Below, one piece after another: positions 1 to 64,000 of a stretch of DNA of 64,000 bases (the first letter of the stretch is position 1; every line of letters begins with the position of its first letter). The translations under genes were made by a program, and so were the position numbers. This stretch comes from Amphritea atlantica (GTDB lineage: Bacteria; Pseudomonadota; Gammaproteobacteria; Pseudomonadales; Balneatricaceae). The notes under the pieces are model-generated. The model did no database searches. It had not been told where the DNA came from and saw nothing but the letters and a program-made list of their open reading frames with translations. The DNA lies in NCBI GenBank assembly GCA_024397875.1, contig CP073344.1, positions 2,905,001-2,969,000 on the forward strand. Reading direction: 5' to 3'.

Positions 1-1213
1 GTTCGGATGCCAGAATACCAAACAGCTCAACCGCTTTAATGGTTTTCTTACGAATCGCTGGATCCTGTTCATACTGAACATAGAGACGTTCAAACTCGTC
101 CTGATCAGCAAAGAAGGCATCGTAAAGTCCCGGCACTTCGTGAGGGCTGAACAGGGTAATATTTCCTCCCTTGATCAGTCGGGTATACATCAACTTGTTC
201 AGCTGTACACCATAATCCAGATGGCGCACCCGGTTCTCTTCCACACCCCGGTTGTTCTTCAGTACCAGCAGTGATTCAACTTCGAGGTGCCAGAGTGGAT
301 AGAACAGTGTTGCTGCGCCACCACGAACACCGCCCTGAGAACAGGACTTAACCGCAGTCTGGAAATATTTATAAAACGGAATACAGCCGGTGTGGAACGC
401 TTCACCGCCCCGGATAGGGCTGCCCAAAGCGCGGATGCGACCGGCGTTGATACCGATACCCGCCCGCTGGCTGACATATTTCACAATCGCACTGGCAGTA
501 GCATTGATAGAATCCAGTGAGTCGCCGGATTCGATCAGCACACAGGAGCTGAACTGACGGGTCGGGGTGCGGACACCCGCCATAATCGGTGTTGGCAGTG
601 ACAATTTAAACAGTGAGCAGGCATCATAAAAACGCTTCACATACTCGAGTCGCGTCTCTTTCGGATAGTTGGCAAACAGACAGGCTGCGACCAGCATATA
701 GAGGATCTGAGGACTCTCATAGATCTCGTGGGTTACCCGGTTCTGTACCAGATACTTGCCCTCTAGCTGTTTCACAGCAACATAGCTGAAGTTCATATCC
801 CGACCATGGTCGATATAGTCATTCAGCTGATTAAATTCTGCTTCAGAGTAATCTTCTATCAGGTGTTTATCATAACGACCGGCATCAACCATCTTCGCTA
901 CATGGGTCAGAAGATGTGGCGGCTCAAAGCTATCAAAAGCTCGCTTACGCAGATGAAAAATCGCCAGACGGGCTGCCAGATACTGATAGTCCGGTGCATC
1001 CTCAGAGATAAGGTCTGCAGCAGATTTGATCAGCGTTTCATGGATATCGGCCGTTTTGATACCATCGTAAAACTGAATATGGGCTTTCAGTTCTACCTGC
1101 GAGACTGAGACATTCTGAAGGCCATGGGCGGCCCAGATAACGACTCGGTGAATTTTTTCAAGGTCCAGTTTTTCCTGACGACCATCCCGTTTCGTTACCA
1201 ATATGTCCTGCAT
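1..1213 (-). CDS. nrdA: Ribonucleoside-diphosphate reductase class Ia, alpha subunit (5' part, truncated by window edge)
   Basis: Reading the minus strand from the ATG at 1213 gives a protein starting MQDILVTKRDGRQEKLDLEK and continuing with HRVVIWAAHGLQNVS and AHIQFYDGIKTADIHETLIK. These are the N-terminal ATP-cone and start of the catalytic domain of NrdA, very close to the E. coli enzyme. About 404 codons are present; the rest, including the C-terminal redox cysteines, lies beyond the left edge. The enzyme reduces ribonucleoside diphosphates to deoxyribonucleotides together with the NrdB diiron subunit. The 440 bp upstream region is gene-free up to a divergent tRNA-Tyr and contains a possible NrdR box. 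The call rests on direct translation and recognition of the family. Confidence 0.93.
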   Translation of the reverse strand, partial: MQDILVTKRDGRQEKLDLEKIHRVVIWAAHGLQNVSVSQVELKAHIQFYDGIKTADIHETLIKSAADLISEDAPDYQYLAARLAIFHLRKRAFDSFEPPHLLTHVAKMVDAGRYDKHLIEDYSEAEFNQLNDYIDHGRDMNFSYVAVKQLEGKYLVQNRVTHEIYESPQILYMLVAACLFANYPKETRLEYVKRFYDACSLFKLSLPTPIMAGVRTPTRQFSSCVLIESGDSLDSINATASAIVKYVSQRAGIGINAGRIRALGSPIRGGEAFHTGCIPFYKYFQTAVKSCSQGGVRGGAATLFYPLWHLEVESLLVLKNNRGVEENRVRHLDYGVQLNKLMYTRLIKGGNITLFSPHEVPGLYDAFFADQDEFERLYVQYEQDPAIRKKTIKAVELFGILASE

Positions 1214-1398
1214 TTCGCTTTCCCAAGTTTGAAAAAATCAGATTTACGAAGGTTTCTTAACCGAACCTTTTCAGCGGCGGGACCGGGGATATTTCGCTTT
1301 AGCGTCCCTGACTCCCTGATGTTCACTCTATCCTGCTGGCAATGTGTGCCAGCACTTCATCTGCCACACTACATGTTGTGCGCGCCCGAAGATCAGGC

Positions 1399-1442
1399 AC
1401 TAAATATAGTTATAAACAACTTAATTACAATACTTGATTTTG
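1399..1442. promoter_or_regulatory. Possible NrdR box pair upstream of nrdA
   Basis: A near-palindrome, ACTAAATATAGT, lies at 1399-1410, and a weaker related stretch around ACAATACTTGAT follows about three helical turns away (1427-1438). NrdR repressor boxes upstream of class I ribonucleotide reductase genes have this AT-rich palindromic form and this spacing. The match was judged by eye. The rest of 1214-1613 holds no recognisable gene and is taken as the nrdA leader and promoter region. Confidence 0.35.
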
Positions 1443-1613
1443 CCCTTTTATGAGTGTAGTCAAACGCTAAAAACAGGCCAGACGCCCGTGCCATCGGCGC
1501 TGCAGAATATTACTCAAAAATAAGAAAAATTTTAATTAAAAATGAAATCGTAATAAGTTTTGATAATTATAAAAAAGACCTCCCATGCTGCGAAAAAAGA
1601 TTCGATATTACGC

Positions 1614-1642
1614 TTTACAGCGGGGTAACAAATCAATAGTAT
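1614..1642 (+). promoter_or_regulatory. Sigma-70 promoter of tRNA-Tyr
   Basis: TTTACA at 1614-1619 and TAGTAT at 1637-1642 are separated by exactly 17 bp and followed by a GC-rich discriminator (ACGCGCTCC). This is typical of stable-RNA promoters under stringent control. Transcription would start near 1649, just before the mature tRNA 5' end at 1656. Because the first terminator downstream is broken by an insertion element, this promoter may also feed the transposase gene at 1853. Confidence 0.7.
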
Positions 1643-1655
1643 ACGCGCTCCTTGT

Positions 1656-1739
1656 GGTGGGGTTCCCGAGTGGCCAAAGGGATCAGACTGTAAATCTGAC
1701 GCGCGAGCTTCGGTGGTTCGAATCCACCCCCCACCACCA
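1656..1739 (+). tRNA. tRNA-Tyr (anticodon GTA)
   Basis: The 84 nt cloverleaf begins GGTGGGG and ends CCCCACC-A-CCA, with the CCA encoded. The anticodon GTA is at 1690-1692 within CAGACTGTAAATCTG. The long variable arm expected of bacterial tRNA-Tyr is present, and the T arm is GGTGG-TTCGAAT-CCACC. The last 19 nt (1721-1739) reappear three more times downstream at 3220, 3400 and 3580 as the first part of a 180 bp tandem repeat. Confidence 0.97.
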
Positions 1740-1757
1740 TCGAATTCGATACGAAAC

Positions 1758-1780
1758 AGCCTCGTTTACCAACGGGGCTT
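1758..1780 (+). terminator. tRNA-Tyr terminator stem, T-run removed by IS insertion
   Basis: The stem AGCCTCGTT / AACGGGGCT is intact, but only two T remain before the IS begins at 1781. In the intact units the same stem is followed by six T. Termination of the tRNA transcript here is therefore probably weakened. Confidence 0.7.
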
Positions 1781-1852
1781 AATGAGATGGTTCCCCTCGC
1801 TTTTAACCAGCTATGCTGGAAAGGCGACGAAACCAACAAGGAGAACCATCTC

Positions 1853-2869
1853 ATGTCTATCAAAGTCCTTGGAATCGATTTAGGCAAGTCTTCTTTTCAT
1901 TTAATTGGTCGTGATTCTCACGATAAGCAAGTCTGCAAAAAGAAACTCTCTCGTCATCAGCTCATTACTTTTATAGCACAACTACCGCCATGCATTATTG
2001 CGTTTGAAGCATGCGGTGGCGCGCACTGGTTAGGCCGTCTCTGCATGAGTTATGGTCACGACGTCCGATTAATCCCGCCTCAATATGTTAAACCTTTTGT
2101 TAAAGGTAATAAAAACGACTTCATTGATGCGCAAGCGATTACTGAGGCGGCAGGTCGTCCGGATATGCGGTTTGTCGCAGTGAAGTCAGTTGACGCACAA
2201 AGTCAGGTAGTCGTACATCGAGTACGTGAAGGCTTCGTAGCGGAGCGCACAGCTTGTATGTCACGTATTGGCGCGCTGTTATTGGAATTCGGTTTATCCC
2301 TTCCACGTGGTCACTCAGCGATGAAAAAGCTGTTTTCATGGCTAAGCACACAAAAAGTTACACTATGCCCAGCCATCATAGGTGAGCTTCAAGTGATGCA
2401 TGATCACTACCGCTACTTAAATGAGCAAATAGCCGAACAAGATATAAAAATCGTTAGGCAGGTTAAGCAAAGCAGTCGTTGCCAGCTACTAAAAACCGTT
2501 CCTGGTATTGGTGATATGACTGCAAGCCAATTAGCAGCAGAAGTGGGCAATGCTCATCAGTTTAAAAGCGGTCGAGAAATGGCTGCTTGGTTAGGGTTGG
2601 TGCCGCGGCAATATTCGACAGGAGGGAGGTCGAAGTTATTAGGTATTAGTAAGCGTGGAAATAAACGCCTTAGATGCTTATTAGTGCACGGAGCCAGAGC
2701 GATCCTATCACGATTGGATAACTATCGGGGGCCGATGTATGACTGGCTAAGAAAGCTGAGAGCAAGTAAATCATTTAATACGGTCTGTATTGCTCTGGCA
2801 AACAAGCTGTCACGAATAGCGTATGCTGTTTTAAGCAAGAATGAGCCTTACCAGTCACAGCAGGTTTAA
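1853..2869 (+). CDS. IS110-family DEDD transposase, copy 1
   Basis: A 338-residue recombinase. The N-terminal DEDD RuvC-like domain is marked by VLGIDLGKSSFHLIG, AFEACGGAHWLGRL and KGNKNDFIDAQAI. The C-terminal Transposase_20 domain carries TVPGIGDMTASQLAAEVG and the serine-bearing segment YSTGGRSKLLGISKRGNKRLR. The reading frame stays open upstream to 1787, but the ATG at 1853 is chosen because AAGGAG precedes it at a suitable distance and the family starts just before the first catalytic Asp. The enzyme acts with an element-encoded guide RNA in this family. It may be transcribed from the tRNA-Tyr promoter. Full length, with no disabling change seen. Confidence 0.93.
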   Translation: MSIKVLGIDLGKSSFHLIGRDSHDKQVCKKKLSRHQLITFIAQLPPCIIAFEACGGAHWLGRLCMSYGHDVRLIPPQYVKPFVKGNKNDFIDAQAITEAAGRPDMRFVAVKSVDAQSQVVVHRVREGFVAERTACMSRIGALLLEFGLSLPRGHSAMKKLFSWLSTQKVTLCPAIIGELQVMHDHYRYLNEQIAEQDIKIVRQVKQSSRCQLLKTVPGIGDMTASQLAAEVGNAHQFKSGREMAAWLGLVPRQYSTGGRSKLLGISKRGNKRLRCLLVHGARAILSRLDNYRGPMYDWLRKLRASKSFNTVCIALANKLSRIAYAVLSKNEPYQSQQV

Positions 2870-3098
2870 TCAGGTTTGCAATAACAGAGCGTGATGATGA
2901 AAAGGGTTGACCGTCCGGGTAGTAAACCTGTCACAAAAAACAGCTGTTATAAGCTGTCGGTTTTTTAAGGGCTATCTGGCGCGGATGCTCATCGTGGAGC
3001 AGGAATGAAACATTCCTAATTAAAGACTCCGAATACATTAGCGCAAAACCACCTCATGATCACAAATCTGTGTTGCAATCATGAGGGGAACCATACAT
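2870..3098 (+). ncRNA. Candidate bridge RNA region of IS copy 1
   Basis: In IS1111-group elements the guide (bridge) RNA is encoded downstream of the transposase. This 229 bp right end has no ORF and holds several hairpins: ACAGCT/AGCTGT at about 2940-2957 followed by a T-run, AGGAATG/CATTCCT near 3000-3016, and CCTCATGAT/ATCATGAGG close to the end. The location follows from the family and the hairpins are visible. RNA boundaries and guide loops were not determined. Confidence 0.45.
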
Positions 3099-3219
3099 TT
3101 TTGTGTCTGAAATTTATGCGCAGGGGGGTGGGTGAGAACCACCGACGTGGTTCGAGCCGAAGTGAGCCCGCGAACGAAGACAACGTTGCGTGCTTTTCCG
3201 CAACGGCCCGAAGGGGAAT

Positions 3220-3238
3220 AATCCACCCCCCACCACCA
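3220..3238 (+). repeat. tRNA-Tyr 3'-end copy, unit 2
   Basis: Exact copy of the final 19 nt of the tRNA gene including CCA, without the rest of the cloverleaf. The preceding base differs (T instead of G), so homology to the tRNA stops exactly here. Confidence 0.9.
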
Positions 3239-3256
3239 TCGAATTCGATACGAAAC

Positions 3257-3283
3257 AGCCTCGTTTACCAACGGGGCTTTTTT
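3257..3283 (+). terminator. Intact Rho-independent terminator, unit 2
   Basis: Stem AGCCTCGTT / AACGGGGCT (one T-G wobble), four-base loop and six T. This is the ancestral form of the terminator that is interrupted in units 1 and 4. Confidence 0.85.
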
Positions 3284-3284
3284 G

Positions 3285-3399
3285 TGTCTGAAATTTATGC
3301 GCAGGGGGTGGGTGAGAACCGCCGACGTGGTTCGAGCCGAAGTGAGCCCGCGAACGAAGACAACGTTGCGTGCTTTTCCGCAACGGCCCAAAGGGGAAT
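3285..3399 (+). ncRNA. Structured spacer of the tRNA-Tyr repeat (rtT-like), unit 2
   Basis: The segment between terminator and next tRNA end can form GAACC(A/G)C-CGAC-GTGGTTC and CGTTGCG-loop-CGCAACG hairpins, with GTTCG/CGAAC enclosing the middle. Across units the stem changes keep pairing: A to G opposite T in units 3 and 4 of the first stem, and a re-paired GTGC/GCAC stem in the diverged unit 4. This suggests an RNA-level function resembling E. coli rtT RNA. Equivalent segments are 3104-3219, 3465-3579 and 4963-5090. Confidence 0.4.
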
Positions 3400-3418
3400 A
3401 ATCCACCCCCCACCACCA
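3400..3418 (+). repeat. tRNA-Tyr 3'-end copy, unit 3
   Basis: Second downstream copy of the 19 nt tRNA end, 180 bp after the copy at 3220. Confidence 0.9.
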
Positions 3419-3436
3419 TCGAATTTGATACGAAAC

Positions 3437-3463
3437 AGCCTCGTTTACTAACGGGGCTTTTTT
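3437..3463 (+). terminator. Intact Rho-independent terminator, unit 3
   Basis: Same stem as in unit 2, with a single C to T change in the loop and six T following. Confidence 0.85.
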
Positions 3464-3579
3464 GTGTCTGAAATTTATGCGCAGGGGGTGGGTGAGAACC
3501 ACCGACGTGGTTCGAGCCGAAGTGAGCCCGCGAACGAAGACAACGTTGCGTGCTTTTCCGCAACGGCCCGAAGGGGAAT

Positions 3580-3598
3580 AATCCACCCCCCACCACCA
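3580..3598 (+). repeat. tRNA-Tyr 3'-end copy, unit 4
   Basis: Third downstream copy of the 19 nt tRNA end. Its terminator stem (3617-3638) is cut from its T-run by IS copy 2 after 3639. Confidence 0.9.
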
Positions 3599-3711
3599 TC
3601 GAATTCGATACGAAACAGCCTCGTTTACCAACGGGGCTTAATGAGATGGTTCCCCTCGCTTTTAACCAGCTATGCTGGAAAGGCGACGAAACCAACAAGG
3701 AGAACCATCTC

Positions 3712-4728
3712 ATGTCTATCAAAGTCCTTGGAATCGATTTAGGCAAGTCTTCTTTTCATTTAATTGGTCGTGATTCTCACGATAAGCAAGTCTGCAAAAA
3801 GAAACTCTCTCGTCATCAGCTCATTACTTTTATAGCACAACTACCGCCATGCATTATTGCGTTTGAAGCATGCGGTGGCGCGCACTGGTTAGGCCGTCTC
3901 TGCATGAGTTATGGTCACGACGTCCGATTAATCCCGCCTCAATATGTTAAACCTTTTGTTAAAGGTAATAAAAACGACTTCATTGATGCGCAAGCGATTA
4001 CTGAGGCGGCAGGTCGTCCGGATATGCGGTTTGTCGCAGTGAAGTCAGTTGACGCACAAAGTCAGGTAGTCGTACATCGAGTACGTGAAGGCTTCGTAGC
4101 GGAGCGCACAGCTTGTATGTCACGTATTGGCGCGCTGTTATTGGAATTCGGTTTATCCCTTCCACGTGGTCACTCAGCGATGAAAAAGCTGTTTTCATGG
4201 CTAAGCACACAAAAAGTTACACTATGCCCAGCCATCATAGGTGAGCTTCAAGTGATGCATGATCACTACCGCTACTTAAATGAGCAAATAGCCGAACAAG
4301 ATATAAAAATCGTTAGGCAGGTTAAGCAAAGCAGTCGTTGCCAGCTACTAAAAACCGTTCCTGGTATTGGTGATATGACTGCAAGCCAATTAGCAGCAGA
4401 AGTGGGCAATGCTCATCAGTTTAAAAGCGGTCGAGAAATGGCTGCTTGGTTAGGGTTGGTGCCGCGGCAATATTCGACAGGAGGGAGGTCGAAGTTATTA
4501 GGTATTAGTAAGCGTGGAAATAAACGCCTTAGATGCTTATTAGTGCACGGAGCCAGAGCGATCCTATCACGATTGGATAACTATCGGGGGCCGATGTATG
4601 ACTGGCTAAGAAAGCTGAGAGCAAGTAAATCATTTAATACGGTCTGTATTGCTCTGGCAAACAAGCTGTCACGAATAGCGTATGCTGTTTTAAGCAAGAA
4701 TGAGCCTTACCAGTCACAGCAGGTTTAA
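3712..4728 (+). CDS. IS110-family DEDD transposase, copy 2
   Basis: 338 residues, identical in translation to the copy at 1853-2869, with the same AAGGAG ribosome site before the ATG. The open frame extends upstream to 3550 through the terminator and tRNA-end repeat, but that extension is repeat sequence and not protein-like. The DEDD N-terminal domain and the serine-containing Transposase_20 domain are both intact, so the enzyme is probably active. Confidence 0.93.
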   Translation: MSIKVLGIDLGKSSFHLIGRDSHDKQVCKKKLSRHQLITFIAQLPPCIIAFEACGGAHWLGRLCMSYGHDVRLIPPQYVKPFVKGNKNDFIDAQAITEAAGRPDMRFVAVKSVDAQSQVVVHRVREGFVAERTACMSRIGALLLEFGLSLPRGHSAMKKLFSWLSTQKVTLCPAIIGELQVMHDHYRYLNEQIAEQDIKIVRQVKQSSRCQLLKTVPGIGDMTASQLAAEVGNAHQFKSGREMAAWLGLVPRQYSTGGRSKLLGISKRGNKRLRCLLVHGARAILSRLDNYRGPMYDWLRKLRASKSFNTVCIALANKLSRIAYAVLSKNEPYQSQQV

Positions 4729-4957
4729 TCAGGTTTGCAATAACAGAGCGTGATGATGAAAAGGGTTGACCGTCCGGGTAGTAAACCTGTCACAAAAAAC
4801 AGCTGTTATAAGCTGTCGGTTTTTTAAGGGCTATCTGGCGCGGATGCTCATCGTGGAGCAGGAATGAAACATTCCTAATTAAAGACTCCGAATACATTAG
4901 CGCAAAACCACCTCATGATCACAAATCTGTGTTGCAATCATGAGGGGAACCATACAT
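4729..4957 (+). ncRNA. Candidate bridge RNA region of IS copy 2
   Basis: Same 229 bp hairpin-rich non-coding right end as in copy 1; see the entry at 2870. Position is inferred from IS1111-group organisation. Confidence 0.45.
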
Positions 4958-5190
4958 TTTTGTGTCTGAAATTTATGCGCAGGGGGTGGGTGAGGACCAC
5001 CGACGTGGTTCGAGTCGGAGTGAGCCCGCGAACGAAGACAATGCTGTGCGTGCTTTGCACAACGCTAATCTACCGCTTCGCTCAGTCCGCAGCAAAAACG
5101 CTACTTGCCAAACGCGACTTCGTTGCTTGCTCGCGGGCAGCTACCCAAGAAAACACAAGTCATACCGGCTTAACCTCTAGTCTCAGTTCT
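4958..5190 (+). other. Diverged end of the tRNA-Tyr repeat array
   Basis: To about 5090 this matches the repeat spacer with scattered changes, including a re-paired hairpin GTGC-loop-GCAC. From there to 5190 it no longer matches and no new tRNA end or gene is seen. A weak A-rich stretch and AACCGCC near 5195 precede the next gene. There is no ORF with protein character. Confidence 0.6.
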
Positions 5191-5305
5191 TAAAAAAACC
5201 GCCTTAAATCAATTACCCATAGAATATTTCACTCCCCCTCTGTACCTTGCCGTTATCCTGTGCCAATGTGTGGGAAAGATCTAATAGCACCCGGAGAATA
5301 ACAAT

Positions 5306-5548
5306 ATGCCTTTGACAAACGATATTCAGGAAGAGATTAATATGCTGATTCGCTTTAGCCAGAGCAGCGATCATCAGGGTCTCAAGGTACATCAGGACAC
5401 TGCCGCGCCGGAACTGGTTGAGGCCACTCAACGCCTGTTTGATAAAAAGCTCATCACGCTGTTTGATGGCGGCTATCTGACACCGCTTGGCCATGAAGCT
5501 GCAGATCAGGCTCACGCGCTGCTGAACATTCTCAACGCGCCTAAGTAA
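5306..5548 (+). CDS. TIGR02647-family small protein
   Basis: An 80-residue protein with the conserved pattern EGLKVHQ-like (QGLKVHQDTAAPELVEATQRLFDKKLIT) and DGGYLTPLGHEAA. This matches a small family of unknown function in Pseudomonas and relatives; a winged-helix-like fold is suggested by the LF-KGLIT-DGGYLT layout, but DNA binding is not shown. GGAG lies about 10 nt before the ATG. It stands alone downstream of the tRNA array. No catalytic residues or membrane segments are visible. The family assignment is from memory of its conserved motif. Confidence 0.75.
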   Translation: MPLTNDIQEEINMLIRFSQSSDHQGLKVHQDTAAPELVEATQRLFDKKLITLFDGGYLTPLGHEAADQAHALLNILNAPK

Positions 5549-5626
5549 AATCAGCACTGATCCAGCAATTTAAGCCAAACCCTTAACTCCAAAATTTAAT
5601 ATAGCCACCGGGATAAAAACGCATCC

Positions 5627-6289
5627 ATGCATCAGGCTGAAATCCTTATCGAAGATATCAATGTCTGGGAAACCCAGATGTTTACCGTGCAGAATCCACT
5701 GCACGGTGCTATCCGTGACCCTCTTCTGAAACTGATCTACCGCTTACGGGATAATCAGCAACAGGCCATCGAGAGCGAGGTTGCCCCGACAGCAAAACAC
5801 GCGCTTTATGAGAGTTCCCTGGATCTGTTACAACACCCTGATCCGGTTATTTCAGAGCTACGGGAGTTTATTGAGGAGATGCTGATCACCGTTGCCAGTG
5901 CCGTTAATGAACCGTTCTGGCCTGAAGGCGCTCAGGCCAGGGCAGATATTGTTGAGTCCTGGTTTCATGTCACCGAAAACGGTGGTTATCATGACACCCA
6001 TGCTCATCCGAACTGCTCCTGGTGTGGTATCTACTATGTAGATGCCGGAGAGTGCGATATCCAGAGTCGTAATGGCATCAACCGCTTCTACGACCCGCGC
6101 CACGGAGCTGATCAGTATCTTGATGCCGGTACAGCCTATCTCAACGGTACCGGCAGCTGGGACTTTGCTGCCGTTGAAGGCCAGGTGGTTATATTCCCCT
6201 CCTACCTTAAGCATGCTGCGATGCCCTATTTTGGTCAGAAAGACCGGGTGGTGATCGCGTTTAACAGTCAGATCCATTTTCAGGAATAA
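5627..6289 (+). CDS. Putative 2OG-Fe(II) oxygenase (TIGR02466 family)
   Basis: 220 residues. The C-terminal half carries the double-stranded beta-helix motifs of the PF13759 type: HDTHAHPNCSWCGIYYVD supplies the H-x-D/H metal site, FPSYLKHAAMPY supplies the distal His, and RVVIAFNSQIHF ends the fold with the Arg expected to bind 2-oxoglutarate. The substrate is not known. The gene follows the TIGR02647 gene by 78 bp in the same direction. Start at 5627 is the first ATG in frame; MHQAEILIEDINVWETQMF fits family N-termini. Confidence 0.75.
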   Translation: MHQAEILIEDINVWETQMFTVQNPLHGAIRDPLLKLIYRLRDNQQQAIESEVAPTAKHALYESSLDLLQHPDPVISELREFIEEMLITVASAVNEPFWPEGAQARADIVESWFHVTENGGYHDTHAHPNCSWCGIYYVDAGECDIQSRNGINRFYDPRHGADQYLDAGTAYLNGTGSWDFAAVEGQVVIFPSYLKHAAMPYFGQKDRVVIAFNSQIHFQE

Positions 6290-6594
6290 ACACCAAGGCA
6301 GGTACCCCGGTGAAACACGTTCAGGTTTATGTAGACTCGCTTCGCTGGGGCATTAGTCCCGATACCCGCCACCGATTACCCAATCGTAGCAGACACTGAA
6401 TCTGATTTCTTTAATAGCGGAACAATGATCAACGCCAGCAAGATGGACAATATCCATCCGGATATGAAACAGTATCAACCACTTGCACGCTCGATTCAGT
6501 CAATGGTACAGGGTATATTAAACGACTGACTGAACTTCTATCGTCATCACGGATCTGACCTGCAGGATTTCATCTTTTAGATACAGGATTTTCA
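6290..6594 (+). pseudogene. Gap with a possible gene remnant
   Basis: No intact gene. One frame is open from about 6340 to 6528 after an in-frame TAG. It encodes a protein-like stretch (DYPIVADTESDFFNSGTMIN... then KMDNIHPDMKQYQPLARSIQ) ending at a TGA near 6528, without a credible start. An overlapping frame gives a short peptide from GTG at 6310. The composition looks coding, so this may be the 3' remnant of a gene. The family is not recognised. Confidence 0.3.
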
Positions 6595-7101
6595 ATGTTT
6601 AACACGCTCAACTGTTTCTTCCGCAGCCCCTGGTACTGGCTTGCCATGATATTTGCCGGTATGACGATGGAGTGCATAGCGCTCTATTACCAGTATGTTC
6701 TCAACTATGGTCCCTGTGTACTCTGCATCCACGTACGCATCTGGGTGATGGCCTTTATTCTATTGGGAATCCTGGGGCTCCTTGGCCACAAAAGCCGACC
6801 CATGAATATTCTGATCAGTCTTCTGACCGTGGTTGCCGCTGTCGGGTTAACTGAACGCTCCTGGATGACCTTCGCGATCGAGCGCAACCTGATAGAAGGC
6901 AGTTGTACCATGGGTTCGGGCCTGCCAGACTGGTTTGCACTGGACCGGTGGTTCCCCGCAATGTTTGAGCCCTGGGAACTGTGCGGCTGGACCCCTGAAC
7001 TGCTATTCGGTATTACCATGGCTGAAGCGCTGCTGGTAACCTCGGCGATCGCCGTGATAACCACACTGCTTGCAACGTTCTCCCTGTACAGAAAAGCTTA
7101 A
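6595..7101 (+). CDS. dsbB: Disulfide bond formation protein B
   Basis: 168 residues with four transmembrane segments. It has the two periplasmic cysteine pairs of DsbB at Cys41-Cys44 (GPCVLC) and Cys104-Cys130 (EGSCTMG...WELCGW), the same positions as in E. coli. The inner-membrane protein reoxidises DsbA and passes electrons to ubiquinone. The start at 6595 follows an AT-rich leader and gives the expected short cytoplasmic N-terminus. No dsbA is adjacent in the window. Confidence 0.93.
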   Translation: MFNTLNCFFRSPWYWLAMIFAGMTMECIALYYQYVLNYGPCVLCIHVRIWVMAFILLGILGLLGHKSRPMNILISLLTVVAAVGLTERSWMTFAIERNLIEGSCTMGSGLPDWFALDRWFPAMFEPWELCGWTPELLFGITMAEALLVTSAIAVITTLLATFSLYRKA

Positions 7102-7272
7102 AACCTTTGCTTAACAAAGCGGTACCTTATACTCTCAAACGATGTTGATGAACGCTGTCAGAGGGATCTGCCGAAACAAACGCCGGGCTAAGCTGGTAAC
7201 AGGACCACCGCTAACCCGATCAGAAGAGAAATGAGGCGAAGCGCCCGGCCAACAAGCGGGCCCTTTACATCG

Positions 7273-8244
7273 ATGAAAGACCCCAAAATCATCTTCTTTG
7301 GCCCGGTTGGCGCCGGCAAAACAACCGCTATCGCCACGATCACTAACAACACGTGTGCGACCACTGACGCGCGCATCTCTGATACAGGCCAGCGACGTAA
7401 AAGCAGAACGACAGTGGCAATGGATTATGCGCTGCTGGAAAGCGGTGGTAAACGGATTCACCTGTATGGCACTCCGGGGCAGGAGCGGTTTCGGTTTATG
7501 TGGGAGATGATTTCAACCGAACTGGCCCATGACTGTAGCGGTCACATCATGCTGCTGGATAACACCCGCAACCATCCCCGCAAAGACCTCGAGTTCTACC
7601 TGAATAATTTCACTATGTACAATCCGTCCACCCCTCTGGTTATTGGCGTTACCGGAAGTGATCTGGCGACGACCCCCACCCGGGCTGATTATGCAAGATG
7701 GCTTGCTGAACTGGAGATCAAAGCTCCGCTATTTTTTATCGACGCTCGCCGGACTGAAGATGTACAGCTACTGATTGACGAAATCCTGCAACCGGAAATA
7801 CCCGAAAATGTTGCTGCTGATGATGACAGCCTGTGGCAAACGGAAGAGGAAATGAGTCTCGAGGAACTGTTTGCACCGGACAACCATTACGCGTTATTTA
7901 CACCCGGACTGATTGATGAAGTTGAAAGCATCGACGCGGTAACCGGAACCGCTTTATTGAACTGCCAAAACCACCCCGAACATTCATCCCTGACATACTC
8001 TGAACTGAAAGCACTACAGGCGTTTACTGCCGGGATTCCCCCGGTTCGCCAGCGGATCGATAATCCTGGTTCTGTCGAAAGCTTCTCACTGAATACTCAG
8101 GGAGAGGGGTATTACCTGATTATGCTGGCTGACAACCAGACTTTAGGCGTTCACTGCAATGGGCAGCTAAGCCTGCTTTCCCTCAAGCAGGAGATCGATA
8201 ACCGGTTACAGTGGTCTGACAGATTGGCTATACCGACAGCCTGA
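7273..8244 (+). CDS. Small GTPase fused to a roadblock-like domain
   Basis: About 323 residues from this start. Residues 1-180 form a Ras-like/MglA-type P-loop domain: G1 loop GPVGAGKTT, a conserved switch region RKSRTTVAMDY, and G3 YGTPGQERFRFMW. The G4 motif is degenerate (TGSD instead of NKxD). An acidic linker (DDDSLWQTEEEMSLEELF) leads to a C-terminal domain of about 115 residues whose pattern (LIDEVESIDAVTGTALLNC...) resembles a roadblock/LC7 regulator, the MglB partner fold. The frame is open to an ATG at 7231, but the extra 14 residues are not conserved in character, so 7273 is preferred. A polarity or motility switch is possible; the role is inferred only from domains. Confidence 0.7.
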   Translation: MKDPKIIFFGPVGAGKTTAIATITNNTCATTDARISDTGQRRKSRTTVAMDYALLESGGKRIHLYGTPGQERFRFMWEMISTELAHDCSGHIMLLDNTRNHPRKDLEFYLNNFTMYNPSTPLVIGVTGSDLATTPTRADYARWLAELEIKAPLFFIDARRTEDVQLLIDEILQPEIPENVAADDDSLWQTEEEMSLEELFAPDNHYALFTPGLIDEVESIDAVTGTALLNCQNHPEHSSLTYSELKALQAFTAGIPPVRQRIDNPGSVESFSLNTQGEGYYLIMLADNQTLGVHCNGQLSLLSLKQEIDNRLQWSDRLAIPTA

Positions 8245-8369
8245 TGCATAAGCTTATGTCGAGAATATCCAGCAAACACCACAGTTTCACCGCCCTTCCG
8301 ATTGCACATTCAGGTCCGAATTCTGTACAATCCGTGACCATTTTTACTTTTTAATATAAGGATTGCGCA

Positions 8370-8570
8370 GTGCGTCTGGCAGAAATTGAAGCGATATCTC
8401 TGAATGTGGGCATCACAATCTTCGCCGCTTACGTTTTTTTTATCATCTATGATCTGGCGAAGAAATCAAATGCGGGCAAGTTTGGCACGGCGGTTCTGTT
8501 CTTTGCTCTGGGGCTGGGTCTGACGGCCTTTCTGGTAAAAACAGTCGTCGTCTACATGATGGAAGGCTGA
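8370..8570 (+). CDS. DUF2788 small membrane protein
   Basis: 66 residues starting at GTG, preceded by AAGGA in TATAAGGATTG. Two hydrophobic helices flank the conserved DLAKKSNAGKFGT loop that marks the DUF2788 family. Its function is unknown; it is expected in the inner membrane. It has its own leader after the GTPase gene and is convergent with the HugZ-like gene downstream. Confidence 0.8.
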   Translation: MRLAEIEAISLNVGITIFAAYVFFIIYDLAKKSNAGKFGTAVLFFALGLGLTAFLVKTVVVYMMEG

Positions 8571-8626
8571 GACTGATAATCCCTTTAACGGAAAGTCCGC
8601 CTGCCTGAGCCTCTCCCTCAGCACTC

Positions 8627-10089
<1,463 letters not shown>

Positions 10090-10096
10090 CTCCGTT

Positions 10097-10116
10097 GCGA
10101 CCCCTGCAGGGGTCGC
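10097..10116 (+). terminator. Palindromic hairpin after kdsA
   Basis: A perfect inverted repeat, GCGACCCCTG/CAGGGGTCGC, 8 bp after the stop codon. No T-run follows, so it may be an mRNA-stabilising hairpin rather than an intrinsic terminator. Confidence 0.4.
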
Positions 10117-10244
10117 CAACATCACGTCCTTTACGCTTGCGGTGATATACCTGTCGTTTTGACAGCTATGAGCCTTAACTCTTTGTTAGTCATACTCTAT
10201 TATCGTACAGAATCGTCAGGTTTTTCGATGAAGGGTGCATAGGA

Positions 10245-12230
10245 ATGGCTATACCAAGCGATCTCATATACGACGGACTGGAACCGGGTCAGATCATTGG
10301 CCCGGATCATCACCAGTTCAAACTGACAAGCCAGTTTCAAACGAACCGGTTTGGCCAGCTGTGGTACGCAGAGGACCTGTCCACCAGCCGTTCGGTGCCT
10401 GTCACACTGCAGATATTTGACCCCGCGCTGTTAAGGCATCAGGGATTTATCGACTCAGCACAAAAACATATTGTCCTCAGCAAAAAATTCAAGCACCCGC
10501 ACCTTGCAGAGTATTATGGCATGTTCCGGCATAAAGGCCTGCTGCTGTTCTTTGCCATTGAACTGATGGACGGGCTGACACTGGAAAAGCTGCTTACCAG
10601 TGGTCAGGCCAGTAAGCTCAAAGACAACCAGAAAAAGGGACTGCTGCAGCAACTTGCTACGGCAATAGACACTGCCCATGCCGGGGCCGGACAACCCCAC
10701 AAAGGGATCTGTCCTGCATCGGTCTTTATCAATAAACAAGGGGGCGTGAAGCTGGCGAACTTTGCCTTCGATGAAGCGATGACAATCGCTGACGAGATGA
10801 GCAATACCCCCTCTTCCCATCTGGCCTATCAAGCCCCTGAATCATTTCACCCTAACCCGCTCACTATTGAAGCGGATATTTACGCCTTCGCCTGTATTGT
10901 CTACCACCTGCTAAGCGGCAAAGCGCCCTTTCAGGCCAGTGATGATGAATCAACCCGGGTCCGCAAGGAACTCAATAAGCCGGCCTCACTGAACCCTGAA
11001 CAGTGGGATATTCTGCAGTCAGCTTTCGCTACCGACCCCGAACAACGCCCCCGCCAGGCCAGCCAGCTGTTCAAACAGATAATCGACGCTGGTGATAAAA
11101 AAGAGCGTCAGTCTGAAGAAGATATCCCCGAGCCGCTGCAGGAGGATGTGGCTGAACCACGCAAACTATGGATGTTAAGCGTACCCGACTGGGCCGTATC
11201 AGCACTGATCTTCATTTCTGGCTTTGCGCTTGGTTTCAGCATCGCCTTTTTCATCGGTTGGCAAAACACCGGCGAGGTTAAGACAGCCCTGGAGCAGACC
11301 CACACAGAGCTGCAAAAAGCTCGAGAAGATATTGCCGGCCTGCAACAAACACTACAGGCAGAACGTGAACAACGCTCTGCTGAAACCGGCACCTTACAGA
11401 CTGAGCTGAAAAGTAAAACCGATGAAATCGATGCGCTACATAAAGAGCTGATGAGCGTTAAGTTTGCTGATCCGGACAAGCTAACCGTTTTCACCGACCA
11501 ACTGGATGATGGCTTTAAAGGTCCTCAGATGATTATCATCCCCAGGGGCAGTTTCATCATGGGCGATCAGAAACTGGTCGGCGATGACAACGAGCTGCCC
11601 GCACATCAGGTGACCATCGGTCACAGGTTTGCCCTGTCACGGAACGAAGTGACCTTTAACGACTATGATTACTACGCCCGATCTATGGGGCGTCCGCTAC
11701 CCGACGATGAAGGCTGGGGACGCGGTAACCGCCCGGTGATCAATGTCAGCTGGAAAGACGCAAAAGCCTATGTTCAGTGGCTGGGGCTGCTGACAGGTCA
11801 GCCTTACCGCCTGCCGACTGAAGCCGAGTGGGAGTATGTTGCCCGGGCAGGCACCGACACCAACTACTGGTGGGGTGATCAGTTTGAAGCGCAGCGTGCC
11901 GTCTGTGGCGAGTGTGGCACGGAGTGGGATGGCAAGAAAACAGCACCGGTGGCATCTTTCCCAGCAAATTCATGGGGCATTCATGATATGAGTGGTAATG
12001 TCGATGAATGGGTTGAGGACTGCTATCAGGACGCCTATTTCGGAGCACCCGAAGATGGTTCTGCGATGATAGAGGGTGACTGCGAATTCCGGGTTATGCG
12101 CGGAGGATCCTGGTTCGATATCGACCGGGTGATCCGCTCATCCAGCCGCTACCGCCATCTGCCGGACAGCAGCAAAAACAGCTGGGGATTCCGTATAGCA
12201 CTCGACCTGCCCGATAAACCAACCGAGTAA
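10245..12230 (+). CDS. Membrane-anchored pseudokinase fused to an FGE-sulfatase-fold domain
   Basis: 661 residues. About 28-285 have a Ser/Thr kinase fold (FKLTSQFQTNRFGQLWYAED, APESF, ADIYAFACIVYHLLSGKAPF), but the key sites are lost: VTLQIF replaces the VAIK lysine, GICPASVFIN replaces HRD-KPxN, and ANFAF replaces DFG. A transmembrane helix (about 310-335) and a coiled coil (about 340-400) follow. Residues about 425-655 are an FGE/SUMF1 domain (PRGSFIMGD, LPTEAEWEYVARAG, MSGNVDEW, MRGGSWFD). The two catalytic cysteines of true formylglycine-generating enzymes are absent: GGSWFDIDRVIRSSSRYRH stands where the family has Cys. It is likely a scaffold or sensor. AAGGG precedes the ATG. The stop lies 2 bp before the DUF4139 gene, so the pair is probably co-translated. 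Confidence 0.85.
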   Translation: MAIPSDLIYDGLEPGQIIGPDHHQFKLTSQFQTNRFGQLWYAEDLSTSRSVPVTLQIFDPALLRHQGFIDSAQKHIVLSKKFKHPHLAEYYGMFRHKGLLLFFAIELMDGLTLEKLLTSGQASKLKDNQKKGLLQQLATAIDTAHAGAGQPHKGICPASVFINKQGGVKLANFAFDEAMTIADEMSNTPSSHLAYQAPESFHPNPLTIEADIYAFACIVYHLLSGKAPFQASDDESTRVRKELNKPASLNPEQWDILQSAFATDPEQRPRQASQLFKQIIDAGDKKERQSEEDIPEPLQEDVAEPRKLWMLSVPDWAVSALIFISGFALGFSIAFFIGWQNTGEVKTALEQTHTELQKAREDIAGLQQTLQAEREQRSAETGTLQTELKSKTDEIDALHKELMSVKFADPDKLTVFTDQLDDGFKGPQMIIIPRGSFIMGDQKLVGDDNELPAHQVTIGHRFALSRNEVTFNDYDYYARSMGRPLPDDEGWGRGNRPVINVSWKDAKAYVQWLGLLTGQPYRLPTEAEWEYVARAGTDTNYWWGDQFEAQRAVCGECGTEWDGKKTAPVASFPANSWGIHDMSGNVDEWVEDCYQDAYFGAPEDGSAMIEGDCEFRVMRGGSWFDIDRVIRSSSRYRHLPDSSKNSWGFRIALDLPDKPTE

Positions 12231-12232
12231 CA

Positions 12233-13669
12233 GTGATGCTTAAATTCCAGACCTCTGTCCGTCTATCCGCCGTAATGCCCGCACTGATTTTAAGTGCCCT
12301 GGCCAGTACAGCGCTACACGCCGCCCCACTGACCGTCGATTCTGAGAAACAAAAAGACCTGAGCATTACCCTTTACAATCAGAATCTGGGACTGGTAAGA
12401 GATGTCCGCAGCCTGCCCCGCATCAATCCGGGACAGACACTCTATATACGGGATGTCAGCCATCAGATTATGAGTCAGACCCTGCAGGTGGAGAATGCCG
12501 GTAAAATCCTCGAGCAGAACCTCAACAACAACCTTATCTCAGTGTACGCGCTGCTTAACGCCTATACCGGAAAGACGCTGCAACTGGCACGCTTTAACAG
12601 TGTCAGCGGCAGTGAAACAATCATCGATTCCGTGTTGCTGAGTTCTGATGGAAATCAGGCACTGGTTGAGTACCAGGGACGGGTAGAGACAGTCCCGGTC
12701 AACCAGCAGGGCTGGCGCTTTATCTTTCCATCATTACCGGAAGGTATGCAGGCCCGGCCAAGCCTCGAGATCCGCTCTGCGGGTACCCCACAATCCAGCG
12801 ATGCAGTGCTGACCTACCTGACCTCGGGACTCAGCTGGCAGATGGATTACGCCCTGGTACTGAACAATAAAGGGGATCAGCTTAAGCTCGATGGCCTGGC
12901 AACGCTTATCAACAATACCGGTGTGGATTTCAAAAATAGTAAAGTGCTGCTGATGGCCGGTCAGGTAAATCAGCCACCCGCTCCTATGCTGCGCCAGAAA
13001 ACCGCGATGCTGATGGCAGAATCGATGGCTGACAGCGGCTCACCTCAGGCATTCCAGGATTACCAACTCTATAAGCTGCCCCAGCGGGCCAGCCTGCTGA
13101 ACGGACAGACCAAACAGGTCAGCCTGATCAGTTCTGACACAGTGGCGGCAGAGAAGAGTTATCACTATGCATTTCAGGTATACCCCACTCTTGACCGACA
13201 GACCTATGATCAGAAACCGGATATCAGGATCAGCTTTATCAACGGTCAGAAAGAGGGACTGGGATTTCCGCTGCCAGCTGGCACCGCCAGAGTCTTTAGT
13301 CCTGACGCAGAGGGACTCAAGCATTTTATTGGCAGCGCTAATATTCAAAACAGCAGTAAGGGCCAGAAAGTTAACCTGCCGGTTGGCAAAGCATTCGATC
13401 TGACAATTAAACGGCAACAGACGCTGTTTGAGAAAAACTACGATAGCTTCCTGAACGGTTATGAACTGCAACTGAGCAACAGTAGCGACCAGACCAAACA
13501 GATTGAGATAACCGCTAATTTCCATCAGGACTGGAAAGTAACTGAGAGCAACCAGCCATATACCCGGGTAAACGCCAGCCAGCTGCGCTGGACAATCAGC
13601 TTACCAGCAGAAAGTTCTACCCAGCTGAAATTTAAAACTGAACTTAAAAGCCTGCAGAAGAAAAACTAA
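12233..13669 (+). CDS. DUF4139 exported protein
   Basis: 478 residues with an N-terminal signal peptide ending about ALHAAP. The body matches DUF4139: SITLYNQNLGLVRDVR at the start, YLTSGLSWQMDYALVLNN and FNSVSGSETIIDS in the middle, and a C-terminal beta-rich region YELQLSNSSDQTKQIEI. The function of the family is unknown; it is expected in the periplasm or outer surface. The gene follows the pseudokinase-FGE gene by 2 bp, which suggests a joint envelope function. Either of the two first Met codons could be used. Confidence 0.85.
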   Translation: MMLKFQTSVRLSAVMPALILSALASTALHAAPLTVDSEKQKDLSITLYNQNLGLVRDVRSLPRINPGQTLYIRDVSHQIMSQTLQVENAGKILEQNLNNNLISVYALLNAYTGKTLQLARFNSVSGSETIIDSVLLSSDGNQALVEYQGRVETVPVNQQGWRFIFPSLPEGMQARPSLEIRSAGTPQSSDAVLTYLTSGLSWQMDYALVLNNKGDQLKLDGLATLINNTGVDFKNSKVLLMAGQVNQPPAPMLRQKTAMLMAESMADSGSPQAFQDYQLYKLPQRASLLNGQTKQVSLISSDTVAAEKSYHYAFQVYPTLDRQTYDQKPDIRISFINGQKEGLGFPLPAGTARVFSPDAEGLKHFIGSANIQNSSKGQKVNLPVGKAFDLTIKRQQTLFEKNYDSFLNGYELQLSNSSDQTKQIEITANFHQDWKVTESNQPYTRVNASQLRWTISLPAESSTQLKFKTELKSLQKKN

Positions 13670-13685
13670 CGCTCATTTATTCTGC

Positions 13686-13708
13686 GCCCCGGCAAACCGT
13701 GCCGGGGC
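13686..13708. terminator. GC-rich hairpin between convergent genes
   Basis: GCCCCGGC / GCCGGGGC, an 8 bp stem with a 7-base loop, 17 bp after the DUF4139 stop. No clear T-run on either strand, so termination is only possible. Confidence 0.4.
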
Positions 13709-13776
13709 CTGGAAGACTCAATTATCAACACAGCCACTCTGCAGATAAGCCATAGCACGTCTCAACAGCCGACTGT

Positions 13777-14250
13777 TTAGTCGCGGTCCGCGTCGAGCAG
13801 ATCAAGCCAATAGGCGGCATCAGTATCAGATTTTTTCTGCTCCAGTTCACCTTTATTGCAAATATCAACCATCCGCCTGAGCGCCAGGATATGCCCTGAT
13901 TCAGCGGCCTGACGATAATACTTAACCGCCTTTGCCGGATCGGCCGGGTAGTTCTGATACCCCACCTCAAATATTTTGCCCATCTGATAAGCCGCTTTAC
14001 TGTCGCCCTTATCAGCCGCCCGCTGCAGATAGATCAATCCCTGTATCCGGTTGTTGATGCCCTCGCCCCGGAAGTGCAGCAGATGCCCATAAACAGACAG
14101 GGCGCGAACACTTCCATAATCAGCAGCATAGCGAAACAGCTTCATTACAAACCTGTGTTTTGCCTCAGACCTTTTCAGTACTGGCAGATGAAACAGCCGG
14201 AAAGCGATCCAGCCCAGCAGCGGAGCGATCAATGTCATAAAAAAACGCAT
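13777..14250 (-). CDS. Sel1-repeat (TPR-like) protein
   Basis: 157 residues. A hydrophobic N-terminus (MTLIAPLLGWIAFRLF) may anchor it in the inner membrane. Sel1-like repeats follow: ALSVYGHLLHFRGEG..., LIYLQRAADKGDSKAAYQMGKIFEVGY and AVKYYRQAAESGHILALRRM. Such repeats bind proteins; the partner is unknown. It is a single gene convergent with DUF4139 and separated from divergent cysK by 381 bp. Confidence 0.8.
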   Translation of the reverse strand: MRFFMTLIAPLLGWIAFRLFHLPVLKRSEAKHRFVMKLFRYAADYGSVRALSVYGHLLHFRGEGINNRIQGLIYLQRAADKGDSKAAYQMGKIFEVGYQNYPADPAKAVKYYRQAAESGHILALRRMVDICNKGELEQKKSDTDAAYWLDLLDADRD

Positions 14251-14631
14251 CAGAATACCTTAGCTGAGAGATGATTAACCCGGACACAGTATCAGAATTT
14301 TCTCATATTAAAACCGCTTAACGCTAAGGTTTAACATGCCCGCTATACAGGCATCGCTTCTGCAAGTGTAGTTGATCGACCTCTTGCTGTTTTATACTCA
14401 CAACACATACGGTAAACAGAGGCGTTACAACCCCGGATAAACGGTCTGAGTCTATCACTTGCTATAAACGAATTATTGCGCTTAAATCAGTTACAGTTTG
14501 GCTATAGAAATACATTTTTTAATAGCTTAAAAGAATATATTTAAACCGTAATAAAACCTTAAGTACGGTCGAAAGAGTCTTAAACAGGGGCCTCTGCGAC
14601 CGGTTATTTTTCAGTCGTTACAGGTACTCAC
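14251..14631. other. Gene-free region upstream of cysK
   Basis: An AT-rich 381 bp stretch between the divergent sel1-like gene and cysK. No ORF or RNA gene is recognised. It presumably holds the cysK promoter and a CysB-binding region, which would be expected for this gene, but no site can be named with confidence. Confidence 0.4.
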
Positions 14632-15600
14632 ATGAAAACATTTGAAGATAATTCACTGACGATCGGTGAAACCCCTCTGGTTCACCTGAACAGAATTGCA
14701 CCTGGAAAGAGAATCTACGCCAAGCTGGAAAGCCGTAATCCGGCAGGCTCTGTTAAATGCCGTATCGGGGCGAACATGATCTGGGCTGCTGAGGAAAATG
14801 GTACGCTGAAACCCGGCATGACGCTGGTTGAACCGACATCGGGTAACACCGGTGTTGCTCTGGCTTTTGTGGCGGCCTCGCGGGGCTATAAGCTAACCCT
14901 GACAATGCCCTCTTCTATGAGTCTTGAACGTCGTAAACTGATGAAAGCACTGGGGGCTGAAATTGTCCTGACCGAACCTGCCAAGGGCATGAAAGGTGCG
15001 ATTGAAAAAGCTCAGGAAATCGTCAACAGCGATCCTCAAAGTCACCTGATGCTGCAACAGTTTGAAAACCCGGCAAACCCTGATATCCATGAGAAAACCA
15101 CCGGACCGGAGATCTGGAACGATACCGATGGCCTGATCGATATTCTGGTTGCCGGTGTGGGTACTGGCGGAACCATCAGTGGGGTATCACGCTTTATCAA
15201 ACAGCAAAAAGGTAAAGCGATCACAGCTGTTGCCGTTGAGCCTACCGCATCTCCGATTATCACTCAGACACTAAACGGTGAAGAGCTCAAGCCCTCTCCG
15301 CACAAGATTCAGGGCATCGGGGCGGGTTTCGTGCCCAAAAACCTTGACCTGTCTATGGTTGATCAGGTTGAGCAGGTTTCCAATGAAGATGCGATTGAGG
15401 TGGCTCGCCAGCTCATGCTGCAAGAAGGTATTCTGGCGGGCATCTCCTGCGGCGCAGCTCTTAGCGCAGCGATGAAGGTTGCCGAGCAGCCCGGAAATGC
15501 CGACAAAATGATCGTTGTCATTCTCCCTGACTCGGGCGAGCGCTACCTCTCTACGCCCCTGTTTGAAGGGATGTTCAGCGATAATGAGTTAGTTCAGTAG
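14632..15600 (+). CDS. cysK: Cysteine synthase A (O-acetylserine sulfhydrylase)
   Basis: 322 residues. The PLP lysine is Lys42 in [11 protein letters not shown]. The phosphate and substrate loops [16 protein letters not shown] and [16 protein letters not shown] are present, as is [11 protein letters not shown]. It makes cysteine from O-acetylserine and sulfide in the cytoplasm. The N-terminus [17 protein letters not shown] matches CysK rather than CysM. It is a single gene with a strong terminator 22 bp after the stop. Confidence 0.95.
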
Positions 15601-15621
15601 TGCTGCAAAGCTAAAACGAAA

Positions 15622-15647
15622 AAACCGGGCCTGGCCCGGTTTTTTTC
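15622..15647 (+). terminator. Rho-independent terminator of cysK
   Basis: Stem AAACCGGGC / GGCCCGGTTT (tight loop) followed by seven T. Confidence 0.9.
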
Positions 15648-15667
15648 TTAACTACATCGGATGATAT

Positions 15668-15865
15668 TCAGGACACCATTCTCCGAATCTCATCATGACT
15701 TGGAAACTTTGGCAGGTGATCAACAAAAACTTTACCATTGCTCAGTTTCTTCACGGTGTACCAACGCGCTTTACGCTCATCACCTTTGAAGTGGCCATCC
15801 ACCTCAAAGTTTTCACCATCTACGCCCAGTACTGCAATCGTTCTTTTTATCGCCTCATTTTGCAT
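15668..15865 (-). CDS. Small conserved-looking hypothetical protein
   Basis: 65 residues with good coding character (IAVLGVDGENFEVDGHF, RKARWYTVKKLSNGKVFVDH), basic, with no membrane segment. No family is recognised. It reads towards the cysK terminator and has its own 188 bp upstream region shared with no other gene. A small beta-rich domain seems likely from the alternating pattern. Confidence 0.55.
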   Translation of the reverse strand: MQNEAIKRTIAVLGVDGENFEVDGHFKGDERKARWYTVKKLSNGKVFVDHLPKFPSHDEIRRMVS

Positions 15866-16053
15866 AGTCGGCTCCGCTTTCTTATATTTGCACTCTGCTT
15901 TTTATGCAGACCCTGCTTGCGCCCGTCTTCGCAGGCTACAATGTCTGGAACTGCTACTAATATCTCCGGAATTTTCCAATCCCTTAAGTTTAGTCTATTG
16001 GATCAATTTGACAAATCAGTGACGTTTTTCAGTCGCTCCTGTTACAGCAGGAA

Positions 16054-16977
16054 TCAGGCCTGCTTTTCCAGCCACTGCGGTGAGGGTGCAAAGAAAGCCT
16101 GACCGGTAACCGCCGACGTAAAGTCCATCAGATGATCATGGTGACCCGCACTGTCTCCCAAAACCATACTTTCCAGCATTTTCGTAAAAGGCTCAGGAGA
16201 ACGGCAGTAAGAGACAAACACCAACCCTTTTCGACTCAGGTTGCCATAGGGCATGCTATGCCGCAAAATCTCAATTGAACGCCCCTCAGTGTCCTTCAAT
16301 GAGACCCGTTTGGTATGCGCAAAGGCGGCTTTATCTGCGCTGGCATATTCACGATTTTCCTCTTTGGTCCGACCCAGAATATCCTCCTGCTGTTTAACCG
16401 TGATCTGGTTCCAGGCTTTCAGATCATGCTCATACCGCTGTAGGTGTATATAACTGCCGCCGCTAAAAGCGGGATCTTCGTCTCCCACCAGTGCAACCTC
16501 TGCCCGGTGATCGCCTTCAGGATTTTCCGTACCATCGACAAAGCCGGTCAGATCTCTGCTGTCGAGATAGCGAAAGCCGTGTATCTCTTCAGCCAGAGTC
16601 ACATCATCACCCAGCTTTTCGGTAAGCAACACAGCGGCTTCGTAGTTAAGATCATGACGCTCAGAACGGATATGCAGCAACAGATCAACCGGGGTATGTG
16701 GCATGTTTATCGCGCCGCTGCTCAAAGCGGGAAAAGCGGTTAACTGCGCAGGTCTTTGCTCCGGGCTGAGCTGATCCCAGTATTCACTGCCGATGGCAAC
16801 AGTGATGTGCATATCGGCATCAGGATATTGCCGTCTGAACTTCAGCTCAGTGGCGGGAATTTCAGCGAGAATCCGGCGCAGCTTGCCACTGGCCTCGTGT
16901 GTGCGGGCAATTTTGAGGGTAATAAACAGGGCATCAGCGTTAGCTTCGGCCGTAATACCAGACTGAAAACGGGTCAT
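16054..16977 (-). CDS. Dyp-type haem peroxidase (YfeX-like)
   Basis: 307 residues from the ATG at 16977, chosen over 16989 because GGAG lies 6 nt before it. The Dyp-family motif GFVDGTENP (distal Asp) is present, with HGFRYLDSRDLTG, SYIHLQRYEHDL, the proximal His region LRHSMPYGN and the haem-pocket strand GLVFVSYCRSPEPF. The enzyme uses hydrogen peroxide to oxidise porphyrin-like or dye substrates. There is no Tat signal, so it is cytoplasmic, like E. coli YfeX. It stands alone. Confidence 0.92.
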   Translation of the reverse strand: MTRFQSGITAEANADALFITLKIARTHEASGKLRRILAEIPATELKFRRQYPDADMHITVAIGSEYWDQLSPEQRPAQLTAFPALSSGAINMPHTPVDLLLHIRSERHDLNYEAAVLLTEKLGDDVTLAEEIHGFRYLDSRDLTGFVDGTENPEGDHRAEVALVGDEDPAFSGGSYIHLQRYEHDLKAWNQITVKQQEDILGRTKEENREYASADKAAFAHTKRVSLKDTEGRSIEILRHSMPYGNLSRKGLVFVSYCRSPEPFTKMLESMVLGDSAGHHDHLMDFTSAVTGQAFFAPSPQWLEKQA

Positions 16978-17105
16978 AACGAACTCCATATCGTGTAAAA
17001 CTCAATACCGTAAATAGATTTGGCAACTGAATTAAGCTTAACGCTTATAACGACCGGATTAAACTCGTGATTAAGGCTTTCTGACAAGATAAAGGCAGGG
17101 TGAAA

Positions 17106-17486
17106 CTAGCGGTATAAAACCTCACAACCATATTTCAGTTCCAGCGGCAGACGCTCTTTACGGGTCATGCCTTTTACTACCAGTCCGTAAGAGCGGTCAA
17201 TCATCCTCTCCAATTCTCCCGCAGGGATACTTCCATCAAGCACAACCGTATTCCAGTGACGCTTATTCATATGATATCCGGGCAGAACTGCAGTGAATAT
17301 ATCCCGCAGCATCTGCGCTTCTGCAGGGTCACACTTAAGATTCATTCTCGCGACACCCTCTTCAACGGAGAGCGTCGCAAACATCTTATTGTGCACTTTC
17401 ATAACCGCAATATGGGGATAAAAGGGGAAATCCTCCCAGGCTTCCGGACGACTGAGCATATAATTGCGGGCTGTCTGGTAATCCAT
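17106..17486 (-). CDS. MmcQ/YjbR family protein
   Basis: 126 residues from the ATG at 17486, the family start (MDYQTARNYMLSRPEAWEDFPF). The frame remains open to 17549, but that part overlaps the rhodanese gene. Conserved YjbR pattern: HNKMFATL, LKCDPAEAQMLRD, YHMNKRHWNTVVLDG and IDRSYGLVVKGM. These are small CyaY-like-fold proteins proposed to bind DNA; the role is unknown. It lies 20 bp downstream of the sulfurtransferase gene in the same direction, so the two are probably co-transcribed. Confidence 0.85.
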   Translation of the reverse strand: MDYQTARNYMLSRPEAWEDFPFYPHIAVMKVHNKMFATLSVEEGVARMNLKCDPAEAQMLRDIFTAVLPGYHMNKRHWNTVVLDGSIPAGELERMIDRSYGLVVKGMTRKERLPLELKYGCEVLYR

Positions 17487-17506
17487 AAGTATCTCTGTCC
17501 GAACCG

Positions 17507-18352
17507 CTATTCGCCGATTGCCACCGGCCGCTGCGGATCTCGAATCCATTCACTCCAGGAACCCGGATAGACTTTCGAACCTTTAAGTCCGGCATGTTCC
17601 ATCGCTAGCTGATTGTGGCAGGCTGTCACCCCCGAACCGCAATAATGTGCGACCTGATGCGGCCGATAATCCCCTATAAAGCTGAGCCACTCCTGTTGTA
17701 GCTGCCCGGTGGTTTTAAACAGACCATCGTTTGTCAGGTTCAGCTGTAGTGGCCGGTTAACCGCCCCGGGAATATGCCCTGCAACCGGGTCGATCGGTTC
17801 CTGTTCACCCCGGTAACGCTCTGCGGTCCGGGCATCAATCAGCAACCCCGCCGCAGTAAACCCTTCAACCTGCTCAAGGGAAAGGATCAGAACCGGGTCC
17901 GGAGCCGCGTCAAAATTACCCGTTAACGGAGATGGCAGCTGGTCACTGACGGACAGCCCCGAGGCGAGCCAGGCGGGATAACCCCCATCCAGTACGGCGA
18001 CCTGCCGGTGCCCCAGCAAGCGCAGCAACCACCAGGCACGTGCCGCCATGGCACCACCGCAGTCGTCATAGACCACAACCTGAGTCTCGCTACTCACACC
18101 ACGGGCACGTAACGCCGCACAGAGCACTGCAAAGTCAGGCAGAGGATGACGACCACTGTCAGGGGTGACCGGTGATGAAAGGTCAGTATCGAGATTGAGG
18201 TAGCCGGCCCCCGGAATATGCCCTTCCCGGTAGACCTGCTCACCCTTCCCGGGTGCCGTGAGATAGGCACGGCAGTCCAGCACAACCGTTGCAGAATGCC
18301 CGGGCAGTAGCAGATGTTCCAGTTGAGCAACCGAGATCAGTGTCGTAAACAT
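17507..18352 (-). CDS. sseA: Thiosulfate/3-mercaptopyruvate sulfurtransferase
   Basis: 281 residues with two rhodanese domains. The N-terminal inactive domain (VVLDCRAYL, YDDCGGAMAARAWWLLRLLGH, LDGGYPAW) is followed by the catalytic one (LIDARTAERYRGEQEPID, GHIPGAVN) with the active-site loop CGSGVTAC. The CG-S-G-V-T-A loop favours 3-mercaptopyruvate sulfurtransferase over thiosulfate rhodanese. It transfers sulfane sulfur to cyanide or thiol acceptors. It is followed by the yjbR-like gene at 20 bp. Confidence 0.88.
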   Translation of the reverse strand: MFTTLISVAQLEHLLLPGHSATVVLDCRAYLTAPGKGEQVYREGHIPGAGYLNLDTDLSSPVTPDSGRHPLPDFAVLCAALRARGVSSETQVVVYDDCGGAMAARAWWLLRLLGHRQVAVLDGGYPAWLASGLSVSDQLPSPLTGNFDAAPDPVLILSLEQVEGFTAAGLLIDARTAERYRGEQEPIDPVAGHIPGAVNRPLQLNLTNDGLFKTTGQLQQEWLSFIGDYRPHQVAHYCGSGVTACHNQLAMEHAGLKGSKVYPGSWSEWIRDPQRPVAIGE

Positions 18353-18432
18353 CCGTAACTCTCCGTGGTCTGTGTCATTCAGAAGCCGCTAGCGCCGGCT
18401 AGTCTTCAACAACCGGCGACCCTCAATTTAAC

Positions 18433-19716
18433 TTACACCAGCAGCGCGGCAAGCTCATCGCGCAACAGGTCCAGTTCGTTCTGAGCTTTCTGCTTCGCTT
18501 TTTTCTTCAGTGACTCAACTTCAGCCTCTTTTTCTGCGATCAGCAGTTTTGCCTCAGCAGAGCTATCATCTGCATTACTGACCCGCTCCAACAAAGGCTT
18601 CAGTTGCATCAGAATCGCCCGGCGACGCCCCTCTTCTGCCCGGGCAATCTGCTCAGCAGACTGCTCTTTCTCTTTTTTCTCTTCCGCCTGAACAGTGGAG
18701 TTACCCTGCCAGGTCAGGGGACGGATACCGACCGCGTTGCGAACCTGCTCCAGAAAGGGCGCCGCATAGCTGCGGGCTTTATCCGCGCCCTTATGCAATT
18801 GCTGCTCAACATAGGCCAGATCATGCATCAGGTGGTTATACTCTTCACGGGGCTTAGCCAGATAGCTGTCGAGATACTCAAACAACTCCTTCTTCGCGTC
18901 TCCCCAGCCAATACCATTGGCAAATTTTGTCCGCATCTGCGCCTGTTCTGCCGCTGTCGCGAAGTTAGCATAGAGCTGGAAGATAGTGCTGCTGTCCGCA
19001 TCTTTTGGCTCACCCGGCTCCCGGGTATCGGTCTTGATCTGCTTAATCAGCTTGTACAGTTCATCAGAAGAGCTGAACAACGGAATCGTATTATCATAGC
19101 TCTTCGACATCTTCCGGCCATCCAGCCCCGGAATCAGCTGAGTCTGCTCATCCACCTGAGCTTCTGGCAGATTAAACAGTGAACCATAAGTGTGATTAAA
19201 GCGGCCGGCAATATCACGCGCCATTTCGATATGCTGAATCTGGTCTTTACCGACAGGAATGATATCGGCATTAAACATCAGAATATCGGCGGCCATCAGA
19301 ATCGGATAGCTGAACAGTCCCATGGTGACGTCATCATCATCCTGACGTCCCGCTTCACGGTTAGCATCGACAGACGCCTTGTAAGCGTGGGAACGGTTCA
19401 TCAGACCTTTAGAGGTCATGCAGGTAAGAATCCAGGTCAGCTCAGTAATCTCAGGTATATCGGTCTGACGGTAGAAGGTCGCCTTATCGGTATCCAGTCC
19501 CAGCGCCAGCCAGGTTGCTGCGATCTCGCGGGTTGAACGGGCTACCCGGTCAGGATCATGACATTTAATCAGGGCATGGAAGTCAGCGAGAAAGAAGTAA
19601 CTGTTATTATTACTGTTGAGGCTGGCCTCAATCGCGGGCTTAATTGCGCCCAGATAGTTACCAATATGTGGGGTACCGGTGGTTGTAATACCGGTCAGAA
19701 CGGTCTGCTTAGTCAT
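18433..19716 (-). CDS. trpS: Tryptophanyl-tRNA synthetase with C-terminal extension
   Basis: 427 residues. Class I signatures are TPHIGNYLGA near the N-terminus and GRKMSKSYDN in the middle, with the Trp pocket around DADDVTMG-like VTMGLFSYPILMAADIL. It charges tRNA-Trp. The catalytic part ends near residue 340. A charged tail of about 85 residues (EEKKEKEQSAEQIARAEEGR and AEAKLLIAEKEAEVESLKKK) is predicted to form a coiled coil and is longer than in E. coli TrpS. Divergent from a small membrane-protein gene. Confidence 0.94.
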   Translation of the reverse strand: MTKQTVLTGITTTGTPHIGNYLGAIKPAIEASLNSNNNSYFFLADFHALIKCHDPDRVARSTREIAATWLALGLDTDKATFYRQTDIPEITELTWILTCMTSKGLMNRSHAYKASVDANREAGRQDDDDVTMGLFSYPILMAADILMFNADIIPVGKDQIQHIEMARDIAGRFNHTYGSLFNLPEAQVDEQTQLIPGLDGRKMSKSYDNTIPLFSSSDELYKLIKQIKTDTREPGEPKDADSSTIFQLYANFATAAEQAQMRTKFANGIGWGDAKKELFEYLDSYLAKPREEYNHLMHDLAYVEQQLHKGADKARSYAAPFLEQVRNAVGIRPLTWQGNSTVQAEEKKEKEQSAEQIARAEEGRRRAILMQLKPLLERVSNADDSSAEAKLLIAEKEAEVESLKKKAKQKAQNELDLLRDELAALLV

Positions 19717-19872
19717 CTGATTATCTTTTTACTGAAAGCTAACGAAAATTGCGCTCTATAATACAAGAAAATTGAGCCTCTGGCCTGCGTAATCAAAGCA
19801 GAAGTGATGACAAGGGTTTTTTCAGACAGTGATCAGTGGTACAAATAGCCATCTCTTATGTAAGGAATCACT

Positions 19873-20175
19873 ATGTCTTCGCTTATCCCCTCTTTTATTG
19901 TTCTGGGTTCATTGCTGATAACGCTGGTTATCCTGATACGACGCGCACCCAATCGTAAACCCGCAACAATCGTCAACAGTGTCATTATGAGCGCACTTTG
20001 CTTTGTCGGCGGTATGCTGGTCTCGGCGATGTATACCCGCGCAGTCGGGAACGAAAATTCAAATCCTTTTATCATAGCGGTTCTGGTGGCTATCGGTACT
20101 TTTGGAGCACTGGCAATCTATATCAAGCTGGATGAAAAAAAGAAACTGAAGCAACAACAGGGCAATAACGACTAA
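19873..20175 (+). CDS. Small membrane protein, function unknown
   Basis: 100 residues with three hydrophobic segments (SFIVLGSLLITLVILI, SVIMSALCFVGGMLVSAMY, FIIAVLVAIGTFGALAIYI) and a Lys/Gln-rich cytoplasmic tail. TAAGGA precedes the ATG at good spacing, and a TATAAT lies at 19756-19761. No family is recognised. Confidence 0.65.
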   Translation: MSSLIPSFIVLGSLLITLVILIRRAPNRKPATIVNSVIMSALCFVGGMLVSAMYTRAVGNENSNPFIIAVLVAIGTFGALAIYIKLDEKKKLKQQQGNND

Positions 20176-20291
20176 ACATCAGTACTATCATCTCGGATCC
20201 CGGGCAGCCAAAACGTTCTGAGCCAACGCTTTGACAAAGCCGCTATCCTGACCAAAACTTAATGGACAGAATGTCTTTTATGGAGGCCGCG

Positions 20292-20525
20292 ATGGACAGA
20301 TCAATGCATACGATGAATGCCCTGTTTGAGCAGCTGGGAATGCCCGGTGATGATTCATATATCGATCAGTTTATCCGCACCCACACCCTGTTCAGTCAGA
20401 ATGTTAAGCTCTCGGAAGCAACATTCTGGACACCTAGTCAGGCAAGTTTTATCAGAGAGTGCCTTGAAACCGATTCAGACTGGTGTGAGGTCGTGGATGA
20501 TCTGAATACACGACTTCACTCCTGA
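20292..20525 (+). CDS. DUF2789 family protein
   Basis: 77 residues matching DUF2789: MHTMNALFEQLGMPGDDSYIDQFI, then ATFWTPSQASFIRECLETDSDWCEVVDDLN. In-frame ATGs exist upstream to 20262, but GGAGG sits just before the ATG at 20292 and the family starts here. Small helical protein of unknown function. A strong terminator follows. Confidence 0.8.
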   Translation: MDRSMHTMNALFEQLGMPGDDSYIDQFIRTHTLFSQNVKLSEATFWTPSQASFIRECLETDSDWCEVVDDLNTRLHS

Positions 20526-20552
20526 CTATCAGGCTGATAGGGATAACTAATC

Positions 20553-20583
20553 AGGCCAGCCCTTTCCAGGGCTGGCCTTTTTA
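20553..20583 (+). terminator. Rho-independent terminator after DUF2789 gene
   Basis: Stem AGGCCAGCCCT / AGGGCTGGCCT, loop TTCC, then five T. Confidence 0.9.
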
Positions 20584-20625
20584 GTTTAGGATCAGAGCAT
20601 TATCAGAAAACGACACACAAATACT

Positions 20626-21399
20626 ATGCTACTGGTTATCTCCCCTGCTAAAAATCTCGATTACGATACTCCGGCCACGACCGACCGTTATACAATGCCG
20701 CAGCATCTGGATCATTCCGAAAACCTGATTCAGTCGCTGCGCGAATACTCGGTTCAGGATATTGCTGAACTGATGAAACTAAGCGACAAACTCTCGGCCC
20801 TTAACGTTGCCCGTTATGAGAGCTGGTCTCAGCCATTTACCACAGAAAATGCCAAACAGGCGGTTCTGGCATTTAATGGTGATGTCTATAGCGGACTAAA
20901 TGCTGAAGATTTCAGCGAAGCGGAGCTGGATTTTACCCAGCAGCACCTGCGCATTCTCTCGGGTCTCTATGGCGTTCTCAAACCATTGGATCTGATGCAG
21001 CCCTACCGGCTGGAGATGGGAACCAAGCTGGCTAACAGCCGGGGCAAAGATCTGTACGGGTTCTGGGGCAATATCGTGACTGATGATCTGAATCAGACAC
21101 TGGCAAACAACGATGAACCGGTATTGGTTAACCTCGCCTCCAATGAGTATTTCAAATCGGTTAAGCCTAAAGCGCTGAACGGCCGAATCATCACACCGGT
21201 GTTTAAAGACTGGAAAAATGGTCAGTACAAGATCATCAGTTTCTTTGCGAAAAAAGCCCGGGGACTGATGTGCCGCTATGCGATCAAAAACCAGATCACC
21301 GATGCTGAACAGCTAAAGAACTTCGATCTGGCCGGTTATCAGTATGATGACAGCCAGTCTAAAGGGGATACCTGGGTGTTTACCCGCAGGGAAAGTTGA
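20626..21399 (+). CDS. yaaA: Peroxide stress protein YaaA
   Basis: 257 residues with the YaaA/DUF328 pattern: N-terminal [63 protein letters not shown] and [15 protein letters not shown]. In E. coli the protein lowers free iron and DNA damage under hydrogen peroxide and is under OxyR control; no OxyR site was identified here. Full length, a single gene between two terminators. Confidence 0.94.
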
Positions 21400-21433
21400 G
21401 CTTTTCCCTGCCGAAATGCGCTTTTAACCCATA

Positions 21434-21463
21434 AAAAAACGCTGCCATCCGCAGCGTTTTTTA
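21434..21463. terminator. Bidirectional terminator between yaaA and the Tim44-like gene
   Basis: AAAAAACGCTGC / GCAGCGTTTTTT with a 5-base loop. The A- and T-runs allow it to serve both convergent genes. Confidence 0.9.
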
Positions 21464-21495
21464 TGTCTGTAGAACGAAGATAATCGAAGACTAGC

Positions 21496-22371
21496 TCAGG
21501 GCTGCTGAATACCGACAATCATCCAGCTGGCATCGGCTTCACTCATATCCCGGCGCAGGTGCCAGATTTCACTGAACTCGGTCGTCTGATCACTATCCTC
21601 TTTCAGCCAGCCGTAAAAGTTGATCGATGCGATAACATGATCATCGTTATCGATAAAGTTAGCCATCTCCGCCATCACTGAAACCACTTCGGTTTTCTGT
21701 TCAGCCGGCTGCTTTGCCCGCTCCTGCTTCAGAACATCCAGAACTTCGTCGGAGGTATAGGTTGCAATATCGTCCCAGTCACTGTTATCCCAGGCGTTCT
21801 GCAGATGACTGAAGTGGCCTTTCGCCCCTTCCAGAAAAGCCTGTTCGTTAAACCACTGCGGTAATTGCAGCGCTTCAGGCTCAACGTTAAAACCAGCCAC
21901 AGGCGCCGACGAAACATCCTGATAAACGGCAGTATCGGCCTGCTCACGATTCTGGGGCTGAGCCATAGACTCCTCGGGACGCTGATGTCCGGCATATTGC
22001 GCCTGCGAACCGCCTTTCATAGCAGAGAAAATTTTCACTGCGGCAAAAATCAGCAAACCGATTAACAGGATATCCATAAACTGAATGCCATCGAAAGCAC
22101 CGCCAAAGAACAGTGCACCCAGTAAACCACCCGCCAGAAGGCCGCCCATCAGACCACCAAAGCCGCTGCGACGAGGCTGAGCTGCAGCCGTGGTTGAACT
22201 ACCTGTTGGCGCTGCTTTCTGCTGTGTCGGTGACGCAGGCTGAACTTTCTTTGGGGTTGAATAAGATTTACCGAAACTGAAACCGCCGCCTAAACGCTTA
22301 GCCTCCGCATCGGGTACGATCAGACCAAAACCGATAATCAGTGTAAAAAATGAAACCAACAGAGTACGCAT
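21496..22371 (-). CDS. Tim44-like domain membrane protein
   Basis: 291 residues. A signal-anchor ends about ADAEAKRLGG. A low-complexity Pro/Ala/Gln linker, a Gly-rich hydrophobic stretch (GLMGGLLAGGLLGALFFGG) and a second membrane helix (MDILLIGLLIFAAVKIF) follow. Residues about 165-290 form a Tim44-like domain (FNEQAFLEGAKGHFSHLQNAWDNSDWDDIATYTSDEVL, EFSEIWHLRR). The bacterial family is of unclear function. AGGAG lies 5 nt before the ATG. Confidence 0.87.
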   Translation of the reverse strand: MRTLLVSFFTLIIGFGLIVPDAEAKRLGGGFSFGKSYSTPKKVQPASPTQQKAAPTGSSTTAAAQPRRSGFGGLMGGLLAGGLLGALFFGGAFDGIQFMDILLIGLLIFAAVKIFSAMKGGSQAQYAGHQRPEESMAQPQNREQADTAVYQDVSSAPVAGFNVEPEALQLPQWFNEQAFLEGAKGHFSHLQNAWDNSDWDDIATYTSDEVLDVLKQERAKQPAEQKTEVVSVMAEMANFIDNDDHVIASINFYGWLKEDSDQTTEFSEIWHLRRDMSEADASWMIVGIQQP

Positions 22372-22414
22372 AGAAGCTCCTGTACTGTATTTAAGACATT
22401 CAGCTGCCAGATAA

Positions 22415-23314
22415 TTATGCTGATGACTTTTTATCGTTATGGTTACGACCGGTAATGATCGCCAGATAAATGCCGCTGAATATTAGCCCCATCCCTATAA
22501 AATGGAAAGGTTCCACGGCTTCATTGAGAAAAATAACCGACAGAATCAGGCCGAACAGCGGCATCAGGTGAATAAACAGCCCGGCCTTAGCGGGTCCCAG
22601 TTCGGCAACTCCCCGGTTCCAGAAAATGTAGGAAAGAATCGACGGACAAATCGCCATATAGATAATCGCTGAAAGTGTCTGCGGGCTCCATTGCGGACGC
22701 GCCCCGGCGAGATATTCCCACAGCATAAATGGAAACAGCACCACGACGCCGATCACCACAGTAACACCGAAAAAGGTAAACCCATCCAGCCCGACAGGTT
22801 TCAGTCGCAACATCACCGAATAAGCAGACCAGCTTAACACCGCCGCTATAATCCACAGATCACCGGTATTAAACGATAGGGTCATCAATACTTCAGGGTC
22901 ACCCTTGGCCACCAGCATCAACACCCCGATAAGGGAGATAAACACGCCAAGCCATTGCCGGCGAACCACGGCTTCACCCAGAAACAGCGAGGTAAACACC
23001 AGAATGATAATGGGTACCGCCGACTGCATCAGCGTGGCATTAGTCGCCTGAGTCGTCTGCACACCGAGATAGATGAAGGAGTTAAAACAGACCACACTCA
23101 GCACTGACAACACCCCTAAAATAGGCAGGTTTTGCCGGATCAGTGGCCATTTACGCAAGATACGCGGCAGTATTAATGGCAGGATAATCAGCAGCGCCAG
23201 TCCCCAGCGCATAAATGACATGGTCAGGGGGGGGAATTCAGCATGAATACCCCGGGCAGTCACAAAGTTACCCGCCCAGAACAGTACCGTCAGGGTCAAC
23301 AGGAAGTATGGCAT
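22415..23314 (-). CDS. EamA/DMT-family exporter
   Basis: 299 residues with ten hydrophobic segments in two EamA repeats (FWAGNFVTARGIHAEFPPLT..., then SWSAYSVMLRL... and LGPAKAGLFIHLMPLFGLILSVIFLNE). Inner-membrane drug/metabolite transporter; the substrate cannot be told. Its ATG overlaps the stop of the upstream channel gene by one base (TGATG), implying translational coupling. Confidence 0.9.
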   Translation of the reverse strand: MPYFLLTLTVLFWAGNFVTARGIHAEFPPLTMSFMRWGLALLIILPLILPRILRKWPLIRQNLPILGVLSVLSVVCFNSFIYLGVQTTQATNATLMQSAVPIIILVFTSLFLGEAVVRRQWLGVFISLIGVLMLVAKGDPEVLMTLSFNTGDLWIIAAVLSWSAYSVMLRLKPVGLDGFTFFGVTVVIGVVVLFPFMLWEYLAGARPQWSPQTLSAIIYMAICPSILSYIFWNRGVAELGPAKAGLFIHLMPLFGLILSVIFLNEAVEPFHFIGMGLIFSGIYLAIITGRNHNDKKSSA

Positions 23315-25002
23315 CAGATTCGCTTCAACAATTTGGCCAGCAGATTATGACTCGGCTCTTCGCCGGTCTGAAGATAGAACAGAATATTGTAGTTATTGAT
23401 ACTCCAGCTCATCTGGTTGCTGGCTTCAGCCAGACCACAGAAGAGTACCTCATCCCCCTCTTGCAGCACCGTCAACTCTCCCGGTAGCAGTTTCAGGTCG
23501 CCGTTACGCCGGAACATCAACGGAAAACAGGGTAACTGATCCTTACGATGACGCGGATCTTTCATCAGATTACTTAACTTTACCTCAAGCCCTTCAGCCG
23601 ATATCGCGGTGATTGCCGGAGTGGTTGCCGGACTCACGCTAATCGACCAGCTATCCAGTTCTCTATCTGAAGCGATACTACTCATCCGGTTGAGCAGGGT
23701 ATGCGCCCAGACATCATCCTGTAACTGCATCTGCTCGATAAATTCCGGTAGTAGCGGGGTTTTGAGTTTAGCCAGAATCCGGTTGGCAATTATCCTGCCC
23801 GGTTCCATGATGAAGTCAGCCTTAGAGTTTTCATACACCAGCGTATTCGTACTGAGATTCTGACGAACCACGGTCACCAGCTTTGGATTCAACTCTTTAG
23901 CAGTCATGATAATCGACAGGTTATCGGCATCGTTATCGGTACCTGCAACAATACCAACCGCCTCCATGACACCGGCGATCTCCAGCGTTGCTGCCTCAGT
24001 ACCCAAACCGATCACCGTATTGCTATAGCCTTTCAGTTGACCCGGCTCATCGTCCAGTAAAATAAGCTCCACTTCATGCTTAGCAAACTCCCGGTGCAAC
24101 GCCTTACCGAATCGGCCCAGGCCGCAAATAATCCAGCGGCCACTGGTTTTCTTGTAAGCACTGGAAAGCGGACGATGGAATGGATTGACCAGCCAGTCAT
24201 ATACCAGATGCGCATAAGGCGAATGCGCCGCCAAAGAGAGATATTCAGCATAATCTTTGAACGGATCAACAATATAGTCGGTACCAAAAGAAGCCAGATT
24301 CCGGGCATTGGTCTCAGACGCTGTCCGGCTCACCACCAGTCTGTCCGGAGCCAGAAGTTTACTGGCGATTGAAATAGAGAGATTAACGTTGTCGTCATTA
24401 GTCAGAGCCAGCACACCGATACAGCTGGGATGTTGCAACCCCGCATCGTCGAGCATTTCAGGCAACGAGGCATCGGCACACAGGCCAGGGACACGCAGCA
24501 CCAGCCCATCAACTTCCAGTTCATCGATCCGGGGCTGCTCGATATCGATCACTACTGAACGGATGCCACGATTGCAGAGTTTTTTAATAATGGCACTGCC
24601 GGTAATGCCATAACCACAAATCAGATAAAACGGCTCATTCAGGTTCCTGACCTCTTTGGCAAACGCACGGCGTCGCAGCATCCGGCCAAACATCGGTTCC
24701 TGAAACAACGCAAGCAGTGAACCGATACTGTACAACCAGGCAATCACCGTGCCGTAGATCGATACCAGTGTCCAGGCCCTCTGAGCCGCGGTAAACGCAT
24801 AGGGAATCTCACCAAAGCCAATGGTCGACCCCATAAAACTGACAAAATAGATCGCATGGAAAAAATCCATATGCCATACGTTACCCTGATCATCCTGACC
24901 GGGAATCATGACAAAACCCAGCGTTGCCAGCGAGTAGATAACAATCAGAGTAATCAGCGGATGTCGCAGACGGCGCAACATCACATAAAATATATCGTTC
25001 AT
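23314..25002 (-). CDS. Potassium-channel-like protein with two TrkA-N (RCK) domains
   Basis: 562 residues. Two N-terminal transmembrane helices flank a pore loop with the filter-like GSTIGFGE (canonical TVGYG). Two Rossmann RCK domains follow, at about 120-260 (FYLICGYGITGSAIIKKL) and 285-420 (RWIICGLGRFGKALHREF). The C-terminal part (about 460-545) resembles a TrkA-C-like domain. It probably gates K+ flux with a nucleotide or ion ligand. It ends by overlapping the EamA gene and follows a small membrane-protein gene by 12 bp. Confidence 0.88.
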   Translation of the reverse strand: MNDIFYVMLRRLRHPLITLIVIYSLATLGFVMIPGQDDQGNVWHMDFFHAIYFVSFMGSTIGFGEIPYAFTAAQRAWTLVSIYGTVIAWLYSIGSLLALFQEPMFGRMLRRRAFAKEVRNLNEPFYLICGYGITGSAIIKKLCNRGIRSVVIDIEQPRIDELEVDGLVLRVPGLCADASLPEMLDDAGLQHPSCIGVLALTNDDNVNLSISIASKLLAPDRLVVSRTASETNARNLASFGTDYIVDPFKDYAEYLSLAAHSPYAHLVYDWLVNPFHRPLSSAYKKTSGRWIICGLGRFGKALHREFAKHEVELILLDDEPGQLKGYSNTVIGLGTEAATLEIAGVMEAVGIVAGTDNDADNLSIIMTAKELNPKLVTVVRQNLSTNTLVYENSKADFIMEPGRIIANRILAKLKTPLLPEFIEQMQLQDDVWAHTLLNRMSSIASDRELDSWSISVSPATTPAITAISAEGLEVKLSNLMKDPRHRKDQLPCFPLMFRRNGDLKLLPGELTVLQEGDEVLFCGLAEASNQMSWSINNYNILFYLQTGEEPSHNLLAKLLKRI

Positions 25003-25014
25003 GGAGAAGCGCTC

Positions 25015-25407
25015 TTAGCGACGCACAACGATCGTCTCGACCATCAACAGAATCACCGACACAATGTTTGCCAGCAATGCCCCCCCTGACATCGAGATCA
25101 CACTGCTGAACATCTCGGGGGTTACGCCAACATCGGACAGCTGAGCGCCATACCCCCAGATCATTGCAGCAATCACCAGCTGGAGATCCGCCACCAGACT
25201 GGTTGCCATCATCAGTGCTCCCAGATGCGTCCGGTCACCAAACTTAAGTACTGTACAGATCATGCTCACCACAATTGCGGCAAAAAACTCATACACATTG
25301 TGGTGCGCAGGATCATCTATATCGCCGATAAAGAAACCAAAGTTCATGGTTAGGGCCAGCACAATAAAGAAAGCGTAAATCACCTTTTCGCGATTCATAG
25401 AATCCAT
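25015..25407 (-). CDS. Small membrane protein upstream of the channel gene (DUF6394-like)
   Basis: 130 residues with four hydrophobic helices (VIYAFFIVLALTMNFGFFIG, EFFAAIVVSMICTVLKFG, ATSLVADLQLVIAAMIWG, GGALLANIVSVILLMVET). It sits 12 bp upstream of the RCK-channel gene and is presumably the first gene of a three-gene operon with the channel and the EamA exporter. The resemblance to DUF6394 is from memory and tentative. Start 25398 is equally possible. Confidence 0.6.
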   Translation of the reverse strand: MDSMNREKVIYAFFIVLALTMNFGFFIGDIDDPAHHNVYEFFAAIVVSMICTVLKFGDRTHLGALMMATSLVADLQLVIAAMIWGYGAQLSDVGVTPEMFSSVISMSGGALLANIVSVILLMVETIVVRR

Positions 25408-25834
25408 CCCGCCGTATAAAAAAATAGTTATAACAACAAAAGCTTACTGCAACTGATTGTAAAGCATACGGGAATAATAAAGAAACAATCGAACCTACTG
25501 TAAAACTATATGTCCAACATCCAGATTGCCTGATGACCCTGAATAACAACACAGGCAGATCTGCTGTACAACGGGTTTAACTGTAGGACCGGCTGCCGGT
25601 CAGCCGTAAAAGCCCCCCTGCAACACAGAAAACAGTGAGGCTTGAATAAATGCGCAACGAAAAATATAACTACCGATGTAACCCGCTTCTCATGACTAAA
25701 GAGTTCAGTGGACTTAACGCCCTTCTCTTTGAGACTCAGTTACATTAGACTCGACATCTGTACAATAAATAACCGATAATCAATTTCCTTTTTAAATGAG
25801 TGATCAGAGCTCCATCATCCAGAGGCTTGAGTGA
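25408..25834. other. Gene-free divergent promoter region
   Basis: 427 bp, AT-rich, between the divergent channel operon and the pitrilysin gene. No convincing ORF, RNA or operator was found; promoters for both sides are expected here. Confidence 0.4.
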
Positions 25835-28678
25835 ATGCGCTATACCCCGACCAGAAAGACTGTCTTTTACACGCTGTTCATGCTGCTGTTTCTCACCACA
25901 AAAGCAACCTATGCAGCGGTTAAAAAAAGTCCCACGGATGATCGCGACTATCTGACCTTTACACTTCCCAATCAGCTAAAAGTTCTGGTTATCTCTGATC
26001 CGGCCACCGATAAGGCCGCCGCGTCCGTGGATGTCAGTGTCGGCTCAAATGCCAACCCGAAAAACCGTCTGGGACTGGCTCATTTCCTCGAGCATATGCT
26101 GTTCCTTGGCACAGAAAAATACCCCGAAGCCGGCAGCTATCAGGAATACATCAGCAATAATGGTGGCAATCACAACGCCTTTACTGCGTTCGAAAACACC
26201 AACTATTTTTTCGATATTAAGGCGGACAAGCTGGAACCCGCACTGGATCGCTTTTCACGTTTTTTTATCGAGCCACTGTTTACCGAGAAGTATGTTGACC
26301 GGGAACGCCATGCGGTCAATTCAGAGTACCAGTCGAAACTGCGTGATGACGGTCGCCGCGGCTACTCAGCAGGCAGACATGTACTGAATCCCGATCACAG
26401 TATGAGTCAGTTTGCAGTAGGCAGTCTGGATACCCTATCTAATGATGAGGGTAAGTTAAGAGATGATCTGATTGCATTTTATCAGCGTTATTACTCAGCT
26501 AACCTGCTCTCTCTGGTTGTGCTGGGAAAAGAGCCGGTATCTGAACTGAAAAGTCTGGTTGAAGAGAAGTTTTCTGCAGTAGAAAACCGTCACGCCACGC
26601 CTTTTATCTCAGAGGTTCCGCTGTACCGGAATCTGCCAAAACAGCAAAACATCCAGACCCTGAAAGACCTGCAGCAACTAACGCTAACGTTTCCGATTCA
26701 GGCGACGCGTGAATATTACCGTGAAAAGCCTGCCCACTATATCGCCTCAATGCTGGGTTATGAGGGTAAAGGCAGCCTGTTTGCCAGCCTGAAAGCAAAA
26801 GGCTGGGCAAACGGACTCGCCGCGTACCGGGGCAATGATCTGCCTGATCAGTCCTCGATTGAACTGTCTGTTTCTCTGACTGATGAAGGGCTGAAACATT
26901 ACGACCAGGTGATAGAAACAACCTTCGCAGCAATTCAGTTATTGAAACAGCAAGGTATCTCTGAAGCGCTGTATCAGGAGGAGCAGAAGATCAGCCATAT
27001 TGGTTTCCGTTTTAAAGAACAAACTGCGCCGATACATGAGGTCGCCCGACTCTCCCATAACCTGCAGCTCTACCCGTCTGACGACGTTATCAGTGCCGAT
27101 TATCTGATGGATAAATTTGAGCCGGAACTGATCGCCAGCATTCTGGATCAGATGACACCCGATAACCTGCTGGTTACTCTGCAGGCAAAAACCGTGGAAA
27201 CCGACCAGCAAGACCCCTGGTTCCAGGCTGGATACAGTGTTGCCCCGATCAGTTCTGAACGTCTGGATAAATGGACCCACCCAGCGACAGATCCCGCTTT
27301 GCAGGTACGCCAGCTTAATCCCTTTATTGCTGATCATTTTGAGATTAAGCCTGCAGACCACATGCTGCTGAAGCCAGAACAGGCTCTGAAACAGGCGGGG
27401 TACTCTCTCTGGCATAAACAGGATCAGACATTCAAACTGCCAAAAGCGGATTTCTTTTTCTCAATCATATCTGAACAGGCAAACCGGACCACTGAAAACG
27501 CTGTAATGACCGCTATCTACACCAGACTAGTCAGTGATCAGTTGAATGAAACCCTTTATGACGCCTCACTGGCTGGCCTGAATACGCGGATATATCCGCA
27601 TATAAGGGGGCTGAGTGTCAAAATCTCAGGCTATGATGATAAGCAGCAACAGCTGCTCACAGAGGTCGTCACCAGTCTGCGACAGGCACAGTTTACACAG
27701 AACAGTTTTGCCAGAATCAAAGAGAAATATGCTCAGGAACTTAAAAACAGCCACAAGGATAAGCCGTTCAATCAAACCACCGGAGAGGTTTACAACCTGT
27801 TATTACAGAGCTCGAGTGCAGATAAAAAGCTGACAGCTCTGGATTCTGTAACCCTTGATAAGCTGCAAGCGTTTATACCACAACTGCTGTACAAGGCCGA
27901 AGTTCGCATGCTCGCTCACGGTAATCTGACCAGAACCGAGGCGCTACAGATGGCGCAAACGGTACAGGCAGGCCTGCCCTCGGCACAGATAAACGCCAAC
28001 AGCAATTCACTGCCGGTGATCAGGCTGCCGAAGAATTACGAACTGACTCAAACCCTGCCGCTGGAACACAACGATTCAGCGATCAGTGTCTACTTTCAGG
28101 GCAACAACAGAGAAACAGAAACCCAGGCGGAGTATATCCTGCTGAGTGAAATTCTTTCAGCGCCGTTTTATAGCAGCCTGCGCACCGAACAACAGCTCGG
28201 TTACGTTGTCTTCGCCACGGCGCTACCGATGAGAAAAGCGCCGGGACTGGCATTTGTAATTCAGTCACCCAACACTAACCCGATGGGTCTTGAAACGCAG
28301 ATCAATAAATTCATCGATAATATGACCGGCACGCTGGAAGCGATGGATGAGCAACAAATGGAAAGCTTCAAGAGCAGTGTCATCTCACGGATCAGTCAGA
28401 AAGAGAACCGCATGGGAGAGCTGAGTGAACGCTACTGGCAGGAGATCGACCGTGGCGAGACTGACTTTGACAGCCGGGAAAAACTGGTCGACGCAGTCAA
28501 CGCCCTGACACTGGATGACCTGCTCAGGAGCTATACTCAGCTACCCGAGCGCCGCCTGACAGTCCGCTCCTTTGGTGAGCAACACCGTGATCATGTCGAT
28601 ACAAACACCCTGACAGAGATCTGTGACCCCCAGATTGCACGCTTAAAACTAGAGGGTCAGTTTGTCCCTGAAGTCTGA
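25835..28678 (+). CDS. ptrA: Pitrilysin-family (M16) periplasmic protease
   Basis: 947 residues with an N-terminal signal peptide ending about TYAAV. The inverted zinc motif HFLEH is at His83-Glu86-His87 (AHFLEHMLFLGTEKYP), and the third ligand region is RERHAVNSEYQSK near residues 150-160. The C-terminal half carries the inactive M16 domain with TEQQLGYVVFATALPMR, typical of protease III and insulysin. It degrades small peptides in the periplasm. The length agrees with E. coli Ptr (about 960). Single gene; its end overlaps the convergent small ORF by 22 bp. Confidence 0.9.
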   Translation: MRYTPTRKTVFYTLFMLLFLTTKATYAAVKKSPTDDRDYLTFTLPNQLKVLVISDPATDKAAASVDVSVGSNANPKNRLGLAHFLEHMLFLGTEKYPEAGSYQEYISNNGGNHNAFTAFENTNYFFDIKADKLEPALDRFSRFFIEPLFTEKYVDRERHAVNSEYQSKLRDDGRRGYSAGRHVLNPDHSMSQFAVGSLDTLSNDEGKLRDDLIAFYQRYYSANLLSLVVLGKEPVSELKSLVEEKFSAVENRHATPFISEVPLYRNLPKQQNIQTLKDLQQLTLTFPIQATREYYREKPAHYIASMLGYEGKGSLFASLKAKGWANGLAAYRGNDLPDQSSIELSVSLTDEGLKHYDQVIETTFAAIQLLKQQGISEALYQEEQKISHIGFRFKEQTAPIHEVARLSHNLQLYPSDDVISADYLMDKFEPELIASILDQMTPDNLLVTLQAKTVETDQQDPWFQAGYSVAPISSERLDKWTHPATDPALQVRQLNPFIADHFEIKPADHMLLKPEQALKQAGYSLWHKQDQTFKLPKADFFFSIISEQANRTTENAVMTAIYTRLVSDQLNETLYDASLAGLNTRIYPHIRGLSVKISGYDDKQQQLLTEVVTSLRQAQFTQNSFARIKEKYAQELKNSHKDKPFNQTTGEVYNLLLQSSSADKKLTALDSVTLDKLQAFIPQLLYKAEVRMLAHGNLTRTEALQMAQTVQAGLPSAQINANSNSLPVIRLPKNYELTQTLPLEHNDSAISVYFQGNNRETETQAEYILLSEILSAPFYSSLRTEQQLGYVVFATALPMRKAPGLAFVIQSPNTNPMGLETQINKFIDNMTGTLEAMDEQQMESFKSSVISRISQKENRMGELSERYWQEIDRGETDFDSREKLVDAVNALTLDDLLRSYTQLPERRLTVRSFGEQHRDHVDTNTLTEICDPQIARLKLEGQFVPEV

Positions 28679-29151
28679 ATCTGACGATCAATAACCCTGC
28701 GTGAGCGGGGTTTCTTCACTTTAGGAGCCTCGATCTCTATCCCCTCACACTGATCAAGTGAGTCATCAAGGGCGCACTCGATCTCCAGCTGATCCCGGGC
28801 GATCCGTTCAAAAACCCGATCCTCCCCTTTCAGTAGTGGCGCTTTCTTCTCAGCACTGACAACCCGCTCAACAGGTTCCGGATCGCTATACGGCACAACC
28901 GTTGGCGGAGGCAGTTGCCGCTCTGGAATAACATAGGCTTCAATCTCCGGCATCGGCTCACTGTCGACAAAACCGCGCCGTTTATTATCATAGACGGTCT
29001 CCGGATCGACAGGAGAATCGATATGTCCGGTGGGTTTTATCACCTCATAGGGGATCGGATTGACCAGATCCGCTTTTCTGTCTGCCATGACTGAACAACT
29101 GATCGCCAGGGCGACCAGTCCGAACGTCACAGTACAAACAGAATCGCTCAT
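28657..29151 (-). CDS. Exported hypothetical protein, coupled to sbcB
   Basis: 164 residues with a signal peptide (SVCTVTFGLVALAISCSVMA) and a Pro/Glu-rich, low-complexity body ending in a basic tail. No domain is recognised. The ATG at 29151 overlaps the sbcB stop (TGATG) and GAGGG precedes it, so it is probably translated in coupling with sbcB. Its 3' end overlaps the convergent ptrA by 22 bp. Confidence 0.6.
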   Translation of the reverse strand: MSDSVCTVTFGLVALAISCSVMADRKADLVNPIPYEVIKPTGHIDSPVDPETVYDNKRRGFVDSEPMPEIEAYVIPERQLPPPTVVPYSDPEPVERVVSAEKKAPLLKGEDRVFERIARDQLEIECALDDSLDQCEGIEIEAPKVKKPRSRRVIDRQIQTSGTN

Positions 29152-30611
29152 CAATATCCCTCATCCATTGGATAGATCGCTTCGGCATACAGCGCAAGCT
29201 CCTCCAGTATCTCTTTTTGAGATCCACTCAGGTCGGGCTTCTGATACAGTTCGTTGAGTTTACTGAACAGTTCGGTCATAGTCAGATGACCACTGTTATC
29301 CGGGCCCAACAAGCGACGGTGTCGAAACTCTTCCCAGCGCCCCCGTTCATCTTCATTCAGACTAAACGGATAATTTCTGCCCCGATAACGCAGGAACATC
29401 TCCTCCAGACGACCATCCTGAAACGGTAGTTCGAGGGTTCCAAGCTGTTGAGGTGGCGTGGTTCTGATCAGCTCCATACTCTTCTTATCGGCATCACCGA
29501 AAAAACCGCCACTGTATAACATGTGATCAGGATCAAAATCGTCCTCAAAACCTGAATCTGAAAACACCTCAGCAAGCTTCTGTTTCAGATCAGGACGGCT
29601 GCGCAACATCGCCAGGTGAGAGCGGCAGCTATCCCCGGATATATTAAGACGCTCCGCCTCGACGGCAGTGAGCATCCCGGCAGGAGCGATAACAGGTGCC
29701 TTATTGGTATGAATCTGTTTCAGGGGTATGCGCTGCTCGCCTTCTGCCAGATCGTCAGCCCGGGTGTAAATCAGCCGACGAATCTCCTCTGCCGGCAGCT
29801 CCAGCAGTGGCGTCGGATCACAACGCAGATCGAATGCGAGCACTGCATTTTTATTCACCGGATGGACCGCAAGAGGTGCAACGATAGCCGCATTGCCCCA
29901 TTCCGATGGGTACATTGATGAAATATGCAGTACCGGCTTCATAGTCATCACATCCAGCATCCCCTGAATGCTACGTTTATCCCGGTGAGTCAATGCATAC
30001 TGATACAGTTTTGGCTGACGTTCTTTGACTAAGCGGGCCATGGCTATGGTGGCATACACATCCGCCAATGCGTCATGGGCGTTTCCATGATCGATGCCAT
30101 TGGCTTTAGTCAGATCTTCCAGGCGCATACTGGGGCGGCCGTCCTCATACAGAGGCCACTCGATTCCTTCCGGCCTTAGCGCCCGGGTAAGTCGCAACAT
30201 ATCGATTATATCCCAGCGCGAGCAGCCGTTCTGATACTCCCGGCCGTAGGGATCAAAGAAATTACGATACAGACTATAGCGGGTGATTTCATCATCGAAA
30301 CGGATACTGTTATAACCCACACCACAGGTCCCCGGCCGGGCCAGCTGCTCATGCACCAGCGCCATAAACTCCGCTTCGCAATAGCCATCATTGAGTGCTT
30401 TTTGTGGCGTAATTCCAGTGATCAGGCAGGCTTCCGGGTGTGGCAGCAGGTCATCTGCGGGCTTACAATAGAACATCACCGGTTCTTCGATGATATTCAG
30501 CTCCTCATCGGTCCTGATGCCGGCAAACTGCATAGGCCGGTCCCGTTTAGGGTCAGCGCCCGAGGTTTCGTAGTCATGCCAAAAAAAAGTGGGGGTTGAG
30601 GATGCAGCCAT
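29151..30611 (-). CDS. sbcB: Exodeoxyribonuclease I
   Basis: 486 residues. DEDDh exonuclease motifs: FFWHDYETSGADP (Exo I), YNSIRFDDEI (Exo II) and HNAHDALADVYATIAMARL-type segment (Exo III, GNAHDALADV). The SH3-like and C-terminal ExoI regions follow (MYPSEWGNAAIVAPL, LYSGGFFGDADKK, RYRGRNYP). It degrades single-stranded DNA 3' to 5' in recombination and mismatch repair. Length matches E. coli (475). Confidence 0.95.
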   Translation of the reverse strand: MAASSTPTFFWHDYETSGADPKRDRPMQFAGIRTDEELNIIEEPVMFYCKPADDLLPHPEACLITGITPQKALNDGYCEAEFMALVHEQLARPGTCGVGYNSIRFDDEITRYSLYRNFFDPYGREYQNGCSRWDIIDMLRLTRALRPEGIEWPLYEDGRPSMRLEDLTKANGIDHGNAHDALADVYATIAMARLVKERQPKLYQYALTHRDKRSIQGMLDVMTMKPVLHISSMYPSEWGNAAIVAPLAVHPVNKNAVLAFDLRCDPTPLLELPAEEIRRLIYTRADDLAEGEQRIPLKQIHTNKAPVIAPAGMLTAVEAERLNISGDSCRSHLAMLRSRPDLKQKLAEVFSDSGFEDDFDPDHMLYSGGFFGDADKKSMELIRTTPPQQLGTLELPFQDGRLEEMFLRYRGRNYPFSLNEDERGRWEEFRHRRLLGPDNSGHLTMTELFSKLNELYQKPDLSGSQKEILEELALYAEAIYPMDEGY

Positions 30612-30743
30612 TCTATTCGCCTTAAACCATTCGTTTAAAAAACAATGGGATTTGTATGGTTATGCTTTTGATCAATATGCTTAATTTTTCAGCCCCCTAT
30701 AATAACCTATCAATCTCTGAATTCTATCTAAGCCGGGGCCCTT

Positions 30744-31175
30744 ATGCTTCATGACCACAAAGATACCACGCTTACCTGCCCTTGTGGCTCAAATAAGCCA
30801 TTTTCGTTCTGCTGTGAGCCCGCCATAGAGGGCCATAAACCCGCTGCCACTGCAGAAGCACTGATGCGCTCACGCTACACGGCGTTTGTGCTGGGAGCGG
30901 TTGATTATCTTATCAATACCACCGTTGAAGAACACCGAACCCCGGATGATGCCACGCTGATCGCAGAACAGATTAAGGCCACCACCTGGGCTGGGTTGAA
31001 AATTCTCAACACGGAAGCAGGCCTGGCAGATGATCAGGAGGGCATGGTTGAGTTTATTGCACATTTCGAAACGGATGATCAGGTTGCAGACCTGCACGAG
31101 CGGTCATTGTTCCGGAAACAGGATAACCATTGGTTTTACGTTGACGGTGACGTAGAGATTCTGCCAACAGAATAA
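30744..31175 (+). CDS. YchJ-family SEC-C protein
   Basis: 143 residues with the N-terminal zinc-binding SEC-C motif CPCGSNKPFSFCC and the YchJ core EALMRSRYTAFVLGAVDYL...T...W. The middle NTF2-like fold ends at FRKQDNHWFYVDGD. Function unknown (UPF0225). Single gene, divergent from sbcB with 132 bp between. Confidence 0.88.
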   Translation: MLHDHKDTTLTCPCGSNKPFSFCCEPAIEGHKPAATAEALMRSRYTAFVLGAVDYLINTTVEEHRTPDDATLIAEQIKATTWAGLKILNTEAGLADDQEGMVEFIAHFETDDQVADLHERSLFRKQDNHWFYVDGDVEILPTE

Positions 31176-31359
31176 ATAAATTATTGAGTGATAACCCACT
31201 GTAAAGCCCGGCAGACAAGCCAACCACAACAGCTGTCTGCCTGAGGTAACATTTTTCTTTTCTGTCAAGGCTTTTCCTGCACGGCTAAGAGCCGGTAGAA
31301 TATGGCCACCTGGCCACAGGTACCGTTGTATATATAGTGGCCCTTGCAGGATCGATGTA

Positions 31360-34029
31360 ATGTTTGCGAAGTTTTTCAAACCCCGTTGGAAACATAATAA
31401 AGCCACTGTCCGCATCCGGGCAGTTCACCGGCTGAGCCCAGGCAAAACTGAACACTGTGAAGTGCTCGCACGCCTTGCCCGTCAGGATCAGAGTATCGAA
31501 GTCCGGCTGGCCGCCGTTGAAAAAATTGCGGCTCCGGATCTTTTGTCCGATATTCTGACCCATGATGTCAATCCGGATATCCGCAGAAGTGCCGCTAAAC
31601 GGATCTGTGAAATCATACTGGACCCATCCTACACCTATAGTCAGCAAAGCGAATGTCTCACCTATCTTCACGACGAGAATATGCTCGCGCATATCGCGCT
31701 GAACAGTGAGAATTCCAATATTCAGCAGCAAGCCATCCAGTCTATCAACGATCAACAGAGTCTCAGTTCACTGGCGATCACTGGCAGCAGCACTCAACTC
31801 CGCCAGTCGGCCGCAGAGAAAATTCACTCGCCAGAACAACTCGAACTGACAGCTAAAGCGATTAAAGGTCGCGATAAATCTGTATTCAGAATTATCCGCA
31901 ACAAGCAGCAGCAACTCCTGGAACAAGCCCGCCAGCGGGAGCAGATTCTGCTGCGCAAAGAGGAACTGCTCTGCAGCCTCGAACAACTGAGCCGAACAGA
32001 CCACTTCCCCTTATACGGGGCCAAACTCGAAGCACTATGCCAACAGTGGAGCTCGCTGAATGAGGCGAGTACCCCAGAGATCAGCGAGCGCTATTCCGGG
32101 CTTATAGCACGTTGTCAGCAAACCCTCGCTGCAGAGCAGTTAAGATGTGATCAGGCAGAAGAACAGCAGCAGAAGGCTCAGGCGGAGGAACAACAGAACT
32201 TATCCTTGTTACAAAAGCTTGAAGATACCCTGAATCGTTGCTGTGCACTGATCTCCGGCGAACACTTTTGCAAAGCAGACCTCGATGCTGAACAGGCGTG
32301 TTGGAACCACACCTTTGAGCAGCTGAACACTGCCACCGAAAACCATGTACCCCCTACACTAAAGCAGTTATGCAAGCGCTTTGAGCGTTATCAGCATGCC
32401 GGCCGTCAGTGGTTAGAACTTAGCCACGAGGTCGCTGAACTGGTTGGCCTTGAGTTAGCCAACGAAACCAACCGTTCCACACTCCAGCAGCACTTGCAAC
32501 GGATAGACCGGTTCAGTGAACAGCTAAACTGGCCAACAGAGATCAGGAGTCCGGTGCTATTGCAGTCAGTTGCACAACAGCACAAGACTATTATTGAGCA
32601 ACTCAGTCAGCTGAAGCTTGAGCAGCAGCATTGCAGTAAAGACCTCTCTGGGCTACTCGACGCTCTGGAGCAGCAGATAGAAGCGGGCCAGGTTAAACTC
32701 GCCTGTCAGCTGGAGCAACAGACTGAGACCCGTCTGAGCGAGATAAATGGCATCACGCCAAAACATATTCTACAGCGCTATAAAGGCTTACTTGCAAGAC
32801 TGGCTGAACTGAAAAACTGGCAGGGATTTGCCGTTTCAGCCAAGAAAGAGCAATTGTGTGAAGCGATGGAAGCGCTGATTAACAGTGAAATCGAAGCACC
32901 ACTTCTGGCAAAACAGATCCATACACTGCAAGGGCAGTGGAAAGAGCTGGACAGCGATGATCCGCTTCACTCACACAAGGCCTGGCAGCGTTTCAAAACC
33001 GCATCAGATCAGGCCTATGCACCTTGCGAGCAACACTTCCGCATTCAAAAGCAGCAGCGAACCGATAATCTCAACAAGCGGATTCAACTGGTTACTGAGC
33101 TAACGGGCTTTATCGATCAGATCGACTGGCAACAACCTGACTGGTCCCTGATTGAACAGGTCAGCCGCACCGCCAAACGCGAGTGGAAAGAATATGCTCC
33201 GGTAGACCGTACACCGGGCCGTCAGGTGCAAAACGACTTCAACGCCCTGCTCAAGCAAATGGATAACAAAATCGCCGCTCACCGGGAACAGGTCGCAAAC
33301 GAAAAAAGGGCCCTGCTGGAACAGGCGCTGGTACTGATTACCGATGACAACCCCCAGGCTGCCGCCAGTGAGATCAGGAATCTTCAGAAACACTGGAAAG
33401 AGGCCGGTAATACGTTTCACAACATAGAACGGAAGCTATGGCCCGAGTTCCGTAAAGCATGCAATGAAGTGTTTGAAAACCTCAATCGGCACAAGCAGGT
33501 TGAGAGGCAGACCTCTGTAAATGAACAGCCTACCCCGTCCCTGACTGATAGCAGATTCTATCAGGCACTCTTACGTCGCATCGAACTCTGCGATCAACTG
33601 GAGAGTTGTGTTAATGACGGCACACTGGATCAGCTGGCGCTGGATGAGATACAGTCAGCCTGGGATCAGTGTGATCAGGTCGATGAATATTTTGAACCAC
33701 TGATCAATTCCCGTTACGAACTGCTTCTGGAACTGATCTCAGGCCGCATCGAGATGGAAGACCTGCTGACTCTCACTGAAAAAGCCCTGCGCCAACTCTG
33801 TATACGACTTGAGATCCTGCTTGAACAAGACTCTCCGGAGCAGGACCATACTCTGCGAATGGAATACCAGATGGATCGCCTGCAGAAAGCACTGAAACAG
33901 CGTCAAACATCAGGCAATAGCAGCGACCTTAAGCGGCTGGAACTGGAATGGCAATGTCTGCCATTTACCCTTCAGCATGAAGCCCTGCAGATCCGTTTTT
34001 ACAGCAACCTTCAGCAAGCAGAGTTTTAA
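31360..34029 (+). CDS. DUF349 domain protein
   Basis: 889 residues. An N-terminal HEAT-like part (LARLARQDQSIEVRLAAVEKI, HDVNPDIRRSAAKRI) precedes long coiled-coil helices rich in Gln and Glu and several DUF349 units with Trp-containing helices (LQGQWKEL, REWKEYAPVDR, LQKHWKEAGNTFHNIERKLWPEFRKACNEVF). Cytoplasmic and helical, of unknown function; similar proteins occur widely in gammaproteobacteria and are suspected of RNA or ribosome links. A strong terminator follows. Confidence 0.87.
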   Translation: MFAKFFKPRWKHNKATVRIRAVHRLSPGKTEHCEVLARLARQDQSIEVRLAAVEKIAAPDLLSDILTHDVNPDIRRSAAKRICEIILDPSYTYSQQSECLTYLHDENMLAHIALNSENSNIQQQAIQSINDQQSLSSLAITGSSTQLRQSAAEKIHSPEQLELTAKAIKGRDKSVFRIIRNKQQQLLEQARQREQILLRKEELLCSLEQLSRTDHFPLYGAKLEALCQQWSSLNEASTPEISERYSGLIARCQQTLAAEQLRCDQAEEQQQKAQAEEQQNLSLLQKLEDTLNRCCALISGEHFCKADLDAEQACWNHTFEQLNTATENHVPPTLKQLCKRFERYQHAGRQWLELSHEVAELVGLELANETNRSTLQQHLQRIDRFSEQLNWPTEIRSPVLLQSVAQQHKTIIEQLSQLKLEQQHCSKDLSGLLDALEQQIEAGQVKLACQLEQQTETRLSEINGITPKHILQRYKGLLARLAELKNWQGFAVSAKKEQLCEAMEALINSEIEAPLLAKQIHTLQGQWKELDSDDPLHSHKAWQRFKTASDQAYAPCEQHFRIQKQQRTDNLNKRIQLVTELTGFIDQIDWQQPDWSLIEQVSRTAKREWKEYAPVDRTPGRQVQNDFNALLKQMDNKIAAHREQVANEKRALLEQALVLITDDNPQAAASEIRNLQKHWKEAGNTFHNIERKLWPEFRKACNEVFENLNRHKQVERQTSVNEQPTPSLTDSRFYQALLRRIELCDQLESCVNDGTLDQLALDEIQSAWDQCDQVDEYFEPLINSRYELLLELISGRIEMEDLLTLTEKALRQLCIRLEILLEQDSPEQDHTLRMEYQMDRLQKALKQRQTSGNSSDLKRLELEWQCLPFTLQHEALQIRFYSNLQQAEF

Positions 34030-34065
34030 CCTATAACAGGGTTTTCTCATGCGTTTTGAAGGCAC

Positions 34066-34095
34066 AAAAAAAACCCGCACTGGCGGGTTTTTTTT
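34066..34095. terminator. Bidirectional terminator between DUF349 gene and phaB
   Basis: AAAAACCCGC / GCGGGTTTTT around a 4-base loop, with A- and T-runs of eight or so on both sides. Confidence 0.92.
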
Positions 34096-34111
34096 ACAAG
34101 CTGAACTCAGC

Positions 34112-34861
34112 TTATGACATATGCTGACCACCGTTGATGGAGAAGTCAGAACCGGTTACATAACCACAGTCATCGCTGGCAAGGTAAGAAACCGCTTTAC
34201 CGATCTCTGAAGGCTCGCCAAGACGGCCAACCGGTACCTGACGAATAATCTTTTCCAGAACCTCTTGAGGAATCTTAGCAACCATTGGCGTCATAACATA
34301 ACCCGGTGACACCGTGTTAACGGTAACGCCTTTCGCTGCTACTTCCTGCGCCAAAGCCTTGGTAAAACCGTGAATACCGGCTTTAGCCGCAGAGTAGTTA
34401 CACTGGCCAAACTGACCTTTCTGTGCGTTAACAGAGGAGATATTAATCACTCGTCCCCAGCCCTTCTCCAGCATTGGGTTGATCACCAGACGAGTCATGT
34501 GGAACATTGAGTCAAGGTTCGCAGACAGTACTTCGTTCCACTGTTCCCAGCTCATTTTACGGAAAGTGCCGTCACGGGTAATACCCGCATTGTTTACCAG
34601 AATATCAACCGAACCGCCGGCAACATCTTCAACAGTCTTAATACAGGCAGCACATGACTCTTCATCAGTCACATCACCATAGGCTACCAGAATATCGTAA
34701 CCCTCAGCTTTCTGCTCTTCCTGCCAGGCTTTTGCTTTTTCATGGTTACCACCGGAATTATAGCCTGCAACAACCTTTAAACCTGCGTCGGCTAATGCGC
34801 GACAGATAGCGGTACCAATACCACCAGTACCACCTGTTACCAGAGCAATTTTTTGTGTCAT
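34112..34861 (-). CDS. phaB: Acetoacetyl-CoA reductase
   Basis: 249 residues, classical short-chain dehydrogenase: NADP-binding TGGTGGIG, NNAGITRDGTFRKM, catalytic Ser-Tyr-Lys in ISSVNAQKGQFGQCNYSAAKAG, and SPGYVMTPMV. The GITRDGTF and SVNAQKGQFGQ signatures separate PhaB from FabG. It makes (R)-3-hydroxybutyryl-CoA for polyhydroxybutyrate. No phaC or phaA lies nearby. Confidence 0.9.
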   Translation of the reverse strand: MTQKIALVTGGTGGIGTAICRALADAGLKVVAGYNSGGNHEKAKAWQEEQKAEGYDILVAYGDVTDEESCAACIKTVEDVAGGSVDILVNNAGITRDGTFRKMSWEQWNEVLSANLDSMFHMTRLVINPMLEKGWGRVINISSVNAQKGQFGQCNYSAAKAGIHGFTKALAQEVAAKGVTVNTVSPGYVMTPMVAKIPQEVLEKIIRQVPVGRLGEPSEIGKAVSYLASDDCGYVTGSDFSINGGQHMS

Positions 34862-35065
34862 GCTCGCGTCCCCTTTGCTTCTTGAGATTTGTTGTTTCGA
34901 ATCTTAGTTATAATTTATTATTTGATTTTTTTTAGTCGTTTTCCAGATGATATAATCATCAGTGCCGAGTAGTAATATGACTTTCGTTTAGTAGGTCTAT
35001 TAGCAGGCCTGTTACGCAGCGAAAGATTACTTCCTGTCTGTTACAGCCTTAAGACAAGATACAAC

Positions 35066-36415
35066 TTATTTAAGCGTTGTCAAAGGATTAAGACTGCTCA
35101 GATGTCTCTGCATCCATCTGAACGCCATTGCTGCAGTGCACATATTGGCGATCACGAAAGCAACAAACATCCCCTCCAGACCCGCGATAAAATTACCCAG
35201 ATAACCTACGGGCACGTAAAGGACAAACAGACGAAAAACACTGATCCGCATCGCCTTCATCGGTTGATGTACCGCATTAAAACAAGAAGCGGTCAGAAAG
35301 GTGACGGCCTGAAAGCCAAAGCCCAGTGGAACGATCAGAATCCATAGACTGATCAGATTAACCACGTCTTCCTGATCACTGAAAAGCGCACCGATACCCC
35401 CGGCAAATATGAATAAAAGAATGTAAATCAAAGCCTGCCAGAGCAGTGCGAACCTGACAGCACTCAGATATGCTCCCCGTACCCGGGCTATCTGCCCACG
35501 ACCAAAGTTCTGGCTTATAAAGGGCGGTAACGTCATCGAGAGTGCCAGATTCGCCAGTAAAGCGAGTGATTCAAGCCGGTTGCCCACACCAAATGCAGCC
35601 ACTGCTTCAGGGCCATGGGTCGCCACAAGTGCAGTCATAATTCCCGCAGCAACAGGGGTCATCATATTAGAAAGTGCCGCAGGGAAACCGATTTTCATCA
35701 CCAACCGCCAATGCTGCAACGCAACAGAGATGGACACTATTTTTAACACAAGTAAGCCTTTGCGCAGATATAAATTGGCCAGTGCAGCAATCGCGGCGAT
35801 CCCCCACGCAATCACGCTGGCAATGGCGGCCCCCTGAATACCCAGCCCGGGGACCGGTCCCCAGCCAAAAATCAGCAACGGGTCAAGCAGCAGATTCATG
35901 ATTGAAGAAAAGCCCATCAGCATCGCCGGAGTACGTGTATCTCCGCTGGCGCGCAAAGAACTGTTAGAGACCATAATCAGAACATAAAAAACCGAACCAA
36001 AAAACCACACCGACATATAGCTGTGTATGTAGGGCAGCAACGCATCACCGGCCCCCAGCAGCCTGAAAAGAGGGTCAATAAACATAACGGATAGTGAAGC
36101 GATCAGCACCATTAACACTGTGGTCAGCAACAGATTATCGGTGGTCAATTGTCGGGCACCATCACTGTCTCCTGCCCCGATCAACCGGGCAATGGTGGCT
36201 GAGGTACCCACACTCAGTCCGATAGAGAGGCTGATAACGGTGAACGATACCGGAAAGGTAAAGCCCAGCGCCGCTAACTGTTCAGTACCCAGCTGACTGA
36301 CAAAATAGCTATCCGCCACATTGAACAGCATAAGACTGACAATGCCGAACATCATCGGCAGTGTCATCTTAATCAGTGTTGGTCGGATTTCACCATTTAA
36401 CAGATCAGGCTTCAC
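35066..36415 (-). CDS. MATE-family efflux transporter
   Basis: 449 residues with twelve hydrophobic helices in two MatE halves (TLPMMFGIVSLMLFNVADSYFVSQLG at the start, GFPAALSNMMTPVAAGIMTALVA in the second half). An Na+- or H+-coupled multidrug exporter of the inner membrane; the substrate is unknown. Monocistronic by position. Confidence 0.92.
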   Translation of the reverse strand: MKPDLLNGEIRPTLIKMTLPMMFGIVSLMLFNVADSYFVSQLGTEQLAALGFTFPVSFTVISLSIGLSVGTSATIARLIGAGDSDGARQLTTDNLLLTTVLMVLIASLSVMFIDPLFRLLGAGDALLPYIHSYMSVWFFGSVFYVLIMVSNSSLRASGDTRTPAMLMGFSSIMNLLLDPLLIFGWGPVPGLGIQGAAIASVIAWGIAAIAALANLYLRKGLLVLKIVSISVALQHWRLVMKIGFPAALSNMMTPVAAGIMTALVATHGPEAVAAFGVGNRLESLALLANLALSMTLPPFISQNFGRGQIARVRGAYLSAVRFALLWQALIYILLFIFAGGIGALFSDQEDVVNLISLWILIVPLGFGFQAVTFLTASCFNAVHQPMKAMRISVFRLFVLYVPVGYLGNFIAGLEGMFVAFVIANMCTAAMAFRWMQRHLSSLNPLTTLK

Positions 36416-36507
36416 GGGTTACTCTAGCTCGGTAGGGTTAAAAGGGCTCCATGATAACACCGCGGCAACGCTTTATTGACTCACAAAACAAAGATTAACT
36501 GTCAGGT

Positions 36508-36534
36508 ATAAAAAAGCCTCCAGAAGGAGGCTTC
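36508..36534 (-). terminator. Terminator of the lower dmp operon
   Basis: On the minus strand AAGCCTCC-TTCT-GGAGGCTT followed by TTTTTATAC, 15 bp after the dmpI stop. Confidence 0.88.
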
Positions 36535-36548
36535 ACAGAAGAACAGGA

Positions 36549-36740
36549 TCATTTTCCGAGTTTTTTAGCCGACTCTCCGCCGATACCAAAATGCTGAGAG
36601 GGCATCTCATAAATCAATACCCGAACACTGTCCTTTGGAGCATCCAGAGAGCGGGCAATTGCTTCACTTACTTCATTTATCATCCGTTCTTTCTGCTCGT
36701 CGGAACGACCCTCCAGCAGACTAATTGAGACTATTGGCAT
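36549..36740 (-). CDS. dmpI: 4-oxalocrotonate tautomerase
   Basis: 63 codons. After Met removal, Pro1 is the catalytic base; Arg11 (EGRSDEQKE), Arg39 (DSVRVLIYE) and Phe50 (HFGIGG) of the known enzyme are all in register. It isomerises 2-hydroxymuconate to 2-oxo-3-hexenedioate in the dehydrogenase branch of meta-cleavage. Last gene of the lower operon, 10 bp after the ABM-domain gene. Confidence 0.93.
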
Positions 36741-36750
36741 TACACCATCC

Positions 36751-37332
36751 TTATTTAAACAACCATCCTTTTAACAGGCGGGTAACCCTGGGCATCACCA
36801 GATAGGTCATCAGTAATACCTGCAAGGTCACAATTATTGCGCTTTTTAACCATAGGTCGAGATCACTTAGGTAGGGACCCAGCAGCAGATTTATCATCAT
36901 GATCAGCAGATAGACCACGGCAATCAGTACCAATGCCATCTTATGCGGCGAAGGGTGTTTATTGACCGGCAGTTCAGGCAGATCAAACCAGAATTCAAGC
37001 CCGGTTCCCCGCTGCACTTCTGCATCTCCCTCAATCAGTGGTTCAAGCTTATCAAGCCACTCTTGCCGCAGTGCAGAGCTTTCCCAATTCTGACAGTTCT
37101 GATAATTGTCGAAACGATAGATCAGCACATAACGGTTTCCGGTAGACGCCGATGGACGAAGCACATTACTGCCCTGATGTCCTGGATAGTCTGACGCTGC
37201 TTCAATGACCCCGGAGATCCATGACTCATATTCAGACTCTCGGCCAGGTTTAACTTTACGGGAGATACTCACGGTAACCGGCCCTTCCTGACCCGGCTCA
37301 GTCAGTTGATTCTGAATACAGCTATCCGCCAT
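36751..37332 (-). CDS. ABM-domain membrane protein inside the dmp operon
   Basis: 193 residues. About 18-115 form an antibiotic-biosynthesis-monooxygenase-type dimeric alpha/beta barrel ([55 protein letters not shown]). Two C-terminal membrane helices follow ([21 protein letters not shown] and [18 protein letters not shown]). Related ABM-TM proteins are usually of unknown function. It is not part of the classical dmp order. Its position between dmpH and dmpI suggests co-expression; a role with quinones or catechols is only a guess. Confidence 0.78.
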
Positions 37333-37448
37333 GATTTACCTCTAAAAAAATAAAGCAGCCCATAAAAGAGCTGCTATCTGCCATGCTGATAAAACGATCT
37401 ACTTAAAGATCAGCATAATCAATCATGTGTGATTAAGCCAAGCCTGTG

Positions 37449-38255
37449 TCAAACAAACTTGCCACTAATCGTGCCCAGGTCCTGATAGCGAACGCTGAAG
37501 CTATCGCCTTTGTTAACCTGTACCGCCGCGGTGATCGCACCAATCATGATGAAGGTGCCCGCCGGAATCTCTTCGCCACGTTCGCCCAGCATATTCGCCA
37601 GCATCGCCACAGAAGACGCCGGATGACCCAGCACCGCCGCGCCTGCGCCGGTCTGTACCACTTCACCATTGATCTCCATCACCACTCCCAGCGTCTTCAG
37701 ATCAAGATCCGCAGGGGGCGCCATACGGCCACCGGTGATAAAACGACTGGATGAGGAGTTATCCGCAATGACACTCTTCAGATCGAACTTAAAATCTTTA
37801 TAGCGGGAGTCGATCACTTCAACTGCGGGCATGACAAAGTCGGTGGCCCGCAAGACATCGCCGATATGGATGCCCGGCCCTTTCAGCGGTGCTTTAGTGA
37901 CAAATGCCAGTTCCGCTTCGATCTTCGGATGGATCAGCTCATCATGCTTGATCTCACCGCCGTCCGGCACGGAGAAGTAGTCCGCCAGGAAACCGTAACA
38001 GGGATGTTCAACCCCCATCTGCGCCATCTTCGCCCAGGAGGTCAGGCCCATCTTCATGCCGACAATCTTATTGCCCCGCGCCTCTTTGCGACGACGGATC
38101 TCCCACTGGATATCGAAAGCATCCTTGTAGGTCATCTCTGGAAAGTCATCTGTAATCTTGGTGACTTCGTAAGCTTCCAGCTCAGCATTTTCCAGATGGA
38201 TCGCCAGCTCTTCGATCTGTGACGCCGTGAGTGTATTTGTTTGATTCTCAGCCAT
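37449..38255 (-). CDS. dmpH: 4-oxalocrotonate (2-oxo-3-hexenedioate) decarboxylase
   Basis: 268 residues of the fumarylacetoacetase/hydratase-decarboxylase family, with VGMKMGLTSWAKMAQMGVEHP, a metal-binding HPKIEAELAFV and GAGAAVLGHPASSVAMLANML. It decarboxylates 2-oxo-3-hexenedioate to 2-hydroxypenta-2,4-dienoate, normally in complex with DmpE. Start ATG overlaps the dmpG stop by one base. The metal triad is in place. Confidence 0.92.
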   Translation of the reverse strand: MAENQTNTLTASQIEELAIHLENAELEAYEVTKITDDFPEMTYKDAFDIQWEIRRRKEARGNKIVGMKMGLTSWAKMAQMGVEHPCYGFLADYFSVPDGGEIKHDELIHPKIEAELAFVTKAPLKGPGIHIGDVLRATDFVMPAVEVIDSRYKDFKFDLKSVIADNSSSSRFITGGRMAPPADLDLKTLGVVMEINGEVVQTGAGAAVLGHPASSVAMLANMLGERGEEIPAGTFIMIGAITAAVQVNKGDSFSVRYQDLGTISGKFV

Positions 38256-39298
38256 CAGATTAACCCCTTCTCTTTCGCCTGCTTTTCTTTAAACATAGTC
38301 AGTGCCAGGTCTTCAATCATATCTTCCTGTCCGCCGACGGTGCCGCGACGGCCCAGCTCGACTAATAGATCACGTGCCTGAATGCCGTACTTCGCTTCCG
38401 CCCGTTTGGCAAACAGCAGGAACGAGGAGTACACCCCGGCAAAACCCAGGGTCAGGGCATCGCGATCCACCCGGATCGGCTGATCCATCATCGGGACGAC
38501 CAGATCTTCTGCGACATCCATGATCTTGTACAGATCGATACCGTGGTCCGCTTCCATCCGTACCAGCGTGGCCACCAACACTTCCAGTGGCGTGTTACCG
38601 GCACCGGCGCCTAAGCCCGCCACCGAACCATCAATACGTCCGGCACCGGAATCGATCGCCGCCAGGGAATTCGCGACCGCCATCCCCATGTTGTGATGGC
38701 CGTGGAAACCGATCTCGATAGACGGGTCCAGCTCGGCCCGCAACAGACCGATCTTTTCAGTCACCTCATCCGGCAGCATGTAACCGGCCGAATCGGTGCA
38801 ATAGATGCAGTTGGCGCCGTAAGAGACCATCAGCCGTGCCTGCTCGAGAATCTTCTCCGGGCTGGCCATATGCGCCATCATCAGGAACCCCACGGTATCC
38901 ATCTCTAATTTGGCCGCCAGACCGATATGCTGTTCGGTGACATCCGCTTCGGTACAGTGCGACGCAACACGAATGGTGTTGACCCCTAAGTCTTTCGCCA
39001 TGCGCAGGTGATCGACCGTGCCGATCCCGGGCAACAGCAGCGCGGAGACTTTGGCGTTTTTCAGTTTCGGAATCACCGCGCCCAGATACTCTTCATCACT
39101 GTGGGCCGGGAAGCCGTAGTTCACCGAGGTGCCCCCCAGACCATCACCGTGGGTGACTTCGATCAGCGGCATACCCGCGTCATCCAGCGCGGTCGCTACA
39201 GCAACCATCTGCTCCAGAGAGATCTGGTGACGTTTAGCGTGCATACCGTCCCGCAGACTCATGTCGTGGAGGACTACTTTTTTACCTTTCAGATTCAT
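38255..39298 (-). CDS. dmpG: 4-hydroxy-2-oxovalerate aldolase
   Basis: 347 residues from the ATG at 39298, with GGAGGAG 6 nt upstream (the in-frame GTG at 39313 is rejected). HMGL-like TIM barrel: [15 protein letters not shown] (Arg and Asp of the active site), [39 protein letters not shown] (metal-binding His pair). It cleaves 4-hydroxy-2-oxovalerate to pyruvate and acetaldehyde, channelled to DmpF. The start lies 16 bp after dmpF. Confidence 0.95.
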
Positions 39299-39313
39299 TG
39301 CTTTCTCCTCCAC

Positions 39314-40225
39314 TTAGCCGCGTGCTGGCAGGGTAATGGTGCCGTTGGTTGCTTCTTCAGCAAACATTTCGGCGGTGCGCAGACCCGCTGCAGTCATGAT
39401 GTCCAGGTTTCCGGCATATTTGGGCAGGTAATCCCCCAGACCTTCCACCTCCATAAACATGGAGACCCGGTTGCCATCAAATACCGGGCCGTTTACCAGG
39501 TGGTAGCCGGGCACATATTTCTGCACCTCTTTGACCATCGCGTGAACGGAGGCGGTAATCGCCGCCTGATCCGGCTCGCCTTCGGTGAGACAGTGCACGG
39601 TGTCACGCATCATCAACGGTGGCTCAGCCGGGTTGATAATGATAATCGCCTTACCTTTTTTAGCGCCGCCGACCTTTTCCACGGCACCGGCGGTGGTGCG
39701 GGTAAACTCATCGATGTTTTTACGGGTGCCGGGACCGGCAGATTTTGAGGACACCGTAGCGATAATCTCGCCGTATTCTACTGGCTGAACCTGAGATACA
39801 GCCGCCACCATCGGGATCGTCGCCTGGCCACCACAGGTAACCATATTGACGTTCATCTCCAGGTTCTGCGCATGGGCCCTCAGATTCACCGGAGGCACAC
39901 AGAACGGGCCGATCGCTGCCGGGGTCAGATCGATCATGATCACCCCCAGTTCGTTCAGCTTGCGGCTGTTCTCGGCATGCACGTAGGCGGATGTAGCATC
40001 GAAGGCGATACGGATATCGTCTTCGATCACGTGCGGCAGCAGACCATCGACACCGTCAGAGGTGGTTTTAATGCCCATCTCCCGGGCGCGTTTGAGGCCA
40101 TCGGATTCGGGATCGATACCCACCATCCACACTGGCTCGATCCATTCGGAACGTTGCATCTTCATCAGCAAATCGGTGCCGATATTACCCGGCCCGATAA
40201 TAACTGCTTTTAGTTTCTTACTCAT
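39314..40225 (-). CDS. dmpF: Acetaldehyde dehydrogenase (acylating)
   Basis: 303 residues. N-terminal NAD-binding [16 protein letters not shown], catalytic Cys in [16 protein letters not shown], and [17 protein letters not shown]. It converts acetaldehyde from DmpG to acetyl-CoA with NAD+ and CoA. Followed directly by dmpG and preceded by dmpE with a gap of 61 bp. Confidence 0.95.
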
Positions 40226-40286
40226 ATACTTTCACCCTAAGCTCTAAATACCAAGCTCTTAAATAGAAGGCTGTTGTTGCCAGCGG

Positions 40287-41072
40287 TTATACAAAGCGAA
40301 CGGAGGCAGAACCGATACCACCGATACTGACGCTCATATAATCCCCCGCCTGTACCGGCTCAAGAGGAACCAGCGAACCCGATAGAATTACTTCACCGGC
40401 TTTAAGGGGAATACCAAACTCACCCAACGTGTTGGCTAACCAGGTGACACAGTTAACCGGGCTGCCCAGCGCCGCAGCGCCGGCCCCGGTTGAGAGCACC
40501 GCACCATTCTTTTCGACCACCATGCCGCAGGTTGTCAGATCGACTTTGCGTGGATCGACCGCTTTATCCCCCAGAATAAATAGCCCACAGGAGGCGTTAT
40601 CTGCCACCGTATCCTGAATTTTGATCTGCCAGTTTTCGATGCGCGAATCCACCACTTCAAAGCAGGGGATCACGCAATCGGTTGCCGCCAGCACATCGGC
40701 ATTGGTGATACCCGGCCCCAGCAGATCCTTTTTCAGAATGAAAGCGATCTCGCCTTCCGCTTTCGGTTGGATCAACTGTTCGCTGATCGGCATCTCCTGG
40801 CCCTGAGAAAAAGCCATTGAATCGGTCAGGAAACCAAAGTCCGGCTGATGAACATTCAGCATGTTCTGCACCGCTTTTGAGGTCACACCGATCTTCTTAC
40901 CAATGATTTTCTCACCCGCAGCCACACGGCGTTCGATCATTCGCAGCGAAATGTTATAAGAATCTTCAATAGTGATGTCGTCAAAGCGCTCGGTGAATGG
41001 ACGCAGTGTATGGCGTTGTACCATCGCTTCATACAGCTCGTCACCACACTGTAATATCTGTTCTTTATTCAT
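40287..41072 (-). CDS. dmpE: 2-oxopent-4-enoate (2-hydroxypentadienoate) hydratase
   Basis: 261 residues of the same hydratase/decarboxylase family as DmpH: KIIGKKIGVTSKAVQNMLNVHQPDFG, metal ligand region QPKAEGEIAFIL, and GAGAAALGSPVNCVTWLANTLGEFG. It hydrates 2-hydroxypenta-2,4-dienoate to 4-hydroxy-2-oxovalerate. It follows dmpC by only 50 bp; the dmpD that normally lies between them is missing. Confidence 0.93.
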   Translation of the reverse strand: MNKEQILQCGDELYEAMVQRHTLRPFTERFDDITIEDSYNISLRMIERRVAAGEKIIGKKIGVTSKAVQNMLNVHQPDFGFLTDSMAFSQGQEMPISEQLIQPKAEGEIAFILKKDLLGPGITNADVLAATDCVIPCFEVVDSRIENWQIKIQDTVADNASCGLFILGDKAVDPRKVDLTTCGMVVEKNGAVLSTGAGAAALGSPVNCVTWLANTLGEFGIPLKAGEVILSGSLVPLEPVQAGDYMSVSIGGIGSASVRFV

Positions 41073-41122
41073 ATTATTCTCTATATCTCTTGGCTGAATG
41101 ACTTAGCTAAACAGCCTGGCTG

Positions 41123-42583
41123 TTACAACTTGATGCAGACATTTTTCAGTTCGGTATAAAACTCCAGTCCATGTACCCCGCCTTCGCGGCCGATACCGGA
41201 CTCTTTCGCGCCACCGAAGGCGGTCCGCAGATCCCGCAGGAACCAGCTGTTGACCCAGGCGATACCGACATCCATCGCTTCGGCAACCCGCGACGCCCGG
41301 GCAGAGTTTTCTGTCCAGATCGCCGCCGACAGACCATATTTGGTATCGTTCGCCAGTTCGATCACCTCGTCTTCGGTATCAAACGGACGGATATGACAGC
41401 AGGGCCCAAAGACCTCTTCCCGCACGACACGGGCATCATCGGCCAGGCCGGTCCAGATGGTCGGTTCGACCCAGGCGCCGGCATTCAGCGCTTCGCCCAT
41501 CTCGGGCACGCCGCCACCGGTGACCACGGTAGCCCCCTCTTCGACCGCCAGACGGTAGTAGGACAACACCTTCTCTTTATGCTCCTGACTCACCAGCGGG
41601 CCAAAGTCCACTTCCGGATCTTCCGGCACCCCCAGCCTGAGTTTCTCAACCCCCTCCTTCAGGCGCTGAACAAACTCGTCGAAAACAGGACGTTCGACAT
41701 AGACCCGCTCGGTTCCCAGACAGACCTGTCCGCAGTTCACAAACGCTGAACGCATGGTGCCCTCGATCGCTTTATCCATGTCGCAGTCAGCAAACACGAT
41801 ACCGGGGTTCTTACCACCACACTCCAGCGAGATATTGCGCAGGCCCACCGAAGCGGCGCGCATAATGATCTCACCGGTGCGGGTTTCGCCGGTGAAGGTG
41901 ATCGCATTCACATCAGGATGCTCGGTCAGATAGGCACCGGCAGAATCGGGGCCAAAACCGTGTACCACGTTATAGACACCTTTAGGTACGCCACACTCGT
42001 TCATCACCTCACCCAGCAGGGTGGCAGTGGCCGGGGTTTCCTCTGAAGGCTTGACCACCACGGTGTTACCGCAGGCCAATGCCGGCCCGACTTTCCAGGT
42101 CATCAGCAGCAACGGCAGGTTCCAGGGACTGATCACCGCGATCACCCCTTTGGGAGTACGGTGACCATAGTTGAGTGCACCACGGCCATCCGGGGTATCC
42201 AGCTTAAAGGCTTCTGTCGGATGGTTCGCCAGAGTCTCAGAGAATGCCTTAAAGTTGGCCGCGCCTCTTGGAATATCGATATGGGAGGCAATTTTGTGCG
42301 GCTTACCGGTGTCTTTACACTCGGCGTCAAGAAACTCATCGAAGCGCTCATTAATGCGATTAGCCACTTTATCCAGCAACTGAATCCGTTGTGCCTGAGT
42401 CATCTTGCCCCAGGGACCTTTCATCGCCGCTTTAGCGGCTTTCACCGCGGCATCCACCTCGGGCTGACCCGCTTCATGGACCAGACCCAGCAGGCTGTTA
42501 TCGACCGGGTTACGGTTTTCGAAGGTTTTACCGCTGGCCGTGGTGACAAACTCACCATTAATAAAGTTTTTAAATTCGTGCAT
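41123..42583 (-). CDS. dmpC: 2-hydroxymuconic semialdehyde dehydrogenase
   Basis: 486 residues from the ATG at 42583 (MHEFKNFINGEFV, the family start); the frame is open to 42649 but the extra part is atypical. Aldehyde dehydrogenase motifs: SPWNLPLLLMTWKVGPALACGNTVVVKPSE, FTGETRTGEIIM, ECGGKNPGIVFADCD and the catalytic Cys in FVNCGQVCLG. It oxidises 2-hydroxymuconic semialdehyde to 2-hydroxymuconate with NAD+. The 167 bp before it carry a small hairpin (CCTGAT/ATCAGG near 42727) that may mark processing. Confidence 0.94.
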   Translation of the reverse strand: MHEFKNFINGEFVTTASGKTFENRNPVDNSLLGLVHEAGQPEVDAAVKAAKAAMKGPWGKMTQAQRIQLLDKVANRINERFDEFLDAECKDTGKPHKIASHIDIPRGAANFKAFSETLANHPTEAFKLDTPDGRGALNYGHRTPKGVIAVISPWNLPLLLMTWKVGPALACGNTVVVKPSEETPATATLLGEVMNECGVPKGVYNVVHGFGPDSAGAYLTEHPDVNAITFTGETRTGEIIMRAASVGLRNISLECGGKNPGIVFADCDMDKAIEGTMRSAFVNCGQVCLGTERVYVERPVFDEFVQRLKEGVEKLRLGVPEDPEVDFGPLVSQEHKEKVLSYYRLAVEEGATVVTGGGVPEMGEALNAGAWVEPTIWTGLADDARVVREEVFGPCCHIRPFDTEDEVIELANDTKYGLSAAIWTENSARASRVAEAMDVGIAWVNSWFLRDLRTAFGGAKESGIGREGGVHGLEFYTELKNVCIKL

Positions 42584-42750
42584 GTTTGTACTCGCTAATC
42601 TCAGGGGTAAATCTGTCTGGCACCCGTAGCTTAAAAGCACTACAGACAATAGAACTATATCTGGCAGGACTCTGACTCTGCCACGGAGGGCCGCTCTGTC
42701 AGGACGTCAGCAACAAAGCGGCCTGATTTATAATTATCAGGTCAGCGCTC

Positions 42751-43674
42751 TCAGGTCAGAACTGTCAGGAAGCGCTCATTCAGAACGCGATCATGGTAGA
42801 AAATCGCCTTACCCAGATCCTCAGCCTTCCAGGTGACTGGTTCATGATCCGGGTAGTGATAATCACCGCCACAGAACACCTCTGAACGGTTACCGGATGG
42901 GTCAAAGAAATAGATTGTCTTACCATGGGTCAGGCCGTGACGGGTTGGACCGATATCCAGAGAGACATCTTCCATTGAGATAAGGTCGGCGGCGCGTAAC
43001 ACATCTTCCCAGGTCTCCAGGAAGAAAGAGGCGTGGTGCAACTTACCCGGTTCAGGACACTCGATAAACGCAACATCATGGGCTTTCATACTTGAGGTAA
43101 GAAAGACCGCTGCTTTATTACCTTCAGGATCGACAACTTGTTCAGCCAGGTCAAAGCCCAGTACTTTCTGGAACAGATCGAGAGTGCCTGCGATATTCGG
43201 CCCGTACAGCAGACAGTGGTCAAAGCGGGTGGCCTTCATACCGGTCAGGCCACGGGGCCATGCTTCAGGGTTAACCTTAGAGAGTCCCCATTTTCCGGTT
43301 TGCTCTTTCTCAGCAAATAGTTCAAACATATGCCCGGTAGGAGAATCGAAACGAATACGCCGACCACAACCGTTAAGCTCGCCCGCAGGAATCTCTTCGA
43401 CATTGCAGCCATATTCGATCAGCTCGCCATGCAGCTTTTCCAGCGTCTGGTTGTCCAGCACTTTGTAACCAACAAAATCCATACCCGGCTCATCTGCTTC
43501 CCGCAGGACTACAGAGAACTTATCCACCTCGGTCCAGCCCTTAAGATAAGCCCGCCCCTGACTATCACGCTCAACTTCGATCAGGCCCATCAGATCCCGG
43601 TAGTGTTTCAGAGCTTCTTCAACATCCAAAACCCGGATCTGTATATGTCCGGGACGCATTACACCTTTTCTCAT
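42751..43674 (-). CDS. dmpB: Catechol 2,3-dioxygenase
   Basis: 307 residues of the type I extradiol (vicinal oxygen chelate) family. Iron ligands are His153 ([10 protein letters not shown]), His214 (KLHHASFF) and Glu265 (NRSEVFCGG), with His246 and Tyr255 at expected positions. It opens catechol to 2-hydroxymuconic semialdehyde. The DmpQ ferredoxin gene, which repairs its oxidised iron, is 48 bp upstream. Confidence 0.96.
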
Positions 43675-43722
43675 CTCACTTTCCTCTGCACTTTGCTTTT
43701 ATTGTTTTACTACTTTGAATGT

Positions 43723-44067
43723 TTAGCTGGACGCTATCCCGCCATCTTCATTCGCGTAACAAGATTCCTGTGCCTGATAATGATCAGCTTCAATTTCAAG
43801 ATCTGTACGGGGAAAAACCCGACAGGCCAGAACAAAACCCTGCTGCTGTTCAGTTTCAGATATATGCGCTTTACTCATCCGTTTGCACTCATATTCCCCT
43901 TGAAGAATACGAATCTTGCAAACACCGCAACCTCCGCCACGACATCCAACATTGATAGCATTAGCACGCATCCGCTCCATCGCAATCAGCAACACCTGAT
44001 CCTCTGCACATTTAAAGCGTTGATTACGATTCGCCACCGTGATCACATGCGAAGCCTGCTCTGGCAT
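43723..44067 (-). CDS. dmpQ: XylT/DmpQ-type chloroplast-like [2Fe-2S] ferredoxin
   Basis: 114 residues. Cluster cysteines Cys42, Cys47, Cys50 (VGCRGGGCGVCKI) and Cys82 (LACRVFP). In known meta pathways this ferredoxin reactivates inactivated catechol 2,3-dioxygenase. First gene of the lower operon, about 35 nt downstream of the start predicted from the -24/-12 promoter at 44113-44127. Confidence 0.93.
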   Translation of the reverse strand: MPEQASHVITVANRNQRFKCAEDQVLLIAMERMRANAINVGCRGGGCGVCKIRILQGEYECKRMSKAHISETEQQQGFVLACRVFPRTDLEIEADHYQAQESCYANEDGGIASS

Positions 44068-44112
44068 AGGAGTCTCCTTTCACGCTTTTAATTGATTGCA
44101 CCTGTATCTAGA

Positions 44113-44127
44113 GCAACCACTGTGCCA
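44113..44127 (-). promoter_or_regulatory. Sigma-54 (-24/-12) promoter of the lower dmp operon
   Basis: Minus strand TGGCAC-AGTGG-TTGC, exact match to the conserved parts of the -24/-12 consensus, located 46 nt before dmpQ. It differs from the dmpK promoter only in the spacer. Its presence implies that the lower pathway has independent DmpR-dependent control. Confidence 0.88.
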
Positions 44128-44204
44128 GCAAGCTAAAAACACATGAAAAATAAAACTAACATATTGTTTTAATTAACTTTATCAATCACCGCCGTTCCAT
44201 AAAG

Positions 44205-44236
44205 CAAAAAAAAGCCTCGCTCGAAAGCAAGGCTCT
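44205..44236 (-). terminator. Terminator of the doxX-yqjG-ygiD operon
   Basis: Minus strand AGCCTTGCT-TTCG-AGCGAGGCT (one wobble) followed by eight T; 45 bp after the ygiD stop. Confidence 0.88.
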
Positions 44237-44280
44237 TTAATCAAATAATCAATCATTTTCGCAATTGGTTAACTATTTCA

Positions 44281-45063
44281 TCATCTCCATCCATAGGACT
44301 CCATCGACAGTGCCTTATATAAAACAGGGCTTTCTAATACAGAAAGCTGATCTGCTTCACTGCTGGCTCCCATCGCAATCAACAGGGGCAGATAGTGTTC
44401 GGCACTGGGGTGCGCCGCAGAAAAATCGTCAGAATTCAGATGTGGCTTACTCAGAGCAGGAATGTCCCGTTCAATCACCCGGGATCTGACCCAGTCCTGA
44501 AACCGCACGACATAATCCAAAGGAGATCCATGCTCATCCCCAATATGGTAGAGGTTATGGGTCAGGCTACCGGAAGCGATGATCGCGACGCCCTCATTGC
44601 GAAGCCTTTTAAGCCTCGCCCCCAGCACGACCAGAGACTCCGGTGTTGAAGCCGCATCCAGGGAGAGCTGTATTACCGGAATCCTGTGATCAGGCAGCAT
44701 ATGCAGTAACGGCACCCAGGCGCCATGATCTAAGCCGCGCTGTTCATTCAGTGACACCTCTGTCCCCTGATCCTGCAATAGCGCCTGAATATGACGCGCA
44801 AGATCAGGGTTACCGGCAACGGGGTATTGAAGTTGATACAGCGCCTCTTCAAAGCCACCAAAATCATGAATCGTTTCCGGTTCAGGGGATGCCGTCAGCT
44901 GCATACCACGAGTGATCCAGTGAGGGGATATCACCAACAGCGCTTTTACCTGATTAAAGAAAACACTGTACTCCTGTAACCGGGCAGCGGCGTCTCCCGG
45001 CGACAGAGCCCATCGGGGTGAACCGTGACCGATAAACATAACCGGAGCTGAAGTTAATGGCAT
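44281..45063 (-). CDS. ygiD: LigB-type extradiol dioxygenase (4,5-DOPA dioxygenase family)
   Basis: 260 residues with FIGHGSPRWAL, ISPHWITRGM (zinc/iron His), HDFGGFEEALYQLQYP, RGLDHGAWVPLLHMLP, ASGSLTHNLYHI and HPSAEHYLPLLIAMG. This is the class III extradiol fold of plant DOPA dioxygenase and E. coli YgiD. The substrate here is not known; a catechol is likely. Overlap-free, 9 bp after the yqjG-like gene. Confidence 0.88.
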   Translation of the reverse strand: MPLTSAPVMFIGHGSPRWALSPGDAAARLQEYSVFFNQVKALLVISPHWITRGMQLTASPEPETIHDFGGFEEALYQLQYPVAGNPDLARHIQALLQDQGTEVSLNEQRGLDHGAWVPLLHMLPDHRIPVIQLSLDAASTPESLVVLGARLKRLRNEGVAIIASGSLTHNLYHIGDEHGSPLDYVVRFQDWVRSRVIERDIPALSKPHLNSDDFSAAHPSAEHYLPLLIAMGASSEADQLSVLESPVLYKALSMESYGWR

Positions 45064-45072
45064 AACGGTCTC

Positions 45073-46029
45073 CTATTTCAGATAATCAAACCAGTGCAAT
45101 TCTGGCCCCGCAGGCACAATCCCTGCCGGGTTCAGGGCTTTGATTGAGTAATAACCTGCTTTTATATGATCAATATTAGTATTTTCACTAAAGGCCGGCA
45201 TCTGCAACAACCGATCCATATAGTCCGAAATATTCGGGTAGTCACCTATCTGAGCCTTATTGGTTTTGAATAACCCATAATAAGCCACATCAAAACGGAC
45301 CAGCGTGACAAACAAGCGAATATCACTTTCTGTCAGCTGATTACCGACCGCATATCGCTGTGTTTCAAAATGCCGTTCCAACGCGTCTAATGTCGTAAAC
45401 AGCTCTGCATAAGCTTCCTCATACGCCTCCTGAGAAGAAGCAAAGCCTGCCCGATAGACGCCATTATTCAGCGTATGGTAGATTCGTTCATTAAATCGAT
45501 CTATCTGTTGCAAGAGTGATTCAGGGGTCAGATCAACCTCTGAAGCATGTAATGAACGAAGGTCGTTATTGAATATTCTGATGATATCTGCAGATTCATT
45601 ATTGATAATAGTGTTATCTGCCATATCCCATAGAACCGGCACTGTTGCCCGTCCGCTATAATCACGGTCAGCCTGTGTATAAAGCTGATGAATATAGGTT
45701 ATCGATTCCTGGCCAGCCGGTGTGCTGCCGGGATATCCGTGAAACCGCCAACCGCTATCACTCAGCTGCGGATCGACAATGCTGACTGGAATATGCGCGT
45801 CTAAACCCAGTAAAGACCTGGCGATGAGTGTCCGGGTTGCCCAGGGGCAGATATACGCCACATATAGCTTTACCCCCAGTGTTTCAATATCACCACGCTT
45901 TACCGCTGAGATACGCGTCGGACTGATCGTTTCTCTGAATGCACTGCTTTGACGAATAAAACGCCCCTGTTCATCTTTTTTCTGCACCGGATCCCATTTA
46001 CTTTTCCACACCCCATTTACCAACATCAT
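45073..46029 (-). CDS. yqjG: Glutathionyl-hydroquinone reductase (Xi-class GST)
   Basis: 318 residues. The active-site motif CPWA is at Cys61 (YICPWATRTLI), followed by the Xi-class insert DPQLSDSGWRF and VPVLWD, NNESADIIRIF. The enzyme reduces glutathionyl-hydroquinones back to hydroquinones, protecting quinone pools. Its place in a phenol-degradation cluster suits a role against quinones formed from catechols. Second gene of a three-gene operon with doxX and ygiD. Confidence 0.92.
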   Translation of the reverse strand: MMLVNGVWKSKWDPVQKKDEQGRFIRQSSAFRETISPTRISAVKRGDIETLGVKLYVAYICPWATRTLIARSLLGLDAHIPVSIVDPQLSDSGWRFHGYPGSTPAGQESITYIHQLYTQADRDYSGRATVPVLWDMADNTIINNESADIIRIFNNDLRSLHASEVDLTPESLLQQIDRFNERIYHTLNNGVYRAGFASSQEAYEEAYAELFTTLDALERHFETQRYAVGNQLTESDIRLFVTLVRFDVAYYGLFKTNKAQIGDYPNISDYMDRLLQMPAFSENTNIDHIKAGYYSIKALNPAGIVPAGPELHWFDYLK

Positions 46030-46091
46030 TACACTCCTGCGGTTAGCGAAAAAAACTCCGACAGCTGGATACCGGAGCTTGTTGATTCGTT

Positions 46092-46502
46092 TTAAACGGC
46101 AGAGGCTTCTGTCGTTTGAGACTTAATGGCATACCGGCCATCGCCCAATAAAAACTGCACAACAGAAGCAGCGATCAGAAATACCGGATACTCCCAGCCG
46201 CCGCCTTCATTACCAAAGCCCCAGCCATTGGCGCCATGAACCAGAATGACAGACCCCAGAAGAACGGGGATCAGCGCTACAGCAACCCAACGGGCATACA
46301 CACCCAGAATCAGCGCGGCGCCACCAGCGATCTCCAGCGCCATGGTTACGGGTCCAAAAAAACCCGGCAGCCCCAGTGAGCTAAAAAATCCAGCGGTGCC
46401 TTCCGGGGTAAATACCAGCAGTTTCAACAAACCATGTGCCAGATACATGGTACCCAAAGCAATGCGAAGCAGCGTTGCAGCATAAGCGGGGGAAGTGTTC
46501 AT
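46092..46502 (-). CDS. DoxX-family membrane protein
   Basis: 136 residues with four hydrophobic helices and the DoxX pattern LLRIALGTMYLAHGLLKLLVF, GFFGPVTMALEIAGGAALILG and RWVAVALIPVLLGSV. In E. coli the DoxX protein YqjF is next to YqjG, so this arrangement is shared. Function is probably quinone-related but not proven. Divergent from the lysR gene, 166 bp away. Confidence 0.87.
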   Translation of the reverse strand: MNTSPAYAATLLRIALGTMYLAHGLLKLLVFTPEGTAGFFSSLGLPGFFGPVTMALEIAGGAALILGVYARWVAVALIPVLLGSVILVHGANGWGFGNEGGGWEYPVFLIAASVVQFLLGDGRYAIKSQTTEASAV

Positions 46503-46668
46503 TCAGTTATCCTCATCTGTTCATTAATCATCGATAAGGTCATTCTGAATTATTATTAAATATAAACAATATCGTATTTATTTTACTCATTGTTCATTAT
46601 TATTTTACAATTAGCTTTTTACACTTACCTTTTTTCAAAAAGAGCTCTTCAGAAAGGCTTTAGCAACG

Positions 46669-47565
46669 ATGGATAAACTGAACCTGATGTCTACCTTTGT
46701 CACCGTTGCAGAGGCAGGCAGCTTTACCGCCGCGGCAAAACGCCTGGGCAAAACCAAAGCATTGGTTAGCACACATATAGCGCAACTCGAAAATCTCTTA
46801 AAAGTCAGGCTGATTATCCGCTCGACACGCAGCATGCAGATCACCAGCGAAGGTAACAGCTATTATCATCAGGCCAGGAAGATTCTGGATGATATAACTC
46901 ATCTCGAATCCCAGCTGCTTCATCAAAGCCAGAGCCTGGCAGGGCGACTGCGTATCTCTGCACCGACGACATTTGGCGAACTGGTTCTGATGCCGTTCAT
47001 CGCAGAACTGACAACCGCCAACCCTGAACTGCAAATCGAGCTACAACTAAATGACCGGTATGTAGACCTGATCAGTGAAGGGTACGACGCGGCACTGAGG
47101 GTTGGCAATCTGGCGGATTCATCCCTGATCGCAAGGCGTGCAGGCTTTACACAGATGATCCTCTGCGCATCACCTGAATTTATAAAACACTATGGCCAGC
47201 CCGATTCGTTAGGTCAGCTGGAAGGTCTGCCCTGTGTATTTGACACTAACGATAGACAAGGGGGCAGCTGGAGCTTTGTGCAAGAGCAACAGAAAGTTGA
47301 AATCAAACCCAAAATTGTCGCCTGGGTGAACAGCGCACTGGCGGCAGCTAAAATGGCGAGTACGGGCAGAGTGATGGCACTCTGCCCGGAATTTGCTATC
47401 CATACGATGCTGCAAACAGGGGAACTGATCAGGCTATTACCTCAGGTGAACAACACTCCGATACCGATCAATGTGATCTACCCTCATCGTCAGCACCTGT
47501 CCAACAGAGTGACAACCTTTACGCAGCAATTTATGGCCTACTGGAACAGGCAAAACACAGCATAG
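46669..47565 (+). CDS. LysR-family transcriptional regulator
   Basis: 298 residues. N-terminal winged HTH (LMSTFVTVAEAGSFTAAAKRLGKTKALVSTHIAQLENLLKVRL) and a C-terminal effector-binding domain of the CrgA/AaeR type (LRISAPTTFGELVLMPFIAEL, GYDAALRVGNLADSSLIARR). It is divergent from the doxX operon and is the natural candidate for its regulator, perhaps responding to a quinone or catechol. No LysR box was assigned in the 166 bp gap. Confidence 0.9.
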   Translation: MDKLNLMSTFVTVAEAGSFTAAAKRLGKTKALVSTHIAQLENLLKVRLIIRSTRSMQITSEGNSYYHQARKILDDITHLESQLLHQSQSLAGRLRISAPTTFGELVLMPFIAELTTANPELQIELQLNDRYVDLISEGYDAALRVGNLADSSLIARRAGFTQMILCASPEFIKHYGQPDSLGQLEGLPCVFDTNDRQGGSWSFVQEQQKVEIKPKIVAWVNSALAAAKMASTGRVMALCPEFAIHTMLQTGELIRLLPQVNNTPIPINVIYPHRQHLSNRVTTFTQQFMAYWNRQNTA

Positions 47566-47623
47566 TTGCTAGAATTTTGCCTGCCTCAACGTTTCCTGTA
47601 GGTATACCGGTTGATCAAAACCC

Positions 47624-48685
47624 TTAGATCCGTTTGAACAACGCCGACCGGTTCTGCTCTTCAGCACCATCGGCTGCGGTGACAAAGCGTTCCATATGAA
47701 TATCCCGTTCAAACAGCCGTCCCTGCATCAGGGTTGTGATGGCCGCATCGATCATCGGCGGCGGACCGCAGAGGTACGCTTTATTGCCATCAAAACGGCC
47801 ATTGAAATGAGCCTGTGCCGCTTCATGCACAAAGCCGGTAAAGCCCTGCCAGTCATCATTCGGCTCCGGAGCATTCAGCGCCGGCACGTAGGTGAAGTTG
47901 GCAAACTCTCTGGCGAGGTTTTCAAACAACGTCCGGTTATACAGTTCGGCAACATTGCGCGCGCCCTGCAACAGCGTTATCGGGCGACTGTCGCCCTCCT
48001 CCAGCATATCCAGAATCATCGATTGCGGGCTGGATAATCCCGAACCTCCGGCGATAAAAATCGCCCCCTGATCATCCGATTTTCGCACAAAAAACTGACC
48101 GTAGGGCCCGCTGACATCCAGCGTATCCCCCACCTCCAGTTGCTCATGCAGATAGCTGGTGCCCGCTCCGCCCGGCACTAAGCGGACATGCAGTTCCAGC
48201 GTGCCGGCCTCAGAGGGTTTATTGGCAATGGAAAATGCCCGACTGCCCTCTACTCCGGGTATCTTCAGGTTGATATACTGGCCAGCCTGAAACGCCATCG
48301 GCTTATCCAGTTCAAAAAAGATCCCTTTAATGGTGGGGGACAACTCCCGTATTTCGGTCACGGTGCCAATAAAATCCAGCACCGGATAACCGGCGAAGTC
48401 ATCATCCACATCAATATCCGCCTCGATCACCATATCGGATTCCGGGGTGCAGCAACAGGCCAGCACCTTCCCTTCATCCCGCTCCATATCCATCAGCGCA
48501 AAGGGAGAGGCGTTACCCAGATCACCTTCACCTTCAAGCACCTGAACTTTGCAGGTGGCACAGGTGCCGTGACCACAGGCAAACGGCAACCAGACGCCCT
48601 GACGCAGGGCAGCATCCAGAATAGTCTGCCCCTCTTCAACCTCGATCACATCACCGGTGGGTTCTACTGTTACTTCATAACTCAT
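47624..48685 (-). CDS. dmpP: Phenol hydroxylase component P5 (reductase)
   Basis: 353 residues from the second Met, which is 7 nt after GAGG (the first Met at 48688 is too close). An N-terminal [2Fe-2S] domain has the Cys-x4-Cys-x2-Cys set in FACGHGTCATCKV and a later Cys in VLACCC. FAD-binding (SRAFSIANKPSE) and NAD-binding (FIAGGSGLSSPQSMILDML, AYLCGPPPMIDA) domains follow. It passes electrons from NADH to the DmpN diiron centre. Last gene of the hydroxylase operon. Confidence 0.95.
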   Translation of the reverse strand: MSYEVTVEPTGDVIEVEEGQTILDAALRQGVWLPFACGHGTCATCKVQVLEGEGDLGNASPFALMDMERDEGKVLACCCTPESDMVIEADIDVDDDFAGYPVLDFIGTVTEIRELSPTIKGIFFELDKPMAFQAGQYINLKIPGVEGSRAFSIANKPSEAGTLELHVRLVPGGAGTSYLHEQLEVGDTLDVSGPYGQFFVRKSDDQGAIFIAGGSGLSSPQSMILDMLEEGDSRPITLLQGARNVAELYNRTLFENLAREFANFTYVPALNAPEPNDDWQGFTGFVHEAAQAHFNGRFDGNKAYLCGPPPMIDAAITTLMQGRLFERDIHMERFVTAADGAEEQNRSALFKRI

Positions 48686-48748
48686 CATTTCACCTCGCTG
48701 CAGGGCGCCTTCCGACGAAGGCCTGCCCTGCCTTTATCCCGCGGTTCA

Positions 48749-49111
48749 TTAAACCCCTGCGCTTTGATAACCCAGCAGTTCCGGGGTTTTAAAGCGGATC
48801 AGCGATTTGTGCCCCACGCCCTGAGCCTCCAGACTGGCATCCAGTTGGGGTTTAAACGGTTCACCGTCCAGCAGCCACTCAGCCGTGTCCCAGTTGATCT
48901 GACTGAACTCCGGATGCTGACCAAAGGCTTCCGGCATAATATTTTCAATCAACGCCGCAAACGGCATTGAGGGTGGCAGTGGAAACGCTTTGGCCGCGCA
49001 GAACATGCGGTGCTCATCCCAACCCAGGTAAACAACCTGATTGCCGTGGAAGTTCTCCACCCGGTCCATCCGCTCGCCCTGATAGCCAGGATTTAGTGCG
49101 TATACAGGCAT
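48749..49111 (-). CDS. dmpO: Phenol hydroxylase component P4
   Basis: 120 residues matching the P4 family: MPVYALNPGYQGERMDRVENFHGNQVVYLGWDEHRMFCAAKAF in pattern, with PEFSQINWDTAEW and LGHKSLIRFKTP-type ending. P4 is the small gamma-like subunit of the phenol hydroxylase oxygenase. Lies 69 bp after dmpN and 63 bp before dmpP. Confidence 0.93.
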   Translation of the reverse strand: MPVYALNPGYQGERMDRVENFHGNQVVYLGWDEHRMFCAAKAFPLPPSMPFAALIENIMPEAFGQHPEFSQINWDTAEWLLDGEPFKPQLDASLEAQGVGHKSLIRFKTPELLGYQSAGV

Positions 49112-49180
49112 CGTTATATCCTCTTGTTATTCTTGTCCGGATGCAGCAATGCCACACCCGTTATGATTGTTTCTGACGGT

Positions 49181-50683
49181 TCAGGCGACGCCTTTCCACT
49201 TATTCCAGCGCACCTCATCGGGTGAGCCTTTAATATCCATATTGTCGACGCCAACATTCATCTTGTAGTAGTCCTTCAGAATATCGCCGACCTCGGGACC
49301 ACCACAGTTGCCCTGAAAGATCTGATGTACCGGTAACCAGGCCTGCACATACTTTTCCGGTTCCTCTTTGAAAATGTCGCAGCAACCGTCAGAGCAGAAG
49401 TGATAACGCTCACCCTGATAAACAAAGTCACGCATCGAGTTCTGGTTCGGATTATCCATCTCGGTAAACAGCATCGGGATCTGACAGGTCTGACACAGTT
49501 GTGGCAAACCGGTGGTGTAAAAGCGTTCGCCTTTAGCTTCCATCTCTTTAGCCATTTCCCACAGAGGACGGTAGTATTTATCGAAAGTGTCCGGGTATTG
49601 CGCCGACAGCCAGTCCAGTTCTTCATCGCTTGGGATCCAGGTGTGGAACCCTGCAGCATGCCCATGGGTATAGAAGGTCCACCAGGCCTGATGGGAAATA
49701 TGCTCTTTCTCTTTCTCAATGGTTTCCGCGTACTTCGGCATGCGGATACCATAACGGGCCAGGTCCTTAAACAGTGCCCCACCAGCCTCTTCGAAATAGA
49801 CCTCCCAGGCCTCTTTCCAGGACATCACTTTATTCGGCAGCATATAGTCCATCATCATCGCAACGATCGTCAGCAAACGAGTGCCGCGCCAGAACCACTT
49901 ATCAAGCCATTTCTGCACAATAGGCACGTTATCTTCATGCTGCTCCAGCAGAAACTTGATCACTTCAAGTCCCAGAGTCATATGACGGGCCTCGTCAGAC
50001 TGCGCCGAGAAACCAAAGGTCACTGTGGCCATATCGCCGTTATAAGCAGCACCGGACATAAAGGGTACAAACAGCAGATTAGTCAGCACGTACTCAAAGG
50101 AGAAGCCGATTGCGATCATAAATTCGAACGGCCCGGCACTTCGTGCATCACAAAAGAACGAACGGGGTACCGACAGATACCACACCCGGTCATGCATGTG
50201 GCTGAATTCCTGGAAACCATCGAAGAACTTGTTGTAGTGACTCATCGCATGGATCTGGGTCTGCACATGACGCAGTTCATCCAGCGACTGCATCTGGCAG
50301 GCCACCCGGGCCCCCACACCCCCAAACTGACGCCCCACATGAGCAAAACCCTGATAGGCCTGATATTCCAGTGGCGATACGCCTGTAAGGAAGATCTTCA
50401 CCGCATTCACATAGCGGGGATCAACCACATTCAGGTGACCATTATTCTGAGAGAAGGCATCGAAAATGGCGTACAGCTTTTTCTCTTTCTCGGCCTGATA
50501 CTTCCAGTAGGAATCCATGGTCAGACGGAACGGATCTTCCCACTTGTCCCAGTCGGTAATTTTAATCCCTTCAAACTCTTCGTAGGGAAACGCCTGTTTA
50601 CGGTCTTCATAGGAAAACTCCCAGTCCAGATCGCGGGTCAGCAGGCGATACTTATCTTTTATATTTAGTTTTTTAGCAGCCAT
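49181..50683 (-). CDS. dmpN: Phenol hydroxylase component P3 (diiron oxygenase large subunit)
   Basis: 500 residues from the ATG at 50683 (MAAKKLNIKDKYRLL); an extension to 50707 is less likely. Diiron ligands follow the soluble methane monooxygenase spacing: Glu106, Glu136-x2-His139 (SLDELRHV), Glu197 and Glu231-x2-His234 (SDEARHM). A C-terminal YHS-like segment (CQTCQIPMLF, YHFCSDGCCDIFKEEP) is typical of the family. With DmpL and DmpO it forms the oxygenase that makes catechol from phenol. Confidence 0.96.
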   Translation of the reverse strand: MAAKKLNIKDKYRLLTRDLDWEFSYEDRKQAFPYEEFEGIKITDWDKWEDPFRLTMDSYWKYQAEKEKKLYAIFDAFSQNNGHLNVVDPRYVNAVKIFLTGVSPLEYQAYQGFAHVGRQFGGVGARVACQMQSLDELRHVQTQIHAMSHYNKFFDGFQEFSHMHDRVWYLSVPRSFFCDARSAGPFEFMIAIGFSFEYVLTNLLFVPFMSGAAYNGDMATVTFGFSAQSDEARHMTLGLEVIKFLLEQHEDNVPIVQKWLDKWFWRGTRLLTIVAMMMDYMLPNKVMSWKEAWEVYFEEAGGALFKDLARYGIRMPKYAETIEKEKEHISHQAWWTFYTHGHAAGFHTWIPSDEELDWLSAQYPDTFDKYYRPLWEMAKEMEAKGERFYTTGLPQLCQTCQIPMLFTEMDNPNQNSMRDFVYQGERYHFCSDGCCDIFKEEPEKYVQAWLPVHQIFQGNCGGPEVGDILKDYYKMNVGVDNMDIKGSPDEVRWNKWKGVA

Positions 50684-50694
50684 GATGTTTCCCC

Positions 50695-50964
50695 TTACCG
50701 TTTCCACTCAAGGACGAACTGATCGTCATCTTCATCTACGTTACCGCCGAGGGTGATCAGATTGATGTGCAACTCCTGCACATCCCAGTCCCGTCCCATC
50801 TTCTCTTCCACCACCGAACGTTCGATTACCAGTTTATTTTCCCGTTCGATACGGATCATCGCGGGCTGATGGATAACAGTGGCATCCGGATTACTCTCTT
50901 CAATCGCTTCGACGATATAGCGGGACTCATCGTTGTCCTGCAGTGCGATATATACTTTTGACAT
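50695..50964 (-). CDS. dmpM: Phenol hydroxylase component P2 (coupling protein)
   Basis: 89 residues: VYIALQDNDESRYIVEAIEESNPDATVIHQPAMIRIE pattern and the end LGGNVDEDDDQFVLEWKR. P2 has no cofactor and binds the oxygenase to start turnover. 11 bp before dmpN and 32 bp after dmpL. Confidence 0.94.
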   Translation of the reverse strand: MSKVYIALQDNDESRYIVEAIEESNPDATVIHQPAMIRIERENKLVIERSVVEEKMGRDWDVQELHINLITLGGNVDEDDDQFVLEWKR

Positions 50965-50996
50965 GGTGATAAACCTTATTGTTTTTATGCGTGGAG

Positions 50997-51983
50997 TTAT
51001 TTCAGCAGACCGGTTTTTGCCAGACGTTTACCCCAGGCATCCCCGGCTATCGCCAGTGCTTCAGGGCCGATCATCTCTTCAGCCAGCGGCGCCAGTGCTT
51101 CAAAGGCTTTGCCTTTCCAGTGTTCAACCCACTGGTTCAGCTGCTGTTTGTTGGCATCGGATTCCGTGGCTGCAATTTTCACCACCGCATCCACCCAGCG
51201 ATTGGTGTCTTTATTCCAGTTCTGAATAAACTCGGTCAGCATGCTGAAGTCCTGACCGCCGTTATCCGCCAGCCACTGATCGAACTGCAGATAGACCAGC
51301 TCATAAATCAGTCCATCCAAAACCACATCCTGAGCGACAAAAGATTCAAACCAGTCTTCGACACAGATATTGGCTTCGCAGTAGGCACGCACGCCCTGCC
51401 ACACCGCATCGTCGGTCCAGTAGCGCTTGGCTTCAGCCAGGGCATCACCGGAGTTACCATCCAGAATCAGACCGATGCGCGACAGATACTGAGCATTGCC
51501 CAGACGATCCATGCCGTTATACAACAGCGCCTGAGTAATCGCTGTGCCATAGCCCAGTGAGCTGCCATACATGTTATTCAGGTTGGCCGCTTGCTCGACA
51601 TGACGCAGCGGCACCAGTAGCCGGATCACCTTCTGCTGAATGGCCTCAGGAATCAGGCGCGCCAGATCGCGCTTTTCGAAGAAGCTGTAATTGCTCTCAG
51701 CCACTTCCTGCTGCCTGGCGCGCATCTGTACATAGGTGCCGTAGTAAAATTGACGGGGGTCTTTGAAGGCGTACCAGTCTTCCATCACGATGGCGGTACG
51801 GCCTTTATCGTTGAGTTCAAACTCAGGTTGCCACAGAGGCTTGTAATGAAAGTTAATTTCGGAGGCAACATCATAAGTCGCTTCCTGATAACGGGTAGCC
51901 GGTTTATCACCGAAACGACGTTCAATGTGCGCAAAAGTGTTGCGCACCGGCTCCAGCATGGCTGTTTTAATCTCAATGGTCAT
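50997..51983 (-). CDS. dmpL: Phenol hydroxylase component P1 (beta subunit)
   Basis: 328 residues of the ferritin-like, non-catalytic beta-subunit family: RRFGDKPATRYQEATYDVASEINFHYKP, RTAIVMEDWYAFKDPRQFYYGTYV, and SSLGYGTAITQALLYNGMDRLGNAQ. It pairs with DmpN in the oxygenase. 65 bp after dmpK. Confidence 0.95.
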   Translation of the reverse strand: MTIEIKTAMLEPVRNTFAHIERRFGDKPATRYQEATYDVASEINFHYKPLWQPEFELNDKGRTAIVMEDWYAFKDPRQFYYGTYVQMRARQQEVAESNYSFFEKRDLARLIPEAIQQKVIRLLVPLRHVEQAANLNNMYGSSLGYGTAITQALLYNGMDRLGNAQYLSRIGLILDGNSGDALAEAKRYWTDDAVWQGVRAYCEANICVEDWFESFVAQDVVLDGLIYELVYLQFDQWLADNGGQDFSMLTEFIQNWNKDTNRWVDAVVKIAATESDANKQQLNQWVEHWKGKAFEALAPLAEEMIGPEALAIAGDAWGKRLAKTGLLK

Positions 51984-52048
51984 TTGCTTTTATCCCATTT
52001 TTTTTGGATCGTTATTGTTATTCTCAAGTCACCGCTGACGGTGTCTGA

Positions 52049-52345
52049 TCAGCGGTGGTTATTCGCCATCAGCGTTTCCTCTCCGTAGCGCCATTTTTCC
52101 ATCTCGATATCGATAGCTTCCTGCTGCTCCCGGGTCATAAAGACCACCTCATTGGCAGTACAAAAATGTTCGAAAGCGCCTTTTGGCATAATCAGTTCGA
52201 CGAACAGCGCCGGGTCACCGATAGCAAAATCAAACTCTACGAAGCGGGCATCCTCAGCACTACGCACACGGACATACTTAGTCAGCCGGTCAAAACCGGA
52301 CCGGTTCTCAGAATCATTACGGGTGTGTAGTTTCAGATCTGCCAT
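52049..52345 (-). CDS. dmpK: Phenol hydroxylase component P0 (assembly protein)
   Basis: 98 residues: KYVRVRSAEDARFVEFDFAIGDPALFVELIMP, AFEHFCTANEVVFMTREQQEAIDIEMEKW. P0 helps load iron into the oxygenase. First gene of the operon, with AGGTGA before the ATG. Its -24/-12 promoter lies 42-56 nt upstream. Confidence 0.93.
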   Translation of the reverse strand: MADLKLHTRNDSENRSGFDRLTKYVRVRSAEDARFVEFDFAIGDPALFVELIMPKGAFEHFCTANEVVFMTREQQEAIDIEMEKWRYGEETLMANNHR

Positions 52346-52386
52346 ATGATCACCTGTGAAATTAAGTTTTAATCACAAGGGTTAAA

Positions 52387-52401
52387 GCAATGGCTGTGCC
52401 A
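52387..52401 (-). promoter_or_regulatory. Sigma-54 (-24/-12) promoter of dmpKLMNOP
   Basis: Minus strand TGGCAC-AGCCA-TTGC, an exact match to the -24/-12 consensus parts. Transcription would begin near 52375, giving a short leader before dmpK at 52345. Confidence 0.9.
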
Positions 52402-52707
52402 GAGATAGAAAAATGCAACAAAACAGCAGAAAAACAAATGTAACATACTGATTTAAAATAATAATAAAGATTAATCACACATACGGTTCGGCCTGAGAGC
52501 AAACCCGGTAAGCAATGAATAAAAGCTTATGAAATAGTGAAAAGTTAATGAAAAAATCAAAAATCGGCCTCTGACGTTTCGCCGTCAATCATCGTTGGAA
52601 ATTTAAATAGGTGTTGTTTTTTAGGCAAAATAAGCGTCACAATAAAAAGCAGAGTCAGTCCCTGACATCGATACAAATCAAAAGAAAAATAACAAAAGCA
52701 GTGCAAT
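52402..52707. promoter_or_regulatory. dmpR-dmpK divergent regulatory region
   Basis: A 306 bp AT-rich stretch between the sigma-54 promoter and dmpR. It should hold the DmpR upstream activating sites and an IHF site. Near 52540-52575 there are TTGA/TCAA-like half-sites on the minus strand, but no clean XylR-type palindrome was found by eye. No ORF. Confidence 0.4.
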
Positions 52708-54408
52708 ATGACAGAATTACAACCTAAGCTTCCTGACGCTCAGGATCTCTTAGAACAGATCCGCTTCGACAATGAAGAGGGCAAAATCTGGCTGGATGAG
52801 CAGCGCATGCTGCTGATCCATTCCGCAGTCATGGGATTACTGCGAAACGAGCTGATCCAGACGCTGGGAGTAGAGAGAGCTAAAGGCTTCCTCATGCGCT
52901 TCGGATACCATACCGGCTTGCGAGATGCCGAACTGGCTAAAAAAGTTCGCCCGGATATGACCCCCGAAGAAGTTTTTATGGTGGGACCTCAGCTTCATGC
53001 CATCAAAGGTATGGTTAAAGTCATCCCGGTTTCTCTGGAGTTCGACGAAGATAGCCAACATTTCTTCGGTGCTTTTGACTGGTACAACTCCCATGAAGTA
53101 GAAACTCACCTGGCAAATTATGGTAATTCCGACGTTCCGGTTTGCTGGACACTGATCGGTTATGCCAGTGGCTTTTCCACCTATCAGATGAACCGCCAGA
53201 TCATCTTCAGGGAAACTCAGTGCGCCGCCACCGGAGCCGATCACTGCCATATCGAGGGGCGTCCGGCCGAAGACTGGGACGATCCCGAAGAGATGGAAAA
53301 ATATCTTCTTCCCGACCCCATTATTGAACAGCTGATGGCCCTGCAGGATGAAGTCAGCGTTCTCAAAGATCAGTTTCGCAGCAACGATGCTGAAGAAGAC
53401 CTGCTGTTTAACAGCGTCGGCCACTCAGCAGCGTTTAAAAATGTCTGCCACCTGATACGTAAAGCGTCAAAAAGTAAGGTTAGCGTACTGCTGCAGGGCG
53501 AAACCGGCGTGGGAAAAGAGGTTGTTGCCCGGGGCCTGCATACAACCAGTGACCGGGCGGACAAACCCTTTGTTGCAGTCAACTGTGCCTGCATCCCCCC
53601 TGACCTGATAGAAGCCGAGTTATTCGGGGTGGAAAAAGGCGCTTATACCGGAGCAACCCAATCCCGCGAGGGTAAATTTGAACGGGCCCACCGGGGGACT
53701 ATTTTTCTCGACGAGGTGATCGAGCTGACTCCAAGGGCGCAGGCGTCACTGCTGAGAGTGTTACAGGAATCTGAATTTGAGCGGGTCGGTGACAACCGCA
53801 CCCGGCGAATTGATGTGCGGGTTGTCGCTGCCACCAATGAGGACCTGGAAGCCGCTGTTCAGGAAGGTCGTTTCCGCGCCGATCTGTTTTACCGTTTAAA
53901 TGTCTATCCGGTACATATCCCCCCGCTTCGCGACCGTACCGAAGATATTCCACTGCTGACCGAACACTTCCTGAAAAAATACTGCACCCTGTACAATAAA
54001 AAAACATCCGGTATCTCAGATAAAACGATGCAGGCACTGACCCAGTACAAGTGGCCCGGTAATATCCGCGAGCTGGAGAATATGATTGAACGGGGCGTCA
54101 TTCTGACCGAAAACAACCAGACGATCAGTATGGCCAGCTTCTTTCCCTCGCTGTCTGAACCCTCTCATCCATTGAATATCATTGGTGGCCGGGGGCAGCT
54201 TCATGAAGAAGCGCCCAAACCTGATACAACGGATCAGGAACCTGTCGAAAGCCTGCTGGTTGAAAACTTCAGCCTCGAACAGCTTGAGCAGCAATTAATT
54301 GAAGAGGCGATGTCCCAGTGCAGCAATAATGTTTCCAAAGCGGCACGTAAGCTCGGGCTGACACGTCCGGCACTGGCCTACCGTTTGAAAAAATTCCAGG
54401 ATGGATAA
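52708..54408 (+). CDS. dmpR: Sigma-54-dependent phenol sensor-activator (XylR/NtrC family)
   Basis: 566 residues. About 20-210 form the XylR_N/V4R aromatic-sensing domain (GRFGYHTG-like MRFGYHTGLRDAEL, GFSTYQMNRQIIFRETQCAATGADHCHIEGRP). The AAA+ domain has Walker A GETGVGKE, the sigma-54 contact loop GAYTGA (usual GAFTGA; Tyr is tolerated in the family), Walker B GTIFLDEV and the arginine region FYRLNVYPVHIPPLRDR. A Fis-type HTH ends it (NVSKAARKLGLTRPALAYRLKKF). It should bind phenols directly and activate the two -24/-12 promoters in the cluster. Divergent from dmpK. Confidence 0.94.
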   Translation: MTELQPKLPDAQDLLEQIRFDNEEGKIWLDEQRMLLIHSAVMGLLRNELIQTLGVERAKGFLMRFGYHTGLRDAELAKKVRPDMTPEEVFMVGPQLHAIKGMVKVIPVSLEFDEDSQHFFGAFDWYNSHEVETHLANYGNSDVPVCWTLIGYASGFSTYQMNRQIIFRETQCAATGADHCHIEGRPAEDWDDPEEMEKYLLPDPIIEQLMALQDEVSVLKDQFRSNDAEEDLLFNSVGHSAAFKNVCHLIRKASKSKVSVLLQGETGVGKEVVARGLHTTSDRADKPFVAVNCACIPPDLIEAELFGVEKGAYTGATQSREGKFERAHRGTIFLDEVIELTPRAQASLLRVLQESEFERVGDNRTRRIDVRVVAATNEDLEAAVQEGRFRADLFYRLNVYPVHIPPLRDRTEDIPLLTEHFLKKYCTLYNKKTSGISDKTMQALTQYKWPGNIRELENMIERGVILTENNQTISMASFFPSLSEPSHPLNIIGGRGQLHEEAPKPDTTDQEPVESLLVENFSLEQLEQQLIEEAMSQCSNNVSKAARKLGLTRPALAYRLKKFQDG

Positions 54409-54459
54409 CAGGTGAAGGCTGTTTTAGAATGACGGCCTTCTCTCCTTCCTGAGTTTGCC

Positions 54460-55173
54460 ATGAATCTGATACTCCTGTTTGAAAGTGATTTCACCGCAAC
54501 CGATACCGTGATCATCAATGACCGGCGCTTTCACCATATCAGGCAGTTCCACCAGCCAGCCCAGGGACAGCGACTGAAAGTAGGCCTGCTGAATGGCAAG
54601 ACCGGTAGCGGCATCGTGATCAGCCTCACTGAGCAGAGCATCACGCTGGAGGTATTACTGGAAAACCAGCCTCCTGCCGCTCTGCCACTGACCCTGTTAC
54701 TGGCGCTGCCCCGACCCAAAATGCTGAAACGCACCCTGCAAACCATTACCAGTATGGGGGTTAAACAGATCTACCTGATCAACTCTTACAAGGTGGATAA
54801 AAGTTACTGGTCGACGCCGGTGTTGCAGCAGGACAATCTCAGAGAGCAATTACTGCTGGGGCTGGAACAGTCAGGCGATACGGTACTGCCCGAAGTGCAC
54901 CTGCGAAAGCGCTTTAAGCCATTTGTAGAGGATGAACTGCCGCAGATCGCCCGCCAGACCCGGGCTCTGGTTGCACACCCCTACCATGCCTCGCCCTGCC
55001 CCGGGGCCAGCACCGGGGAAACAACCCTCGCTATCGGCCCCGAGGGTGGTTTTATACCCTATGAAGTTGAAAAGTTTCAGGCCACCGGGTTTGAAGCGAT
55101 CCATATCGGCCAGAGAATTCTGCGGGTTGAGAATGCAGTACCGGTGTTATTAGCCAGGCTATTTCCTGTTTAA
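54460..55173 (+). CDS. rsmE: 16S rRNA (uracil-1498-N3)-methyltransferase
   Basis: 237 residues of the SPOUT (trefoil knot) family: RRFHHIRQFHQPAQGQRL, LLALPRPKMLKRTLQTITSMGVKQIYLINS, REQLLLGLEQSGDTVLPEV and the SAM loop AIGPEGGFIPYEVE with LGQRILRVE-type end (HIGQRILRVENAVPVLL). It methylates U1498 of 16S rRNA. 51 bp after dmpR; probably a separate unit. Confidence 0.92.
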   Translation: MNLILLFESDFTATDTVIINDRRFHHIRQFHQPAQGQRLKVGLLNGKTGSGIVISLTEQSITLEVLLENQPPAALPLTLLLALPRPKMLKRTLQTITSMGVKQIYLINSYKVDKSYWSTPVLQQDNLREQLLLGLEQSGDTVLPEVHLRKRFKPFVEDELPQIARQTRALVAHPYHASPCPGASTGETTLAIGPEGGFIPYEVEKFQATGFEAIHIGQRILRVENAVPVLLARLFPV

Positions 55174-55219
55174 CAAACAGACTTTTATGACCTGAATCAA
55201 TAAAATTGATAAATTTAAC

Positions 55220-55234
55220 TGAGAATCATCCTCA
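55220..55234 (+). promoter_or_regulatory. Candidate Fur box upstream of fbpA
   Basis: TGAGAAT-C-ATCCTCA fits the 7-1-7 Fur motif TGATAATnATTATCA at 11 of 14 positions. It lies 117 bp before the fbpA start. A second AT-rich stretch at about 55261-55285 may extend it. Confidence 0.55.
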
Positions 55235-55350
55235 TTTGAGTTGACTTTAACTTTGCGTTGAATAAGAATAGTTCGCATTAGCAATACAGTTTTGAATTAG
55301 CGGCTTTACCGCCCTTTAATAAAGTCAGACACAACTCGGGTGTTTCAACT

Positions 55351-56394
55351 ATGCGTAAACCATTCAAGCAACAGATTAAAAAACTGGCCTTTATCGCTCT
55401 GCCACTGACAATCGCAGCCAACTCGGCCTCGGCTGCCGATGAAGTGAACATCTATTCATACCGCCAACAGTTCCTGATTCAGCCGATGCTGGATGCTTTC
55501 ACCGCTGATACCGGCATCAAAACCAACGTTGTTTTTGCCAAAAAAGGGCTGATTGAACGCCTCGAGCATGAGGGTAAAAACTCTCCGGCGGATATTGTAC
55601 TGACATCTGATATCGGACCGCTCTACGATGTGGTCGAAAAGGGTCTGACTCAGCCAGTAGAGAGTGAAATCCTGACAGGGAATATTCCGGCACATTATCG
55701 TGACCCGGCAAACCAGTGGTTCGGTCTCACCAGCCGTACCCGCCTGATCTACGCCTCAAAAGACCGCGTCGCCGAGGGTGAAATCAAGAGCTACGAAGAG
55801 CTGGCTGATCCGAAGTGGAAGGGACGCATCTGTACCCGCAGCGGTAAACACTCGTACAACCTGTCACTGATCGGTTCCATGATCGCCCATCACGGTGAAG
55901 CAGAAGCAGAGCAATGGCTGGAGGGAGTCAAAGCTAACCTGGCACGTAAACCTCAGGGCAACGACCGTGCACAGGTCAAAGCGGTTAAAGAAGGGGTGTG
56001 TGATATTGCCCTCGGAAACTCTTATTACTTCGGTAAGATGATCACCAACGAGAAACAACCGGAGCAGAAAGAGTGGGCGAACGCCGTCAACCTGGTATTT
56101 CCCAATCAGGATGATCGCGGTGCACACATGAGTATCTCCGGAGCCGCTCTGACAAAATATGCGCCGAACAAAGAAAGTGCTGTCAAGCTGATGGAGTTCC
56201 TCAGTGAAGCGCAAGCACAATCGATGTACGCAGAAGCCAACTTCGAGTTTCCAGTACGCCCGGGAACCCCTCGCTCAGAACTTCTGAACAAGTATATGGG
56301 AGATTTCAAACAGGACAGCATCAACCTGCAGAAAGTCGCAGAGCTGCGAGCGCAGGCTGCACGGATGGCTGATAAAGTCGGTTTTGATAACTGA
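55351..56394 (+). CDS. fbpA: Ferric iron ABC transporter, substrate-binding protein
   Basis: 347 residues. Signal peptide ends near SASAADEV. Class II periplasmic binding fold with NIYSYRQQFLIQPMLDAF at the start. The iron-binding tyrosine pair is in IALGNSYYFGKM, as in FbpA/FutA proteins. It delivers Fe3+ to the FbpB permease. A terminator follows, so most transcripts may stop before fbpB. Strong expression of the binding protein over the permease is common. Confidence 0.92.
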   Translation: MRKPFKQQIKKLAFIALPLTIAANSASAADEVNIYSYRQQFLIQPMLDAFTADTGIKTNVVFAKKGLIERLEHEGKNSPADIVLTSDIGPLYDVVEKGLTQPVESEILTGNIPAHYRDPANQWFGLTSRTRLIYASKDRVAEGEIKSYEELADPKWKGRICTRSGKHSYNLSLIGSMIAHHGEAEAEQWLEGVKANLARKPQGNDRAQVKAVKEGVCDIALGNSYYFGKMITNEKQPEQKEWANAVNLVFPNQDDRGAHMSISGAALTKYAPNKESAVKLMEFLSEAQAQSMYAEANFEFPVRPGTPRSELLNKYMGDFKQDSINLQKVAELRAQAARMADKVGFDN

Positions 56395-56440
56395 TACTCC
56401 CCCTTCTGTGGTATAACAGCCATCGACAATGATTCACTCA

Positions 56441-56467
56441 AACGGTAGTCTCATGCTACCGTTTTTT
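56441..56467 (+). terminator. Rho-independent terminator between fbpA and fbpB
   Basis: AACGGTAG / CTACCGTT stem, 7-base loop, followed by T-run (TTTTTTC). Confidence 0.85.
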
Positions 56468-56485
56468 CGTTAACAGAAGAGAGCT

Positions 56486-58186
56486 ATGCAGGCAAAACCC
56501 GCCACCCAGGTGATCAGAGAACGCGATGTAAAACAACGCTTTTCGAAAAAAAGCCGCTATCTGTTTGGCTGGTATAGCTGTACCTGGGGTACGGCACTGA
56601 TGGTGGCGTTGCCGGTTCTGTCTGTTTTCTATCTGGCCCTGTTTCCAAAGGAAAATATCTGGGGCCATCTAGCAGAAACAGTACTACCTGTTTACATCAC
56701 AACCACCCTGGCACTGATGCTCGGCGTCGGGGCGCTCTCTATCGCCACCGGTGTCTGTGGAGCCTGGTTGGTGACCATGTGCCGCTTCCCCGGCCGGCGT
56801 ATCTTCGAATGGGCACTCCTGCTGCCTTTTGCTGTCCCTGCCTATGTGATCGCCTACGTCTATACCGACCTGCTGGAATACTCCGGTGCGGTACAAATTT
56901 TTCTGCGTGAATTGTTTGGCTGGCAAACGGCCCGGGATTACTGGTTTCCCGACATTCGCACGCTGGGCGGTGCGATCCTGATGCTGGCGATGGTGCTCTA
57001 TCCCTATATCTATCTGCTGGCCCGGGCCTCTTTTCTGGAACAATCCACAACTATTCATGATGCCAGCCGGACTCTGGGCTGCACCCCCTGGCAAAGCTTT
57101 TATCGGGTATCCCTGCCAATAGCCCGTCCCGCGATCGCCGTGGGCCTGTCGTTGGTTTCGATGGAAACCATAAACGACTTTGGCACCGTCGATTATTTTG
57201 CGGTAAAAAGTATGAGCGCGGGTATCTACGATACCTGGCTCAACATGAGTAACCTCGGCGGGGCCGCCCAGATCGCCAGCATGATGATGATTTTTGTCGT
57301 CATACTGATCTCTCTGGAACGGCTTGCACGGACAAAACAGCGCCAGTTTCACAGTTCCGACCGCTTTAAAACGCTCACCGGATACCGCCTTTCCGGCTGG
57401 CGTGCATGGGGGGCCACACTGCTGTGCGGACTGCCTGTAGTAACAGGGTTTGTCATTCCGGTATGGATTTTGGCCGGTTATGCTTTAAGCAATTTAGACC
57501 AGCTGTGGACCAGCAATTTCATCACGCATGCCAGTCATAGTTTTCTGCTTTCCAGCTGCGCAGCCCTGCTAACCATTGTAGTAGCATTGCTGCTGGCTTA
57601 CTCGAAACGGCTACACAAAACACAGAGCCTCAAAATCGCAGCACAATTTTCCAGCCTGGGGTATGCGATGCCGGGCGCGGTGCTGGCGATCGGTGTGATC
57701 ATTCCCCTGGCCGCTTTTGATAACTTCATTGATGCGCTGATGGAAGAGTTTTTTAATCTGTCTACCGGCCTGCTACTCAGCGGCACTGCTTTCGCCGTTG
57801 TATTTGCTTATGTCGTACGGTTTCTGGCGGTGTCGGTCGGTTCAGTAGAATCAAGCCTTAACAAGATTACTGAAAGTATGGATATGGCATCACGATCACT
57901 GGGACACTCGCCACTGCAGACCCTGACAAAAGTGCACCTGCCCTTGATAAAAGGCGGGATCCTGACAGCGGCACTGGTGGTATTTGTGGATTGTATGAAG
58001 GAACTGCCAGCGACCCTGATTCTGCGACCTTTCAACTACGATACACTGGCAACCTATGTCTATCAGTATGCTTCGGATGAGATGCTGGAAGCCTGCTCAC
58101 TTGCCGCACTGCTGATAGTACTGGTGGGGATTATACCGGTCATACTGCTGAGCAGAACTATTTCAGCCACCCGCGAAAGTAACTGA
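56486..58186 (+). CDS. fbpB: Ferric iron ABC transporter, permease
   Basis: 566 residues, two fused BPD-transport permease units with about 12 helices. Each carries an EAA loop: ASRTLGCTPWQSFYRVSLPIARPAI and ASRSLGHSPLQTLTKVHLPLIKGGI. This is the FbpB/SfuB layout. The gene follows fbpA across a terminator; the ATPase gene fbpC converges on it 14 bp downstream. Confidence 0.93.
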   Translation: MQAKPATQVIRERDVKQRFSKKSRYLFGWYSCTWGTALMVALPVLSVFYLALFPKENIWGHLAETVLPVYITTTLALMLGVGALSIATGVCGAWLVTMCRFPGRRIFEWALLLPFAVPAYVIAYVYTDLLEYSGAVQIFLRELFGWQTARDYWFPDIRTLGGAILMLAMVLYPYIYLLARASFLEQSTTIHDASRTLGCTPWQSFYRVSLPIARPAIAVGLSLVSMETINDFGTVDYFAVKSMSAGIYDTWLNMSNLGGAAQIASMMMIFVVILISLERLARTKQRQFHSSDRFKTLTGYRLSGWRAWGATLLCGLPVVTGFVIPVWILAGYALSNLDQLWTSNFITHASHSFLLSSCAALLTIVVALLLAYSKRLHKTQSLKIAAQFSSLGYAMPGAVLAIGVIIPLAAFDNFIDALMEEFFNLSTGLLLSGTAFAVVFAYVVRFLAVSVGSVESSLNKITESMDMASRSLGHSPLQTLTKVHLPLIKGGILTAALVVFVDCMKELPATLILRPFNYDTLATYVYQYASDEMLEACSLAALLIVLVGIIPVILLSRTISATRESN

Positions 58187-58200
58187 GCCGGCCAAAAACA

Positions 58201-59247
58201 CTAACCGCTGAACGCGATCGGCCGGTGGGCCGAAACATGCAGTGACACCTGCGAGCCAACCTCAAACATCAGCGGTTCAAAAATTTCCGACTCTATTCGC
58301 CTTCCGGATGGCAACATCAGCTGATATACCACTGAACTGCCGAGAAACTCCTTCTGCTCAATGGTAGCCATCACATTTCCCTTTTCGGTACTGGGACGGA
58401 TATCCGCCGGACGAATAAACAGAGATAGCTGCTTGCCGGTGACCCCGCCAAAAGGCTCAGCAAACTCAATGGTACCCAGCTCAGTGACAACCGCCGTCTC
58501 ACTCAGACACTCGGCGTCAAACAGCTCCCCTTTGCCGACAAAGCCAGCCACCAGCGGATTAACCGGTTGGTAATACAACTCTGTCGGGGTGCCCCACTGC
58601 TGCAGCGTACCCCGCGCCAGTATGCCCAGTTTATCGCTGATAGCAAAAGCCTCCTGCTGATCATGGGTCACCATAATCGCCGCAATCCCCTGATCTTTAA
58701 GTATAGATCGCACCTCCAGTGCCAACTGTTTACGCAGATCGGTATCCAGATTAGAGAAGGGCTCATCCATCAGCAGCAGCTTAGGTTTAGGTGCCAGTGC
58801 CCGGGCCAGGGCTACCCGTTGTTGCTGACCTCCGGAAAGCTCATGGGGATAACGGTTAGATATATCAGGAAGTTCGACCAGCTTGAGCATCTCCGCGACT
58901 GACAGTTTCTTTTCTGCGGCGCTACGCCGGTGTAAACCAAAAGCAATATTGTCAAATACGTTGAGATGGGGAAACAGCGCATAGTCCTGAAACACAACCC
59001 CGATTCCGCGCTGCTCAGGTGGCAGTGTAAAACCCACACTGGAGATCTCCTTGCCATTTTGAACAATGGTGCCGGATAACAGCGAATTGAAACCGGCTAC
59101 AGCACGCAGTACCGTTGTTTTACCACAGCCACTGGGGCCTAACAGGCAGGCTATCTCGCCCGCCTGCAGCTGCATATTCAGCTGCCCGGCAATAACGGTA
59201 TTTTCATAACCGCAACTAATTGATCTGAGTTCCAGCAGAGGAGTCAT
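58201..59247 (-). CDS. fbpC: Ferric iron ABC transporter, ATP-binding protein
   Basis: 348 residues. Walker A GPSGCGKTT, Q-loop VVFQDYALFPHL, signature LSGGQQQR, Walker B LLLMDEPFSNLD and switch His in MVTHDQQEA, then a C-terminal TOBE-like domain (LSLFIRPADIRPS). It powers the FbpA-FbpB importer. It is encoded opposite to fbpAB, with its own Fur box upstream, rather than as the third gene of one operon. Confidence 0.92.
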   Translation of the reverse strand: MTPLLELRSISCGYENTVIAGQLNMQLQAGEIACLLGPSGCGKTTVLRAVAGFNSLLSGTIVQNGKEISSVGFTLPPEQRGIGVVFQDYALFPHLNVFDNIAFGLHRRSAAEKKLSVAEMLKLVELPDISNRYPHELSGGQQQRVALARALAPKPKLLLMDEPFSNLDTDLRKQLALEVRSILKDQGIAAIMVTHDQQEAFAISDKLGILARGTLQQWGTPTELYYQPVNPLVAGFVGKGELFDAECLSETAVVTELGTIEFAEPFGGVTGKQLSLFIRPADIRPSTEKGNVMATIEQKEFLGSSVVYQLMLPSGRRIESEIFEPLMFEVGSQVSLHVSAHRPIAFSG

Positions 59248-59271
59248 ACGTCGCGCGATCTCTTTTACAAA

Positions 59272-59286
59272 TGAAAATCATTCTCG
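59272..59286 (-). promoter_or_regulatory. Fur box upstream of fbpC
   Basis: TGAAAAT-C-ATTCTCG (plus-strand reading) matches the 7-1-7 Fur motif well, 25 bp before the fbpC start codon. This position would block its promoter when iron is high. Confidence 0.7.
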
Positions 59287-59341
59287 CTTATAACGGTCGC
59301 TATTTCAACCACGAGCACCAGATGACATCATGTCATTTTTA

Positions 59342-60190
59342 TTAATAGAGCGGGGTTTCAACGCCCAGCATCGTTAACACACCAAACATAGTTAACCAGA
59401 GAATGGCTGACCGCCGAACCAGTCGGTTGAGGCTGATAATCTCTTCAGCCGCCAGATGCCTGAACTGATCTTCGCCACAGTCCCCACCCAGCTGGTACTG
59501 CTTATAACTCTCTTCGCCCACCGCGGCCAGCGCAATGCGGAAAAGCCAGTCACTTATCCCCTCATCGTCAGTATGTCGATTTTTTAACTGACTGAAGGCA
59601 CTCACACCGTTGCCCACAATAAAAAAGGTAAAACCCAATGCCCGGGCAGGGATCCAGATCACCATCTGTGCGGCTGACAACAGGCGCTTTTTATTTCTGC
59701 GCTGCAGCAGCCACCCTGCCCACAGAGCAAGAAACAACCCCGGAATTCCAAGCAAAATAAACCAGAAAAACAGTGCAAAGAAACCGGTCAGCGAGAGAAA
59801 AACATACTGCTGGCAGATAGCATAATGTGCCGACTGACAATCGGTAACATCATCGGTGCGATTCAGCCCCAGCAACCCTGCCAGTTGCAGCCAGGACGCC
59901 TGAAAATCCCCCCGACACCAGTCCTGGTAGTATTTGCCGGTCAGATCGCTGGGCGACCAGTTTTCCAGATAGAGATAGAGTGCCAGCATTTCGATGGCCA
60001 ATACAAAGATGCCAGACTCCCAACGGAAAAACTGCAGCAACAGTGCTTCCAACGCCAGCATATACAGGATAAGCATGAACCAGTGGAGAGAGCTCTGGGG
60101 AGTGACCGCCCGGGACAGACTGACTATCCGTTGTGAACGGCGCTTGTAACGTCCCAGAATAATGACCAACATCAACGCCAGAAACTTCAT
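59342..60190 (-). CDS. ampE: AmpE-like membrane protein
   Basis: 282 residues with about four membrane helices (MKFLALMLVIILGRYKRR at the start; FFALFFWFILLGIPGLFLALWAGWLL in the middle) and the AmpE pattern WIPARALGFTFFIVGNG. In Enterobacteria it is linked to beta-lactamase induction and is encoded after ampD. The ATG overlaps the ampD stop by 4 bp. Confidence 0.88.
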   Translation of the reverse strand: MKFLALMLVIILGRYKRRSQRIVSLSRAVTPQSSLHWFMLILYMLALEALLLQFFRWESGIFVLAIEMLALYLYLENWSPSDLTGKYYQDWCRGDFQASWLQLAGLLGLNRTDDVTDCQSAHYAICQQYVFLSLTGFFALFFWFILLGIPGLFLALWAGWLLQRRNKKRLLSAAQMVIWIPARALGFTFFIVGNGVSAFSQLKNRHTDDEGISDWLFRIALAAVGEESYKQYQLGGDCGEDQFRHLAAEEIISLNRLVRRSAILWLTMFGVLTMLGVETPLY

Positions 60191-60765
60191 CCGTGCAACT
60201 CCCGCTTCAACAGCCGATCAAAATAGTCCCGGTTAAACGCCGGGCCCGGGTCGGATTTACGCTGCGGAGCGATATCCGAATGACCGGTGATGTGCCCCGC
60301 ACTCATCTCAGGGTAATAAGCCAACAGAGCCGCTGCCACCCTGGCCAGCTGCCGATACTGCTGTTCGGTATAGGGAATCGTATCAGTCCCTTCCAGCTCA
60401 ATACCAATTGAGAAGTCATTACAGTTATCGGCACCGCAGTACTGAGATTGCCCCGCATGCCAGGCCCGCTGATCAAAACCAACAAACTGAAGCAGATGGC
60501 CGCTTCGCTCAATTAACAGATGCGCAGACACCTGCAACGAAGCGATCGTTTCAAAATAGGGATGGGCGGCAGTGTCCAGCCGGTTGAGAAAAAAATCCCG
60601 GATATAGCCGCCACCAAACTTCGCCGGCGGCAGACTGATATTGTGTATCACCAGCAAGCGTGGCTGCTCAGTATCCGGACGCTGATTAAAATTGGGCGAC
60701 GGATAGTGTTCAGCCCCATTCAGCCAGCCCGCTTCTATCTGAAGAATCTCATTTAACCGGGTCAT
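60187..60765 (-). CDS. ampD: 1,6-anhydro-N-acetylmuramyl-L-alanine amidase
   Basis: 192 residues. Zinc amidase_2 fold with His ligands in VIHNISLPPAKFGG and TGHSDIAPQRKSDPGPAF, and the middle motif WHAGQSQYCGADNCNDFSIGIELEG. It recycles muropeptides in the cytoplasm and so lowers induction of ampC. Followed by ampE (overlap). Divergent from nadC. Confidence 0.93.
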   Translation of the reverse strand: MTRLNEILQIEAGWLNGAEHYPSPNFNQRPDTEQPRLLVIHNISLPPAKFGGGYIRDFFLNRLDTAAHPYFETIASLQVSAHLLIERSGHLLQFVGFDQRAWHAGQSQYCGADNCNDFSIGIELEGTDTIPYTEQQYRQLARVAAALLAYYPEMSAGHITGHSDIAPQRKSDPGPAFNRDYFDRLLKRELHG

Positions 60766-60824
60766 TTTTCCTCTGCCAGCGACTACTTTACCCTGCGGGT
60801 TTCCGTTAAAATACCGTCAGGTGA

Positions 60825-61775
<951 letters not shown>

Positions 61776-61824
61776 AACGGCTAAATAAATTACGGTCTTT
61801 GATCGCCGTATCAGAACTATAAAA

Positions 61825-61850
61825 AAACCGCTATAACAGGCGGTTTTTTT
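61825..61850 (+). terminator. Rho-independent terminator of nadC
   Basis: AAACCGC / GCGGTTT stem with a loop of about 7 nt and seven T. Confidence 0.88.
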
Positions 61851-61989
61851 GATCGGGAGGCACTATTATTTCCAATTAAGAAACAATAAGCCATAAATAT
61901 ACAATACCCAGTATGGGTAAAAAACCAGCAAACTAACGTTTGATTTGTTATCAACACGCTTAATTATCAAAAATTTCAAGAGACTTAGA

Positions 61990-62349
61990 TTACTGGATCT
62001 TGCGCCGGCAATCCGCTGCGCCAATCAGTTCCCACTCATCACTTTTCTGAATCTGCAGGATATCGTAAAGCTCTACCACGGTTTTATTGACGCCATTTTT
62101 CCAGAGGATATTACAGACCTCTTTGGCACTGTCATTGCGCTTTTCGCCGTCTTCCCGGGGTAACATACCGATCGCCAGAATACCGCCATCCGACCACCAC
62201 ACCGGCGTAGCCGGATACTGATCGGGCTGAGCCGCCAGATCGGCCTCAACTGCGGCACGCTGCTCGATCGGCAGAGGTTCTTCGTAAAGGTAGTAAGTGA
62301 CGGCTGCAGTAATGGCGATCAAGATAAACAAAATAGTTTTTTTATCCAT
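61990..62349 (-). CDS. Small membrane-anchored hypothetical protein
   Basis: 119 residues. One N-terminal membrane helix or signal (KKTILFILIAITAAVTYYLY). The soluble part has CNILWKNGVNKTVVELYDILQ and GAADCRRK, with two cysteines that could pair. No family is recognised. Lies downstream of pilA in the same direction, separated by a terminator. Confidence 0.6.
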   Translation of the reverse strand: MDKKTILFILIAITAAVTYYLYEEPLPIEQRAAVEADLAAQPDQYPATPVWWSDGGILAIGMLPREDGEKRNDSAKEVCNILWKNGVNKTVVELYDILQIQKSDEWELIGAADCRRKIQ

Positions 62350-62429
62350 TATATTCCGGAGATTTTTTTAAAAAGAGAAAGAACGAAAAGTCATTATATT
62401 ATTGAGGCACTTAAAAATTCAAAATAAAA

Positions 62430-62457
62430 AAACCCCGTAATCACGAGGTTTTTTTGC
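62430..62457 (-). terminator. Terminator of pilA
   Basis: Stem AACCCCGT / ACGAGGTT (one wobble), loop AATC, with T-run on both sides; 14 bp after the pilA stop. Confidence 0.85.
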
Positions 62458-62470
62458 CTATCAATACAGG

Positions 62471-62899
62471 TTACTCTTTACAGAAGCCAGCGCCTTCACA
62501 AGTACCACTCTGAGTCCAAGAAATAATTGAATTTCCTACTGCCGGTGTATTGATATAAGTATACCCGCCAGCTTCGGCGTCAGCTGTAAAGTTTACTGCT
62601 CCAGTAGAAGCCGTAAGTGTAACAGCTCCAGCATATTTCATATCTGCATCGTTAGGTAAGGTTAAGCTTAGTTCAGCAGCAGTATCACATGATGTACCTA
62701 TACCGTTATTCTCTTGGAGACATAAAGATATCGCTGTTTCAACCGCAGCAACTGAACTTATATTATCTTGAAACTTAGCTTTAGATACATAATCCTGATA
62801 AGCAGGAATAGCAATCGCAGCCAGAATACCGATAATCGCGACAACAATCATCAATTCAATCAGGGTGAAGCCTTGTTGCTTCTTAAGTGTGTTTTTCAT
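62471..62899 (-). CDS. pilA: Type IV major pilin
   Basis: 142 residues from the ATG at 62899, with GGAGAG before it (an earlier in-frame ATG at 62935 is rejected). Prepilin leader [10 protein letters not shown] is cut before [20 protein letters not shown], giving Phe+1 and Glu+5. Four cysteines follow, SLCLQ...TSCDT and GTCEGAGFC; the last pair would form the C-terminal disulfide loop. The pilin is exported and assembled by PilB. A weak -24/-12-like site (AGGCTCG...GAGC, 62983-62996) lies upstream. Confidence 0.92.
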
Positions 62900-63271
62900 T
62901 ATTAACTCTCCAGCGAGTAAAGTATTCATCATCATCCTTGCTCCGAACGACTCCTTCCCTTGCCATAAGGCTCTTCATCCCTGCTCCATACGAGCCTGGT
63001 ACGATAGTAACCTATTATTTATGGCTGTCCAGTGACTTGAAGCAAGCGTCTGTTGATTCTCAAACCGACCGATAGATGTTACTTTACAAATAGATAATAA
63101 TACAAGGCGGTTTAGGTTAAAGGCTATGAACTTATATTACGTACTTTTTTATAAGTAATTTTTTATAAACACTTTGCGATAAGTGCTTCATATCACTGGC
63201 TACTAACTTAAGCTATCCTTTCTGTCGCCGATAGCCGCAGTTAAATGCAGATAAAATGGATTCTCTGAATA
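62900..63271. promoter_or_regulatory. pilA-pilB divergent promoter region
   Basis: 372 bp, no gene. It separates the divergent pilA and pilB. Sigma-54 control of pilA through PilR is common in the group. The only -24/-12-like match, at 62983-62996, keeps GG and GC but departs elsewhere. Confidence 0.4.
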
Positions 63272-64000
63272 ATGAGCGTACAACCCTTTCAGCCGCTGAG
63301 TGGCCTGGCCAGACGACTGGTTAATGACGGTGTGTTTTCATCCGATGTGGCGATGGATGCACTGAAATCCGCCCGCAAAGACAATAAACCCTTTATCGCC
63401 CATATTATCGAAAACCGGCTGGTGAGTGCCTATCGGGCCGCAGCCGCAGCGGCCGATGAGTTCGGCATGCCCCTGTTTGATCTCGACGTGCTCGATGTCG
63501 AAGCCCTGCCTCAGGGACTGGTCGATGAAAAGCTCATTACCAAACACCACGCACTGCCACTGATTAAACGGGAAAACCGCCTCTATGTCGCGATCTCCGA
63601 CCCTACCAATATTCAGGCACTGGATGAGTTTAAGTTCCATACCGGCACCACCACCGAAGGGGTGATTGTTGAGGAAGATAAGCTCTCCCATCTGATCGAC
63701 ACTTTTCTCGACGAGCAGAACTCCGCCCTGGAAGGACTGGAAGATGCGGACCTGGACAATCTTGAGATCGACGAGGGGGTTAATGAGCAGCAGGAGGATA
63801 CTGGCGAAGATGCCGCAAACGATGCACCGATTGTACGTTTCGTTAACAAAATACTGCTGGATGCCATAAAAACCGGAGCGTCGGATATCCACTTCGAGCC
63901 CTATGAGAAGTCCTACCGCATCCGCTGCCGGATTGATGGTATTTTGCAGGAGGTCGCCAAACCACCAGCGAATCTGGCATCCCGCCTCTGCGCCCGCCTT
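63272..64000 (+). CDS. pilB: Type IV pilus assembly ATPase, N-terminal part (truncated by window edge)
   Basis: About 243 codons from ATG at 63272. MSVQPFQPLSGLARRLVNDG and LVSAYRAAAAAADEFGMPLFDLDVLD form the N-terminal MshEN-type domain. LITKHHALPLIKRENRLYVAISDP and VRFVNKILLDAIKTGASDIHFEPYEKSYRIRCRIDG lead into the ATPase core. The Walker A site is beyond the right edge. PilB drives pilus extension. Divergent from pilA, as in Pseudomonas pilA-pilBCD clusters. Confidence 0.93.
   Translation, partial: MSVQPFQPLSGLARRLVNDGVFSSDVAMDALKSARKDNKPFIAHIIENRLVSAYRAAAAAADEFGMPLFDLDVLDVEALPQGLVDEKLITKHHALPLIKRENRLYVAISDPTNIQALDEFKFHTGTTTEGVIVEEDKLSHLIDTFLDEQNSALEGLEDADLDNLEIDEGVNEQQEDTGEDAANDAPIVRFVNKILLDAIKTGASDIHFEPYEKSYRIRCRIDGILQEVAKPPANLASRLCARL

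Follow-up and report, generated by a model that had tools for sequence, protein, structure and literature searches.

An RtT-family array behind tRNA-Tyr of Amphritea atlantica, interrupted by two IS1111-type elements, and its relatives behind other stable-RNA genes

Introduction

In the portion of the literature available for this work, most mentions of rtT present it as a by-product of a single tRNA operon in E. coli. The part of PMC4986893 that was accessible gives a broader picture: tyrT is one of many tRNA operons of E. coli that give rise to RtT RNAs, an effect of RtT RNA on the stringent response is stated, and Arrc20 and Arrc21 of Actinobacillus pleuropneumoniae, assigned to RtT by Rfam and lying beside tRNA genes, were detected on northern blots. 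Unlike the units analyzed here, these two are placed upstream of tRNA-Asn and tRNA-Lys, and that part of the paper does not describe tail matching. From similarly partial sources, rtT-like sequences are reported in BIME-type elements upstream of protein genes (PMC2965389), and an E. coli strain having lost RtT is on record (PMC12584984).

The closest described system is the RtT RNA/rttR (RF00391) of E. coli tyrT-tyrV, which has the same unit of about 180 bp, in tandem behind tRNA-Tyr, the same 19-nt tail copy and the same order of arm, P2 and core as the locus described below. The Amphritea locus differs in having intrinsic terminators between the units and two insertion sequences interrupting the array, and in having sister arrays of Ser, Lys, Arg and Val tRNAs. 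Another tRNA trailer, the 3'ETS of leuZ, acts as a small-RNA sponge. It resembles the present case in that the RNA is made from a tRNA 3' trailer, although it is not known to have a tail copy or an RtT core.

An interrupted RtT array behind tRNA-Tyr

The window, a 64,000-nucleotide stretch of the Amphritea atlantica genome, carries a tRNA-Tyr(GTA) gene at 1656-1739 (ARAGORN, Rfam; this and all features below are on the + strand). A promoter-like site 5' of the gene (1614-1642) comes from a consensus scan only and has no evidence of function, the scan having found 2 such sites in the region as against 5.7 expected in shuffles. The last 19 nt of the tRNA, AATCCACCCCCCACCACCA (1721-1739; positions 58-76, hereafter the tail), are restated by each full unit of the array, with exact copies at 3220-3238, 3400-3418 and 3580-3598. 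TRF gives a period of 180, 3.0 copies and 97% matches over 3098-3639. Three units exceed the gathering score of the RtT covariance model (RF00391; 45 bits): unit 1 (3111-3238, 58.6 bits), unit 2 (3291-3418, 48.8 bits) and unit 3 (3471-3598, 56.9 bits). They are therefore not chance repeats. These matches place the array in the RtT family, as a homologue of rtT. The original prediction had correctly read tandem 180-bp units behind tRNA-Tyr, tail copies starting at 3220, 3400 and 3580 and a design like that of E. coli tyrT, which the RF00391 matches and the common arm-P2-core order confirm, but the convergent repeat formation that it also envisaged is ruled out by the covariance-model matches.

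The array is cut by two identical insertion sequences, at 1781-3097 and 3640-4956. The first splits the T-tract of the hairpin that terminates the tRNA-Tyr gene (1758-1779), which consequently fails to score as a terminator, and is followed by the remainder of unit 1 (3098-3219; repeat comparison, TRF); the second splits the T-tract of the hairpin 3' of unit 3 (3617-3638). Because the first and last T-tracts are interrupted in this way, the only hairpins that score as intact terminators are those separating units 1 and 2 (3257-3278) and units 2 and 3 (3437-3458). The same terminator had been read after each tail copy; this holds for the copies at 3220 and 3400 and fails for that at 3580, since insertion sequence copy 2 sits in its T-tract. 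Beyond copy 2 lies a decayed fourth unit without a tail copy (4957-5070, right end approximate), of which 4957-5046 is 94% identical to 3459-3548. Neither the insertion sequences nor this unit figured in the original prediction. Once they are recognized, the original array is seen to be tRNA-Tyr, three full units and one partial unit, a composition close to that of E. coli tyrT-tyrV. Long identical repeats are prone to misassembly, but the array units are distinguished by point changes, and the family is represented at five loci in this genome and in many others, which makes an assembly artefact or a chance repeat extremely improbable.

Unit structure and the tail rule

A typical RtT unit opens with an arm antisense to the T-stem and tail of the RNA. 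Next come a short hairpin (GAACC...GGTTCGA), in which the 5' half of the T-arm is repeated, and a core of small hairpins; a copy of positions 58-76 closes the unit. Given this layout of arm, half T-arm, core and tail, the unit resembles a T-arm that the core splits open at the T-loop and that its own antisense copy clamps shut. In the predicted fold of unit 1 (z -2.8), an 11-bp helix, P1, pairs the arm (3123-3133) with the tail copy (3220-3238), and P2 has 7 bp. Relatives provide covariation for P1 and P6. For P1, 0.659 of cells are paired, versus 0.567 in shuffled controls (maximum 0.597 of 300), and 28 of 120 units have 9 of 9 pairs, 22 of the 142 units having been left out as not anchorable; among 393 cells, G-T (27) exceeds A-C (9), as expected for an RNA of this strand. 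The P6 hairpin displays compensatory changes, one pair being C-G in 19 and G-C in 15 of 37. The signal for P3 is weak (65 of 142 cores, versus 23 of 95 in the shuffled control). G-T has no clear excess over A-C in P3 (4 and 3) or in P6 (2 and 1), and the P3 and P4 hairpins were not recovered by RNAalifold from a MAFFT alignment.

The identity of the tail was assessed in 142 units from 92 genomes, lying behind ten kinds of RNA gene, one of them tmRNA. In 92 of them at least 18 of the 19 nt at the end of the unit are identical to positions 58-76 of its own RNA, a level reached in 0 of 2840 comparisons with other isotypes. A model built without arm and tail (R1), which thus requires no tail motif, yields a subset in which the own tail is matched in 42 of 79 units, and the tails of other isotypes in 0 of 1580 comparisons. 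Among all 143 Rfam matches, 115 have an upstream tRNA and 82 of these share at least 18 consecutive nt with it. The 5' arm is likewise antisense to the tail of the unit's own RNA: in the R1 subset the mean is 10.0 for the own RNA versus 6.4 for other isotypes, and 73 of 79 units exceed the mean of the others. Within the tail, the T-stem part (0.90-0.96) is more conserved than positions 73-76 (0.73-0.77). The accessible parts of PMC2658671, PMC4986893, PMC4710047, PMC7657543, PMC8250186, PMC2965389, PMC12306157, PMC11623569 and PMC12584984 contain no statement of this tail-matching rule; the search lay mostly outside the subscription literature, and I claim no priority for the rule.

The tail of 41 units differs from the RNA at positions 59-66. 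By a crude 8-mer score, the RNA is the better partner for the arm in 22 of these and the tail in 8, the two being equal in 11. On this count (8 for, 22 against), compensatory co-evolution of arm and diverged tail within a unit was rejected. The arm's advantage for its own tail is also small (6.16 vs 5.57, 85/125). Tails therefore seem to decay rather than to co-evolve with the arm.

One reading of the arm is that each unit regulates its own tRNA or tmRNA as an antisense RNA, with the arm binding in trans to the T-arm of that RNA or its precursor. In favor of this are the better fit to the RNA in 22 of 41 units and the presence, in 2 of 87 units, of antisense stretches against the own tRNA that reach up to 20 nt. 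Mature T-arms are folded and stable, however, the same arm pairs inside the unit, and the longest exact antisense match averages 9.8 nt, so that I regard such regulation as improbable.

RtT units behind other RNA genes

Five RtT arrays are present in this genome: besides that of tRNA-Tyr, arrays lie behind tRNA-Ser(GGA), tRNA-Lys(TTT) and tRNA-Arg(CCG), and another bears the tail of tRNA-Val(GAC). In E. coli K-12, matches at the Rfam cut-off were found at proK, lysT, lysW, lysY, lysZ and lysQ; each terminates in a copy of its own gene's tail, and these copies are unannotated in the genome record. The locus had been taken for a recurring, perhaps conserved feature of tRNA-Tyr loci. Recurrence and conservation are upheld, but specificity for tRNA-Tyr is ruled out by the other arrays of this genome, by the ten kinds of RNA gene, tmRNA included, that precede RtT relatives, and by the E. 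coli proK and lys copies. Nor is the family mainly enterobacterial, as had been supposed: an RtT match occurs in 65 of 370 sampled genomes of the class (Gammaproteobacteria), and outside the class a unit follows an RNA gene in 17 genomes, all of one family.

Of 161 matches to R1, 127 lie behind RNA genes. Some of the 34 without an upstream RNA gene resemble other repeat families (10 in genome G536, 7 in G635), and matches of this sort were left out of the unit counts. Eighteen RtT places without a nearby RNA gene were chosen for inspection. No accounting was found for 14; in the other four an insertion of about 9-12 kb separates the RNA gene from RtT, with an integrase gene in three. Positions 58-76 are a usual attachment region of integrases, and these insertions could suggest that integrases recombining at tRNA 3' ends use the tail copies as spare sites or left them as scars. 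In the two of the four insertions whose junctions were resolved (one in this genome, and one at tRNA-Ser in G233), however, the island lies between an intact RNA gene and RtT, and RtT thus did not keep the island off the end of the RNA gene. A conserved core of several hairpins is moreover unexpected of scars, and this origin appears very unlikely.

Origin and maintenance of the arrays

The reading that I favor, and consider fairly probable, is that RtT arrays encode a structured, putatively expressed 3' trailer RNA of tRNA and tmRNA transcripts, amplified via recombination between tail copies. RNA polymerase would read through the tRNA or tmRNA terminator, P1 would close each unit around its tail copy, and processing may then free the closed unit as a small RNA, a step reported for rtT of E. 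coli. Recombination between the directly repeated tails would make arrays grow and shrink.

The distribution of cores lends itself to another interpretation, that RtT is a selfish mobile DNA repeat lodging behind RNA genes, which copies its RNA-specific ends (arm, half T-arm and tail) from each new host gene at insertion, conserves its core and needs no cellular function. The cores of the Ser, Lys and Val arrays of this genome are closely similar, and the average core likeness is higher for different isotypes of one genome (0.743, 60 pairs) than for one isotype across genomes (0.701, 2549 pairs; 54 of 73 units), a comparison in which relatedness and gene conversion are confounders. The boundaries of the element fall at the T-loop. 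At the orthologous tRNA-Tyr locus of Amphritea sp. (G370) the terminator is present and RtT was undetected; this locus, together with the E. coli strain that has lost RtT (PMC12584984, in its accessible part), indicates that the array is dispensable. On the other hand, neither an enzyme nor a clean pair of empty and filled sites was found, one unit of this window has zero blastn matches in phage and plasmid collections, against a phage or plasmid origin, and the compensatory pairs and the excess of G-T over A-C in P1 argue for selection on an RNA. A mobile repeat of this kind is accordingly doubtful. Equally tentative is the proposal that RtT is a self-propagating family residing between the T-loop and the CCA end of stable-RNA genes, among them that of tmRNA, with a fixed core whose three flanks (antisense arm, half T-arm and tail) might be rewritten for each host RNA by an undescribed copying or recombination process.

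A tail rule that extends over ten kinds of RNA gene including tmRNA, and reaches one family outside the class, suggests that RtT is a general class of trailer elements of stable-RNA genes. It raises the evolutionary question of how one core acquires three different RNA-specific flanks. It also predicts which RNA genes carry RtT, requires pairing of the arm with the tail, and implies that the proK and lys copies of E. coli K-12 are real.

IS1111-type elements in terminator T-tracts

The two 1.3-kb insertion sequences lie inside the T-tracts of the tRNA-Tyr terminator and of the last full unit's terminator. Copy 1 encodes a 338-aa transposase (1853-2869; the ORF list opens the same frame at 1787) with the DEDD_Tnp_IS110 and Transposase_20 domains (PF01548, PF02371), within the 330-350 aa range of the IS1111 family, and has 12-bp subterminal inverted repeats, ATGGTTCCCCTC and GAGGGGAACCAT (1787-1798 and 3083-3094; family range 7-17 bp). 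The transposase gene of copy 2 is at 3712-4728. The non-coding region downstream of the copy 1 gene (2870-3097) has letters matching both target flanks and contains the proposed guide part of a putative seekRNA/bridge RNA (2932-2966), in which CACAAAAAA, the complement of the right target flank, is followed by a hairpin and by CGGTTTTTT, which resembles the left target flank.

A DEDD transposase, subterminal inverted repeats and a long downstream non-coding region with guide-like letters matching both flanks are also described for IS1111 elements with seekRNA/bridge RNA in the accessible parts of PMC11187229 and PMC11208160. The element described here differs in its target, the T-tract of intrinsic terminators: no terminator-targeting IS1111 element was found in the available text of these two papers or of PMC9208149, the word terminator being used only for plasmid constructs in that of PMC11187229 and being absent from that of PMC11208160. 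In the group to which the element belongs, the presumed guide RNA matches the T-tract edge of intrinsic terminators. The element entered the array twice at such T-tracts, probably guided there by this RNA. Since copy 1 interrupts the T-tract, transcripts started at the tRNA promoter may now extend into the transposase gene. These insertions suggest how an element could be directed to transcription terminators by its guide RNA, and an element so directed would land downstream of transcribed genes and in the same direction as these genes. A terminator-like hairpin precedes 9 of the 10 copies of the element in this genome, and 21 of 25 readable relatives lie behind a hairpin.

A tRNA-Tyr repeat array split by two insertions

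The tRNA-Tyr gene of the window (1656-1739, ARAGORN) is followed by a repeat array in which three units score over the cut-off (45 bits) of the Rfam model for RtT, RF00391. The original prediction that the final 19 nt of this tRNA recur exactly at 3220, 3400 and 3580 was borne out, and the period of the array is 180. The hairpin AGCCTCGTTTACCAACGGGGCT stands behind tRNA-Tyr and behind every full unit, as a one-letter variant behind unit 2. The T-tract of the first terminator is split by a ~1.3-kb element (1781-3097) and that of the last by an identical ~1.3-kb element (3640-4956), behind which a decayed unit begins at 4957. The same terminator had been expected after each tail copy; this is true of the hairpin, but an intact scoring terminator is found at the two inner positions only. 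The proposed likeness to E. coli tyrT-tyrV is close once the two insertions are discounted. Since 180 bp make 60 codons, both strands of the array (3038-3746) contain long frames in which 60 residues repeat; they are probably not genes. A short 14-bp tandem repeat of 2.6 copies lies elsewhere in the window (46603-46638).

RtT units repeat the tail of their own RNA gene

RF00391 gave a match in at least 65 of 370 sampled gammaproteobacterial genomes, and over the cut-off in at least 26 (up to eight candidates scored per genome); among 14 named control genomes it matched in E. coli alone. A same-strand tRNA lies upstream, within the stretch examined, of 115 of 143 matches (Amphritea atlantica included), and in 82 of these 115 at least 18 consecutive nt within the final 22 nt of the match are also found at the end of that tRNA. 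Because the tail (RNA positions 58-76) lies inside the Rfam model and biases a test of the tail, a second model, R1, was built from 37 aligned cores that lacked the arm and kept just AAT of the tail. At E ≤1e-4, R1 matched in at least 61 of 397 genomes of the Pseudomonadota, at least 24 of them outside the class (up to 11 candidates scored per genome). The loci returned, together with 80 of 91 further listed places, gave at least 161 R1 matches over 115 sources, six of which came from outside the R1 search. A tRNA or tmRNA gene lies upstream on the same strand, within the stretch examined, of 127 of the 161; half of the other 34 (17) come from two genomes and resemble repeats of another kind. 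Dispersed repeats resembling the RtT core, with no upstream RNA gene, were seen in genomes G536 and G635 (loci L194, L217, L224, L229, L230, L270, L274 and L292-L294).

Taking one unit per genome per RNA gene, with the core at most 130 nt behind the gene, gave a non-redundant set of 142 units from 92 genomes; 37 of the units belong to a single family outside the class (17 genomes). The units follow genes for Ser (60), Gln (30), Tyr (16), Lys (9), Arg (8), Asp (5), tmRNA (5; loci L196, L200, L248, L259 and L288), Glu (5), Pro (3) and Val (1), counts that reflect detection through the filters of the first-look search and not true frequency. The window Tyr array and the A. atlantica Val array are left out because insertions push them beyond the distance limit. 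R1 matches supplied 79 units (two, the E. coli and Amphritea loci, obtained otherwise) and Rfam matches 63. Cutting cores from the Rfam matches lost 41 of 143 (37 lacking the expected tail motif, four the core start), plus two with N; this filter favours good tails, and the R1 part is therefore given separately. Of the 142 unit tails, 92 equal their own RNA at no fewer than 18 of 19 positions, a level reached in 0 of 2840 comparisons with RNA genes of other isotypes. The figures are 42 of 79 (control 0 of 1580) for the R1 part and 50 of 63 (control 0 of 1260) for the Rfam part. The full tail is thus kept in about half of the unfiltered units, and its first part in many others. T-stem positions 61-65 of the R1 tails have an identity of 0.86-0.96, and positions 73-76 one of 0.65-0.66; conservation is thus higher in the paired part than at the CCA end.

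The arm is antisense to the same tail

Within 60 nt before the core lies the arm, a stretch antisense to the tail of the unit's own RNA. Over the 142 units its alignment score was 11.3 against the own RNA and 7.0 against other isotypes, exceeding the average for other isotypes in 134 units and all 25 sampled others in 92; for the R1 part the scores were 10.0 and 6.4, with 73 of 79 above the mean and 48 of 79 above all. With the arm located by motif and not by pairing (120 of 142 units), 0.659 of the arm and tail cells were paired; shuffled controls gave 0.567, with a maximum of 0.597 among 300. Pairs of this helix, P1, are changed on both sides, for example in GACTGGGAT/ATCCTAGTC, CGCCAGGAT/ATCCTGGCG, GTGTAGGAT/ATCCTGCAC and CAAGGGGAT/ATCCCCTTG. 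Well-paired P1 cells hold 27 G-T against 9 A-C, the excess expected for an RNA of the tRNA strand; in the core hairpins P3 and P6 both are too rare to tell the strand. The window unit folds with a P1 of 11 bp and a P2 (GAACC...GGTTCGA) of 7 bp. The arm may also pair with the RNA itself, a possibility kept because, among 41 units with diverged tails, the RNA is a better match for the arm than the unit tail is in 22 (a worse one in 8), and because exact antisense matches reach 20 nt.

The core ends, GGTTCGA and AAT, are almost invariant and equal the two halves of the T-loop; the unit therefore looks like a T-arm that has been opened within its T-loop. P6 is backed by changes on both sides, P5 is nearly without variation and support for P3 is weak. 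Covariation in RtT, together with a tandem GA motif, is also described in an earlier analysis (PMC7657543, PMC8250186). As TruB recognises GUUC, according to a passage of PMC11623569, the invariant GGUUCGA could be a TruB modification site.

Displaced arrays and differences between relatives

The A. atlantica genome holds 13 RtT matches (11 over the cut-off) at five loci: tRNA-Tyr, tRNA-Ser(GGA), tRNA-Lys(TTT), tRNA-Arg(CCG), where the unit has the tail start only, and a four-unit array at 1308 kb. The tail in this fifth array is that of tRNA-Val(GAC), whose gene lies 11 kb upstream, separated from it by an 11-kb integrative element (locus L312, 8762-19775; genome 1297.2-1308.2 kb) with integrase and resolvase genes; the integrase gene is of phage type and immediately follows the tRNA. 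For 18 chosen RtT places with no RNA gene close by, ~4-20 kb of upstream sequence was searched, and a fitting gene was found ~9-12 kb upstream in four: this Val array, Ser in genomes G233 and G434, and tmRNA in G471; the stretch searched had none at the other 14. The exact tail is present at both RNA gene and RtT in the Val and Ser cases, and in G471 (L311) a mere tmRNA-like tail remnant precedes the unit. An integrase gene is present in three of the four; G434 has none among ORFs of at least 250 aa. In G434 (L305, 24-113) the arm of the RtT core is replaced, the break falling exactly at GGTTCGA, with tRNA-Ser 9.8 kb away.

Core similarity is 0.743 between isotypes within a genome and 0.701 between genomes for one isotype, a comparison confounded by relatedness. 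Amphritea sp. 1_MG-2023 has RtT matches behind tRNA-Ser, with three over the cut-off, and behind tRNA-Lys, with two under it, and none detectable at its orthologous tRNA-Tyr locus, which has the same neighbours. The tRNA-Tyr difference may be either a gain in A. atlantica or a loss in the relative. A 175-bp difference in rtT copy number between two Salmonella strains is described in a passage of PMC2658671.

RtT in E. coli K-12

Seven chosen regions of E. coli K-12 were searched. tyrT-tyrV has four RtT units, and Rfam cut-off matches were obtained at proK (101 bits) and at lysT, lysW, lysY, lysZ and lysQ (47-60 bits, four of the five beginning within the tRNA gene). R1 was clear at proK and lysQ, weak at lysZ and lysT, and reached just E 0.02-0.04 at lysW and lysY. 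The 18-nt tail of tRNA-Lys has one exact repeat behind each of the five lys genes, as has the proK tail behind proK. Within the seven regions, proM/argX, the gln/met cluster and proL gave no match, and the ser/arg cluster weak R1 matches and nothing more. In the record of these regions rttR is the sole annotated RtT; the lys-gene and proK matches (L316, L319) are unannotated.

The insertion sequence lies behind terminator-like sites

The element that splits the window array is of IS1111 type, with a 338-aa DEDD transposase, 12-bp subterminal inverted repeats and a long downstream non-coding region. All ten identical copies in the genome (L001-L010) are followed by at least five T, and nine are directly preceded by a hairpin of ≤-11 kcal/mol ending in GGTTTA, GGCTTA or GCTTTA; the exception, L008, lacks one. 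Hairpin and T-tract thus place nine of ten copies behind a terminator-like site, in its direction, a position that may feed transposase expression. Many relatives (L131-L168) likewise sit in T-tracts behind hairpins of terminator type. Of 47 relatives, 27 were examined; a hairpin of ≤-6 was present in 21 of the 25 with a readable left end, against 109 of 500 random stretches from one A. atlantica region.

The downstream non-coding region contains CACAAAAAA, then a hairpin, then CGGTTTTTT. CACAAAAAA is complementary to TTTTTTGTG (six of ten copies have TTTTTGTG as their right flank), and CGGTTTTTT is similar to the left flank. In relatives the letters of these presumed guides vary with the hairpin edge of the target. 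Their second guide (for example GGGCTTTTT, GGGTTTTTT and GTCGTTTTT) fits the left flank, as judged by eye, in 12 of the 14 with a readable guide, the exceptions being L134 and L135.
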